Notes under the pieces: generated by a model
Databases searched by the model: none
What the model was told of the DNA's origin: nothing
What the model saw: the letters and a program-made list of their open reading frames with translations, nothing else
Shown here: one piece after another, positions 1 through 37,454 of the stretch
How positions within the stretch are numbered: position 1 is the first letter of the stretch
Layout of the letters: every line of letters begins with the position of its first letter
Position numbers and translations under genes: made by a program
Virus record (IMG/VR): IMGVR_UViG_3300042445_000551
Location: 1 to 37,454 of that record
DNA length: 37,454 nucleotides
Strand: one strand, 5' to 3'
Source: a virus

Positions 1-136
1 TTTAAAAGATTTTAATCCTTTTTTGAGCCTTGGACCAGAGCACAAGATAAGCCTCCAAAGGCATCAGGCATGTCCCATAGAGATAGTTGATAACTGAGCT
101 ATACGGAATGCCAGCCGCTGTAGCCAGATTTGGCAG
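1..136. repeat. Long direct repeat, copy A (part left of the window edge)
   Basis: Bases 1-127 are identical to 35622-35748, and similarity continues with two changes to about base 136/35757. If the window is circular, this copy continues leftwards into 37339-37396, giving a unit of about 190 bp. It covers the 3' half of the HTH gene, a 16-bp palindrome and a promoter-like sequence. Bases 1-58 are also identical to 37397-37454, which I read as assembly overlap at the point of closure. Confidence 0.9.
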
Positions 137-262
137 TGTGAAGCCGTTACGTTTGGATGTAGTCTTGATCTCTTCTGCCAGCTTTAGACTGGCAATGCGT
201 GAGTTGATGTCACTGCGTTTCGCTAACTGTGTCTTCAGCTTGTATCGTTCGTTGCGTGTCAT
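2..262 (-). CDS. Small Cro/XRE-like helix-turn-helix protein
   Basis: This 86-residue protein has a basic N-terminus (residues 1-40) followed by a segment at about 41-76 that reads as a helix-turn-helix: a Leu-x-x-Leu-Ala start, the turn AAGIPYSSV, then NYLYG and a closing amphipathic helix. This is the usual pattern of Cro/XRE DNA-binding domains, so I infer a transcriptional regulator. The ATG at 262 lies inside the end of the upstream nuclease gene (53-nt overlap), and a GACTAACCAACC leader sits 17-28 nt upstream of it. The stop codon is inside the palindrome AATCTTTTAAAAGATT, next to a promoter, so the protein may regulate the next transcript. Its last ~41 codons are duplicated at 35623-35757. 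The fold is fairly sure; the regulatory target is a guess. Confidence 0.75.
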   Translation of the reverse strand: MTRNERYKLKTQLAKRSDINSRIASLKLAEEIKTTSKRNGFTLPNLATAAGIPYSSVINYLYGTCLMPLEAYLVLWSKAQKRIKIF

Positions 263-608
263 TCTGTTTATGTATTAATGGTTGGTTAGTCTCTCGGAGA
301 AGCTGGAAGAAGGCATTAGCTGGCATCATTACCAGCCAGTCTTTTCCGTTTCGTTTATGTGCTACGATGGGTAGCTTGTTAGCTCCTGCGTCTCTGGTAG
401 CTTGGTCTATCCAATTATATGGATTTCCTCCCTCAGTTCGCTTCACTTCGAAATGAAGTCCAGGCAAGTCTCCACAGATTACGTCTGGCGAATCAGTTCC
501 TCCTGAGAACTGCTGTCCTCGACGAGCTTCGTAGCCTTCGGCTCTGAGCATGTCACGCCATTCCCTTTCTCCTCTACATCCCTTTGCTCTGCTGTTGATC
601 TTGCCCAT
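210..608 (-). CDS. Holliday-junction-resolvase-like PD-(D/E)XK nuclease
   Basis: This 132-residue protein matches the small phage and archaeal Hjc-like resolvase pattern. It has an N-terminal G-x-R-G-E-R-E segment (residues 10-16), a RRGQQFSGG stretch, then SPDV with Asp42 and HFEVKR with Glu54 and Lys56. Together these form a PD-(D/E)XK active site. It would cleave branched DNA made during recombination, which fits the RecE-like exonuclease and Sak4-like ATPase genes encoded just upstream. The start overlaps the preceding small gene by 130 nt in another frame, and no Shine-Dalgarno sequence is visible, so translation may depend on ribosomes from that gene. The family call is good; resolvase rather than general endonuclease activity is inferred. 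Confidence 0.8.
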   Translation of the reverse strand: MGKINSRAKGCRGEREWRDMLRAEGYEARRGQQFSGGTDSPDVICGDLPGLHFEVKRTEGGNPYNWIDQATRDAGANKLPIVAHKRNGKDWLVMMPANAFFQLLRETNQPLIHKQNDTQRTIQAEDTVSETQ

Positions 609-676
609 ATACGTTCATAGTTAGACTCGTAGGCTTTGAGGTCTACTGGTCGTGGTGTGTCACCTTTGCCTGCCAT
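479..676 (-). CDS. Small conserved phage protein (MAGKGDTPRPV type)
   Basis: The product is 65 residues from the ATG at 676. Its start, MAGKGDTPRPVD followed by YESNYERIW, is a motif I recognise from short phage proteins of unknown function. The family is usually only about 30-45 residues long. Here the frame stays open for another 130 nt inside the resolvase-like gene, giving a hydrophilic Glu/Ser-rich tail. The start lies 1 nt after the stop of the upstream gene, so it is probably translationally coupled. Either the tail is real overprinted coding sequence or it is a run-on without function. No enzymatic motif is visible. Confidence 0.6.
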   Translation of the reverse strand: MAGKGDTPRPVDLKAYESNYERIWARSTAEQRDVEEKGNGVTCSEPKATKLVEDSSSQEELIRQT

Positions 677-677
677 A

Positions 678-836
678 TTAGTAATCGTCTCGAAGCATTG
701 CCTTGTTGATTGATTCAATCTGATAACCTTGAGCAAAGGCTAAAGCCCTGAACGCCTTGGTTAGCTCGAAGATGTTACTATCTTCTTCGATTGTGATCTC
801 AATGGTTTTGGTATCACTGATTAGTTTGATTGTCAT
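678..836 (-). CDS. Small hypothetical protein with an MTIKL beta-strand start
   Basis: This is a 52-residue acidic protein starting at the ATG at 836. An in-frame ATG at 854 would add six residues. I prefer 836 because the leader GACTAACCAACC stands just upstream of it and is reused before the HTH gene. The sequence suggests two beta strands (residues 1-20) followed by an amphipathic helix. It resembles small phage proteins of unknown function. It is followed with a 1-nt gap by the MAGKGD gene. Confidence 0.6.
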   Translation of the reverse strand: MTIKLISDTKTIEITIEEDSNIFELTKAFRALAFAQGYQIESINKAMLRDDY

Positions 837-854
837 AGTAGGTTGGTTAGTCAT

Positions 855-979
855 AATAGAAAAGAAAGTGAGTTGCTTGGCTAGACTGCTTTTGGCTATC
901 CTTGTCGCGGCAGTAGGGGTAAACAAAGGTAGAACACAACCTTCAGGAAATAACCTCCAAGCAACTCAAAAGTGTTAGA
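855..979 (-). promoter_or_regulatory. Structured intergenic leader with a 12-bp inverted repeat
   Basis: This is a 125-nt gap between two genes in an otherwise gap-free operon. The arms TGAGTTGCTTGG (869-880) and CCAAGCAACTCA (957-968) are perfectly complementary over 12 bp and enclose about 76 nt, in which a smaller AAGGT/ACCTT stem is also possible. On the minus strand the closing arm is followed by a pyrimidine-rich CACTTTCTTTTCT run before the next start codon. It could be a long-loop attenuator, an RNA processing site or a structured 5' leader. I cannot tell which. Confidence 0.5.
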
Positions 980-1222
980 TCACCAAGGGATTTCTGAATC
1001 GTCATCAACAGGCTTTGCAGCCTTGTCCATCTTAACTGTTGCTGCACCGTCCTTCGGTTTGAATGACAAGCTCATGTAGGTTTTACCATTGCCCTTCTTG
1101 ATCCATGCGCTGATCCACATATCGACTCCATCAATAAGGGCTGAACCGTTGTAATCTGGGTGATTGTCCGTTGTCTTGCGGTCATTCTTGAAGAGTGCTC
1201 CGCTATTGTCTCGTTTTTCCAT
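980..1222 (-). CDS. Small phage protein with an SSB-like acidic C-terminal tip
   Basis: The 80-residue product starts MEKRDNSGALFKNDRK and contains a beta-rich core (residues 24-60: SALIDG, MWISAWIKK, YMSLSFKP), like a family of small phage proteins found near recombination genes. It ends DDDSEIPW, close to the DDDIPF tip by which bacterial SSB recruits partner proteins. It lies next to the exonuclease/annealing module, and no other SSB gene is visible, so a ssDNA-binding or SSB-mimic role is an attractive inference. The ATG at 1222 lies in the end of the upstream gene (20-nt overlap) and has an A/C-rich leader. Confidence 0.7.
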   Translation of the reverse strand: MEKRDNSGALFKNDRKTTDNHPDYNGSALIDGVDMWISAWIKKGNGKTYMSLSFKPKDGAATVKMDKAAKPVDDDSEIPW

Positions 1223-1583
1223 ATTTCTTGTTTTTGGGTTTGGTTGTTCTCTGTCGTGCTGATCTCTTTAAGAGAGCAACAAAAGTGTCTGGTGTTATCT
1301 TGAGTATGCCGTCTGACCAACTATTGATCATCTGGCAAAGGTCGTTACAAGCTTTGCTTTGTATCCACTCAGCACCGTTGATGAAGTCCGTCATATCCTC
1401 CACCATTGGTCGATGGCATTCCTTTTGCTTGAGTGTGACTGAATCGATTAGGCCAATGTCGATACCCTTAACTGCGTCCTGTAAAGCGCATTTAATGATC
1501 TCTAATCCTAACCATGCGTATCGGTTTTCAAGTGATTGCTCACCTGAGTTGAATAGCTTCCAGTCTGATATTGCGTCACTCAT
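1203..1583 (-). CDS. Hypothetical protein in the recombination module
   Basis: This 126-residue protein has no motif I recognise. Its first 100 residues are mixed alpha-helical. The end is strongly basic (RSARQRTTKPKNKKYGK), which suggests nucleic-acid contact. The start codon overlaps the stop of the exonuclease gene by 8 nt, and its own end overlaps the SSB-tip gene by 20 nt, so it sits inside a translationally coupled recombination operon. A role as an accessory to the exonuclease is inference from position only. Confidence 0.6.
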   Translation of the reverse strand: MSDAISDWKLFNSGEQSLENRYAWLGLEIIKCALQDAVKGIDIGLIDSVTLKQKECHRPMVEDMTDFINGAEWIQSKACNDLCQMINSWSDGILKITPDTFVALLKRSARQRTTKPKNKKYGKTRQ

Positions 1584-2391
1584 TTAGTTTGAGCCAAGAC
1601 GGGACAACAAGGTCTGTCCATCCCTGTGTGTATCCTAGCCAATTATCCTCAAACAGGCACTTGGCGTATGTTTCAAGGTCTTTTTTATACTCTTTGCGAC
1701 CTAACTCCATGAGAGCAGTTGGCACAGTGTAAATGGCAGTTAGATAAGGTGGTTTCTTCTCTTGAGCTAAGAAGATGAATCCCTTGCTTGGATTGCCTGT
1801 GATAAGCTCCAAAGCGTCACAGTAATAAGCAGCTTGGACATGGTAACGGAAATTGAATACCGACTTACCGAATCCAGCTTGGCTAGCATCGTCGCAGGTC
1901 TTGTAGTCGAGAATGAACCCATCATGGCGGATAGCATCCAGCCTTGCTCTACACTCCACTTCTTCGATTGGATCTGTCCAGAACAGGCTAGCCTCGGTAG
2001 AAGCGATGCCATAGAGAAGGTTAGCCGCTAACTTATCCGCTTTGATAGCTGCAACCATGCCGTCTAACTGATCCTTCTCAGCCTGCGAGATGATCGTCTT
2101 ACCGATTGCCTGTGACTGATGGTATTCATACTCAGCTTTACCTTCTTTAGTGCGTCGATCCAGCTTAGGCAAGACATAAGCCTGAGTCTCGAACTTGTCA
2201 GGTTCTAGAACGGCTAGGTGAGCAAGGGAACCAAACAGCATAGCTGGAGACGGATCTTCCTTTGGTGCAGTCTTGCTATGATGGAACATAGCTGGACACT
2301 TATGGACTACATCCAGACCGTGCTTACTGATCTCAGAACGTGAGTGATACTCCTGATCGTTGAGATCGTTGATGATGGTGTTCTGTTTCAT
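1576..2391 (-). CDS. RecE/exonuclease VIII-like PD-(D/E)XK nuclease
   Basis: The 271-residue protein looks like the phage exodeoxyribonuclease-8-like family (PDDEXK-type, formerly DUF3799). Visible motifs are SRSEISKHG near the N-terminus, FGSLAHLAVLEP with His58, CRARLDA with Asp152, LDYKT with Asp162 and Lys164, and HVQAAYY with Gln186 and Tyr189. This is the usual active-site order. It would resect duplex DNA ends to leave single strands for annealing by the neighbouring Sak4-like ATPase. Its ATG overlaps the stop of that gene by 4 nt, so the two are probably made together. Confidence 0.88.
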   Translation of the reverse strand: MKQNTIINDLNDQEYHSRSEISKHGLDVVHKCPAMFHHSKTAPKEDPSPAMLFGSLAHLAVLEPDKFETQAYVLPKLDRRTKEGKAEYEYHQSQAIGKTIISQAEKDQLDGMVAAIKADKLAANLLYGIASTEASLFWTDPIEEVECRARLDAIRHDGFILDYKTCDDASQAGFGKSVFNFRYHVQAAYYCDALELITGNPSKGFIFLAQEKKPPYLTAIYTVPTALMELGRKEYKKDLETYAKCLFEDNWLGYTQGWTDLVVPSWLKLNE

Positions 2392-3251
2392 TTCGCTTCC
2401 TCCTGCTGCTTGTTAAGGTAGGCAAGAATGCGTTCCTGCTCTTTGGTTGTTGTGTCAGCAATGTACTTTTTGTTAAGTTTGGCTAGTAACACTGAGACAA
2501 AGCGTTCCGCCATTGGATGCTCAATGATTTGAACGTCTAACGGAGTTGCTAAAGGCTTTGCAGCTTCAGGCTCTGGTGCAGATGCTGTGGAAAGCCACTG
2601 TGCAATGGTCTTTCCAGTGTCCTCGGTGACTTGGAAGATTTTGTCCGTAAACATACCTGTGCGGTCTTTGCTGGCACTAGCCTGATGGCTCATATCTACG
2701 TCGAGAACAGTCGTGAACTCATACTCGATGCCATCACGCATGATTGGAGCCATGCCCACCTTTTTAATGGTAGTTCGGCCTGAACTGTCCTTGTCAATAA
2801 CGTGGTCCATCTTGGAGCGTAAGCAACAGATAACGTGCAGTTTAGACTGCAATACAGCGTCGAGGATGCCTTTGAACTTGTTGCCAGCATCAGCCCAATT
2901 GGTATAGGAGTTACCTCCTCGGCCGTCTAGCTTTGATTTATACTCTAGGATACCTTCCCAGATGTGGGAAGCTGAGTCGATTACCAAAACCTCATAGCCA
3001 GCACCTTCAGCGGCGTTGATTGCACCAATGAACTTGTCATGGGTAAACGGTGGGCTGAGATCGAGAGTGTCGAAGTCGAACCTGTCACTGTAGAGACTAG
3101 CTGAACCATTCTCTGTGTCGATTACTGCCACCTTCTTGCCGTCTGCCAGCCCTTTGGCTAGTCTGAGGGCACTGTAGGTTTTACCTGAGCCAGATGCGCC
3201 TGTAACGGCTAGCTTGATCTTGGCTTGTTTGCGTGTTGCTTTTTTAAACAT
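2388..3251 (-). CDS. Sak4-like RecA-fold ATPase (phage ssDNA annealing/pairing)
   Basis: This 287-residue AAA_24-type ATPase has a Walker A GASGSGKT at residues 18-25 and a Walker B VLVIDS at 88-93. The following core matches single-domain RecA-like phage proteins of the Sak4 group, which anneal or pair single strands together with an exonuclease. The C-terminal ~60 residues after SAPEPEAAKP are a separate helical tail, perhaps for partner binding. It is coupled by an ATGA overlap to the RecE-like gene. Its upstream neighbour is 11 nt away. ATPase fold is certain; Sak4 grouping rests on size and context. Confidence 0.85.
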   Translation of the reverse strand: MFKKATRKQAKIKLAVTGASGSGKTYSALRLAKGLADGKKVAVIDTENGSASLYSDRFDFDTLDLSPPFTHDKFIGAINAAEGAGYEVLVIDSASHIWEGILEYKSKLDGRGGNSYTNWADAGNKFKGILDAVLQSKLHVICCLRSKMDHVIDKDSSGRTTIKKVGMAPIMRDGIEYEFTTVLDVDMSHQASASKDRTGMFTDKIFQVTEDTGKTIAQWLSTASAPEPEAAKPLATPLDVQIIEHPMAERFVSVLLAKLNKKYIADTTTKEQERILAYLNKQQEEAK

Positions 3252-3262
3252 AGTTGTGTGTG

Positions 3263-3607
3263 TTATTTACCGTTTCTGATGTCTGCAATGTTTCTTGCTG
3301 CTGCTGTCGCTTGATCTCGTAATTCATCAGCAAAAAGCTGCTCCGCCTGCTCTTCACAGATGTTCCACGTTGTTCCACTGACAATGTTGGTGATCTCAGT
3401 TCCGCCTGCATAAATGCCAATAATGTTTCCACGATGATGTCCAAAGAACACGCCTGAAACTCCTCGCATTTCTGTTAAATCGCTATCGTAGCGGATCTCT
3501 GGTGTGTTGCCTCCAAGATCCGTTACGTCGATGAGCGCGGCTATTGCGTCAGCCATCTCAGAGAGTTTCTCTGGCAACTCGTTTATGTTTAATCCGTTTA
3601 TTTTCAT
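3263..3607 (-). CDS. Hypothetical protein
   Basis: This is a 114-residue acidic protein of unknown function. The first 30 residues look helical, the middle (GVSGVFFGHHRGNIIGIYAG) beta-rich, and the end is a long helix rich in Glu and Ala. The start is well supported by AAGGAGAA upstream plus an AACCAAC leader directly before the ATG. It stands 11 nt upstream of the ATPase gene and is probably co-transcribed with it. Confidence 0.6.
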   Translation of the reverse strand: MKINGLNINELPEKLSEMADAIAALIDVTDLGGNTPEIRYDSDLTEMRGVSGVFFGHHRGNIIGIYAGGTEITNIVSGTTWNICEEQAEQLFADELRDQATAAARNIADIRNGK

Positions 3608-3612
3608 GTTGG

Positions 3613-3789
3613 TTATTCTCCTTGAAACTTCTTTCCCTGACAGTCTTGCCAGCCTTTGTTATAGGCTGATCTGCGGATGTGGTTAATCAACCGATCTTCA
3701 ATGATGCCCTGCCTCCAGATGAAGCAGGTGAAGACTGCGGTGGCTACTAATGAGCCACAGAGGAAAGGCAAGATGATAGTTAAGTCCAT
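3613..3789 (-). CDS. Small single-pass membrane protein
   Basis: This 58-residue ORF begins MDLTIILPFLCGSLVATAV, a clear hydrophobic signal-anchor segment (residues 3-24), followed by a short charged cytoplasmic tail with an RRSAYNKGWQDC stretch. The ATG at 3789 is preceded by the leader AAACCAAACAACAAACCG, the same A/C-rich type used by neighbouring genes. It ends 5 nt before the next start. I do not recognise a family. A membrane-located early function such as host takeover or exclusion is only a possibility. Confidence 0.65.
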   Translation of the reverse strand: MDLTIILPFLCGSLVATAVFTCFIWRQGIIEDRLINHIRRSAYNKGWQDCQGKKFQGE

Positions 3790-3828
3790 TGTGTTCGGTT
3801 TGTTGTTTGGTTTGTGCGTTACAGCCGC

Positions 3829-4092
3829 TTAGTTGTTACAATATTGTTGCTGTGCGTTTTGTAACTCCAAATACTGTTGCTGTGCGTCCTGAACTTTGTC
3901 GGTGGGTACTCCCAGCCATTCGCCACAATCTGAGAGATACTCAATGCGGGTAGCAATGTAGCTATTGCCAGGATTGCTGCGGCGGATGCTGCGGCTGAAC
4001 TTATCTTCAGCAATTACAGCAGCTTTAAGACTGCGATGAGTGCTGATTGGGTTACGGTTAAAGGTATCGTAGATGCTATATTTGGTGGTCAT
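3829..4092 (-). CDS. Hypothetical protein with C-terminal AQQQY repeat
   Basis: This 87-residue protein starts MTTKYSIYDTFNRNP and has a single folded-looking domain to about residue 65, resembling small phage proteins that begin with a 'KY.IYDTF...PI' strand. The end holds two copies of AQQQY separated by nine residues. At DNA level this is an imperfect ~30-bp tandem repeat (about 3840-3895), a likely replication-slippage product. An A/C-rich leader precedes the ATG. Function unknown. Confidence 0.65.
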   Translation of the reverse strand: MTTKYSIYDTFNRNPISTHRSLKAAVIAEDKFSRSIRRSNPGNSYIATRIEYLSDCGEWLGVPTDKVQDAQQQYLELQNAQQQYCNN

Positions 4093-4174
4093 TGTCGTGT
4101 TCGGTTTGTTGTTAGCGTCAGCTTGTTTGTTGCTGACGAACTGAGACTAATGCTTTTAAAAGATTACGCAACAA

Positions 4175-4495
4175 CTATTTTAACCGATAGTGCGGAATAC
4201 TTCGTAAACAGTTGCAAACCAACACAGTAAATGTTTTGCGTTCGATGCGATTATCACGAATCATATCACGAATGATATCACGCATTCTACTTGATCGGAG
4301 TTTAAATATAAATTCCAGTTGCAATCTGGTTTTCCACTCTTCAGGAACGATGTCTGTCCTGCTATTTTCGGATGCTTGTAAAGCAGAAAGCCAGTCAGAA
4401 TTCTTTGAATCCTGTGGGCAAAAACCACTTGCCAGTGATGTCTTTTCTGGCGTGCCATGCTTGCCAGTCACCTGTTTTTTCGTTGATTGTGCCAT
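4175..4495 (-). CDS. Doubtful small protein after the phosphoesterase gene
   Basis: The frame is open for 106 residues, but its first 101 nt overlap the end of the phosphoesterase gene in another frame, which is long for this genome. The middle part looks protein-like: IVPEEWKTRLQLEFIF then RMRDIIRDMIRDNRIERK, a basic amphipathic helix. The true gene may start later, for example at the internal ATG at 4285, leaving a 36-residue peptide. At DNA level, tandem copies of a 'tcatatcacgaa'-like unit encode the RDI/RDM repetition (4257-4282). No family is recognised. Confidence 0.35.
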   Translation of the reverse strand: MAQSTKKQVTGKHGTPEKTSLASGFCPQDSKNSDWLSALQASENSRTDIVPEEWKTRLQLEFIFKLRSSRMRDIIRDMIRDNRIERKTFTVLVCNCLRSIPHYRLK

Positions 4496-5123
4496 AAATC
4501 CAGCCGTTTGAATGTCTCAGTGTCGAGGTGTGAGCACTGTTGTAGTGCATCTCAACCTCACAGAGAGCACCGCTAGACATTGCAATCCTTTTGTCAAGAC
4601 CTGCTATGGTGACGGAGTCTGCGGCATGGATGTGACCGAAGATGCATGAGCCGTAGACTAGAGCGTGTTGCCTGCAAGCGTTGATGCCGTGATGAAAGCC
4701 ATGGAGGAACCTAACGTTACCAAGCTGCAACACGCCTAACCGTTTGTGATAGGGTTTAACAACGCATTTGAGCTTCCCATAGAGTGCAGCAAGCTCGATG
4801 CAGCCTTTCATCGCGTAGTCTGCTTTAATGCCTGCTGTGTGATTCTCAGCGAGGTCATAGAGCCGCTTATCATGATTGCCTTCCAATACATAGTTAGGCT
4901 TCCAGACTCGCAGGAACTCACAACCTGCTGTCCAGTCTGCCTGCATGGACTCAGCCTGCTCTTCTGCGCCTGCTCCTCGTCTCAATGGTCTAAGGTCAAA
5001 GATGTCTCCACCGAAGATCTTGTCGTGCGGCTTAAACTCCTTTGTGAACTCATGGAGAGTATTTACCGTTGCACTGTCCTGCTTATCACCATGTAGATCA
5101 GTTGCAAAGATAAAGCGGCGCAT
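4395..5123 (-). CDS. Calcineurin-like metallophosphoesterase
   Basis: This 242-residue protein shows the full metallophosphoesterase motif series: D9-LHGD, GGDIFD (Asp40), EGNHDKR (Asn83-His84-Asp85), LHGFHHG (His141) and FGHIH (His164, His166). These residues bind two metal ions. Phage members are usually annotated as phosphatases or DNA nucleases. The substrate cannot be read here, but a DNA-end or nucleotide substrate would suit the adjoining recombination genes. It begins 2 nt after the stop of the giant virion gene, so late transcription may run straight into this block. Confidence 0.88.
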   Translation of the reverse strand: MRRFIFATDLHGDKQDSATVNTLHEFTKEFKPHDKIFGGDIFDLRPLRRGAGAEEQAESMQADWTAGCEFLRVWKPNYVLEGNHDKRLYDLAENHTAGIKADYAMKGCIELAALYGKLKCVVKPYHKRLGVLQLGNVRFLHGFHHGINACRQHALVYGSCIFGHIHAADSVTIAGLDKRIAMSSGALCEVEMHYNSAHTSTLRHSNGWIYGTINEKTGDWQAWHARKDITGKWFLPTGFKEF

Positions 5124-5125
5124 AT

Positions 5126-8100
5126 TTATTTGTTAGACTTACGTTCAATGAGCTTTTGAGCAGACTCAAGCGTTTCTTTCACACCTGCTAGTGCTCCTGT
5201 GGCGAGGTAGACACGATACTTGCCAGAGGTTGACTTGATGATTCGTGAACCGTCTGTGCCGTTGAGGATGTTGGGTGAGGCTGGATCAGGTTGGAACATC
5301 ACTCTTGATGAAGAAACCTCTAAAAGTTTTGCTCTAGCTCTATCAATGCTAACAGCAGAATCTCCTCCTCGTTCGTCACCACGCATGTACTCCGTACTAT
5401 CCTCAAGTAATCCAGCAACGTCCATTCCGTCGAATTCAAGCGAATCGAGTTTCGAGAATACAGCTCGTCGCAAAGTTTTTTCGCCAACTCCTGTCTTAAC
5501 TGCGGATCTATCGCCAACAAGAAGGTGTTTAGTGAGGTTATCAAGAGTGTATGCTTTTCCATCAAGAATTACCTTCGTGCCATCTTTAGACAAAGTCAAT
5601 TTGTTTAACTCTGGGAAGAAATGCGTTGCATATTCGCTAGACATCGTTGCTAAAACACCAACGTCACGAACATAATCCTTGCCACCAGTCCACCCTACAG
5701 GTGTAGCACGTGGATTTGTCCCAATGCCAGCAAAGTCTATATATGATGTATCACCTGTGCGAAGAGCACTTGCTAGCATAGCGTCAATGCGTCGAATGTC
5801 TGCAATTGCGCTTACTCCATTAGGATCTGGAACCAGTTTCAAACCATTATTCTTGGCGAAGAGTCCCAAGATTTGATACGATGCTTGACCTAATTGTTGT
5901 TTCTCTCTACTAAGAGGGTCATTATAACCATCAATTGGTGTGCCATCTGATTTCTTCTTGTTAACTTGCGATGTATCAATCCAAGCATAATTATCATCGT
6001 GGATGATACTAGCAAAGCCTTCTGGAGTGCTAAGTCTGATTACATTTGCGTAACCACGTCCAGGAATTGGATTGTATCCCATTTCCTCTACAGTTACATC
6101 ATTACCTAAGCCCAAATCATTAACAATACCTTTAGCATTTGTAGATGTTGATGCTTTTTTAGCAATAAATGTTTCCGGTAAATTAGCTAGTTTAATGAAT
6201 GTTTCTCCAGTCTTTTTAACTCCAGATAGAGTTTTCTTTCTGAGACTTTGAGCAGCACTGTTTAATCCTTCATAAACACGTTTATTAAACTCCTTTGTTA
6301 CTCTCTCTGTAAACGCATCCTTTATTCTTTTGATCGCTTCAGTATCTCCAGATTTCACTGCTTGAATATACGCTGGATCTTCTTCTAAAGTAGGCTGGAA
6401 GCGTTTGGAGGATTCTGCTTTATCAGCGTTCTTCAACACGATAGCCTCATCCATAGCCTTCTTAACCGCTTTCTCCTTCGATTCTGCGACTCCAATTAGC
6501 TTGCCAGTGTCATCGTAGGTGCGGAAGAGTTTTGATCCTGTTTTGTTGAGGATACGGAAGCCGTCTGGATTGGTGAAGGACTCACCGTTAGGGAGGGTTT
6601 CGGGAGTGAAGGCAGATGGTTGGAAGTTCTTCATTGTCCTTTCAAAGGTCGTAGCCTCCTCAAAGGCAAACCTATTTCCTGAATCGACAAGCTTGGCAAA
6701 GCGTTCAACACGATAATCTTTAATCGTATCTTGAGACTTCCTAATGACCGAATCAGGAACATTCAACAATGATTCACCGTTACGAAGTCGGAAACCTAAA
6801 GCTTCATAGAACAGATTGCGTTTAGCTGAACCTTTAGCACCTCCACCGAATAGCGTTGCAGAGTCACTGACTGGCATCACCTGCGTTGCGTTCTCTAAAT
6901 ACCTTTTGAAGTCTTTGAGAGCATCGGCTGGATTGCTGTAAAGGTCTTTAAACTGTGGCTTATTCAGTGCAGTTGCTAAACGTTGCCTTACGCGAGTCAT
7001 ATCCACTGCCTTGATGTTGACTCCTTGCTGGCTGTTCATCGTGACAGCATAGGGAAGGATCTCGTTGTGACTTGGTGGATAAACACCAGCCACCATCTTG
7101 CCACTTCTTTGTCCACGTTCGTATGCCTTGTAATAACGAGTATCAAACGTCGATTTGTCAGGGTTCTGCATCGAGATAATGACATCTCTCAACACTGCGT
7201 TTGCAGATTGATCAAGCATATCACTCTCTAAGATAGCAGTAAGAGCATCAGGACTGAGTTGACCTTTAGCGGTCATCGTTGTCTTACCTGACTTGTCTCG
7301 GCTAAACTCAATGCCTTTCAGCTCACTCTCTGGCAATGGAGACAACTTATTGACCATATTCTGCCAACGTGCAGTAGCTTCAGCAGCAACTTGTGCAGAT
7401 GACTTTGGAGTGTTGTCCTCGTTGAGAATGCCTCTAGCACCACCATAACTCTTAGCCCAGATAGCACGATCAGCAGGTTTAACAGGGATCAAGTCCGGCT
7501 TTTTGCTAACGACTGTCTCAGCAGTTGATTTCTGAGAGTAAGCACGTTTAAAGATCTCATCCAGTTTAGGAACACGAATGCGCTTACCGTTAGGATCTCG
7601 GAATGACCTTGATGGAGCATCAAAGCCAAGATCCATGCCACGCTCAAAAACTACTGATTGGAATGCATTGTAAATGCCGTCATCAATCGCATTGAGTGCG
7701 TTACGATACACCAAAGGAAGTCGATCAGGATTGAATCGACCTGCTCTGATACGATCAAAGAACTTTGCGCCGTAGTCTGCTGCTAGTTCATCAGCAATCT
7801 CACTGCGAGTCTTAATAAGGGAGTCCTTATCAGTGCTATTCTTGAGAATATTGGCTAAACCTTGGAATCTGGTTCCTTCATCTGTGTTTTTGCCTTTGTT
7901 ATATGCATCGCGGATCTGTTCTGCAACTCTAGCAAGTCCAGCGTCATCAAGGAACCCAGGCTTTATGATTTCACCTGTAACTGGGTCAGGAATGCCATAA
8001 ATAGCTTCCTCAACTTGTGCCCTATATTGACGTTTAATTTGAGATGAAAGGATCGAATGGGTAGCTTCATGAGCAGGTGTGTCAGCTTGAAGTAGTCTCG

Positions 8101-9901
8101 GGTTGAGAACGATTTCATTCTTGATGTTATCCAACCACCCTGGTGCATTCCATTCTTTACCCTCGGCTAGTGTTGCAATACGCATTCTACCACCAGCAGC
8201 TTCAGCCACTCGGAGTGCATCCATTTGAGAAGCAGCACGTTCTGGACCGACCTTATCCACAAGAATCCGCATTGCATCTGACCAAGCAGCTTGTTCCATT
8301 TCTGGTCGGCTAGCAATGAAGCGGTTGATGTCTCCAGTCGCGTTTGTTCGTGTTCTTAACGTCGAACCACCGAAAGCTTCTTTACCAATGTCAAAGCCAG
8401 CGTTCAGCGATCCATAGAATCCACCAAGTGCAAGACCAGCACCCATTCCTGCTGCAACACCTTCTAGATTACGTTCAGCTAGTCCACCTAAAGCACCGCC
8501 AACCACAGAGCCAGCAGCACCACCCTTGAGAGCACCTTTGGATAGATCAATGACGGTTCGTGCAATAGGTTGGAACTGTGCTAAACCAGCAGCAGCTTTG
8601 CGAACTACTGGCGAAGTCAGAGGATCAAGTGCAACACGTTCCAAACGTCCTGCTCTTGATGCTTCCTCTTGTGAAACACGGAGAAAGGAGCGGAAGAACT
8701 CTGCAACCTTCTCAGTTGTTTTAGCTTGAGCTAAGAAGACAGCAGGTGCTCCAGCTACTACAGAGCCACCTAATACAGTTCCTTGCGCTGCGGTTCCCAT
8801 GCCAGGAGCTACAGTTTCAACAAACTCACCAAGCTTTTTGAGTCCTTGACTAGGAAGACCAGCAGTGAATTGAACTGCTCCAGCAGTGGTTTCTGCTGCC
8901 CTTAAACCTGCCTGTGCCATTGGACTTGGTGCAGTTGATGCAAAGGCTCCCATGGGTGCGTTGGGATCTGGAGTGAATGGACGCATTACTTGACCTTCTG
9001 GCCCTGTATATGCTGGAGGTAGATTATCAACACCTTGTGCAGCAGTTCTTGCAGCAGTTTCAGCAGCCGTTTCTACTCCTTCAGTTCCAGCAGCCCTAAC
9101 AGCACTTTGTGCAGCAGCTTTAGCGGCAGCTTTAGTAATCAAAGTCTTACCTCCTTTGAGAGCTACTTTGACCAATGCTCCACCCAATCCAGCAGCTAAG
9201 AACGGATCAGCGAACTGTCCACCTCTAGCGACTTCTGGAATAGAAGCATTCCGCATCGTTGACTCCATCGCATAGAGTCTGTTTACAATCTCAGAGTCAC
9301 GTTGTTTTTCGGATGCAATAAGGTTGTTATAGTCTTCCTCGGTGTTGACTCGATCTTGACCTACGGCATTTGGAATCATTCCACCCATTCCCATGAAGGC
9401 ATTGGATGCGTAATTAGGCTTGGCTACCTTTCCAACAAAGTCTTCCTTGCGTGGGATAGGTTGAGCAGGATCAAAGATCTTGTTCAGGATGTCATACGTT
9501 CCCACCATACCTGCGGTCATACCTTCACCAAGTGACTTGGCTACTTCTACGCCTTCACCTTGATAGGTCTTGTATGCTGCTGTGCCAATGCCAGTAGCTA
9601 GTTCATCTCTGACTTGATTGAACGTGTCCTTGGCAATACCAAAGAACTCACCTGGCGAAGTCTTCTTGTCAGCTTGATACTGTTTAAACAAGACGTAGTT
9701 ATCATTCGACATCTGCTGGAATGGGTCAACCAAGTCTTGCCCTTCCATGGCAGCATTCTTCACTCCCTCAACGTAGTCTGCCATGTCCTTACCAGTAGGC
9801 TTAAACATGGCATTCACAGACTCATTGATTTGTTCCTGAGTCGCTTCATCAGGGAATACAAGGGTTTGATTGCGAGACTTGATGAAGACTTCTTTGGGCA
9901 T
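5126..9901 (-). CDS. Giant ejection/internal virion protein with HExxH protease motif
   Basis: The 1591-residue product is the last of the structural genes, the place of the T7 gp16-like ejection proteins. Residues 5-33 carry the start (IKSRNQTLVFPDEAT, then EQIN) that I associate with phage injection proteins. Ala/Gly-rich, membrane-like stretches lie at about 230-290, 365-395 and 455-505. HEATH at 611-615 is a zinc-peptidase HExxH motif, and EIADE at 701-705 could supply the third ligand, as in gluzincins. Residues ~1107-1150 and ~1545-1588 are related ~40-residue modules (FR/YR-x-Y...G...GV...A). It fits the large polyvalent class of proteins injected with DNA. The injection role is inferred, and so is the protease activity. 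Confidence 0.85.
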   Translation of the reverse strand: MPKEVFIKSRNQTLVFPDEATQEQINESVNAMFKPTGKDMADYVEGVKNAAMEGQDLVDPFQQMSNDNYVLFKQYQADKKTSPGEFFGIAKDTFNQVRDELATGIGTAAYKTYQGEGVEVAKSLGEGMTAGMVGTYDILNKIFDPAQPIPRKEDFVGKVAKPNYASNAFMGMGGMIPNAVGQDRVNTEEDYNNLIASEKQRDSEIVNRLYAMESTMRNASIPEVARGGQFADPFLAAGLGGALVKVALKGGKTLITKAAAKAAAQSAVRAAGTEGVETAAETAARTAAQGVDNLPPAYTGPEGQVMRPFTPDPNAPMGAFASTAPSPMAQAGLRAAETTAGAVQFTAGLPSQGLKKLGEFVETVAPGMGTAAQGTVLGGSVVAGAPAVFLAQAKTTEKVAEFFRSFLRVSQEEASRAGRLERVALDPLTSPVVRKAAAGLAQFQPIARTVIDLSKGALKGGAAGSVVGGALGGLAERNLEGVAAGMGAGLALGGFYGSLNAGFDIGKEAFGGSTLRTRTNATGDINRFIASRPEMEQAAWSDAMRILVDKVGPERAASQMDALRVAEAAGGRMRIATLAEGKEWNAPGWLDNIKNEIVLNPRLLQADTPAHEATHSILSSQIKRQYRAQVEEAIYGIPDPVTGEIIKPGFLDDAGLARVAEQIRDAYNKGKNTDEGTRFQGLANILKNSTDKDSLIKTRSEIADELAADYGAKFFDRIRAGRFNPDRLPLVYRNALNAIDDGIYNAFQSVVFERGMDLGFDAPSRSFRDPNGKRIRVPKLDEIFKRAYSQKSTAETVVSKKPDLIPVKPADRAIWAKSYGGARGILNEDNTPKSSAQVAAEATARWQNMVNKLSPLPESELKGIEFSRDKSGKTTMTAKGQLSPDALTAILESDMLDQSANAVLRDVIISMQNPDKSTFDTRYYKAYERGQRSGKMVAGVYPPSHNEILPYAVTMNSQQGVNIKAVDMTRVRQRLATALNKPQFKDLYSNPADALKDFKRYLENATQVMPVSDSATLFGGGAKGSAKRNLFYEALGFRLRNGESLLNVPDSVIRKSQDTIKDYRVERFAKLVDSGNRFAFEEATTFERTMKNFQPSAFTPETLPNGESFTNPDGFRILNKTGSKLFRTYDDTGKLIGVAESKEKAVKKAMDEAIVLKNADKAESSKRFQPTLEEDPAYIQAVKSGDTEAIKRIKDAFTERVTKEFNKRVYEGLNSAAQSLRKKTLSGVKKTGETFIKLANLPETFIAKKASTSTNAKGIVNDLGLGNDVTVEEMGYNPIPGRGYANVIRLSTPEGFASIIHDDNYAWIDTSQVNKKKSDGTPIDGYNDPLSREKQQLGQASYQILGLFAKNNGLKLVPDPNGVSAIADIRRIDAMLASALRTGDTSYIDFAGIGTNPRATPVGWTGGKDYVRDVGVLATMSSEYATHFFPELNKLTLSKDGTKVILDGKAYTLDNLTKHLLVGDRSAVKTGVGEKTLRRAVFSKLDSLEFDGMDVAGLLEDSTEYMRGDERGGDSAVSIDRARAKLLEVSSSRVMFQPDPASPNILNGTDGSRIIKSTSGKYRVYLATGALAGVKETLESAQKLIERKSNK

Positions 9902-9902
9902 A

Positions 9903-11045
9903 TTATTTTATAGGTTCGAATCTTCCTGTTGCAGGGTTGATATCCATGTTAATTTTTGGAGGAACCGCTGATTGTCCTGATTCAATAGTGTTAGCACCTT
10001 GACCTTTCTTTCTGTTTGAGATTTCAATCATTCTAGCCTGTAAACTTCTCAAGCTACGCAAAGCTTGTTCATCTGTTCCTGCCATATTGATGCCAGCTAA
10101 AGCTTGCCCAATCATAGCACGCTCTTCATTTGAGAACGAACCTTGACCTGCAAAGATACTTGAACCAATTGCTGTCACTTTAGATTTCAAAGCTTCAATT
10201 TCTGCTCTTGTCCCAGAAGCAGTTGTTGGTATACCAAGTCTGTCAGAAAGTCCTTGATAGATATTGCCACTTTTACCAGTAGCATCTGCAATCAATTCTT
10301 CCTTCCTTTCCCTTTCTGCTTTTTGTTCAGCGGTTTCATTGCTTGTTTTTGGTGGGCCTAAAAGATTATTCATCTCCTCAACAGCATTATTCAAGATGTC
10401 TCCTGTGCTTAGTTTAACCACTCCAGAAACGCTAGGATCAACAGGAACATCGACAATCTTACCATTCACCAAAGCTTTGCCAGCAATAGGCTTTCCAGTT
10501 TGTGAGTCGATTAATGGATAAGCAGTGAATGCAGACTCAGGAGACTGTGCAACATCAACAAATTGAGGTGAAGTTATGCCAGCACCTGAAACCATCATTT
10601 TACCAGTGCCAGGGATCTCTCTAGTTTGAAGAGGTTTTTCAGGTTGTTGAATTGCGGGAGCCTCTCCATAATAAGCAAGTACATCAGCAGCAGCTTTTTG
10701 CTGAAAAGCCTGAATAGTGCTCGCCTTGGTTGTTCTATCTATTCCTCCAGCATAGTTCACAATCTCATTAAACCTGTCTTCAATCAGCTTATTATAAGCA
10801 ATCCGTTCACGACTAGGTTGAAGCATCTGTTGTTGTGAAGCCTGCTGAACTACCTGTTGTTGAGGCATTTGAGCCTGCTGAGGAGCATAGTTTTCAAGTG
10901 CAGGTGGTTGGACCACTTGTTGATTCATACCTTGCCCATATTGATTCAACACATCTGAAGAAATTGGACTCGTTTGATAAGACTGCTGTAGCAAATCTTG
11001 TGCATACATATCAAGCCTTGGTTGTTGTGATGCTAGGTTGTCCAT
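9903..11045 (-). CDS. Internal virion/ejection protein candidate, Gln-rich N-terminus
   Basis: The 380-residue protein begins with a long Gln/Pro-rich, disordered-looking stretch (residues 20-80). It then has a helical region, a small beta region with LIDSQTGKPIAGKALVNGK, and a C-terminal helical bundle with GTRAEIEALKSKV and FSNEERAMIGQAL. No enzyme motif is visible. It lies 1 nt upstream of the giant ejection gene and downstream of two other likely internal proteins, the position of gp14/gp15-like core proteins. That assignment rests on gene order. Confidence 0.65.
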   Translation of the reverse strand: MDNLASQQPRLDMYAQDLLQQSYQTSPISSDVLNQYGQGMNQQVVQPPALENYAPQQAQMPQQQVVQQASQQQMLQPSRERIAYNKLIEDRFNEIVNYAGGIDRTTKASTIQAFQQKAAADVLAYYGEAPAIQQPEKPLQTREIPGTGKMMVSGAGITSPQFVDVAQSPESAFTAYPLIDSQTGKPIAGKALVNGKIVDVPVDPSVSGVVKLSTGDILNNAVEEMNNLLGPPKTSNETAEQKAERERKEELIADATGKSGNIYQGLSDRLGIPTTASGTRAEIEALKSKVTAIGSSIFAGQGSFSNEERAMIGQALAGINMAGTDEQALRSLRSLQARMIEISNRKKGQGANTIESGQSAVPPKINMDINPATGRFEPIK

Positions 11046-11061
11046 ATAGTTATATTATGTG

Positions 11062-11694
11062 TTAACGTCCAGCACGGCGCATTTGCATGTAGTAGCGTTC
11101 AAGTGCATCAATCTGCTCAGGAGATAATTGAGGCACTAATGATGCCCCAAAACCTGGACTAAATGGTAAAACTGAAGCGGCTGGTGAGGCGGCTGGTGAG
11201 GCGGCTGGTAAAGGAAGTCCTGGATCTTGTCCTATTGGTGAAGGACTTGATCCCATACTTGGTGCATTTAACCCTCTTGTGAGTTTGTATTGCTCAGAAC
11301 TACCTTGTTGCATTTGTCGATTTCTTTGGTTAATCGAATCAATAGTCTGTATACGTTGAGCCTCTTGACCTAGGGAGTTCTGGAACACAGCCTGCTGTTG
11401 TGGACTCATATTACCAATGTTCATGTATTGTTCAGACAATACTGGGTTCATGGGCACTCCAGTCGCTTGAGACGTGGATTCTAGACCACTGTATTGAGCA
11501 GCAGCACCTTGTTGGGAAGCTTCTGATCCAGCTTTTTGATCAGCGTATTTCTGAACCATGCTACCAATGCTACTTGCTGCTTTTTTGATTGTCTCAGCAT
11601 TCTGTCGAGTAGGTGCAGTCATCATGTTATACGCATCATCTGGAAGCGTCTTAAATCCTTGTCTGTAAGCTCCAAAATATCCACCTTGATTCAT
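11062..11694 (-). CDS. Gln/Ala-rich virion protein candidate
   Basis: This 210-residue protein is low in complexity: helical and Gln/Ser-rich up to about residue 135, then a linker with PAASPAASPAAS coded by a 12-bp tandem repeat (11177-11210), and a short helical end ERYYMQMRRAGR. It lies between the reductase and the Gln-rich virion gene with gaps of 4 and 16 nt. It is most likely an internal capsid protein or a chaperone for one. No family is recognised. Confidence 0.55.
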   Translation of the reverse strand: MNQGGYFGAYRQGFKTLPDDAYNMMTAPTRQNAETIKKAASSIGSMVQKYADQKAGSEASQQGAAAQYSGLESTSQATGVPMNPVLSEQYMNIGNMSPQQQAVFQNSLGQEAQRIQTIDSINQRNRQMQQGSSEQYKLTRGLNAPSMGSSPSPIGQDPGLPLPAASPAASPAASVLPFSPGFGASLVPQLSPEQIDALERYYMQMRRAGR

Positions 11695-11698
11695 AGTT

Positions 11699-12502
11699 TT
11701 AGTCTTTCATATAGGTTAGTTTTTCCTGTGATGCCCATGGCACTTGTCCTGAAATATTCTCGATTGTCATGTCCAGCTTCGGACAATGCACGAACTTAGG
11801 AGCGTTTAGACGACGATCAACGCAACGTGTGCAAGCATGAACGTAGTCAACGTTATGCGCTTTCTCTGCCTTCTCACGCCACTTGCCATTAGCTTTCTCG
11901 TAACGGTCTGAGTCGTATGGAACATCATAGCGTTCGATGTAGTCCCATACGTCATCATGCGTCCAGTCTCGAAGAGGGAACATCATGTTAGACTGATTCC
12001 AAAGAACTCTTGAATCAATACGAGTTCCAGCGTCACCACCTAGAATTGGATCTGAATCACAACCTTTGTGACCTATCCACAGTGCATCAAACTGAGGCAC
12101 TTCTAGCATCAGTTGCTTTGGTCGTTTGAGGATGTCTAACGAGCAAGTGTATGAACACCCTTCGATTGGCTCTACGATGCCTGTAGGACATGTTAGAATC
12201 GTTGAGTTAACCTGATACAGGTTCTGCACTTCAAACTCATTATCTGTCTGTTGAAAGGCAGATTCTTGAGGATGCCAAGTGTAAACCAACAAGTTCCACC
12301 GTTTGATTAACTCATCAGCGAAGACATACTTCCTTGGTTCCCATGGTTCACGAAAGAAGATGACAGGCATAGAGATGCCCATGCCTTTCATAATGTGAAG
12401 AAGCACCATTGAGTCCTTGCCACCAGACCAACAAATCATCCCTTTTGGAAACAACTTGATGCCACTGGTAATGATCTTTTTTGTGTTTTCGAGTTTAGTC
12501 AT
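11699..12502 (-). CDS. PAPS reductase-family (PP-loop) enzyme
   Basis: This 267-residue protein has the PP-loop SGGKDS at 26-31, with a ...VLLHIMK helix behind it, and a FFREPWEPR segment as in phosphoadenosine-phosphosulfate reductase/ATP-pyrophosphatase proteins. A Cys-rich part (GCSYTCS at about 115, then CTRC near residue 224) could bind a metal or cluster. Family members activate a substrate by adenylation: sulfate reduction, tRNA thiolation or DNA phosphorothioation (DndC). The gene sits between virion genes and is coupled by TAATG to the upstream one, so it is expressed with late genes. Substrate unknown. Confidence 0.85.
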   Translation of the reverse strand: MTKLENTKKIITSGIKLFPKGMICWSGGKDSMVLLHIMKGMGISMPVIFFREPWEPRKYVFADELIKRWNLLVYTWHPQESAFQQTDNEFEVQNLYQVNSTILTCPTGIVEPIEGCSYTCSLDILKRPKQLMLEVPQFDALWIGHKGCDSDPILGGDAGTRIDSRVLWNQSNMMFPLRDWTHDDVWDYIERYDVPYDSDRYEKANGKWREKAEKAHNVDYVHACTRCVDRRLNAPKFVHCPKLDMTIENISGQVPWASQEKLTYMKD

Positions 12503-13308
12503 TAGAATAGACCAGCACCAACGATTGCAGCAGTTCCAAGAGAACCAGCAGCAGCAACACCTGTGCTGATATTTTGTGCTCTATTAGAGGCTTTTGCAGC
12601 ATTAGAAGTGAATGCGTTTTGTGCGTTCTGCGAGTAAATATCAGATGCCATCTGTGATTCAGGCTGAAACTGTCTGCCTGCCATCAGTCCAGAGGCTTGA
12701 CCTGCTAGACCGGAAAGCGTTTGTGCCATCGGTTGATAAGTCGTGTTGTAATACTGAGGAACGCCAGATGTCTCTAGTTGGTTAGCCACATTACCAGCAA
12801 ACTGCTGTCGTTGGCGTTGCATCGCTTCACCCATTCCATACTGACTCATGATCTCCGCACCGATTGCACGGTTGCCTGTGCCCATACCGCGAGCAGCATA
12901 AGCACCTCTAGCCTGCTGTTGTGCAATCCTCTGTTGTTCAGGCGTAAGGCTAGAACCAGCGGCTAGACCTTCTTCTGCTTGTGTTTGGAGTTGTGAGAGC
13001 AGATTAGCAGATCCAGCACCTTGACGATACTGCTGCACGAACTGCGGCATGTATTTTGCCTGCTGTGCAATGTCAGCTTCAGAGAGTTGGTTCTGATAAT
13101 CAATCAGCCCAGGCATTGCCTCACCGTAAATACCCTGCAAGCCTTGCAAGCCTTGTCCTAACTGTGAGATGTTAAGTGCAGTGTATTGTGGTTGATACTG
13201 CTGTTCTGCTGCTAGAATCTTAGGCGCGAGTTTCATCTGCGCGTTAAGAGTCTGAGTCATCATCTTCGCGTACGAGATGGGTTCTGGAGCTTTAGGTGAC
13301 GATCCCAT
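12502..13308 (-). CDS. Internal virion protein candidate (ARGAYAARGM type)
   Basis: This 268-residue Gln/Ala-rich helical protein contains the segment LTPEQQRIAQQQARGAY and then AARGMGTGNRAIGAEI, which I have seen in podovirus internal or ejection proteins. The last ~20 residues (GVAAAGSLGTAAIVGAGLF) are a hydrophobic Gly/Ala helix that could insert in a membrane during DNA entry. Its stop shares a base with the start of the reductase gene. The ATG lies within the end of the upstream gene (17-nt overlap). Confidence 0.7.
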   Translation of the reverse strand: MGSSPKAPEPISYAKMMTQTLNAQMKLAPKILAAEQQYQPQYTALNISQLGQGLQGLQGIYGEAMPGLIDYQNQLSEADIAQQAKYMPQFVQQYRQGAGSANLLSQLQTQAEEGLAAGSSLTPEQQRIAQQQARGAYAARGMGTGNRAIGAEIMSQYGMGEAMQRQRQQFAGNVANQLETSGVPQYYNTTYQPMAQTLSGLAGQASGLMAGRQFQPESQMASDIYSQNAQNAFTSNAAKASNRAQNISTGVAAAGSLGTAAIVGAGLF

Positions 13309-13630
13309 ATTTTGCTTTCATTTTGTTGAAGTTGTGAGCGTGATATTTAGTTAAACCATGACGTTGAAATACTGCATGCTCTAAAGCGTGAGGAGCTTTA
13401 ATCAGTATATCCTTAACTGAGCCAGAGGCAAGATGCACAAACCAGCCGTTATGTTTGTCAGTTAAAAAGAACGGTTTCACACCATCCCAATAACATTGTT
13501 GCATAAGGCAGAAGCTCTCATCGGATGAATAGACAACTCCATACTGAATGCAACTGCCTAACAATTCCTCGAAAGAGACTGCATCAGTCATGCCTTCAAG
13601 CCATTGTTTTGCTCGTTGCCATGGTTTCAT
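13292..13630 (-). CDS. Hypothetical protein in the structural region
   Basis: This is a 112-residue mixed alpha/beta protein with a WFVHLASG strand and a C-terminal HGLTKYHAHNFNKMKAKYG helix. In T7-like phages a small protein (gp13 type) occupies this place between nozzle/fibre and core protein genes, but I cannot see enough similarity to name it. It starts directly before the stop of the fibre gene without a gap. Confidence 0.6.
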   Translation of the reverse strand: MKPWQRAKQWLEGMTDAVSFEELLGSCIQYGVVYSSDESFCLMQQCYWDGVKPFFLTDKHNGWFVHLASGSVKDILIKAPHALEHAVFQRHGLTKYHAHNFNKMKAKYGIVT

Positions 13631-14968
13631 TTACCAAAGAGCGGTGAAGTTAAGGAAAGAATCTGCCTTTACTGGACCTGCTCCACCAGCATAAGAGAGA
13701 ATGCCAACGCCAAACCCATTAACTGTCTTGAAGAAAGCAGCATTTAGTCCTGTAGAATCACCTGATCCAATACCACAAACAGGCATTGTTAATGATGAAT
13801 TATTACTGCCAGTCTGAGCATATAGATTAATACAATAAGTTGAGGCACTTGGCTTGTTTGTGAAGTTGATCTGAACTGCTGTTGCCACATTTGATGGAGT
13901 TGCAGCATTGCCATAAACAGAATAGATATTGCCACCAACAAACGTGTAACCATACCAATTGACAGTTGTTGTCAGTGCGGTGGTTACAAGGGGAGTCGTT
14001 ACTGTAAATACAGTTGCGCTTACTCTTGTAGCTGAGTACCAACCAGCAGCGAATCCTGTAACTGCTGGGATATACAACACATCGCTAGTTCTGATTCCGT
14101 GAGCCGTGTTGGTTGTAATTGTAACCGTTGTGTAGTTCAGAATTCTCACTGCTGAACCTGAATAAGTTGTTACGGTTGCAGAGTGCGTTTCAATATTGCC
14201 AAAAGCACGAATCTGAAAGAATGAACTAACAGTCTTGAGTCTTCCACTGTCGCTTGAGTCTCTGATAAGAAACTCATCACCAGTCCCTTGTTCCACATTG
14301 GCAACGTTAACAGGAATATTACCTTGTAGCGGACCAGTCAGAGTCGAGTTAAGAATCAATGATTTCTCATACCATGTAACAGTTCCAGCCGTGTCACCAG
14401 CATCTGCGACTGTGACTGTAAACGCATCGGCGGATGTTACTGTCACACTATAAGTGCCATTTAGAATGCTACTAGCAATCGTAGTTCCAGTGAATACAAG
14501 ATAACGAGTATTGGTGCTGGTTAGGCCATGGGCAGTCTTATTGACGGTTAGTGTTGTTCCTGTTCTTGCCCACGTTGCACTTGTTACAGCAGCACCTCCA
14601 AGAGTTGTATCACTGCCAAAGCTAGATGTTGCGTTTACTGTTAGAGTATCTGTTGCAGCATCGCCAAGGATCGTATTACCATTTGCAGTCAATGCGCCAG
14701 ATAAGGTAGTTGCGCCAGTTACGGCAAGATCAACAGCAGTTGTGCCTGTTGGCAGGTTACTAGCAATGTTAGCAAATGTCACCTTCTTAGCAGGAGAAGC
14801 TCCAGCAGTAGCAATCAGGAACTCATCAGCAGGAGCTGGAGTAGCTACAGCATCTTGTCCTGAAATGAACGTTGCAAGAGGCTTGGCATCGACAACGTGG
14901 TTCGTCAGTGCATCAGCATTGAGGACGTTACCTTGAACGAATGTTTGTGTAGAAACGAGAGTAGGCAT
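13631..14968 (-). CDS. Tail fibre or spike protein
   Basis: The 445-residue protein is rich in Thr, Ala, Ser and Gly. It has the fibre-type repeat region 'LAVTGATTLSGALTANGN' and 'LGDAATDTLTVNAT' at about 80-120. Two copies of a ~70-residue beta module follow (about 129-200 and 265-345), each with 'TxTxxTAHG(L/I)' and '(S/A)T.FTVT'. The C-terminal ~100 residues lack repeats and would form the receptor-binding head. It likely forms a trimeric fibre. It ends without a gap at the next gene. Confidence 0.78.
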   Translation of the reverse strand: MPTLVSTQTFVQGNVLNADALTNHVVDAKPLATFISGQDAVATPAPADEFLIATAGASPAKKVTFANIASNLPTGTTAVDLAVTGATTLSGALTANGNTILGDAATDTLTVNATSSFGSDTTLGGAAVTSATWARTGTTLTVNKTAHGLTSTNTRYLVFTGTTIASSILNGTYSVTVTSADAFTVTVADAGDTAGTVTWYEKSLILNSTLTGPLQGNIPVNVANVEQGTGDEFLIRDSSDSGRLKTVSSFFQIRAFGNIETHSATVTTYSGSAVRILNYTTVTITTNTAHGIRTSDVLYIPAVTGFAAGWYSATRVSATVFTVTTPLVTTALTTTVNWYGYTFVGGNIYSVYGNAATPSNVATAVQINFTNKPSASTYCINLYAQTGSNNSSLTMPVCGIGSGDSTGLNAAFFKTVNGFGVGILSYAGGAGPVKADSFLNFTALW

Positions 14969-14971
14969 ATT

Positions 14972-16909
14972 TTATTCGGTTGAGACTAGGTTACGGCCTG
15001 GGATTACAGCATCAAGAGTTAAACCTCGAATGGTTGGTCGTCCTGAATTGATTGTGAATTTAACGTCGATGGCGTAGGAACGGCGTGAGATCTTGGTTCT
15101 GATGTTCTTATCTTCAACTGCGGAGCTTGTGAAGTTAATCAAGTTTACCGTCGAATCAGGATTGGTGGCAATAGAAGAGATGTCAATGTTCGTATTCGCA
15201 TCTAACAACATATCAGTCTGCAAGCCTGAGAACCGCTTTTGATCAAACGTCTTGAAGCTGTAACGTCTGCTTGTGAGTATTGCTGGAATTGCAGATTGAA
15301 TCGCTCCCGTAACGAATACGGCTGAATCTGCTCCTGCGGTATCTCCTAACAGAGCAGTTCCTAGAACTGGCGTTCCTGTGCCGTTGTTGAGCAAGTCAAC
15401 CTCACCCTGTTCGCTCAAGTGAAACTTACGCAGTGATACTGCAAACATCTGATTCCTGTTGTTGTAAACCGCTTGAAGTAGCACCCTAGGCGCATACGAA
15501 CCAAAGGTTGCGTTCTGCGGATACTTATCCACCGATTCCCATGCTTGATTCAGCAGTGAGTAAACGAGCGTAGCGTTGTTCGTTGTCGGAGGAACATCGG
15601 AGTCAATCAGAGGGATTGAGAGGTAGTAACGGTTGTTGAAGAACAATCCGCAAGCGTTCTGGGCATACTGCGTGTTGATGTCCTCAATGATGTCTGAAAT
15701 TAGATCAGACAGAGGCTTTTGATCACCTACTAACTTGAGGTCTAACGTGTTATTGAGCAGGTAAACGCCACGATCTGAGAGGAAGAACACCTGTTGTCCT
15801 GCAAAGGTAATGCTACGCCTTGCAATGCATCCAAACTGGTTGGTGAGAGTCTGAACAAAGGAAGAGTTATCAATCCCTCGATCAATCGTTGTATTCGTGA
15901 TAGCAGGTGGCGGAATGTAACCGTAATATATGCTATTGCGCTTAAAGATCAGGAACTTGTCCTCTTGAAATGGCACAAAGCCTACGATGTAATCATTATC
16001 GCCAACGTTGATCTTGAATTGATCTAGCGAGACATCAAAGACGTTCGGTTCATAGTAGTTAGACGCAGCGATTTCATCACGGCTAACACAAAGCACGATG
16101 CGACCTTGGAAATACATTCCGAAGTCTGCTGGAGGCATACAAGCGTCAGTTTCGTTTGCAAGGTATGGGTATTGATCAGCAGTTCCAGCACCATCTACCG
16201 CTTGAGGAACCACGGTTACTGTCGAGGCTCCATCAAATACCAAGGGAGCTTTTGCTTTAACACAGTCGAATGTGTTGTGGTTTACAGTTCCTGAAGTTGT
16301 CGTTGTGTATGTAATTGATGTTGTGCTAGGAACTGTCTCAACAAAGTAAGTTCCTGAAATATTTGAATGCGTTGGAACATTAACAATGATCTCATCTCCA
16401 ATGGCATAACCATGATTAGAGGGAAAAGAACTTAAAGTTACAGTTGTTCCAGTGCGACTAGCTGAAGTTCCAGTAAACACATCATTCCTGCTATAACCTC
16501 GCAAGATGTAAACCTTGTTCTCAGCTTGGAAGGCATCGACTGGATCAGACTCGGAGATGGAACGGAAGAACGTAGTCGCGCCGATTACCTGTGAAGGATA
16601 AGGTCTAGCTGAAGAGATGGTCTTCGTCGTCGTGTTGTAGGTGTAAAGTGCAGTCTCGGAGACTAAAACGATGGACTGCTCACCTGTGATACTCGTATAG
16701 AGACAACTGGTTAGGAACTTCTTCCCACCAGTTACAAGTTCTGGAGTCGTTAAGTCTAGACATCCAGCACGCACTCTAGCTTCTCCACGATCCATTCGCA
16801 TGTTCTGCGCGTATTGCACAAAGCCTGCTGCAACGTTTACAGGATTCTCTCGGCTGGATATACCAACAAAGCCAAGGTCTCCTTCAGTTTGATATGGATT
16901 GTTAGGCAT
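14972..16909 (-). CDS. Tail nozzle / tubular protein B-like (beta-propeller)
   Basis: This 645-residue protein has the start typical of nozzle proteins such as T7 gp12: a GISSRENPVNVAAGFVQYAQ segment, then NMRMDRGEARVRAGC. It continues with propeller-like strands (DAFQAENKVYILRG, MYFQGRIVLCVS, DNDYIVGFVPFQEDKFLIF, GQQVFFLSDRGVYLLN). Residues ~145-215 carry one copy of the same beta module that occurs twice in the fibre gene. It would form the distal tail tube below the adaptor. Gene order supports this; P22 gp10-like is an alternative label. Confidence 0.75.
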   Translation of the reverse strand: MPNNPYQTEGDLGFVGISSRENPVNVAAGFVQYAQNMRMDRGEARVRAGCLDLTTPELVTGGKKFLTSCLYTSITGEQSIVLVSETALYTYNTTTKTISSARPYPSQVIGATTFFRSISESDPVDAFQAENKVYILRGYSRNDVFTGTSASRTGTTVTLSSFPSNHGYAIGDEIIVNVPTHSNISGTYFVETVPSTTSITYTTTTSGTVNHNTFDCVKAKAPLVFDGASTVTVVPQAVDGAGTADQYPYLANETDACMPPADFGMYFQGRIVLCVSRDEIAASNYYEPNVFDVSLDQFKINVGDNDYIVGFVPFQEDKFLIFKRNSIYYGYIPPPAITNTTIDRGIDNSSFVQTLTNQFGCIARRSITFAGQQVFFLSDRGVYLLNNTLDLKLVGDQKPLSDLISDIIEDINTQYAQNACGLFFNNRYYLSIPLIDSDVPPTTNNATLVYSLLNQAWESVDKYPQNATFGSYAPRVLLQAVYNNRNQMFAVSLRKFHLSEQGEVDLLNNGTGTPVLGTALLGDTAGADSAVFVTGAIQSAIPAILTSRRYSFKTFDQKRFSGLQTDMLLDANTNIDISSIATNPDSTVNLINFTSSAVEDKNIRTKISRRSYAIDVKFTINSGRPTIRGLTLDAVIPGRNLVSTE

Positions 16910-16912
16910 AGG

Positions 16913-17389
16913 TTAAACGATCTTCTGAATATCTTTGCCATTACTTTCCATCCTTTCTCTGACTTGAGCAAGAGACAGCCCAAAGGTAACTTGGAAGTGT
17001 GGACTTTCTGTAAAGCTCTTCCACGTTCCAGCCCATTCAATGCCCTTTGCTGCTGCTAGCTTGCCTATCTCAGCGTAGAGTTTGTCAGCTTCAGCGGGTT
17101 TCTTTTCGTCGAGATAAACACCACCTTTGAACAGTCCTAAATCAATGGCTAGACCGTAGTTGTGCCAACTGGACCCAGGCTTTGCTTTGGTTACTATCGG
17201 TCCTGCTTTAGTCCTTCCAGACGCATAGAGAGCAGCTTGTGCAGACCATGAACGAAGACCTGAGATGACTTCAACAGTCACGCCTTTAGGAGCTAGAAAC
17301 AACTCAACTTGCACGATAAACGGCTCAAGTTTAGCGAACGCTTTCTTGTTTAGTGATCCAAGGTTTTCAATGGTTCTCTTTGTTCTCAT
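16913..17389 (-). CDS. Endolysin, M15 D-Ala-D-Ala/L-Ala-D-Glu peptidase
   Basis: The 158-residue protein is a single VanY/M15_4-type zinc peptidase domain. SWHNYGLAIDL supplies His76 and Asp83, SPHF supplies His131, and GIEWAG holds the likely catalytic Glu118. GLRSWSAQAALYASGRT is the usual upstream motif. It would cut peptide cross-links of peptidoglycan at lysis. I chose the ATG at 17389 because GAGGAG stands about 12 nt upstream; the frame extends further only as a basic run. There is no signal peptide, so it depends on a holin. It is the last gene of the lysis cassette. Confidence 0.88.
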   Translation of the reverse strand: MRTKRTIENLGSLNKKAFAKLEPFIVQVELFLAPKGVTVEVISGLRSWSAQAALYASGRTKAGPIVTKAKPGSSWHNYGLAIDLGLFKGGVYLDEKKPAEADKLYAEIGKLAAAKGIEWAGTWKSFTESPHFQVTFGLSLAQVRERMESNGKDIQKIV

Positions 17390-17510
17390 GGCTTTTCTTC
17401 TCCTCTTCTGCTGCTGCAAGATCACAGCTTATGAATAGAGCTATGATACCAAGTGATCCTACTGCTATAAAAGCAAACAAGACTCCTAGAACTATGTTAA
17501 TGACAGTCAT
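17367..17510 (-). CDS. Small single-TM protein overlapping the endolysin start (holin/pinholin candidate)
   Basis: This 47-residue ORF reads MTVINIVLGVLFAFIAVG, continues hydrophobic to about residue 28, and ends in a charged tail AAAEEEKKSHENKENH. It starts with an ATGA overlap at the stop of the lipoprotein gene and runs 23 nt into the endolysin gene in another frame. The endolysin Shine-Dalgarno sequence lies inside its tail codons. One transmembrane span plus this position suggest a holin, antiholin or endolysin-release protein. It has no recognised family. Confidence 0.65.
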   Translation of the reverse strand: MTVINIVLGVLFAFIAVGSLGIIALFISCDLAAAEEEKKSHENKENH

Positions 17511-17755
17511 TTATCTCTGCCAATGGTTAGGGCACGGGTAAACGCTGCCTGTGAATAAAGTTTCTCACCTGTGGCCTTCCAGCGTCCCTCAACGAATTGA
17601 TACTCTGTGCCTTCAAGACTTGTCATGGAGGTCGGTGTGTAAAGTGCCGACAAGTTTAGAGAGGATTCTGCGCTCTTTGTCGAGAGCTTCGATTTGCAGC
17701 AAGGCAGACTCAGTAGCGCCAACACTAAGCCGAAGCATTTCACGATCAATTTCAT
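17507..17755 (-). CDS. Rz1-like outer-membrane spanin lipoprotein
   Basis: The 82-residue product from the ATG at 17755 has a lipoprotein-type signal: MKLIVKC, hydrophobic FGLVLALLSLP, then Cys-Cys-Lys-Ser. The cysteines at 19-20 are the probable lipidation site, although LSLPC is not a textbook lipobox. The start lies inside the preceding coiled-coil gene in another frame, the nested layout known for Rz/Rz1 spanins. It would be anchored in the outer membrane and meet the inner-membrane spanin. That implies a Gram-negative-type envelope in the host. Confidence 0.65.
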   Translation of the reverse strand: MKLIVKCFGLVLALLSLPCCKSKLSTKSAESSLNLSALYTPTSMTSLEGTEYQFVEGRWKATGEKLYSQAAFTRALTIGRDK

Positions 17756-17837
17756 GCAGACGTTGAAAGGGTTTCGAGGCATTCACTGCTAGCCAAACTC
17801 TCAAAGCCAGTTTGAGCAGTTCAATAATGCCGATCAT
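17613..17837 (-). CDS. Rz-like inner-membrane spanin candidate
   Basis: This 74-residue protein has a hydrophobic N-terminal segment (MIGIIELLKLALRVWLAV), then a predicted coiled coil with heptad leucines (RLHEIDREMLRLS, LLQIEALDKERRILSKL). That is the shape of an i-spanin, though shorter than lambda Rz. The downstream lipoprotein gene starts inside it, sharing 143 nt in another frame. The ATG follows directly on a T5 run at the end of a tRNA-like fold, so its initiation region may be structured. Confidence 0.6.
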   Translation of the reverse strand: MIGIIELLKLALRVWLAVNASKPFQRLHEIDREMLRLSVGATESALLQIEALDKERRILSKLVGTLHTDLHDKS

Positions 17838-17842
17838 AAAAA

Positions 17843-17907
17843 TGGCGCAGGGTCAGGACTCGCACCCAACTGTAGGCTACGGTTTATCAGGTCGCTCCTT
17901 ACCCTGC
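17843..17907 (-). other. tRNA-like fold in the lysis cassette
   Basis: Read on the minus strand, this 65-nt gap begins GCAGGGT and ends ACCCTGC-G-CCA, a perfect 7-bp acceptor-like stem with a CCA end. Before the 3' arm stands GGGTGCGAGTCC, close to the T-arm GGTTCGAGTCC, and CTGATAA resembles an Ile(GAU) anticodon loop. About 11 nt are missing where the D-arm should be, and the anticodon stem has mismatches, so this is not a normal tRNA. It may be a decayed tRNA, a D-armless tRNA-like element or a hairpin controlling the spanin gene. Confidence 0.35.
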
Positions 17908-17913
17908 ATTTTG

Positions 17914-18084
17914 TTATTTGCGACTAAACTTGCCGATGAAATCAGCAAATGCCTTAATCGCCTTTTCTGGCTGTTCGCCGGGGATGAAGGCAAAAAGAAC
18001 GACGAGCGATGTGCAAACGCCAGAGAGAGCGCCGAGCAGGGAAAGCCAGTCGGTAGAGAGTAGTAGTGGTAGGATGTCTTTCAT
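17914..18084 (-). CDS. Small membrane protein of the lysis cassette
   Basis: This 56-residue ORF starts MKDILPLLLSTDW and has one hydrophobic stretch (about 13-34, SLLGALSGVCTSLVVLFAF) followed by a soluble helical tail EKAIKAFADFIGKF. It is coupled by TAATG to the upstream holin-like gene. A single span with a charged tail next to a two-span protein suggests an antiholin or auxiliary holin. No family can be named. Confidence 0.65.
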   Translation of the reverse strand: MKDILPLLLSTDWLSLLGALSGVCTSLVVLFAFIPGEQPEKAIKAFADFIGKFSRK

Positions 18085-18248
18085 TATTTGCGGAGGTTAC
18101 GGATTGCACTGATGCAGCCAAGGATACCCGCAAGGGTTCCCACGGCGAGTGAGGAAAGTTTGAGCCACATCTCCATGTCGGCGTGGGTAGCTAACGAACT
18201 GATGAGAGCTACGATGGAGCCGATAAATGGTGTGGCGTGGTCGTTCAT
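18084..18248 (-). CDS. Holin-like protein with two membrane segments
   Basis: This 54-residue ORF has two hydrophobic segments: about 6-21 (TPFIGSIVALISSLA) and 31-48 (LSSLAVGTLAGILGCISA), joined by a short loop THADMEMWLK, with a basic end RNLRK. This size, topology and position before the spanin and endolysin genes are what small class II holins look like. It starts by ATGA overlap with the upstream gene. Confidence 0.7.
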   Translation of the reverse strand: MNDHATPFIGSIVALISSLATHADMEMWLKLSSLAVGTLAGILGCISAIRNLRK

Positions 18249-18412
18249 GGTTCAGATTCGCAAACAGAGTTATCGTCAGGGATGAGTTCCAGCACTTTCG
18301 CCTTCACCACTTCGCCAGTGGCTTCAATCACGATCTTATTGCCAGTCTGAGCAGCAGCGCCGAATGCTTCGCAGAGCTTCAAGATTTCAGTGCGTAGTTC
18401 GGATGGATTCAT
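18245..18412 (-). CDS. Small hypothetical protein upstream of the holin genes
   Basis: This 55-residue soluble protein begins with a helix (PSELRTEILKLCEAFG) followed by two short strands (KIVIEATG, VVKAKVLEL) and an acidic end. It overlaps both neighbours by 4 nt (ATGA), so it is one link in a chain of coupled genes from fibre to endolysin. Function unknown; it may be a fibre-associated or lysis-timing protein. Confidence 0.6.
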   Translation of the reverse strand: MNPSELRTEILKLCEAFGAAAQTGNKIVIEATGEVVKAKVLELIPDDNSVCESEP

Positions 18413-18669
18413 GGCAGTTGCGCTTTGATTTGTGCGATGAGAGACTGGCGTTCAGCGTAGGACAAAGAAGCGGCAGCAGTGCCGATTCGCTGAACTGAAA
18501 TAGCGTAAGCAGTCGCAACATAGCTATCCACTGCCTTCGTGGTGACGTAGGATAGATAGCTTTCTTCTGTGTAAGGTGTCGCGCCTTCTGCAAGTGCAGC
18601 GTTAGCCGTTGCCGTAGCGGTAGCGAGCGCGTCCAGTTGTTCCTGATTGAGTGTCAAATTTAGAATCAT
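18409..18669 (-). CDS. Small protein following the tail fibre
   Basis: This 86-residue Ala-rich helical protein begins MILNLTLNQEQLDALATA, which resembles small phage proteins often encoded right after fibre genes. A fibre assembly or attachment role is possible. The start overlaps the fibre stop by 4 nt and the end overlaps the next start by 4 nt. No catalytic motif is visible. Confidence 0.6.
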   Translation of the reverse strand: MILNLTLNQEQLDALATATATANAALAEGATPYTEESYLSYVTTKAVDSYVATAYAISVQRIGTAAASLSYAERQSLIAQIKAQLP

Positions 18670-19361
18670 ATTGTTGAGAGTAGGATTTTGTATTCTGTTC
18701 CGCCGATTTTAATTCGTGCAGTATGCGTAGAAGCTAGCACCACATCAGCTGAAGCTGATTGAGTGGCAAGATTTACCAGTCCTGTGCCAGCCGTGGTAAT
18801 GTTGATATCCACATTATCTGCTCCAGTGCCTGCGGTTTCTGCTGCAAGCGTAACCAATGTTGAGGATGATGCTAAAGATGCGCGAACATAGTTGCTAGCA
18901 TCGGTATAAGTGCCGTAAACTCGGCTTGTCTGTGCGTTAGTTCCGTTGCGTTGACCGAAGATGTTAGCCGCATCTTGATATAAAGCTACCGCTGGGCCAA
19001 GACCACCAGCTGTTGTGTTGATGCCAAGATAACCAATGGAAACAATGCCACCCGCTGGTAGTAAGGTAAGGCAATCTGAACTGGCTACACGTAATTGCAT
19101 AGAAGTTCCTCCTGTGTAAGTCAATTCTAGCGACCTAGTTGAAGCATTGTTGTCAACTCCACAACGAAAGTTAATGACTCCATTATAAACGCCTGCTGCT
19201 GATGTGGCGTTAATTGCTCCAGCAGTTGCATTAGGAACTGTTAGAGCACCCGTGAGAGTGCCTCCAGTGAGAGGGAGAACTCCAAGATTGGTTCTTGCCG
19301 CTGCATTAGTTGCCGAACCCATGAAGGTATCAATATCGGCTGATGTCGTTAAGTTAGGCAT
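18666..19361 (-). CDS. Tail fibre protein
   Basis: The 231-residue protein has the classic fibre start with LTTSADIDTFMGSAT, then RTNLGVLPLTGGTLTGALT. It continues with beta-rich, Ser/Thr/Gly-rich sequence (SLELTYTGGTSMQLRVASS, ALYQDAANIFGQRNG) and a second fibre motif TGADNVDINITTAGTG. Such proteins make thin trimeric fibres or fibre caps. The short C-terminal part IKIGGTEYKILLSTI may be the tip. Two distinct fibre genes in this window (here and 13631-14968) suggest a branched adsorption apparatus. Confidence 0.78.
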   Translation of the reverse strand: MPNLTTSADIDTFMGSATNAAARTNLGVLPLTGGTLTGALTVPNATAGAINATSAAGVYNGVINFRCGVDNNASTRSLELTYTGGTSMQLRVASSDCLTLLPAGGIVSIGYLGINTTAGGLGPAVALYQDAANIFGQRNGTNAQTSRVYGTYTDASNYVRASLASSSTLVTLAAETAGTGADNVDINITTAGTGLVNLATQSASADVVLASTHTARIKIGGTEYKILLSTI

Positions 19362-19366
19362 AGTAG

Positions 19367-19513
19367 TTAAGGTCGGGTGAAGTAGCTAGTTCCGTCAGGT
19401 CGCAGGTAATAGCTGGTTCCGTCAGGACGCAGATAATCGAATACGCCTGGAGTGACATCAGACGAGAAGATTGATGTTGGCTTAATGTTAAGCGAAAGAG
19501 TGATGGCAATCAT
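19367..19513 (-). CDS. Tiny protein with PDGTSY repeats
   Basis: This 48-residue ORF ends in two tandem copies of YLRPDGTSY followed by FTRP, coded by an imperfect 27-bp DNA repeat (about 19380-19430). It is packed between two structural genes with gaps of only 5-6 nt. Its N-terminal half (MIAITLSLNIKPTSIF) is beta-like. I associate PDGTSY-type short proteins with phage tail regions but cannot assign a role. Confidence 0.6.
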   Translation of the reverse strand: MIAITLSLNIKPTSIFSSDVTPGVFDYLRPDGTSYYLRPDGTSYFTRP

Positions 19514-19519
19514 CAGAGA

Positions 19520-19786
19520 CTACACTGGGAGTTTATAAGCGCGAACTTTGCCAGATGTCAGAGTGAAGGCAGTGATGCCTAGACCATTGATGAGTGTGGT
19601 TCCTGCTGGAATGGTAAATCCAGTCATGGCATCACCTGTCTTGCTGTTCTCGGTGAACACGGAGAAAGTAGCATCAGCTAGAACTTGAATTGCATAGAAC
19701 TTACCAGTGACTGCGGTTGTTGAGGTTTCAACATCCACTCCATGACAAGCACCTGCTGCTCCTGCGATATTTACGTTATTTTGCAT
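19520..19786 (-). CDS. Small virion protein (decoration or collar candidate)
   Basis: This 88-residue beta-rich protein contains GKFYAIQVLADATFSVF and FTIPAGTTLINGLGITAFT, then LTSGKVRAYK. It resembles small phage structural proteins found close to adaptor and fibre genes. Size and strand pattern would fit a decoration protein or a small sleeve on the tail. It sits 2 nt downstream of the adaptor gene. Confidence 0.6.
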   Translation of the reverse strand: MQNNVNIAGAAGACHGVDVETSTTAVTGKFYAIQVLADATFSVFTENSKTGDAMTGFTIPAGTTLINGLGITAFTLTSGKVRAYKLPV

Positions 19787-19788
19787 AT

Positions 19789-20550
19789 TTAGTATGTGAA
19801 GACTCTCATTGTTTTGACCTGTCCTTCAGAGCGAAGAACACGGTCAACTTGTAACATCTTTGATTGTTCAGCTTCCTCATCAGCTCTAGCAGCAGAGTCA
19901 AACTGTGACTCAGAGCGAAGGTAGTCGGAAAGGATAGCGCGAACAAGGTAGTCTGCGGTGAAATACGGGACTTCTACAATCTCCCAACGTGCAGGAGTGT
20001 TGACTGGATTACCGCCTGAGTTACCAGCAGCAATGCAGGTGTAGAAGTTGCCTGATCCACCTGAAGTCTTGGAAGGTTGGTAGCTTCCTGTAAGCGTGCC
20101 AGTGTCGAAGTAGATCTGTGCTCCTACGGTATAGTTAAGGCTAGGGTCATACGCTTCACCGAAGAAGGTCACTGGTGGTAAACGATACTCTACCCATACT
20201 GGGTTAGTAGAACTTAGCATCACGATGCGGGAGGAGTCACCGCTATCATCGAGATAGTAGCTCACGTTCACTGCTCTAGCAGTCACGCGAGGATTGAGTT
20301 GGTAAACATTCAAAATGTCACCATTAGCTTCTGTAATGTTGATGTAAGCAACCGACTCTGCGTCTGTCGTTACTGCCATCTCTTCGACACGGACAAGATC
20401 AGGCCAAGGTTCCTGTTCCCAGATGTCAGAGATACGCTGAGTAGCGAAGTCACGAATCATGCGAAACGTCGAGTCTTGAATCGTCGAACGATCCATTCCG
20501 CACAACGTTACGGTTCGGTATAGAATCTCGCTAAAGTTAGTTGTTCTCAC
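19789..20550 (-). CDS. Head-tail adaptor (tail tubular A-like) with a carbohydrate-binding-like insert
   Basis: The 253-residue protein has an N-terminal helical part (residues 1-50) and a C-terminal helical part (YLVRAILSDYLRSESQ, then EEAEQSKMLQVDRVL), as in gp11-like adaptors that sit under the portal. Between them, at about 130-195, is a small Tyr/Gly-rich module (YDPSLNYTVGAQIYF, then NFYTCIAAGNSGG, then ARWEIVEVP) with the layout of a CBM5/12 chitin-binding-like domain. It starts with GTG, overlapping the upstream stop (GTGA). The next ATG, at codon 19, would remove conserved helix. Confidence 0.72.
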   Translation of the reverse strand: MRTTNFSEILYRTVTLCGMDRSTIQDSTFRMIRDFATQRISDIWEQEPWPDLVRVEEMAVTTDAESVAYINITEANGDILNVYQLNPRVTARAVNVSYYLDDSGDSSRIVMLSSTNPVWVEYRLPPVTFFGEAYDPSLNYTVGAQIYFDTGTLTGSYQPSKTSGGSGNFYTCIAAGNSGGNPVNTPARWEIVEVPYFTADYLVRAILSDYLRSESQFDSAARADEEAEQSKMLQVDRVLRSEGQVKTMRVFTY

Positions 20551-20906
20551 GCAAAGACTTTACGGTATTTAACATTACGAGTCGAGGGCGAACCAGCATA
20601 ACCAACATGGATTTCTTTTGTGCCACCGCTATTCACTTTGCAGTAGTCGTTCTTTTCCATGTAGCGTTTCCTGAATGCCTTATCTTTCCAGCAGTCGTAG
20701 CCTAGCTTCTGACCCCAGAAATGGAACGAGTCTGTGTTTACTCGCATTTGCAACTGACCAATGCCGTCAATCGACTTTGCACGGATTTGGTTAATCTGTC
20801 CTACACTTTGCGTTTGAGCCTCAGCCATTACCTTTTGAAAGTTCCATCCTGTTTTGAACTCTTTGAGCATTGCTCCGTGAAGTTCTTCGGGGATTTGTTC
20901 GATCAT
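20547..20906 (-). CDS. Conserved structural-region protein of unknown role
   Basis: This 119-residue protein has a helical N-terminal half (QSVGQINQIRAKSIDGIGQ) and a striking aromatic/basic segment: FHFWGQKLGYDCWKDK, then FRKRYMEKNDYCKV. That segment resembles proteins encoded just after the capsid gene in related podoviruses. A head-completion or capsid-associated role is inferred from position. It follows the capsid gene after a 55-nt spacer with a hairpin. Confidence 0.65.
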   Translation of the reverse strand: MIEQIPEELHGAMLKEFKTGWNFQKVMAEAQTQSVGQINQIRAKSIDGIGQLQMRVNTDSFHFWGQKLGYDCWKDKAFRKRYMEKNDYCKVNSGGTKEIHVGYAGSPSTRNVKYRKVFA

Positions 20907-20940
20907 AAGTAATGGCTGAGGATTGTGTTACGCGATGCGG

Positions 20941-20955
20941 GAGGCATTTAGCCTC
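20941..20955 (-). terminator. Hairpin between capsid gene and downstream genes
   Basis: GAGGC and GCCTC form a perfect 5-bp stem with a 5-nt loop, in the spacer after the capsid stop. No U-run follows on the minus strand, so it is not a strong intrinsic terminator. It may stabilise capsid mRNA or cause partial termination to give excess capsid transcripts. Confidence 0.35.
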
Positions 20956-20961
20956 TGTGGA

Positions 20962-21945
20962 CTATGACGTTGCAGCAAACTTACCAAGACCAAGCGGGTT
21001 CTTGCAAACAAGACCAGCAACGGCTTTGATGAGTCGAGCAGGACCACCACCAGCATCAGGAAGTTCTGTCACTTGTGGGAGACTGGTATAACGCAGTTCG
21101 AGTAGGTCCATATCAAGGACATAACCACGGAATGCGTTATGATTGAACAGCGTTGGATGCAAGCGGAGGGAACCAAAGTCACCTTCAAACAGATCCACCG
21201 AAGAACTGATCGTATCGCTGTAAGCATCACGCTGAAGTGTGCGAATGCTCTGATATGCATCAGTGCCAGAAGCTGTTGCAGTGTAAAGCAGATTGCTGAA
21301 AGCACGCTTCAGAGTTGGACCAACAACAGTGTCATAGGTCTTCATCTGTCCAGTCTGACCGTAGATGCTGGTAAGAACACCCTGAGCATCAGTTTCGGCA
21401 AACGAAGCGGTTGCGGTAGTGTTGATGCTAGTGGTTGGAGTCAGATAAGCGGTTGCGATTGGTGCAACTGTGCCTGCGGCGTTGGCAATCCAAACACCAA
21501 GAGCTTTGGTGAGATATGGAGTGGTTCCACCTGCATCAACCTGTGCAGCGTTGTCACTGCAAACTGTCAATTCCATGTCACGCTTGAGGGTTTTGATGCC
21601 CTTGGCGACCATTCCAGCAAGCTCGTCACGAAGACCAGCAACAATGGAAACGTCCACCGAAAGAGGAGAAACGCGGATTGCACGCTGGAAGACCTGAACG
21701 TAGTTGGTGAGAACTGCACGGCCAGAGTTAAGGTTTTCGTATGCGGAAACGTCCACACCATCAACAGAACCAGTGCTCACGGCAGTTGGCATGTTGTCAG
21801 CCTGGAACTGAAGTAAGGTATTACCTGGCTTGTTACCTTTTGGAATCATCGACGTTACAGGAGTGTCCTTAGCGTCAACGAGAGTGATGTAGTCAGCGAG
21901 ATCTTCGCGTTTACCTTTTTGACTGATTTCAAATAGTGCGGCCAT
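20962..21945 (-). CDS. Major capsid protein (DUF5309/SU10-like HK97 fold)
   Basis: The 327-residue protein starts MAALFEISQKGKREDLADY, then ITLVDAKDTPVTSMIPKG, the start I know from DUF5309-type major capsid proteins. Further features are QFQADNMPTAVSTGSVDGV, a long spine-helix segment DELAGMVAKGIKTLKRDMEL, and FLRLHPT-like text (GSLRLHPTLFNHNAF) towards the end. It directly follows the scaffold gene. It should form the icosahedral shell with an HK97 fold. Confidence 0.88.
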   Translation of the reverse strand: MAALFEISQKGKREDLADYITLVDAKDTPVTSMIPKGNKPGNTLLQFQADNMPTAVSTGSVDGVDVSAYENLNSGRAVLTNYVQVFQRAIRVSPLSVDVSIVAGLRDELAGMVAKGIKTLKRDMELTVCSDNAAQVDAGGTTPYLTKALGVWIANAAGTVAPIATAYLTPTTSINTTATASFAETDAQGVLTSIYGQTGQMKTYDTVVGPTLKRAFSNLLYTATASGTDAYQSIRTLQRDAYSDTISSSVDLFEGDFGSLRLHPTLFNHNAFRGYVLDMDLLELRYTSLPQVTELPDAGGGPARLIKAVAGLVCKNPLGLGKFAATS

Positions 21946-21971
21946 AATATTAGAGTATTGAGTTTGTTAGG

Positions 21972-22991
21972 TTACAGGAACCTCTCAGCAAGAAGTGCTT
22001 TGAGTGAGTCCTGATTTGGGTTTTTCCTGAATGCTTCCTCAGTGGAGCGAGCCTTCATTGACTTTGAAGTTTGAACAGGTGCAGATGCTGTCTGCTTCGG
22101 ATTTGATGGAGCTTTCTTAATAGCAGTTGTTGGCTTGACTTTAGATTCCCGAATCCGTTTACCTTCGATCATGTCTCCAATGGAGAGCTTGAAATCAGGG
22201 AACTTTTGGATCTCTGGGAACTCACGAATCAAAGCATTAGCATACTGATACTCGGAGCTTGCGCGTTGTTTCCAGAACGGATAATTCTTCTCAGCTTCTA
22301 CATCGAACTGCTTTCGCGTTTGAATGTAATTCATCTGAGCAGGTAAATGTTCTTCGAGTGCATCAACAGCGTTGAGCTTGATCTTACGGATGTCTTCCGC
22401 AGAGTATTCAATCTCTTGACCATCTTTGCCAGCTACAACAGCACCATCAGGATTCTCTTCAGCCCACCGTCTGACTTGTCGAGCATTTCGGATCTCCGCA
22501 TGAACATCAGTGTCACTTTGTAACTTGAAGTATGGGTTCAATCCTTCGCCAGTTGCTACGATCTCCCTCTCAGGATTAGCAGCGCGCGTCTCTGTCTCGG
22601 CTAGTTTTTCAGTGAGAGCATTTAGCTTTGCCTCGGCTTCCTTCTTCTGAGCGACTAATTTGTCGATCCGCTTTTGGACTCCTTTGGAAAGTTGCTTGTC
22701 CTGTTTATCTTCATCGTCAGCTTTAGACTCGTCTGCTTCGTCAGCATTATCGTCTTCAACGTTAGATTCAGTGTCAGATTCCTCTGATTCAGTCTCATCC
22801 TCTGCGATTTCCTCGCTAGATTCTGATTCCTCTTCTTCGGTGTCTGTCTCAGTTCCAGCCTGAGTCTGCTGCTCTTCTGGGTCAGCGAAGAGTGTCTGTC
22901 TAAGCAGGGAAGTCAGACCTTCAGTGTCTAACGATTTGCTTGGCAACGTGGTTTTGGTAGGTTCACTAACCGTTTCGGTGGATGTAGGCAT
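21972..22991 (-). CDS. Capsid scaffolding protein
   Basis: The product is 339 residues from the ATG at 22991; an in-frame TTG two codons earlier is unlikely to be used. The N-terminal third is extremely acidic (runs of Glu, Asp and Ser at about 45-100). A coiled coil follows (VQKRIDKLVAQKKEAEAKL, NALTEKLAETETRA) and then a basic, Pro/Ser-rich C-terminus, the end that usually binds the capsid protein. Composition, size and position between portal and capsid genes are characteristic of scaffolds. Confidence 0.85.
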   Translation of the reverse strand: MPTSTETVSEPTKTTLPSKSLDTEGLTSLLRQTLFADPEEQQTQAGTETDTEEEESESSEEIAEDETESEESDTESNVEDDNADEADESKADDEDKQDKQLSKGVQKRIDKLVAQKKEAEAKLNALTEKLAETETRAANPEREIVATGEGLNPYFKLQSDTDVHAEIRNARQVRRWAEENPDGAVVAGKDGQEIEYSAEDIRKIKLNAVDALEEHLPAQMNYIQTRKQFDVEAEKNYPFWKQRASSEYQYANALIREFPEIQKFPDFKLSIGDMIEGKRIRESKVKPTTAIKKAPSNPKQTASAPVQTSKSMKARSTEEAFRKNPNQDSLKALLAERFL

Positions 22992-23086
22992 AAGCAAGAG
23001 GTTTAAAGACCGTCTAGAGGTCAGACTAACAAACAGAGCTTGAGAAACTCAGGAACATTTAAATTCTAAACTCACTTTATTCAGCG

Positions 23087-23332
23087 TCAAGGGTCGCTAA
23101 ACTCCAACTCAGTCTCTGAACGTGTCGAATAGTCCTCAATAATAGCACGCAGATCAATCAGAGCGGCTACTTGCCCAGCATAGTATGCACGGTCTTCACC
23201 TTTATTGACCACATCAAGCACGCTAGACAGTGCGGAGTTATGCTCACTCTGAATAACAGCGTAGAGGGCATCCCAGAACGCTTTTGTGCCTAGTTTGAGC
23301 GTGAAGGCTTCGATGACTTTGGTTTCTTCCAT
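23087..23332 (-). CDS. Small helical protein between portal and scaffold
   Basis: This 81-residue acidic protein is predicted to be all-helical (LKLGTKAFWDALYAVIQSE, AYYAGQVAALIDLRAIIEDY). Short helical proteins occur at this spot in related podoviruses, possibly as portal or packaging accessories. It starts 1 nt after the portal gene stop. The 95-nt spacer that follows holds an ATTTAAAT palindrome and a GACC/GGTC hairpin but no clear promoter. Confidence 0.6.
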   Translation of the reverse strand: MEETKVIEAFTLKLGTKAFWDALYAVIQSEHNSALSSVLDVVNKGEDRAYYAGQVAALIDLRAIIEDYSTRSETELEFSDP

Positions 23333-23333
23333 A

Positions 23334-25469
23334 TTACATCTGTGGAGGTTGTTGCTGTTGCATCATCTGGTCACCGACTGGCGTTACACCAGTGCGGCCA
23401 ATCTGAGCATTCTGCTGCTGCATTACGCTCATCTGCATGTTCTTAACGTAGTTCTGCATCAAAGTCTGGAACACTGGATCTTGCTGTGCCGCTGCCTGCG
23501 CTTTTGGATTCTTGGAGATAATGTCCTGAACGTATTGCATACGAGTCTCCGCAGTAGGATCGTTTTCTTTATACATCGGCTCGTTGCCTAACATCATCAT
23601 GCCAATGTCAGACTGCACCTCGCGGAACATCTTCTCAGATGCGCTTGAGTTGTCCATGATCAAGTCACGGGCAGACTCTGGTGCAACGGCTTCAATGATC
23701 ATCTGGATGAGCTTGTTACGGTTAAGCACTCCACCGGAGTCGAGAGGGACAACAAACGATGAGATAGCTTGTAGCTTCTTCGCAACAAGGTCGTTATCCA
23801 GAGACTGGATGTTGAAACGCACCATGAAGTCAAAACTACTAGCAATGTCGCTCACGTTGCTAGGAAGCTGGAAGCCTGTAATTCGCTGAATCTCTTCAGG
23901 TGGCATATATTGCAGGCACAAACTGAACATCTGATTGTAGATCTTGGACCAACTGCAAAGCCAGCGATTAACCAACTGCTGCTGCATGAGTTGCGTCTTG
24001 ATCGGCACTACCGAAGCACGGTTTAGACCAAAGTAATTAGCGTGATTATTCTCGACACGTTCAATCAGGTTGAATGCAGTCGTAGGAGCACGGTTAGGAG
24101 ACTCTAACCAAGAGTAATCATCAGGACGGGTAACAGGAAGCTGAACGCCTGGACCAATCTTGTTGATCTGACCAATGCGCTTCACCACTTTCATCGGTGG
24201 CAACGTCTCAAATGCTGTTCGGTCACGAATCGAGTCGTGTTGAGCTTTGATTTCGTCCTGATCTGTGATGGTTAGCTCTGGAATACCTCGGCTTTCAGTG
24301 ATCGGACGACGAACAACCTCACGGCGGAACTCAATAAACGGATACTCACCATGAGCATAGTCTAACAACTCATGTTTGGCATACAAGTCCTGCTCCACAA
24401 GCGGAGAGAACACCGTGCAATAGATTGCAGCGATGCCGTCCTTGTCGATCTGACGAGTGTAAGCATAGCAGATCTCAATCAGGTTGTCCTGTCGGATGAT
24501 CGGAGATGCACCCAGAGCAGTGATCGTGTCGAGTGGGTTAGTATACCACGATTGCTTGCCTGCTGTCTCGACTGCTTGGTCAATAAACTCTTCATCCCAC
24601 TCTTCTTCTTTGACCTTGGAGCGTAAATCCACCTCGTTCATGTATATGCGGCGGAAGATGACACGCGCAGATTGCAAGTCCATCGTCTCAGGTGGTAGTG
24701 CAATCTCCTCAAATGGCTTGAGAGCAGTGACACAAGGTAGGTTCTTGCTAATGTAGGTTTCATACATTTCACCTTCACCAGTCTCACGAAGCTGCTTCAC
24801 AAACTTCTTGATGTCGCCTAACTTAAAGTCTGGCAGATTCATTGAAATCAACTGTGCAGCTTGGTCCGCTGCTTCAGGATTCATAATCAAGTCAGGAAGT
24901 TGTGACAATGCTGATTCTGGTCCTGCCTGTTGTGAAAGTGCAGCGATTTCGTCCATGCTGATCTTTTGGAGACGTTTGGAGAACTCTTGATCCCATCCTA
25001 CATGGTAGATCATCCAGCCGTAGTGCAGACCATACTGTGAACCCAGCTCAACCTCACGGGAGATTTCAGCCCGTAGCTTTTGCTGCGTGATCCAGTTCAT
25101 CAGTGTGCTGGCAGCACTTGCCATTGCCATGTCGTTGAACTCGGTTGGTAGAACGCCAAGCTGCGAACGCTCAAACGAGGTCGTTAGAAGGCAAGAAAGC
25201 TCATTAATAGTCGAATCAGCCAGTCTATTCCTAACATCAGACGCGCCTTCAAATGGAAACGCTTGTCGATTGTTAGGCAGGTTCTCAGAATGCTTCTTCC
25301 CATCATCGGATTGTCCAGCCCATCGGCAGAATCGAATGTCATCGGCAGCGTTTAGCCTTTCTACGTTAGCGGTTGTGTAGAGTGAACGTGTTAGCTCTTT
25401 CGAGAGTTCAAGAACGTCTGGCGTTTCGGAATAGAAAGCTAGTTTGTCGCTGCTGTTTGATTTTTTCAT
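23334..25469 (-). CDS. Portal protein
   Basis: The 711-residue protein is the right size for a podoviral portal. Recognisable parts are the N-terminal RFCRWAGQSDDGKKHSE, then LPNNRQAFPFEGASDVRN with the PF(E)GASD motif, ELGSQYGLHYGWMIYHVGW, and later NNHANYFGLNR followed by LVNRWLCSWSK in the stem/clip region. The last ~100 residues are a Gln/Met-rich helical barrel-like tail. Twelve copies would form the DNA channel. It lies directly after the terminase gene. Confidence 0.85.
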   Translation of the reverse strand: MKKSNSSDKLAFYSETPDVLELSKELTRSLYTTANVERLNAADDIRFCRWAGQSDDGKKHSENLPNNRQAFPFEGASDVRNRLADSTINELSCLLTTSFERSQLGVLPTEFNDMAMASAASTLMNWITQQKLRAEISREVELGSQYGLHYGWMIYHVGWDQEFSKRLQKISMDEIAALSQQAGPESALSQLPDLIMNPEAADQAAQLISMNLPDFKLGDIKKFVKQLRETGEGEMYETYISKNLPCVTALKPFEEIALPPETMDLQSARVIFRRIYMNEVDLRSKVKEEEWDEEFIDQAVETAGKQSWYTNPLDTITALGASPIIRQDNLIEICYAYTRQIDKDGIAAIYCTVFSPLVEQDLYAKHELLDYAHGEYPFIEFRREVVRRPITESRGIPELTITDQDEIKAQHDSIRDRTAFETLPPMKVVKRIGQINKIGPGVQLPVTRPDDYSWLESPNRAPTTAFNLIERVENNHANYFGLNRASVVPIKTQLMQQQLVNRWLCSWSKIYNQMFSLCLQYMPPEEIQRITGFQLPSNVSDIASSFDFMVRFNIQSLDNDLVAKKLQAISSFVVPLDSGGVLNRNKLIQMIIEAVAPESARDLIMDNSSASEKMFREVQSDIGMMMLGNEPMYKENDPTAETRMQYVQDIISKNPKAQAAAQQDPVFQTLMQNYVKNMQMSVMQQQNAQIGRTGVTPVGDQMMQQQQPPQM

Positions 25470-25470
25470 A

Positions 25471-27120
25471 TTAATAAGAGCCTATTTCGCCTTGAGGTTG
25501 GTAGCTTTGACTGTTTTGATGGGTCGGATTCATCACCGCTAGATAGCGTAGAACGTCAACGGGATCTTTAGTTGCTCCCTTGTCTCCGTCTGCGCCCGTC
25601 CACTCTCGGAGTGAGTAAATGATGTTTTTGCACGTTTCACTAACGTAAAGGTTAGGCTCATTGTGAATAGCAAGCAAGGGTTCGTCCTTATTCCATGCTA
25701 ACCAGTTGTTAATAATGCTAACGCCTTCCTCGATTCGGAGTCCAGCAGCAGGTGTGAACCACATTGGGTCGGGATCTTCGGCTAGGAGGTCAGTCAGACT
25801 GGTTCCTCCATCCTTCCCGATAGCTTGAGTGCCACCTGCTCTAGGGTCAATAAACCTGTCAGTGATCTCTTCCTTACCTTCTAGCTCTTCGATGAGTGCT
25901 TTGTAGTCGTTGATGCCTCTACCAGCACCGTTTCGTTGTGCTGCGCCTGCTTTTCCGTCTGGTTTGTCGCTTGGAATAGCCCATTCACCTAGATCAATGC
26001 TGGGCCATTCACGATAGATGAACTTTCTACCGTGTTCGTCCACTCGGAGCCACAACATGAACCAGTTACGAGCACCAGCAGGATCCATTGCCATGTAATT
26101 TGTGCCCTTTTCGGGTATCTGATCGTCAGGAATCACGTTCCAGTTACCGAATTTAGGGAATTGGGAGCCTGAAAGACTCTCTGCCCATCCATAAGCACGG
26201 ATTTTGATCTCATAGTTGGTTCGTCCATGTAACGCTCGTTTAATCTCGGAGAATGGAGAGTAGACGTTAAGCTCCGAATGGAACCAGATAGCCCTGTTAC
26301 TCGGATTATGGCAGGTAGCTTGGAACGGCATCATCCCACGTTCACCACCAGGAAGGTTGATGGAGTCTTTGAGCAGTGAAGCTGGAAGCCATTTCGTGAT
26401 CATCGCACCTGCAATGTATTCTTTAACCACCGAAGTGTAGCCAGAGATGGGAGTAAAGGTCAGAATCATCTTACCTCGTCTCGTCGCCGTTCGGTAACGT
26501 AGCGTCTTGATCCAGTCAGCAGTGATTTCTTCGTCAATCCAGATCAAATCTACTTCACCACCTTCAATAACCTTGATGTCTTGAGACTGATTCAGGAACC
26601 AACACTGGCTTTTGTTAGGCAGAACGAAGGTGTTGTCAGAGAAGCCGTTCTTCTGCGTGAATGCTACGTTGGTTATCTTGGTTTTGCGGGCAGTCTTGAA
26701 CTCGGCTGGAAGGTATTTGTATACCACAGGCTGCTGCATCTGCACGCTGCTCATGTTGGTCGTATGGATGCACCAGACTCGTTTACCTGGGTTTTGCGAC
26801 AGGTATTGAGCTACTCGTTTAGCTGCATACTCAGTCTTAGACGCACGGTTCCCACCGAAGATCATCAACTCTGAGATAGCTTGGTCAGACAGCAGACCAT
26901 CAGCAATCTTCCAATGATCTGGCTCGTAGCCGTGCCTGTAAGGATCCATTGTCTCTGCCAGAATCTTATCCTCACGCAGTTGCAGCAACTCACAAGCACG
27001 GTCAATGCCCTTGTTTTTGATGATGTTCGCTATTGTCTCCGCACTCGGAGCGACCATGATAGGATGTGGCGTAGGCGTGTATTTGCCTAGCGTCTCTTTG
27101 GATACTTCGTTGATAAACAT
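25471..27120 (-). CDS. Terminase large subunit
   Basis: This 549-residue packaging motor shows a Walker A-type GGNRASKT at 89-96, a Walker B LIWIDEE at 192-198 and a coupling motif LTFTP at about 220. The C-terminal nuclease domain has Asp346 (MAMDPA), Asp425 (FIDPR) and an acidic DPVDVL near 519-523. It cuts and pumps phage DNA into the procapsid through the portal. A small subunit is not obvious beside it; the HTH protein at 31826-32287 is one candidate. Confidence 0.92.
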   Translation of the reverse strand: MFINEVSKETLGKYTPTPHPIMVAPSAETIANIIKNKGIDRACELLQLREDKILAETMDPYRHGYEPDHWKIADGLLSDQAISELMIFGGNRASKTEYAAKRVAQYLSQNPGKRVWCIHTTNMSSVQMQQPVVYKYLPAEFKTARKTKITNVAFTQKNGFSDNTFVLPNKSQCWFLNQSQDIKVIEGGEVDLIWIDEEITADWIKTLRYRTATRRGKMILTFTPISGYTSVVKEYIAGAMITKWLPASLLKDSINLPGGERGMMPFQATCHNPSNRAIWFHSELNVYSPFSEIKRALHGRTNYEIKIRAYGWAESLSGSQFPKFGNWNVIPDDQIPEKGTNYMAMDPAGARNWFMLWLRVDEHGRKFIYREWPSIDLGEWAIPSDKPDGKAGAAQRNGAGRGINDYKALIEELEGKEEITDRFIDPRAGGTQAIGKDGGTSLTDLLAEDPDPMWFTPAAGLRIEEGVSIINNWLAWNKDEPLLAIHNEPNLYVSETCKNIIYSLREWTGADGDKGATKDPVDVLRYLAVMNPTHQNSQSYQPQGEIGSY

Positions 27121-27129
27121 GCAATTATG

Positions 27130-27408
27130 CTACCACTTCGCCTTATCAGCCCAATATGCTGCACTCATCTTACCCCTCTTGATGTTGTCAGCGTGCCTAG
27201 CTTTAAACGATGCTCGACGATCTTTAGCAGCTTCACTCTCACCTTTCTTCGGTGGAGAGCCTGAAACGCCTTGTTGACCAAAGCGAATGGTCTTTACCTT
27301 GTCGCCTTGCTTGGCTACGACAACATGAGATTTGGTTGGATGTGAAGGTGTGCGCTTCGGCTTGTTGTAGCCAGTCACGCCAACTCTAGTGAGTTTGGAG
27401 TCTTTCAT
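27130..27408 (-). CDS. Small basic phage protein next to terminase (KTIRFGQQGV type)
   Basis: The product has 92 residues from the ATG at 27408 and is rich in Lys and Arg. The conserved core KVKTIRFGQQGVSGSPP, then RRASFKARHADNI and KMSAAYWADKAKW, is a small protein I know from many podoviruses (DUF6321-like), nearly always beside head genes. Its role is unknown; DNA or procapsid binding is plausible from its charge. The start is 1 nt after the upstream stop. Confidence 0.75.
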   Translation of the reverse strand: MKDSKLTRVGVTGYNKPKRTPSHPTKSHVVVAKQGDKVKTIRFGQQGVSGSPPKKGESEAAKDRRASFKARHADNIKRGKMSAAYWADKAKW

Positions 27409-27409
27409 A

Positions 27410-27598
27410 CTAGTTAAGCTCTGATCCCTCAGACCTAACGCACGCACAATTTAGCTTCTCAAGGACTTTTTCCGCGAAATCTTGATCTAGTCCAAAGTCG
27501 GAGATGTAGTCGAGGAACTCAGGATAGAACTCTTCGATAAACAAAGCCATCGCATCCAGTTCCCTTATCGTAAACCTAATTGAGTCAGTCGCTTTCAT
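27410..27598 (-). CDS. Small acidic hypothetical protein, first of the late gene block
   Basis: This 62-residue acidic helical protein (FTIRELDAMALFIEEFYPEF, then LDYISDFGLDQDFAEKVLEK) is the first gene after the large noncoding gap and so would be the first late gene translated. A weak minus-strand promoter-like pair (TTGCTA and TACTTT, 16 nt apart) lies upstream. Function unknown. Confidence 0.55.
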   Translation of the reverse strand: MKATDSIRFTIRELDAMALFIEEFYPEFLDYISDFGLDQDFAEKVLEKLNCACVRSEGSELN

Positions 27599-27657
27599 TT
27601 TTGAGAAAGTAAGTCACGAATAAAGGCTAGCAAGGGTGAGATTGCCTCTTGTTCCAG

Positions 27658-27685
27658 TTGACACATAGCTCTAAAGTCACATCAT
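27658..27685 (+). promoter_or_regulatory. Plus-strand sigma70-like promoter for the small RNA
   Basis: A perfect TTGACA at 27658-27663 is followed after 16 nt by CATCAT at 27680-27685 (4 of 6 to the -10 consensus). TAGATA and GATAAT lie just beyond, at longer spacing. The predicted start near 27692 falls directly before the first stem of the RNA and 85 nt before a strong terminator in the same direction. All genes run the other way. Confidence 0.5.
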
Positions 27686-27691
27686 AGATAA

Positions 27692-27777
27692 TGGTTTGCT
27701 CTGTGGGATCGGAGTGATCTGCTCTACTTGCAAACCGCAACTAGTCCGACTTTGATCCCGCGAAGTCGGGCTTTTTG
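27692..27777 (+). ncRNA. Candidate plus-strand small structured RNA
   Basis: About 86 nt can fold into two hairpins. Stem 1 pairs GGTTTGC (27693-27699) with GCAAACC (27730-27736), 7 bp perfect, with an inner GGATC/GATCT stem and loop GGAGT (27706-27720). Stem 2 is the 10-bp terminator hairpin (27743-27772) followed by a U-run. The exposed GGAGT loop resembles an anti-SD or SD-like site and could pair with mRNA or rRNA; that is speculation. There is no ORF inside. It is antisense to the leader region of the late operon. Confidence 0.6.
27743..27776 (+). terminator. Strong intrinsic terminator on the plus strand
   Basis: Bases 27743-27752 pair with 27763-27772 over 10 bp (one G-U), centred on CCGACTT/AAGTCGG, with a 10-nt loop, and the stem runs directly into TTTTTG then TTT. 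Read on the minus strand the stem is followed by ACTAGTTGC, with no U-run, so it acts only for plus-strand transcripts, although no protein gene runs that way. Confidence 0.75.
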
Positions 27778-27802
27778 TTTGTTGGGCATCTCTGCCTAAA
27801 AT
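27775..27802 (+). promoter_or_regulatory. Weak plus-strand promoter candidate for the second structured segment
   Basis: TTGTTT (27775-27780), 16 nt, then TAAAAT (27797-27802). The -10 part is good (5 of 6); the -35 part is poor and overlaps the terminator U-run. The predicted start coincides with the first arm of the next inverted repeat. Confidence 0.3.
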
Positions 27803-27803
27803 A

Positions 27804-28101
27804 ACCTTCAGTGTCACTGCGTTGTGCTCCATGGGAAGGTGTTGGGATTTCGGTGGACGATGGATAACAGATCAGTCGTCCTAAAGTCGCAGGTGAAAGC
27901 CTGGGCTGCTACTTGAATCGTTTGATCCGTGTTTACTGAGACAACCGAGCGGAGAGATTCAAGTTTTGCGATGATGTTCCTGATTCCTGACGAATAAGAA
28001 ACTAAACGCTAGCAGTATCCCAGCAATGGGACTGCTATGCTCAAATGAAGCCATCCAGCCATCGGAATAAGTGTTGAACTATCAAGGAATCCTTGTCAGT
28101 T
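27804..28101. ncRNA. Series of inverted repeats, possible structured RNA of about 300 nt
   Basis: Paired segments in order are: ACCTTC/GAAGGT (27804-27809 with 27835-27840); GGACGA/TCGTCC (27855-27860 with 27876-27881); CAGG/CCTG (27890-27903); ACTTGAATC/GATTCAAGT, 9 bp (27911-27919 with 27956-27964), enclosing TCCG/CGGA; AGCAGT-CCCA/TGGG-ACTGCT closed by GCAA (28011-28036); and AACT-CAAGG/CCTTG-AGTT (28077-28101). The GCAA closing loop is a GNRA tetraloop only on the plus strand, which favours that strand. I do not recognise tmRNA, RNase P, 6S or a group I intron core. Confidence 0.45.
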
Positions 28102-28104
28102 GGA

Positions 28105-28209
28105 TTACGCCTTCGTCTCGTATTGGCCTTTATGCTCATCATTACCCGTCATAAACTCACGCCTAACGAGACATTTAAGCGGTGGAATACTAGCTTCGTG
28201 TAGTGGCAT
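28105..28209 (-). CDS. Doubtful 34-residue peptide
   Basis: From the ATG at 28209, preceded by GACTAACCAAAT (the leader type seen before other genes), a 34-residue peptide MPLHEASIPPLKCLVRREF ... ending GQYETKA could be made. It is short and overlaps no stem strongly. The leader is the only positive sign. It may be a leader peptide of the structured region or chance. Confidence 0.25.
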   Translation of the reverse strand: MPLHEASIPPLKCLVRREFMTGNDEHKGQYETKA

Positions 28210-28223
28210 ATTTGGTTAGTCTA

Positions 28224-28451
28224 TCATTTCGTTGACATCAACAAGATTCTTCTGAGATTTTGGTTTTCAGTCAGTGCCGCCATGAGCGTTTCCTGTCGGT
28301 TGATTAGGCGTTCATTGAGTTCGGTGATTTCGCGTTCGAGTTGGCGGGCGAAGGTGTAAGTCTTTGCAAGTTCGACGTCAAAGTCTTCTGATTTCATTGC
28401 AACTGAGTGTGCATCTGTTCGTGGTGTTGGTGTTGGTGTTGGTGTTATCAT
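28224..28451 (-). CDS. Small accessory protein, TPxTD/coiled-coil family
   Basis: This 75-residue protein starts with a Thr-Pro run coded by a ggtgtt-type repeat, then TPRTDAHSV and a coiled coil FARQLEREITELNERL. The same layout (TPETD ... FARKLERERD) occurs in the protein at 36070-36336, so the two are paralogues. An exceptionally clear Shine-Dalgarno sequence (GGAAAGGAGC) precedes the ATG, unlike most genes here. It overlaps the methyltransferase stop by ATGA. Function unknown. Confidence 0.65.
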   Translation of the reverse strand: MITPTPTPTPRTDAHSVAMKSEDFDVELAKTYTFARQLEREITELNERLINRQETLMAALTENQNLRRILLMSTK

Positions 28452-29152
28452 AGTTGCTCCTTTCCGCCCTCCTCATGGGAGAGCTTGGTGTTCTCCCAAT
28501 GGAATGCCATTGCAGCGGCGATCCCTGGGTAAGTGGTGGATCTCAGCTTCCAGCGGTCATCACTGGGCGCGAGTTTGTTCTGTCCGCCGTCCGTCTGGTT
28601 TGCCCATCGGGGCTTTCCATTCACGATCCGAGGCGGGACGTTTTCCGTTGGCTGGAGCTTCGGGAGGTTTTTCAGCCACAGGCACGTTGCCTTGCTGGCA
28701 TCATGCCCGAACTGGTGCGGGTGGATGATTTGATCCGGCTTGCGGATTCGGCTGGAGATGATCGACACCGGGTTTTCCAGCGCGATGCGCGGGATGTTTG
28801 CACCCATGAGCAGGCGCACGAAGTCCAGGGCTTTTTCTGTCTCTTCCCATCCGCGCCCGCGATTGTTCCAGTGGATTCCCGATACGCTCAGATAGGTGCA
28901 TGGCGGGTGGCAGATCATCAGATCCCATCCATCATCCAGCACGTCGCGCACATCGCCTTGATAGTGCTTTCCGGGCTTGTCCGTTGGCAGTATGTCGCAG
29001 CTCATCGCGTCGTGTCCACGGGCGGCGAAGGCATCCCGGACGGTGCCGGAATACTCGCACGCCACCAACACCCTAAAAGGGAGAACAAGACGCTGCATGG
29101 AACGCCGAGGAGCGTCCTGCGCGAGTTCGAGAGTCATTTGGTCGGCGTCCAT
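28448..29152 (-). CDS. C5-cytosine DNA methyltransferase-like protein
   Basis: The 234-residue protein has an AdoMet-site start RVLVACEYSGTVRDAF (about 27-42), SCDILP at 51-56, GDVRDVLDDGWDLMICHPPC (66-85) with the Pro-Cys motif of C5 methyltransferases, and ALENP at 124-128, equivalent to the ENV motif. It is shorter than restriction-associated enzymes and its target recognition region is reduced. It could protect phage DNA from host restriction. It is GC-richer than its surroundings and shares a small patch with other accessory genes, so it was probably acquired. Confidence 0.8.
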   Translation of the reverse strand: MDADQMTLELAQDAPRRSMQRLVLPFRVLVACEYSGTVRDAFAARGHDAMSCDILPTDKPGKHYQGDVRDVLDDGWDLMICHPPCTYLSVSGIHWNNRGRGWEETEKALDFVRLLMGANIPRIALENPVSIISSRIRKPDQIIHPHQFGHDASKATCLWLKNLPKLQPTENVPPRIVNGKPRWANQTDGGQNKLAPSDDRWKLRSTTYPGIAAAMAFHWENTKLSHEEGGKEQL

Positions 29153-29156
29153 GAGC

Positions 29157-29336
29157 TTATGCGTTCCCCTGCTTCACTTTCGCCCACCTCGCGGCAGACG
29201 CTTTAGCCGCCGCAAGTGAGCGTTTAGACGGCTCGCAGTTTGGTTTGTTTCGGCGATGCCCCAAGCAATCAATCGGAGTTGTGAACCACGTTCCGCAACG
29301 TGGACACACAACTAAATTTTTGGGATACCAACTCAT
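29157..29336 (-). CDS. Small zinc-finger protein
   Basis: The 59-residue product begins MSWYPKNLVVCPRCGTWF. Cys11 and Cys14, then a PIDCLGHRRNKPNC segment, provide a C-x2-C ... C/H-C zinc site. The basic Ala/Lys tail AAAKASAARWAKVKQ fits nucleic-acid binding. The start at 29336 is set by AAGGAGGA six nt upstream, one of the best Shine-Dalgarno sites in the window. It lies 4 nt upstream of the methyltransferase gene. Confidence 0.7.
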   Translation of the reverse strand: MSWYPKNLVVCPRCGTWFTTPIDCLGHRRNKPNCEPSKRSLAAAKASAARWAKVKQGNA

Positions 29337-29355
29337 TCTAAATCCTCCTTTTCGC

Positions 29356-29490
29356 TTAGAAAATAGTGAAGAAATTCCCCTTCGCATGAGGATACTGGCG
29401 GCGGATTTCCCTGTCTGCCTCTTTCTTATTTTTTGCCCGGGCTGCGGTTGAGTAGGGAGACCATCTTACTTGGTATCGGTATAGTTTCAT
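29356..29490 (-). CDS. Small basic hypothetical protein
   Basis: This 44-residue ORF reads MKLYRYQVRWSPYSTAARA, then KNKKEADREIRRQYPHAKG. It looks like two strands and a basic helix. It ends 19 nt before the zinc-finger start and precedes that gene's Shine-Dalgarno site, so the two probably form a pair. Unknown family. Confidence 0.5.
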   Translation of the reverse strand: MKLYRYQVRWSPYSTAARAKNKKEADREIRRQYPHAKGNFFTIF

Positions 29491-29562
29491 AGGCGTAAAA
29501 GCGAACAAGACGATGGAGGACAACAGCCTTCCGTTGAGTCGTTTGATGTATGCATAGATTTG

Positions 29563-29955
29563 TTATTTGCGTGCCTCCCACAGTCGCAGGGTCGTGCCGA
29601 TTGCTTCGCAGCGTTGGGCTGCGGTGGCTGTCACCAGATCGAAGTCTGAAAAAAATTGCTTGCTTAGTGGTGATGAATTTTTAATTAATCTAATTAAACT
29701 CCGTGAGTAATCCAACTGAATGCTGGAATCCTGAAATACTTTTAACTCCAACTCATGCACCGCGTTGAGGTCGGTGAAGTAGTCGGGAACTGTATAAACA
29801 CCACATGAATTAGGGTAGCATTCCCTCCATTGAGTTCTGGCAGCGTCGGTAAACACACAACCATTCGCCTTTGTTTGGTTTGGAATAAAGGGGACATCTA
29901 TAACTTTTAAACCACCAGCCTCCGCCAGTTTGATTCGTTTTTGTTCTTGGGTCAT
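29563..29955 (-). CDS. Phage_ABA-sandwich-type small protein
   Basis: The 130-residue protein has the layout of the Phage_ABA_S family: a start MTQEQKRIKLAEAGGLK, then DYFTDLNAVHELEL in the middle, and ATAAQRCEAIGTTLRLWE at the end. A second, more typical member is at 36386-36745 (EQQRIAIAQACGW, DYLNDLNAMHEAE, APAAQRAEAFLRTLNLW). Function of the family is unknown. ATGA overlap couples it to the upstream HTH-like gene. The ~70 nt downstream contain no gene. Confidence 0.7.
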   Translation of the reverse strand: MTQEQKRIKLAEAGGLKVIDVPFIPNQTKANGCVFTDAARTQWRECYPNSCGVYTVPDYFTDLNAVHELELKVFQDSSIQLDYSRSLIRLIKNSSPLSKQFFSDFDLVTATAAQRCEAIGTTLRLWEARK

Positions 29956-30254
29956 TTCGTTTTGCGTTCGTAAACTGGTTTATAGTAATTAAGCCTAAAG
30001 ACTCTGACTGCTGATTTAGAGCAGTTGAGAATATGAGCAATACTCAAGTTAGAGTTCTGTCTCCAAGCTCGATCACTGATTAAAGGTAGTTTTTCCTTCA
30101 GCCAGCTTCGTTTGCTCTTGTCTAACGCTTTTGGTAATCCTCTGGCGTTTCTAGCGTTTCTAACGGATCTGACACAGCATCCTAGTTGAGATGCAATGTT
30201 ACCGTTCGTCTGACTCCAGTCGGTAATGGAGTCGAATGGTATTGCCAAGCTCAT
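29952..30254 (-). CDS. HTH-like DNA-binding protein candidate
   Basis: This 100-residue basic protein has two possible helix-turn-helix segments: NIASQLGCCVRSVRNARNAR (about 19-38) and SIAHILNCSKSAVRVFRLNY (about 70-89). Each shows the Ala/Ile-x-x-Leu, turn, Ser-Val pattern. A tandem HTH of this kind suggests an early transcription or replication regulator. It is coupled to both neighbours (TAATG upstream, ATGA downstream). Confidence 0.6.
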   Translation of the reverse strand: MSLAIPFDSITDWSQTNGNIASQLGCCVRSVRNARNARGLPKALDKSKRSWLKEKLPLISDRAWRQNSNLSIAHILNCSKSAVRVFRLNYYKPVYERKTK

Positions 30255-30418
30255 TAGACTTTCTCGATGGTTTTGAATTGAGCACTAACACCGAAGCTCT
30301 TTACAGCCTCCATGTTAGCTTTCTTTTCCGCAGACATGATGTTCATGGCTTGAACACTGACTTCCTTGGTTTCTTCACCGACTTGATACGTTGCCTTGAA
30401 TGTGTAGTTTTTTCTCAT
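30254..30418 (-). CDS. Small hypothetical protein
   Basis: This 54-residue ORF reads MRKNYTFKATYQVGEETKEV, then SVQAMNIMSAEKKANMEAVK. Two beta strands are followed by a helix, a beta-hairpin/helix layout common in tiny phage proteins. It shares its stop/start (TAATG) with the HTH-like gene. No function can be seen. Confidence 0.6.
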   Translation of the reverse strand: MRKNYTFKATYQVGEETKEVSVQAMNIMSAEKKANMEAVKSFGVSAQFKTIEKV

Positions 30419-30465
30419 AGAGACTGGATGTTCACACTAGCTAGAACACAATGCAAATTCATTTA

Positions 30466-31008
30466 TCAGTATTTACCAAGCTTTCTCGGTTGGTATTTAC
30501 TCATCAGGTTTAGACCATCCATCCGAATGATAATCTTCATTCCAGGTATAAACATGTAGCTGTCTTTGCAACGACAAACGACTTCCTTACCTCGATACTC
30601 CACAATCATCGCCTGCCTGTTTGGAAGCCTGCAACGCTTTACGATAGCTGTTTCTTCACCTTCGAACAGCTTCTCTGTAGCGTTCATTGGCTTATGAGGG
30701 ATGTTTTCGGATCTTTCCTGCTCAGATTCCATTATCGGGTTAAGCTTAACGAATCCAATAGTCTCTTCAAACGACTCAACAGCCTGCTCGTTGATAGGCT
30801 CAACGTCATCCCGCTTGATTCTAGCTAGGTTTAGGATCGTCTCACCGAAGGAGTTCACGAAGAACTTGTGGCCTACTTTCTGGAAGCTACCAGAGATTGG
30901 TAGAAGCAGTTCTTTAGCTTCCTTCTTTGTGAAGCCATGCTTCTCAGCGGCTAGGAGTAGTGGAAGGGTTCCTTCAGGTGGTCTAACTATTTTGGATTTG
31001 GCTTTCAT
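30466..31008 (-). CDS. Hypothetical early protein
   Basis: This 180-residue protein has an N-terminal segment AAEKHGFTKKEAKELLLPIS that may be a small HTH-like domain, a variable acidic middle (about 85-120), and a C-terminal beta-rich domain (AIVKRCRLPNRQAMIVEYRG, then EVVCRCKDSYMFIPGMKIII) that could be OB- or SH3-like. It lies between the adenine methyltransferase gene and small regulators. No family named. Confidence 0.55.
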   Translation of the reverse strand: MKAKSKIVRPPEGTLPLLLAAEKHGFTKKEAKELLLPISGSFQKVGHKFFVNSFGETILNLARIKRDDVEPINEQAVESFEETIGFVKLNPIMESEQERSENIPHKPMNATEKLFEGEETAIVKRCRLPNRQAMIVEYRGKEVVCRCKDSYMFIPGMKIIIRMDGLNLMSKYQPRKLGKY

Positions 31009-31035
31009 TTGATGGGTATTTGATGGATTTTTAAT

Positions 31036-31509
31036 TTAAGGTAAGAGAATAAATGCTGCAATGTGACGACCTATGCCCTTGCCAATGCTACCATCTTCAG
31101 TAGCCAGCCAGCGAACATCTCCAAGATTTCGGACATTCATTACTCCTATGCTTTTTAGCATCATCAGCACCCACGTGTCCACTGGATAGACCACCACGGA
31201 GAGCTTGCCCTTGGCTTGCTCCTCTATGGCTTTCCGCATCCATGCGGTCGGGCCTTTCTTCTTCCCTTGGTGCATAATCGAACCAAAGGGAGGATTTACC
31301 CAGTTTCGCTGCCCCCATTCACAGGTCAGCCCATCGAAGTCGTCAGGTTTAGGATATGGACATGGATCAAAGTCAAATGGACCGTAATCAGCTACTAATT
31401 GAGCTATTGCAGGCTCATCCCACGGAGTCAGCCAGTAGTGTTTGCCGTCCTGACTATTGCCCTTGTGAAACTTGTTCAAAGCAGGTTGAAGTTGAGATTG
31501 ATGATTCAT
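31036..31509 (-). CDS. Phage DNA N6-adenine methyltransferase (Dam type)
   Basis: The 157-residue protein fits the phage Dam family: YWLTPWDE (25-32), the AdoMet-binding FDFDPC (45-50), RNWVNPPFG with the catalytic NPPF at 72-75, then a Rossmann-like strand LSVVVYPVDTWV and a C-terminal HIAAFIL. It would methylate adenine in phage DNA, giving protection from restriction or marking the DNA. It is separated by 27-49 nt from its neighbours and starts without a clear Shine-Dalgarno. Confidence 0.85.
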   Translation of the reverse strand: MNHQSQLQPALNKFHKGNSQDGKHYWLTPWDEPAIAQLVADYGPFDFDPCPYPKPDDFDGLTCEWGQRNWVNPPFGSIMHQGKKKGPTAWMRKAIEEQAKGKLSVVVYPVDTWVLMMLKSIGVMNVRNLGDVRWLATEDGSIGKGIGRHIAAFILLP

Positions 31510-31557
31510 TTGTATGTTTCCTTATTGTGGCTTTGAATGGCAACTTACTTGCGACCT

Positions 31558-31806
31558 TTATTTACAACTCGCAAGTTCACGTTCTAGCTTTCTCCTTTTG
31601 CACCAGTTAAGAGCGTTTGCAAGTCTAGGGTTAGCTAGGGAGAGTCTTTTGTGAATATTTTCTGGTAGCGGTGATTCATCCAACTTTTTACAGCTGTAGA
31701 TTTCTAGACCCCCTCCGCCCCTATCCTCATCGTCACTCTTGAGATTGCGTCTCATCAGTCCTAATTCGTTGATAATCAGTGTATCTGCGCTATTCATTAC
31801 AGTCAT
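31558..31806 (-). CDS. Hypothetical protein
   Basis: This 82-residue protein has a Gly-rich hinge (DEDRGGGGLEIY) and a basic helical end NALNWCKRRKLERELASC. The start may be the ATG at 31806 or the one at 31797. No motif recognised. It follows the HTH protein gene after a 19-nt gap. Confidence 0.5.
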   Translation of the reverse strand: MTVMNSADTLIINELGLMRRNLKSDDEDRGGGGLEIYSCKKLDESPLPENIHKRLSLANPRLANALNWCKRRKLERELASCK

Positions 31807-31825
31807 TGTTTGTAGTTAAGCCGTC

Positions 31826-32287
31826 TTATTGAGACTCTATTGTCTCCGTAAACTCACCTTCAACGACTATTCCCTCACTTCGGAGTAGTTCATTGAGGCT
31901 TCCTTGGTCGATTCTGAGCCTATGTTCGACTACTGTTTGAGGCTGATCATGGAGTGCTTGGATTTTGTCAATCGCCACGGCAATAGCGATGGGTAGAGAA
32001 GCCAAAGGCATATCATCAATCTCTCTCACCAGTCTCTCACTACCTTTAGAGACAAAGTGACTCAATGTCGCAGCAGTAGACTTCTTCCAGCTAACTAGAT
32101 TAAATCCCTCAGCTTCATCCTCCAGCTTATTCTTCAGCGCAGTCACAGCATGAGTCGAGGTTTCATGCTTCTTAGCACAAGCTACCACTCCTAAACCTTC
32201 CTGTAAGTCTGCAATGATAGCTTCTCTCTTCTCATCTGGAATCTGATTCCCAGTATTCCGGTTGTTAGTTGTCTGCAATCGTTCCAT
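31826..32287 (-). CDS. HTH protein, possible terminase small subunit or early regulator
   Basis: The 153-residue protein contains a resolvase-like HTH at about 25-55 (IIADLQEGLGVVACAKKH, then STHAVTALKNKL). A helical middle follows with PLASLPIAIAVAIDKIQALH, and an end VVEHRLRIDQGSLNELL. This layout resembles small DNA-binding proteins, some annotated as terminase small subunits. No other small-subunit candidate is visible, but the gene is in the early block, so a regulator is equally likely. Confidence 0.6.
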   Translation of the reverse strand: MERLQTTNNRNTGNQIPDEKREAIIADLQEGLGVVACAKKHETSTHAVTALKNKLEDEAEGFNLVSWKKSTAATLSHFVSKGSERLVREIDDMPLASLPIAIAVAIDKIQALHDQPQTVVEHRLRIDQGSLNELLRSEGIVVEGEFTETIESQ

Positions 32288-32292
32288 AAAGC

Positions 32293-32493
32293 CTATTTCC
32301 TTTCGATTCTAGAGGTTTCTAGAGTGTCTCCGCTATCATCTATCACATCATCATTCAAAGGTGGGTTAAATCGCATGTAATGATTAAAGTAGTCCTCCAA
32401 AGCAGTAAACTTAATATCCTCCTGAAGTTTAGTGATAACTGGCATCTTGCAGAGTGCTTGAGCTAGTTTGTGGGCTAGTAAGTCTGTGGTCAT
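32293..32493 (-). CDS. Small hypothetical protein
   Basis: This 66-residue helical acidic protein begins MTTDLLAHKLAQALCKM. Its start lies 65 nt inside the end of the upstream gene in another frame, and it stops 5 nt before the HTH gene. No function seen. Confidence 0.5.
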   Translation of the reverse strand: MTTDLLAHKLAQALCKMPVITKLQEDIKFTALEDYFNHYMRFNPPLNDDVIDDSGDTLETSRIERK

Positions 32494-32656
32494 TGAGTGC
32501 GATGTTTAGGTGTTTGATTAAAGCGTCAGCTAATTTAGTGATGACTATGTTTCTTGATCCGTGAATAGTAAGGCTCTTAGCTTTGAGATTTGGAGACATT
32601 GAATCCCACAATTCTGTGGCAACTTGAATGTCAGGTTGGAATGTTTCGGTCTTCAT
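32429..32656 (-). CDS. Small hypothetical protein after the helicase
   Basis: The 75-residue product starts at the ATG at 32656, one base after the helicase stop, so it is probably coupled. It holds a likely helix ELWDSMSPNLKAKSLTIHG and ITKLADALIKHLNIALND, then a Ser/Thr-rich tail overprinted on the next gene. It contains no recognised motif. Confidence 0.5.
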   Translation of the reverse strand: MKTETFQPDIQVATELWDSMSPNLKAKSLTIHGSRNIVITKLADALIKHLNIALNDHRLTSPQTSSSTLQDASYH

Positions 32657-32657
32657 G

Positions 32658-33917
32658 TTAATCTTCGTGTGCCTGCCGGAACTTGTAATACTGTCCCAAG
32701 AAGTCCATCTGCTTTTCCCAAAACCTTTCACCTGTTCTGTTCTTGATGCACTTCAACAGTCTCTTCGTGTCATCCTCATCTACCTTCTCAATATAGATAA
32801 TATAATCAGCATCCTGTCCAATAGCTCTGGATTCTCTCAACTGTCCAAAGTCATTAAGTTGAGATGCAGTCAAGATAACCTTACCACACTTAACAGCAGT
32901 CCTCTTCAATCGTCTGGAGATGCTAGCAATGATCTCTTCTCTTGATCCCTTCTTATTCCCATCATCTTCCATCAACTGGAGATAGTCCACCATAGCAACA
33001 TCACAGTCTGACTGCTCAATGTCTGCGAGGATCTCCGTAGCAGTAGCTCCATTAACGTCAACGATGTCACACTGAGCTTTAGATAAAGTCTTAACTGCTG
33101 CAAGCATTGCCTGTTGCTCTGCTCTGGTCATCATTCCCTTCCATACCGATTGGTTGTCGAGGTTGCCCTGTGAGCATAACAAACGATAAGCCTGCTCCTG
33201 CTGAGTCATCTCTAATGGGTATATCCTGACCTTCTTTCCAAGAGCAACAGCCGATTCGAGGAAGTTCTGCATCAAGACTGACTTACCGTCTCCAGGCTTA
33301 CCAGCTATCACCCAGACTCTTCCACCTTGCATTCCACCTGTTTTGGAGTCGATAAAAGGAAACCCAGTCGAGATACCTGGTAACTTGCTGCCAGCTTGAA
33401 CTCGTTTCTCAATATCCTCGATAAGTGTCATGGTAAGCTCACCGATAGGCTTGGAGGCTAACGGCTTACCTTGGATCTTGCTGGAACCTTCAATCACCTT
33501 CTCAGCTTCACTCAGTATCGCTGGAATCTCGTTTAGAGGTAGGTCAAGAGCCTGCTCTGTGAGTTCGAGTGCATCCTTGTAGGCTTGGACTCGTTGAACC
33601 AGTTCGTAACGCTGTCTGAGTTCGGAGACTGCTAGAGATATGTTATGTCCTGAGACGTAACCTGTGAATAACTCCGTTAGCCTGAATGCTCCTCCGACTT
33701 CTTCCAGCTTACCCAGATGCTGTAGATTTGCGGTAAATGAGACGAGTTCAGGTGTTTCATCTCTACCAATAGTATTTACCAACTCGATAAATACAGGTCG
33801 TAGCATCGGAGCGAACATGTCAGCGGTAATAGCATGAATGTGTTTACTCAGAAACTGTGGAAACTGGCAGAAGATGCTAATGAGCAGTTCCTCGTTGGCT
33901 CGTTTGAAGATGTTCAT
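32658..33917 (-). CDS. Replicative DNA helicase, DnaB type
   Basis: This 419-residue protein has a helical N-terminal domain (1-150) and a RecA-like motor domain. The motor shows Walker A GKPGDGKS at 206-213, YPLEMT at 233-238, Walker B MVDYLQL at 309-315, ILTASQLN at 348-355, and ESRAIGQDADYIIYIE (362-377) as in DnaB/gp41-like helicases. It would unwind DNA at the replication fork in hexameric form. It is coupled by ATGA overlap to the initiator gene. No primase domain is fused, so host primase is probably recruited. Confidence 0.92.
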   Translation of the reverse strand: MNIFKRANEELLISIFCQFPQFLSKHIHAITADMFAPMLRPVFIELVNTIGRDETPELVSFTANLQHLGKLEEVGGAFRLTELFTGYVSGHNISLAVSELRQRYELVQRVQAYKDALELTEQALDLPLNEIPAILSEAEKVIEGSSKIQGKPLASKPIGELTMTLIEDIEKRVQAGSKLPGISTGFPFIDSKTGGMQGGRVWVIAGKPGDGKSVLMQNFLESAVALGKKVRIYPLEMTQQEQAYRLLCSQGNLDNQSVWKGMMTRAEQQAMLAAVKTLSKAQCDIVDVNGATATEILADIEQSDCDVAMVDYLQLMEDDGNKKGSREEIIASISRRLKRTAVKCGKVILTASQLNDFGQLRESRAIGQDADYIIYIEKVDEDDTKRLLKCIKNRTGERFWEKQMDFLGQYYKFRQAHED

Positions 33918-34663
33918 AGGATGTCGAATTTACTTAGTTGGCGAGGTTTGATGAAGTTAACTGCGTTCTTTTGACTGGGCATGTATCCACATAGCTTGTA
34001 TTTATTTATTCCTGACTTCCAATCTTTGCAGGGACTCTTTCCATTCATCCATCCGTTAGCGGACCAATTATGAAACATGAACTCACCGTCACTTGCTGGT
34101 AATCCAATCTCAACTGCATAAGCCTGTAACTCTTCCAGAGTTCCTCTAGCTTTTGATTTTGTCTTTGTCTCTGTATCTTCTTTTGTATTTGTATCTGTAT
34201 TTGTATCTGTATCTGTATCTGCTTGGGGAATCTGGTGTGACTCTGGTGTGACTGATGTGTTACTATGCGTTACTATTTGAGGACAAGTAGATGCATTTCG
34301 CTTCATCTTCTCACGATGCCTAGCCTGTCGAATAGCAGACTTCTCAGCGCGATCAGCATCAGATGCCATGTCTCGATACTTGCTATGGTTAAGCAAGTGC
34401 CAACCACCATCAATCAGTTCGATCCTACGTCCTTCGTCGTCCTTGGTGCGACTATCAACGTCAGGAGACAGGAACTTAGTGATAGCAGAACGACAAGCTT
34501 CGACTGGAACTCCAGCAATACGAGCAAGGCCAGGAATAGAACCTTGCACCTCACCGTTCTTGTCAGCGATTGCCAGCATGGTGATCCAGACAATGCGAGT
34601 CTGATCGTCCTCCGACCAGATTGTGGATGTGATGATTGAATTGAATAGTTTAGTGTATGCCAT
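33914..34663 (-). CDS. Replication initiator / helicase loader
   Basis: The 249-residue protein has an N-terminal winged-helix part (KLFNSIITSTIWSEDDQTRI, then LARIAGVPVEACRSAI; residues 4-75), typical of phage replication initiators that bind the origin. A low-complexity linker of alternating Thr/Asp/Asn follows (about 145-167, coded by a tgtat(c/t) repeat at 34184-34221). The C-terminal domain has a Trp-rich helix WSANGWMNGKSPCKDWKSGI. Gene order initiator-helicase is classical for loader systems. The origin may lie within or near this gene but no iterons were seen. Confidence 0.8.
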   Translation of the reverse strand: MAYTKLFNSIITSTIWSEDDQTRIVWITMLAIADKNGEVQGSIPGLARIAGVPVEACRSAITKFLSPDVDSRTKDDEGRRIELIDGGWHLLNHSKYRDMASDADRAEKSAIRQARHREKMKRNASTCPQIVTHSNTSVTPESHQIPQADTDTDTNTDTNTKEDTETKTKSKARGTLEELQAYAVEIGLPASDGEFMFHNWSANGWMNGKSPCKDWKSGINKYKLCGYMPSQKNAVNFIKPRQLSKFDIL

Positions 34664-34668
34664 ATATG

Positions 34669-34845
34669 TTACTGTGCGTTACTTAGCGTTACTGTCACAG
34701 TATTAGTTGTTAAATGGCAGTCAAGGACTTGATGCGTAACAGTTGAAGGCTTTGGCAAAGCACATTTAACGCACGTTGCCAGCAGTCCCGTGCCTGCATT
34801 GATGATGATCTTACCTTTACCAAGGCAGTGTTTACAGATGCTCAT
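34669..34845 (-). CDS. Small zinc-ribbon protein
   Basis: This 58-residue ORF starts MSICKHCLGKGKIIINAG and continues to CVKCALPKPS. Cys4, Cys7, Cys25 and Cys28 form two CxxC knuckles with a KGK loop, like a miniature DnaJ-type zinc ribbon. It overlaps the upstream gene by ATGA and stops 5 nt before the initiator start. The end is Thr/Val-rich (TTNTVTVTLSN). It could be a cofactor for the initiator; that is inference from position. Confidence 0.65.
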   Translation of the reverse strand: MSICKHCLGKGKIIINAGTGLLATCVKCALPKPSTVTHQVLDCHLTTNTVTVTLSNAQ

Positions 34846-35057
34846 GCTGCTTTGTATTTGCTCCGTTTGGTTGCGACTAGCGGGAAGCCGATCTCTTCAG
34901 CCCACTTCCTCATATCATCGATGTTGTATCCTGTCCGCTTTTCAGCCTGGGTTATGATGTAGCCTGCGCTAAGGATAGCGTTTGCACGCTTGAGGATGCG
35001 TAGCTTGTCCTCTCGACTCAAGTTAGAGTGTAAGGCGTATTTCTTTGGTTTGTTCAT
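34842..35057 (-). CDS. Small HTH-like basic protein
   Basis: This 71-residue basic protein has REDKLRILKRANAILSAGY, then IITQAEKRTGYNIDDMRKW, which fits a helix-turn-helix followed by a recognition-type helix and the basic end ATKRSKYK. It is likely DNA-binding. Its start has an A/C-rich leader, its stop overlaps the zinc-ribbon start. No family name. Confidence 0.6.
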   Translation of the reverse strand: MNKPKKYALHSNLSREDKLRILKRANAILSAGYIITQAEKRTGYNIDDMRKWAEEIGFPLVATKRSKYKAA

Positions 35058-35075
35058 TGTGCTTTGGTGGAAGGT

Positions 35076-35333
35076 TTAAGCTGCAAGCGGGATCGTATCC
35101 CATTCCGAAAGAGCGCAGTCACCTTCAATAATCACCCATCCTCTGCGGAGTGTGCTGCCTGAAGATGTGGCTTTGCCATCGAACTTTCCAAGCTTACTGA
35201 GATCAAAGTCTCTGATGGTATGGTCATCTGGACCACTCCACTCCAATTCTACGAGTGTCCCATAGTCGCGGGATTCGATATTAGTGATGGTAGCCTCTGT
35301 GTCGGTGAGTGTAATCGTTTTCATAGTGTTCAT
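35076..35333 (-). CDS. Small beta-rich hypothetical protein
   Basis: The protein has 85 residues from the ATG at 35333, or 82 from the ATG at 35324 (MKTITLTDTEATIT). It is beta-rich, with TLVELEWSGPDD and RRGWVIIEGDCALSEWD. The start MKTxTxT is shared with the small gene at 37163-37327, which lies in the equivalent place downstream of the other repeat copy. Function unknown. Confidence 0.55.
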   Translation of the reverse strand: MNTMKTITLTDTEATITNIESRDYGTLVELEWSGPDDHTIRDFDLSKLGKFDGKATSSGSTLRRGWVIIEGDCALSEWDTIPLAA

Positions 35334-35394
35334 GGTGTATCGTTGCGCGTTACAGCCGCGCCCCTGTGGGTTGATGTTAAGTAGTTTTTTGCAA

Positions 35395-35553
35395 TTAAAG
35401 CATTACCCACTCGCCAGCACTGCGGCGGCTTCCTGGCTGCTTGGCAGCCTTGACGCTAACTTTGTAGCCAAGTTTGCCAGCTTTGTTGATGCTGACTTTA
35501 AATCCGTATTCTGCGGACATTTTAGCGAGGTATTTTGTGGTTTTTGTTGTCAT
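35395..35553 (-). CDS. Tiny basic protein behind the duplicated promoter
   Basis: This 52-residue ORF reads MTTKTTKYLAKMSAEYGFKV, continuing with SINKAGKLGYKVSVKAAKQ and ending SAGEWVML. It is strongly basic. It is the first gene downstream of the promoter in the right-hand repeat copy; the leader AAACCAAACACAAC before its ATG belongs partly to the repeat. It is probably an immediate-early product. No family known. Confidence 0.65.
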   Translation of the reverse strand: MTTKTTKYLAKMSAEYGFKVSINKAGKLGYKVSVKAAKQPGSRRSAGEWVML

Positions 35554-35586
35554 AATGTTTGTTGTGTTTGGTTTCGACTACCCACA

Positions 35587-35614
35587 TATATACCACCTCT
35601 CCAAAGTAGTGCAA
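35587..35614 (-). promoter_or_regulatory. Sigma70-like promoter, copy B
   Basis: On the minus strand TTGCAC (35609-35614) is followed after 16 nt by TATATA (35587-35592). The start would lie about 25-30 nt before the ATG at 35553. It is the best minus-strand promoter I see and drives the early block. The adjacent palindrome could be its operator. Confidence 0.6.
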
Positions 35615-35616
35615 CT

Positions 35617-35632
35617 AATCTTTTAAAAGATT
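35617..35632. promoter_or_regulatory. Perfect 16-bp palindrome AATCTTTTAAAAGATT, operator candidate (copy B)
   Basis: The sequence equals its own reverse complement over 16 bp. It lies 2 nt upstream of the -35 element and contains the HTH stop codon. Symmetric sites of this size suit dimeric Cro-like proteins, so autoregulation or control of the early promoter is a natural guess. It lacks GC and a U-run, which argues against a terminator. Confidence 0.5.
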
Positions 35633-35757
35633 TTAATCCTTTTTTGAGCCTTGGACCAGAGCACAAGATAAGCCTCCAAAGGCATCAGGCATGTCCCATA
35701 GAGATAGTTGATAACTGAGCTATACGGAATGCCAGCCGCTGTAGCCAGCTTCGGCAG
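35623..35757 (-). pseudogene. 3' remnant of the HTH gene (copy B)
   Basis: This is the last ~41-44 codons of the 2-262 gene, including the whole recognition part from LATAAGIPYSSV to the stop. The frame stays open upstream to 35838, but those ~27 residues run antiframe through another gene and bear no likeness to the true N-terminus. So I regard it as a fragment carried by the duplication, although a short HTH peptide could still be made. Confidence 0.7.
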
Positions 35758-36073
35758 GTCCTGCGCAGGAGGCGATGAAGTTGGCGTTGTTTTGCTCGTT
35801 TTCTTCGTAAAATGGGTGTCGGTGGTGAGTTTCCTCACTCATGTAAAAGAGGTCACATATAGTATCATCAGCCTCGACGGAGAATGTTTCCCAGTTGCGG
35901 TCCATATTAACACTCCACTTCCCCACCGTCCGCCTTTCAGCAATAGCGAGGAGTTGTTGGCACTTGGCTTTGATCTTTTCGAGGTGTTCGGTGGTGGTCA
36001 TTTTGGAATCATTCACCCACGGGACGCCGAGGGCAGGGTTATAGAAGTCTTTCAGGCTGTCAGTGGGGGTCAT
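35720..36073 (-). pseudogene. Accessory gene truncated at the repeat junction
   Basis: Reading from the ATG at 36073 (ATGA overlap with the upstream gene), 117 residues follow, including LEKIKAKCQQLLAIAERRT and NNANFIASCAGPAEAGY. The family normally goes on after AGPAEAG with an RATIAAI-type helix. Here the sequence switches at the repeat boundary (about 35748) to SGWHSV and stops. The last codons are therefore borrowed from the HTH segment in another frame, and the gene has lost its C-terminus. The product may be non-functional. Confidence 0.65.
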
Positions 36074-36336
36074 GGTGTTTCCCCTTTCGCCGCTGAGATT
36101 AAACGGGCGCGGAAGTTCTCCGTCATCTGCCCAAGTGTTTCTCCGCACGTCGTAAACCTCCTGATTGATGGGCCGGAGTCCAGAAACTCTATGCGCTTTA
36201 TAGCATCCCGCGTCGCCTCATTTTCAGCGCGGGCGTCGTCGCGCTCGCGCTCAAGTTTGCGGGCAAACGTGCGCCAGTTGTGATCCGTTCGGATGGCGTA
36301 GGTAATAAATGAGTCTGTTTCAGGTGTTGGTTTCAT
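36070..36336 (-). CDS. Small accessory protein, TPETD/coiled-coil family
   Basis: The product has 88 residues from the ATG at 36336: MKPTPETDSFITYAIR, then a coiled coil FARKLERERDDARAENEAT, then a variable end. It is a paralogue of the 28224-28451 protein. The family is common in accessory parts of some phages and prophages; its function is unknown. An upstream extension of the frame to 36465 is Pro-rich and overlaps the previous gene, so I reject it. Confidence 0.65.
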   Translation of the reverse strand: MKPTPETDSFITYAIRTDHNWRTFARKLERERDDARAENEATRDAIKRIEFLDSGPSIRRFTTCGETLGQMTENFRARLISAAKGETP

Positions 36337-36366
36337 CGTGATTTTATCTATTTCGGCGGTTAAATC

Positions 36367-36391
36367 TGCGGGCGCTGGCGGGCGCTCATGG
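36367..36391. repeat. Stop-linked GC-rich repeat, copy 1
   Basis: On the minus strand the stop codon of the 36386-36745 gene runs into GCGCCCGCCAGCGCCCGCA. A copy with two differences in 25 bp follows the stop of the 36783-37166 gene. Each contains an internal 8-bp near-repeat GCGCCCGC/GYGCCCGC. It may be a recombination or gene-assembly seam. Confidence 0.6.
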
Positions 36392-36745
36392 TGTCCAGAG
36401 GTTGAGTGTGCGCAGGAAAGCCTCGGCGCGTTGGGCGGCGGGGGCGTGGACAGCAACGCGGGCAACTATGATTTCCCACGGATTCGAGTCGGCAGCCGCA
36501 ACTTTACCGAACTTGTAAAGATGTCCAAGGTAGGTGTTAATTTGACCTGCGCTCAGCACCTCTTCCGCTTCGTGCATGGCATTGAGGTCGTTGAGGTAGT
36601 CGGGGCATGCCTTTAAAAAAACTTCACGGACATACTCAGGCGGGTGAAACCCAATGACTAGCCCGTTTGGGTATGTGACAGCGGTTTCAGTGAGCTTCCA
36701 CCCGCAAGCCTGCGCGATGGCGATTCTTTGTTGTTCTGGTTTCAT
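36386..36745 (-). CDS. Phage_ABA-sandwich-type small protein
   Basis: The 119-residue protein shows the full family pattern: MKPEQQRIAIAQACGWKLTE, PDYLNDLNAMHEAEEVLS in the centre and APAAQRAEAFLRTLNLW at the end. Compared with its paralogue at 29563-29955 it is closer to what I know of the family and GC-richer, so the two were probably acquired separately. The role is unknown. Confidence 0.72.
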   Translation of the reverse strand: MKPEQQRIAIAQACGWKLTETAVTYPNGLVIGFHPPEYVREVFLKACPDYLNDLNAMHEAEEVLSAGQINTYLGHLYKFGKVAAADSNPWEIIVARVAVHAPAAQRAEAFLRTLNLWTP

Positions 36746-36763
36746 AGTTTGATGTGTTTATTT

Positions 36764-36788
36764 TGCGGGCACTGGCGGGCGCTTATGG
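36764..36788. repeat. Stop-linked GC-rich repeat, copy 2
   Basis: This is the second copy of the 25-bp element, directly after the stop of the zinc-knuckle protein gene. It is embedded in the ~40-nt spacer before the ABA-type gene. Confidence 0.6.
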
Positions 36789-37166
36789 TAAACTTGCCGA
36801 TTCTGCATCCCGTGCCTTTTCCGCAACATAGCGAAAGGCCCACGCGCAATCTTTCCGCAACTTGACTTGCTCCTTGTCGTTTCTCTTGTCTGCGATCTTG
36901 GCAAAAGATTCTTGAGCGTCTGCGTTGTCGAGCATCCACTGCCGCGCCGTTTTACGCGGAATTGAAGCCTGATCGGTTTGTTGATAATTAATGCCGTGAG
37001 GATCGCATATTTCGCAGAAGTTTGGGGCTTGCTCGCTACCGCCACAGTTCGGGCATTGCTGAAATTGCTTATTGCTAGGTAGATGCCGAAGTCGGTCGTG
37101 TATCCACCACCGCATTTCCGTGGGCGCATTCTTGTTGATCCATTGGACAGCTTCTTGATCGTTCAT
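36783..37166 (-). CDS. Accessory protein with zinc knuckle
   Basis: This 127-residue protein has CPNCGG (Cys38, Cys41) and FCEICDPHG (Cys51, Cys54), a four-Cys zinc site after a Trp-rich helical start (WINKNAPTEMRWWIHDRL). A helical second half follows, FAKIADKRNDKEQVKLRKD and AWAFRYVAEKARD. It may bind nucleic acid or only use zinc for stability. The start overlaps the upstream stop by ATGA. Confidence 0.65.
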   Translation of the reverse strand: MNDQEAVQWINKNAPTEMRWWIHDRLRHLPSNKQFQQCPNCGGSEQAPNFCEICDPHGINYQQTDQASIPRKTARQWMLDNADAQESFAKIADKRNDKEQVKLRKDCAWAFRYVAEKARDAESASLP

Positions 37167-37327
37167 TGTGCGTTCCTCATGTCACGGGTTGCGAAGGATT
37201 TGGCGATCTTGGCTGGTAGTTGTGCGTAGCGTTTAGGGAAAGCTGCAATCCACTGCTCAACGGTTTTGATGGATTCAAAGCGTTGGCTGATGAACTGGCT
37301 TCCTTCGGTGGTGGTGAGTGTCTTCAT
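37163..37327 (-). CDS. Small first gene of the accessory cassette
   Basis: This 54-residue protein begins at the ATG at 37327: MKTLTTTEGSQFISQRFE, then VEQWIAAFPKRYAQLPAKIA. The open frame upstream to 37441 crosses the promoter and repeat and is not coding. It is the first gene behind promoter copy A, as the gene at 35395-35553 is behind copy B. Function unknown. Confidence 0.6.
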   Translation of the reverse strand: MKTLTTTEGSQFISQRFESIKTVEQWIAAFPKRYAQLPAKIAKSFATRDMRNAQ

Positions 37328-37361
37328 ATTTTCGTGGTGTGTTTGGTTTCGACTGCCCACA

Positions 37362-37389
37362 TATATACCACCTCTCCAAAGTAGTGCAA
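37362..37389 (-). promoter_or_regulatory. Sigma70-like promoter, copy A
   Basis: TTGCAC (37384-37389), 16 nt, TATATA (37362-37367), identical in these elements to copy B. It would transcribe the accessory cassette starting with the gene at 37327, and by read-through everything after it. Confidence 0.6.
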
Positions 37390-37391
37390 CT

Positions 37392-37407
37392 AATCTTTTA
37401 AAAGATT
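37392..37407. promoter_or_regulatory. Perfect 16-bp palindrome, operator candidate (copy A)
   Basis: This is the same palindrome as at 35617-35632. On the closed circle it overlaps the stop codon of the intact HTH gene (base 2), so gene end and possible operator coincide. Confidence 0.5.
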
Positions 37408-37454
37408 TTAATCCTTTTTTGAGCCTTGGACCAGAGCACAAGATAAGCCTCCAA

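Follow-up and report, generated by a model that had tools for sequence, protein, structure and literature searches.

Several kinds of RNA invite comparison with the element described here. In plasmid control of the ColE1 RNA I/RNA II type the kissing loops are complementary and type-specific, and HEARO and OMEGA RNAs are structured RNAs that lie beside an HNH gene in a mobile unit. GOLLD, ROOL and OLE are the large structured RNAs nearest in kind, although this implies no membership (PMC12286853); GOLLD and ROOL have kissing contacts supported by covariation, and in GOLLD conservation is higher in the 3' part than in the 5' part (PMC12286853). In packaging RNAs (pRNAs) of the phi29 type, likewise among the nearest in kind but not in membership, the complementary loops vary among relatives with their complementarity kept (PMC5340915). 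Plasmid copy-control antisense RNAs carry type-specific, fast-diverging kissing elements that give orthogonality of co-resident elements (for example PMC9458437). Phage regulatory sRNAs such as P1/P7 c4, AgvB, STnc6030 and CfrI have their own signals, and one of them is linked to a homing endonuclease gene (PMC12197685).

The window is the whole 37,454-nucleotide stretch of viral DNA that was analysed. Its larger genes all lie on the minus strand, and the genes flanking the site show a podovirus-like layout, with major head protein, scaffold and minor head genes (PHROGs) and a DnaB-type helicase. A 549-aa protein (25471-27120) found no useful match in databases and is called terminase-like only by its position before a portal-sized 711-aa protein. 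Two DNA methyltransferase-like genes (28448-29152 and 31036-31509, minus strand) lie in the early region. On the plus strand, a predicted non-coding transcript with its own promoter and terminator, RNA1, is strongly supported at 27658-27780, and a second structured RNA, RNA2, follows it. The reading we favour, to which we give about an even chance, is that the site is RNA1 as the 5' module of a portable two-part unit (promoter, RNA1, RNA2) with a pseudoknot that serves as a type tag. The predicted features are as follows.

27592..27647, strand not given: leader common to the window and L012, a relative without RNA1 and RNA2; the left edge of the variable unit falls after GATTGCCT (27647)
27658..27685, plus: sigma-70-like promoter, TTGACA at 27658-27663, 16 nt, then CATCAT at 27680-27685; predicted start about 27692-27693
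27684..27780, plus: RNA1, covariance-model match (89.5 bits, E 1e-18); predicted RNA from about 27693 to 27776-27780
27693..27699, plus: 5' strand of hairpin P1, GGTTTGC, pairing with 27730-27736
27702..27715, plus: X strand of the pseudoknot, core GTGGGATC at 27703-27710, full complementary stretch TGTGGGATCGGAGT, complementary to 27749-27762
27730..27736, plus: 3' strand of P1, GCAAACC, pairing with 27693-27699
27743..27752, plus: 5' strand of terminator hairpin P3, AGTCCGACTT, from the terminator scan and covariation
27754..27761, plus: Y, apical-loop segment of P3, GATCCCGC, partner of X; all 6 in-register pairs changed on both sides
27763..27780, plus: 3' strand of P3, AAGTCGGGCT, and U-tract CTTTTTGTTT (U-tract 27771-27780), intrinsic terminator
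27784..28042, plus: RNA2, closed by GGGCA (27784-27788) and TGCTC (28038-28042); conservation continues to about 28060

The perfect TTGACA with a plausible -10, the 7-bp hairpin and the 10-bp terminator with U-run that an earlier note had described on the plus strand were all located, between 27658 and 27780. RNA1 shows what marks an intrinsically terminated small RNA of the bacterial type, a promoter of its own and a G+C-rich hairpin followed by a 3' U-tract. P3 has 10 nested pairs (27743-27752 with 27763-27772; 12 counting two inner ones) and is the top-scoring site of the terminator scan. Its U-tract exists on the plus strand only, in agreement with the claim that the terminator works in one direction; in the RNA1 of L024 and L160 the U-tract is weak. 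The RNA at 27690-27777 folds at -37.1 kcal/mol (z = -5.07), with 0 of 200 shuffles equally stable; for the minus strand of the same stretch, z = -1.39. The region has no excess of promoter-like sites as a class (10 observed, 19.2 expected), so the single promoter match is weak evidence alone. In 34 homologous copies, promoter scores directly 5' of P1 have a mean of 9.4; random positions in the same loci give 6.5 (sd 1.2). TTGAC with a -10-like box is retained 5' of P1 in most homologues.

A search with the 549-aa terminase-like protein gathered 31 IMG/VR loci, and in most of these an alignment of the gap revealed RNA1; further copies came from two scans in which viral contigs were searched with DNA patterns. 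(Many hits of the loose viral pattern scan, without a strong terminator and without complementarity, were set aside as chance.) On folding single copies, the strand behind P1 (X) was noticed to be complementary to the loop of the P3 terminator, with letters that differ among phages. This X:Y pseudoknot of 7-9 bp is hypervariable, yet complementary in every homologue: the two halves read GTGGGATC/GATCCCGC in the window, GTAGAGC/GCTCTAC in L003, GTTGCAG/CTGCAAC in L005, GTTACTGC/GCAGTAAC in L010, TCTAGCAGG/CCTGCTAGA in L018 and GGACTAG/CTAGTCC in L042. An inner stem with a GGAGT loop, which the earlier note had counted as a feature, is not what is conserved; 27703-27710 pairs with the terminator loop at 27754-27761 instead. 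RNA1 is almost certainly built, as its covariation predicts, of P1 and the terminator hairpin P3, with X paired to the apical loop of P3 in a pseudoknot or kissing helix.

The RNA1 covariance model contains P1 and P3 only, replacing an earlier RNAalifold-based model without P1; the pseudoknot columns were added to the alignment afterwards, and the pseudoknot was never a selection criterion in gathering copies. Matches to the model in IMG/VR number 42 (27 distinct) and include L016, L024, L025 and L027, which were outside the model-building set. In the alignment 98.1% of cells are paired, against 33-42% with the partner slid, and 16 of 22 pairs have compensatory changes on both sides; 0 of 500 shuffles reach the observed values. 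Double compensation affects 3 of 7 pairs in P1 (99.5% of cells paired), 7 of 9 in P3 (100%) and 6 of 6 in the pseudoknot. The constancy of P1 and of the tail is partly a selection effect, because some pattern hits were chosen for a conserved P1 and tail. In an alignment-free test the native X:Y combinations score 272.6; 20,000 re-pairings never exceed 196, and shuffled X sequences never exceed 157. For 13 diverged copies the native combinations reach 123 and permutations at most 103. Loss of the stems in relatives would have spoken against the small RNA, as first proposed; the stems are kept, with covariation, in the RNA1 homologues.

X and Y are frequently complementary over 10-14 nt, and the match then runs on into the upper part of P3's 5' strand. 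This extension, and the order of promoter, terminator, structured RNA and gene, would suit an attenuating leader, in which P3 is the default stop and a signal moves X onto the 5' half of P3 to let transcription into RNA2 and a nuclease gene. Yet the extended pairing spares the lower P3 stem, at least 6-7 pairs beside the U-tract, so that X meets only the loop and upper stem and provides no alternative that dismantles the terminator. In L157, moreover, the entire 14-15 nt complement lies inside the P3 loop and competes with nothing, and the unit is kept where no gene stands behind it, as in the window. Attenuation is thus an unlikely role. The P3 loop, of about 9-12 nt, accommodates a kissing helix of 7-9 bp, and such a helix would be no antiterminator and should not block termination, because the lower stem stays intact.

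No target of RNA1 outside itself was found: X and Y pair with RNA2 no better than chance, and the window holds no second site longer than 10 nt. The only pointer to action in trans is the hypervariability, which suggests it. An ordinary trans-acting regulatory sRNA would pair with mRNAs of host or phage through a seed in the Y loop, with X as an internal mask, the terminator tail as a chaperone site and RNA2 unrelated. RNA1 resembles enterobacterial sRNAs in size, promoter, terminator and U-tail, its loop is a typical seed site, and fast turnover of X and Y is compatible with changing targets. A seed against a conserved host mRNA should itself be conserved, however, whereas X and Y are hypervariable and have no second site in the phage; an independent sRNA would also need no RNA2, which stands behind RNA1 in the loci read. 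We consider this role improbable. For the phage sRNAs c4, AgvB, STnc6030 and CfrI, targets are known or have been proposed, and these RNAs pair with them as antisense RNAs or sponges; RNA1, by contrast, pairs with itself.

The type-tag reading draws instead on how quickly the pairing sequence turns over. Between the window and L003, RNA2 is 99% identical, RNA1 73% and the DNA preceding RNA1 79%, with similar values for L009-L013, L005-L011 and L008-L014; over the four pairs RNA2 is 99-100% identical and RNA1 70-80%. Phages whose terminase-like protein is at least 96% identical have at least five X/Y types among them, and one RNA1 type is common to L003 and L037, which are different phages. Whole RNA1 alleles therefore seem to be exchanged with their halves kept matched, given that RNA2 stays near-identical while RNA1 diverges and that a type is shared by L003 and L037. 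These comparisons demonstrate that alleles exchange the putative pairing sequence far more rapidly than the neighbouring DNA changes. A structural pseudoknot drifts slowly. Exchange of alleles among near-identical neighbours looks like selection for difference, of the sort seen in incompatibility or immunity loops. In the ColE1 type a second RNA, transcribed off the opposite strand, is the partner; RNA1 differs in holding both halves in one RNA, with no known replication origin nearby.

RNA2 starts 3 nt past the U-tract of RNA1, on the same strand. A consensus fold of 16 sequences of the window's class has 61 pairs, with 98.9% of cells paired and 26 of the 61 doubly compensated (0 of 500 shuffles). 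G.U cells far exceed A.C cells (101 vs 1), and RNA2 is therefore read on the plus strand like RNA1. Folding of the single sequence (z = -2.06 and -1.83 for the two strands) is insufficient alone to reveal the structure. The covariation establishes RNA2 as a separate predicted domain, folded on the same strand as RNA1, compact and many-branched. The earlier proposal of a self-contained small RNA accordingly holds for the promoter and terminator of its own, less so for its isolation, with RNA2 (27784-28042) following it. No promoter of RNA2's own was seen, and for that reason RNA1 might be a mere 5' domain of one long RNA in which P3 terminates inefficiently. Other forms of RNA2 occupy the equivalent place in other phages. 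In L148, L055 and L039 the core motif stands behind a different 5' domain, so that at least these belong to one family with exchangeable 5' parts. In L055 (minus strand; class D RNA2) the 5' domain has an 18-bp stem around a T-arm-like hairpin, ACTGGTTCAAGTCCAGT. RNA2 of the second class (L150-L164) ends at its 3' side in a G-tract, GGGGAGGAGGGAGGGGTTTGG, which resembles sequences that form R-loops or quadruplexes and could matter for replication or termination.

New phages were found by scanning with the RNA2 sequence alone. Nearly all RNA2-core loci with upstream DNA available have an RNA1-like terminator and a complementary upstream strand (L155 is ambiguous); in the RNA2-core loci listed, RNA1 is directly upstream, some with a longer RNA2 5' domain between. 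In L037, L039, L148, L154, L158 and L162 the unit lies next to an apparent gene for the major head protein and on the strand opposite to it (head protein confirmed by profile in L162, L154 and also L146). It lies between portal and terminase in L151, among tail-like genes in L157 and L163, and inside plus-strand operons in L153 and L167. The unit is thus demonstrably found, as predicted from sequence, at unrelated places in unrelated phages, and is portable.

In some relatives a small gene, for a nuclease or another product, stands behind RNA2; the nuclease genes are HNH in L005, L037 and L083 (over the Pfam cut-off), T5orf172/MUG113 (GIY-YIG type) in L155, and HSDR_N-like (PD-(D/E)XK-like) in L018, a weak match below the cut-off. 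The window has no gene of nuclease kind there. These genes are small stand-alone ORFs of several types and often absent, and they are not of the IscB/IsrB type; in this, and in the want of an Rfam match for RNA1 and RNA2, the unit differs from HEARO and OMEGA. L083 also has a match to the type-P1 twister ribozyme at 4782-4846 (minus strand; 48.3 bits, E 8.6e-8), below the gathering score of 67.2. Interchangeable HNH, GIY-YIG and PD-(D/E)XK-like genes recall mobile introns, and with the compact, many-branched RNA2 they raise the thought that RNA1 and RNA2 make up a ribozyme, such as a self-splicing intron, accompanied by a homing endonuclease. The group I intron model RF00028, which gave matches in control genomes, found 0 of 8 records at E 10, however, and no other Rfam ribozyme appeared in RNA2. 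In the loci read, the unit lies between genes, mostly against the direction of its neighbours, and no split gene was seen. An intron or other ribozyme is quite improbable on these grounds.

The Rfam comparison proposed in the earlier note was run: the window has no family match at the gathering cut-off, and neither gathering nor relaxed thresholds gave anything convincing for RNA1 or RNA2. The best sub-threshold match for RNA1 was STnc70, in L018 only (27.7 bits vs 40). A DNA search of 50,697 annotated phages returned coding flanks only and no RNA1 or RNA2. A scan of prokaryote genomes with the RNA1 pattern gave 35 hits, rejected as chance, none having a strong terminator and a complementary loop. 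Like GOLLD and ROOL, the unit is phage-encoded, structured and non-coding, with kissing contacts, and it shares with GOLLD the contrast between 3' and 5' conservation. GOLLD and ROOL are much longer, often near tRNA islands, and in Rfam; RNA1 and RNA2 match neither of those models, are often near head genes, and begin with a small pseudoknotted terminator module.

Occupancy of the site varies among close relatives. In L012 (terminase-like protein 96% identical), compared with L006, L011, L014, L013 and L030, which carry differing RNA2 forms, the flanks are joined directly, without promoter, RNA1 or RNA2, and the late-gene leader is kept. L002 and L004 (99% identical; fragments) have other DNA at this place. 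It is because their slot holds unrelated DNA that we regard the place as a cargo site; in L004, and also L002, that DNA includes a possible small minus-strand gene. The long contigs of the terminase-like group (L006, L008, L009, L018, L020, L021, L022 and L047) all carry RNA1, and with L012, L002 and L004 lacking it, RNA1 is common but not fixed here.

This pattern bears on two further readings. RNA1 stands where early and late genes adjoin, on the strand facing the leader that precedes the late block, and had been suggested in the earlier note to be an antisense regulator of the early-late switch. That suggestion now has hardly any probability: L012 keeps the late leader without the unit, L002 and L004 have other DNA, RNA1 stands in other gene contexts elsewhere, and its variable part fits RNA1 itself rather than the opposite transcript. 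An anti-host RNA, another role named in the earlier note, is conceivable. A packaging or morphogenesis RNA forming multimers through X of one molecule and Y of the next, as in phi29 pRNA, is conceivable but very unlikely. Phi29-type pRNAs also vary in type-specific complementary loops (PMC5340915) and are likewise small phage RNAs, the unit is often among head genes, and the long contigs of the terminase-like family carry it. Against this, it is missing there in L002, L004 and L012 despite 96-99% identical terminase-like proteins (although these are fragments); elsewhere the unit also occupies tail-like and early regions, and some of the phages that carry it have unrelated terminases. Moreover, contacts between pRNA molecules join loop with loop and are arranged around a three-way junction, whereas RNA1 consists of two successive hairpins in which the terminator loop is paired by X, an internal strand and no loop; RNA1 has RNA2 behind it, its carriers have unrelated packaging genes, and no sequence or Rfam link to pRNA was found.

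Comparative sequence supports the structure, co-occurrence, portability and allele swapping, and from these we infer a mechanism for the type-tagged unit. Host polymerase would start at about 27692, and most transcripts would end at P3; the product would be an abundant RNA of about 88 nt, pseudoknotted, with its two ends tied together by the kissing helix. Leak-through past P3 would yield RNA2, plus the nuclease mRNA where the gene is present. X and Y would act as a recognition tag specific to each type, allowing RNA1 to find same-type copies in cis or in trans, and different element types would thereby avoid each other in co-infected cells; such a tag is suggested by the fast, allele-like turnover of X and Y, as in the type-specific loops of plasmid control RNAs. 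More tentatively, and with rather less than even probability, this may be a new class of mobile RNA-based phage element, made of a promoter, a self-terminating RNA with a hypervariable tag helix and a folded RNA2, which acquires homing nuclease genes and settles between head genes of unrelated phages. The result is an unannotated RNA family across many uncultivated phages with an unusually clear covariation signal in its pseudoknot, and it bears on the movement of RNA units from phage to phage, whether or not a nuclease gene goes with them. The swapping of a pairing that needs only to match itself poses a question on RNA-based specificity in co-infected cells. As a separate observation, G005 (71,619 bp) apparently has two units, one at 13582-13683 and the L160 unit near 57 kb, with differing pairing sequences.
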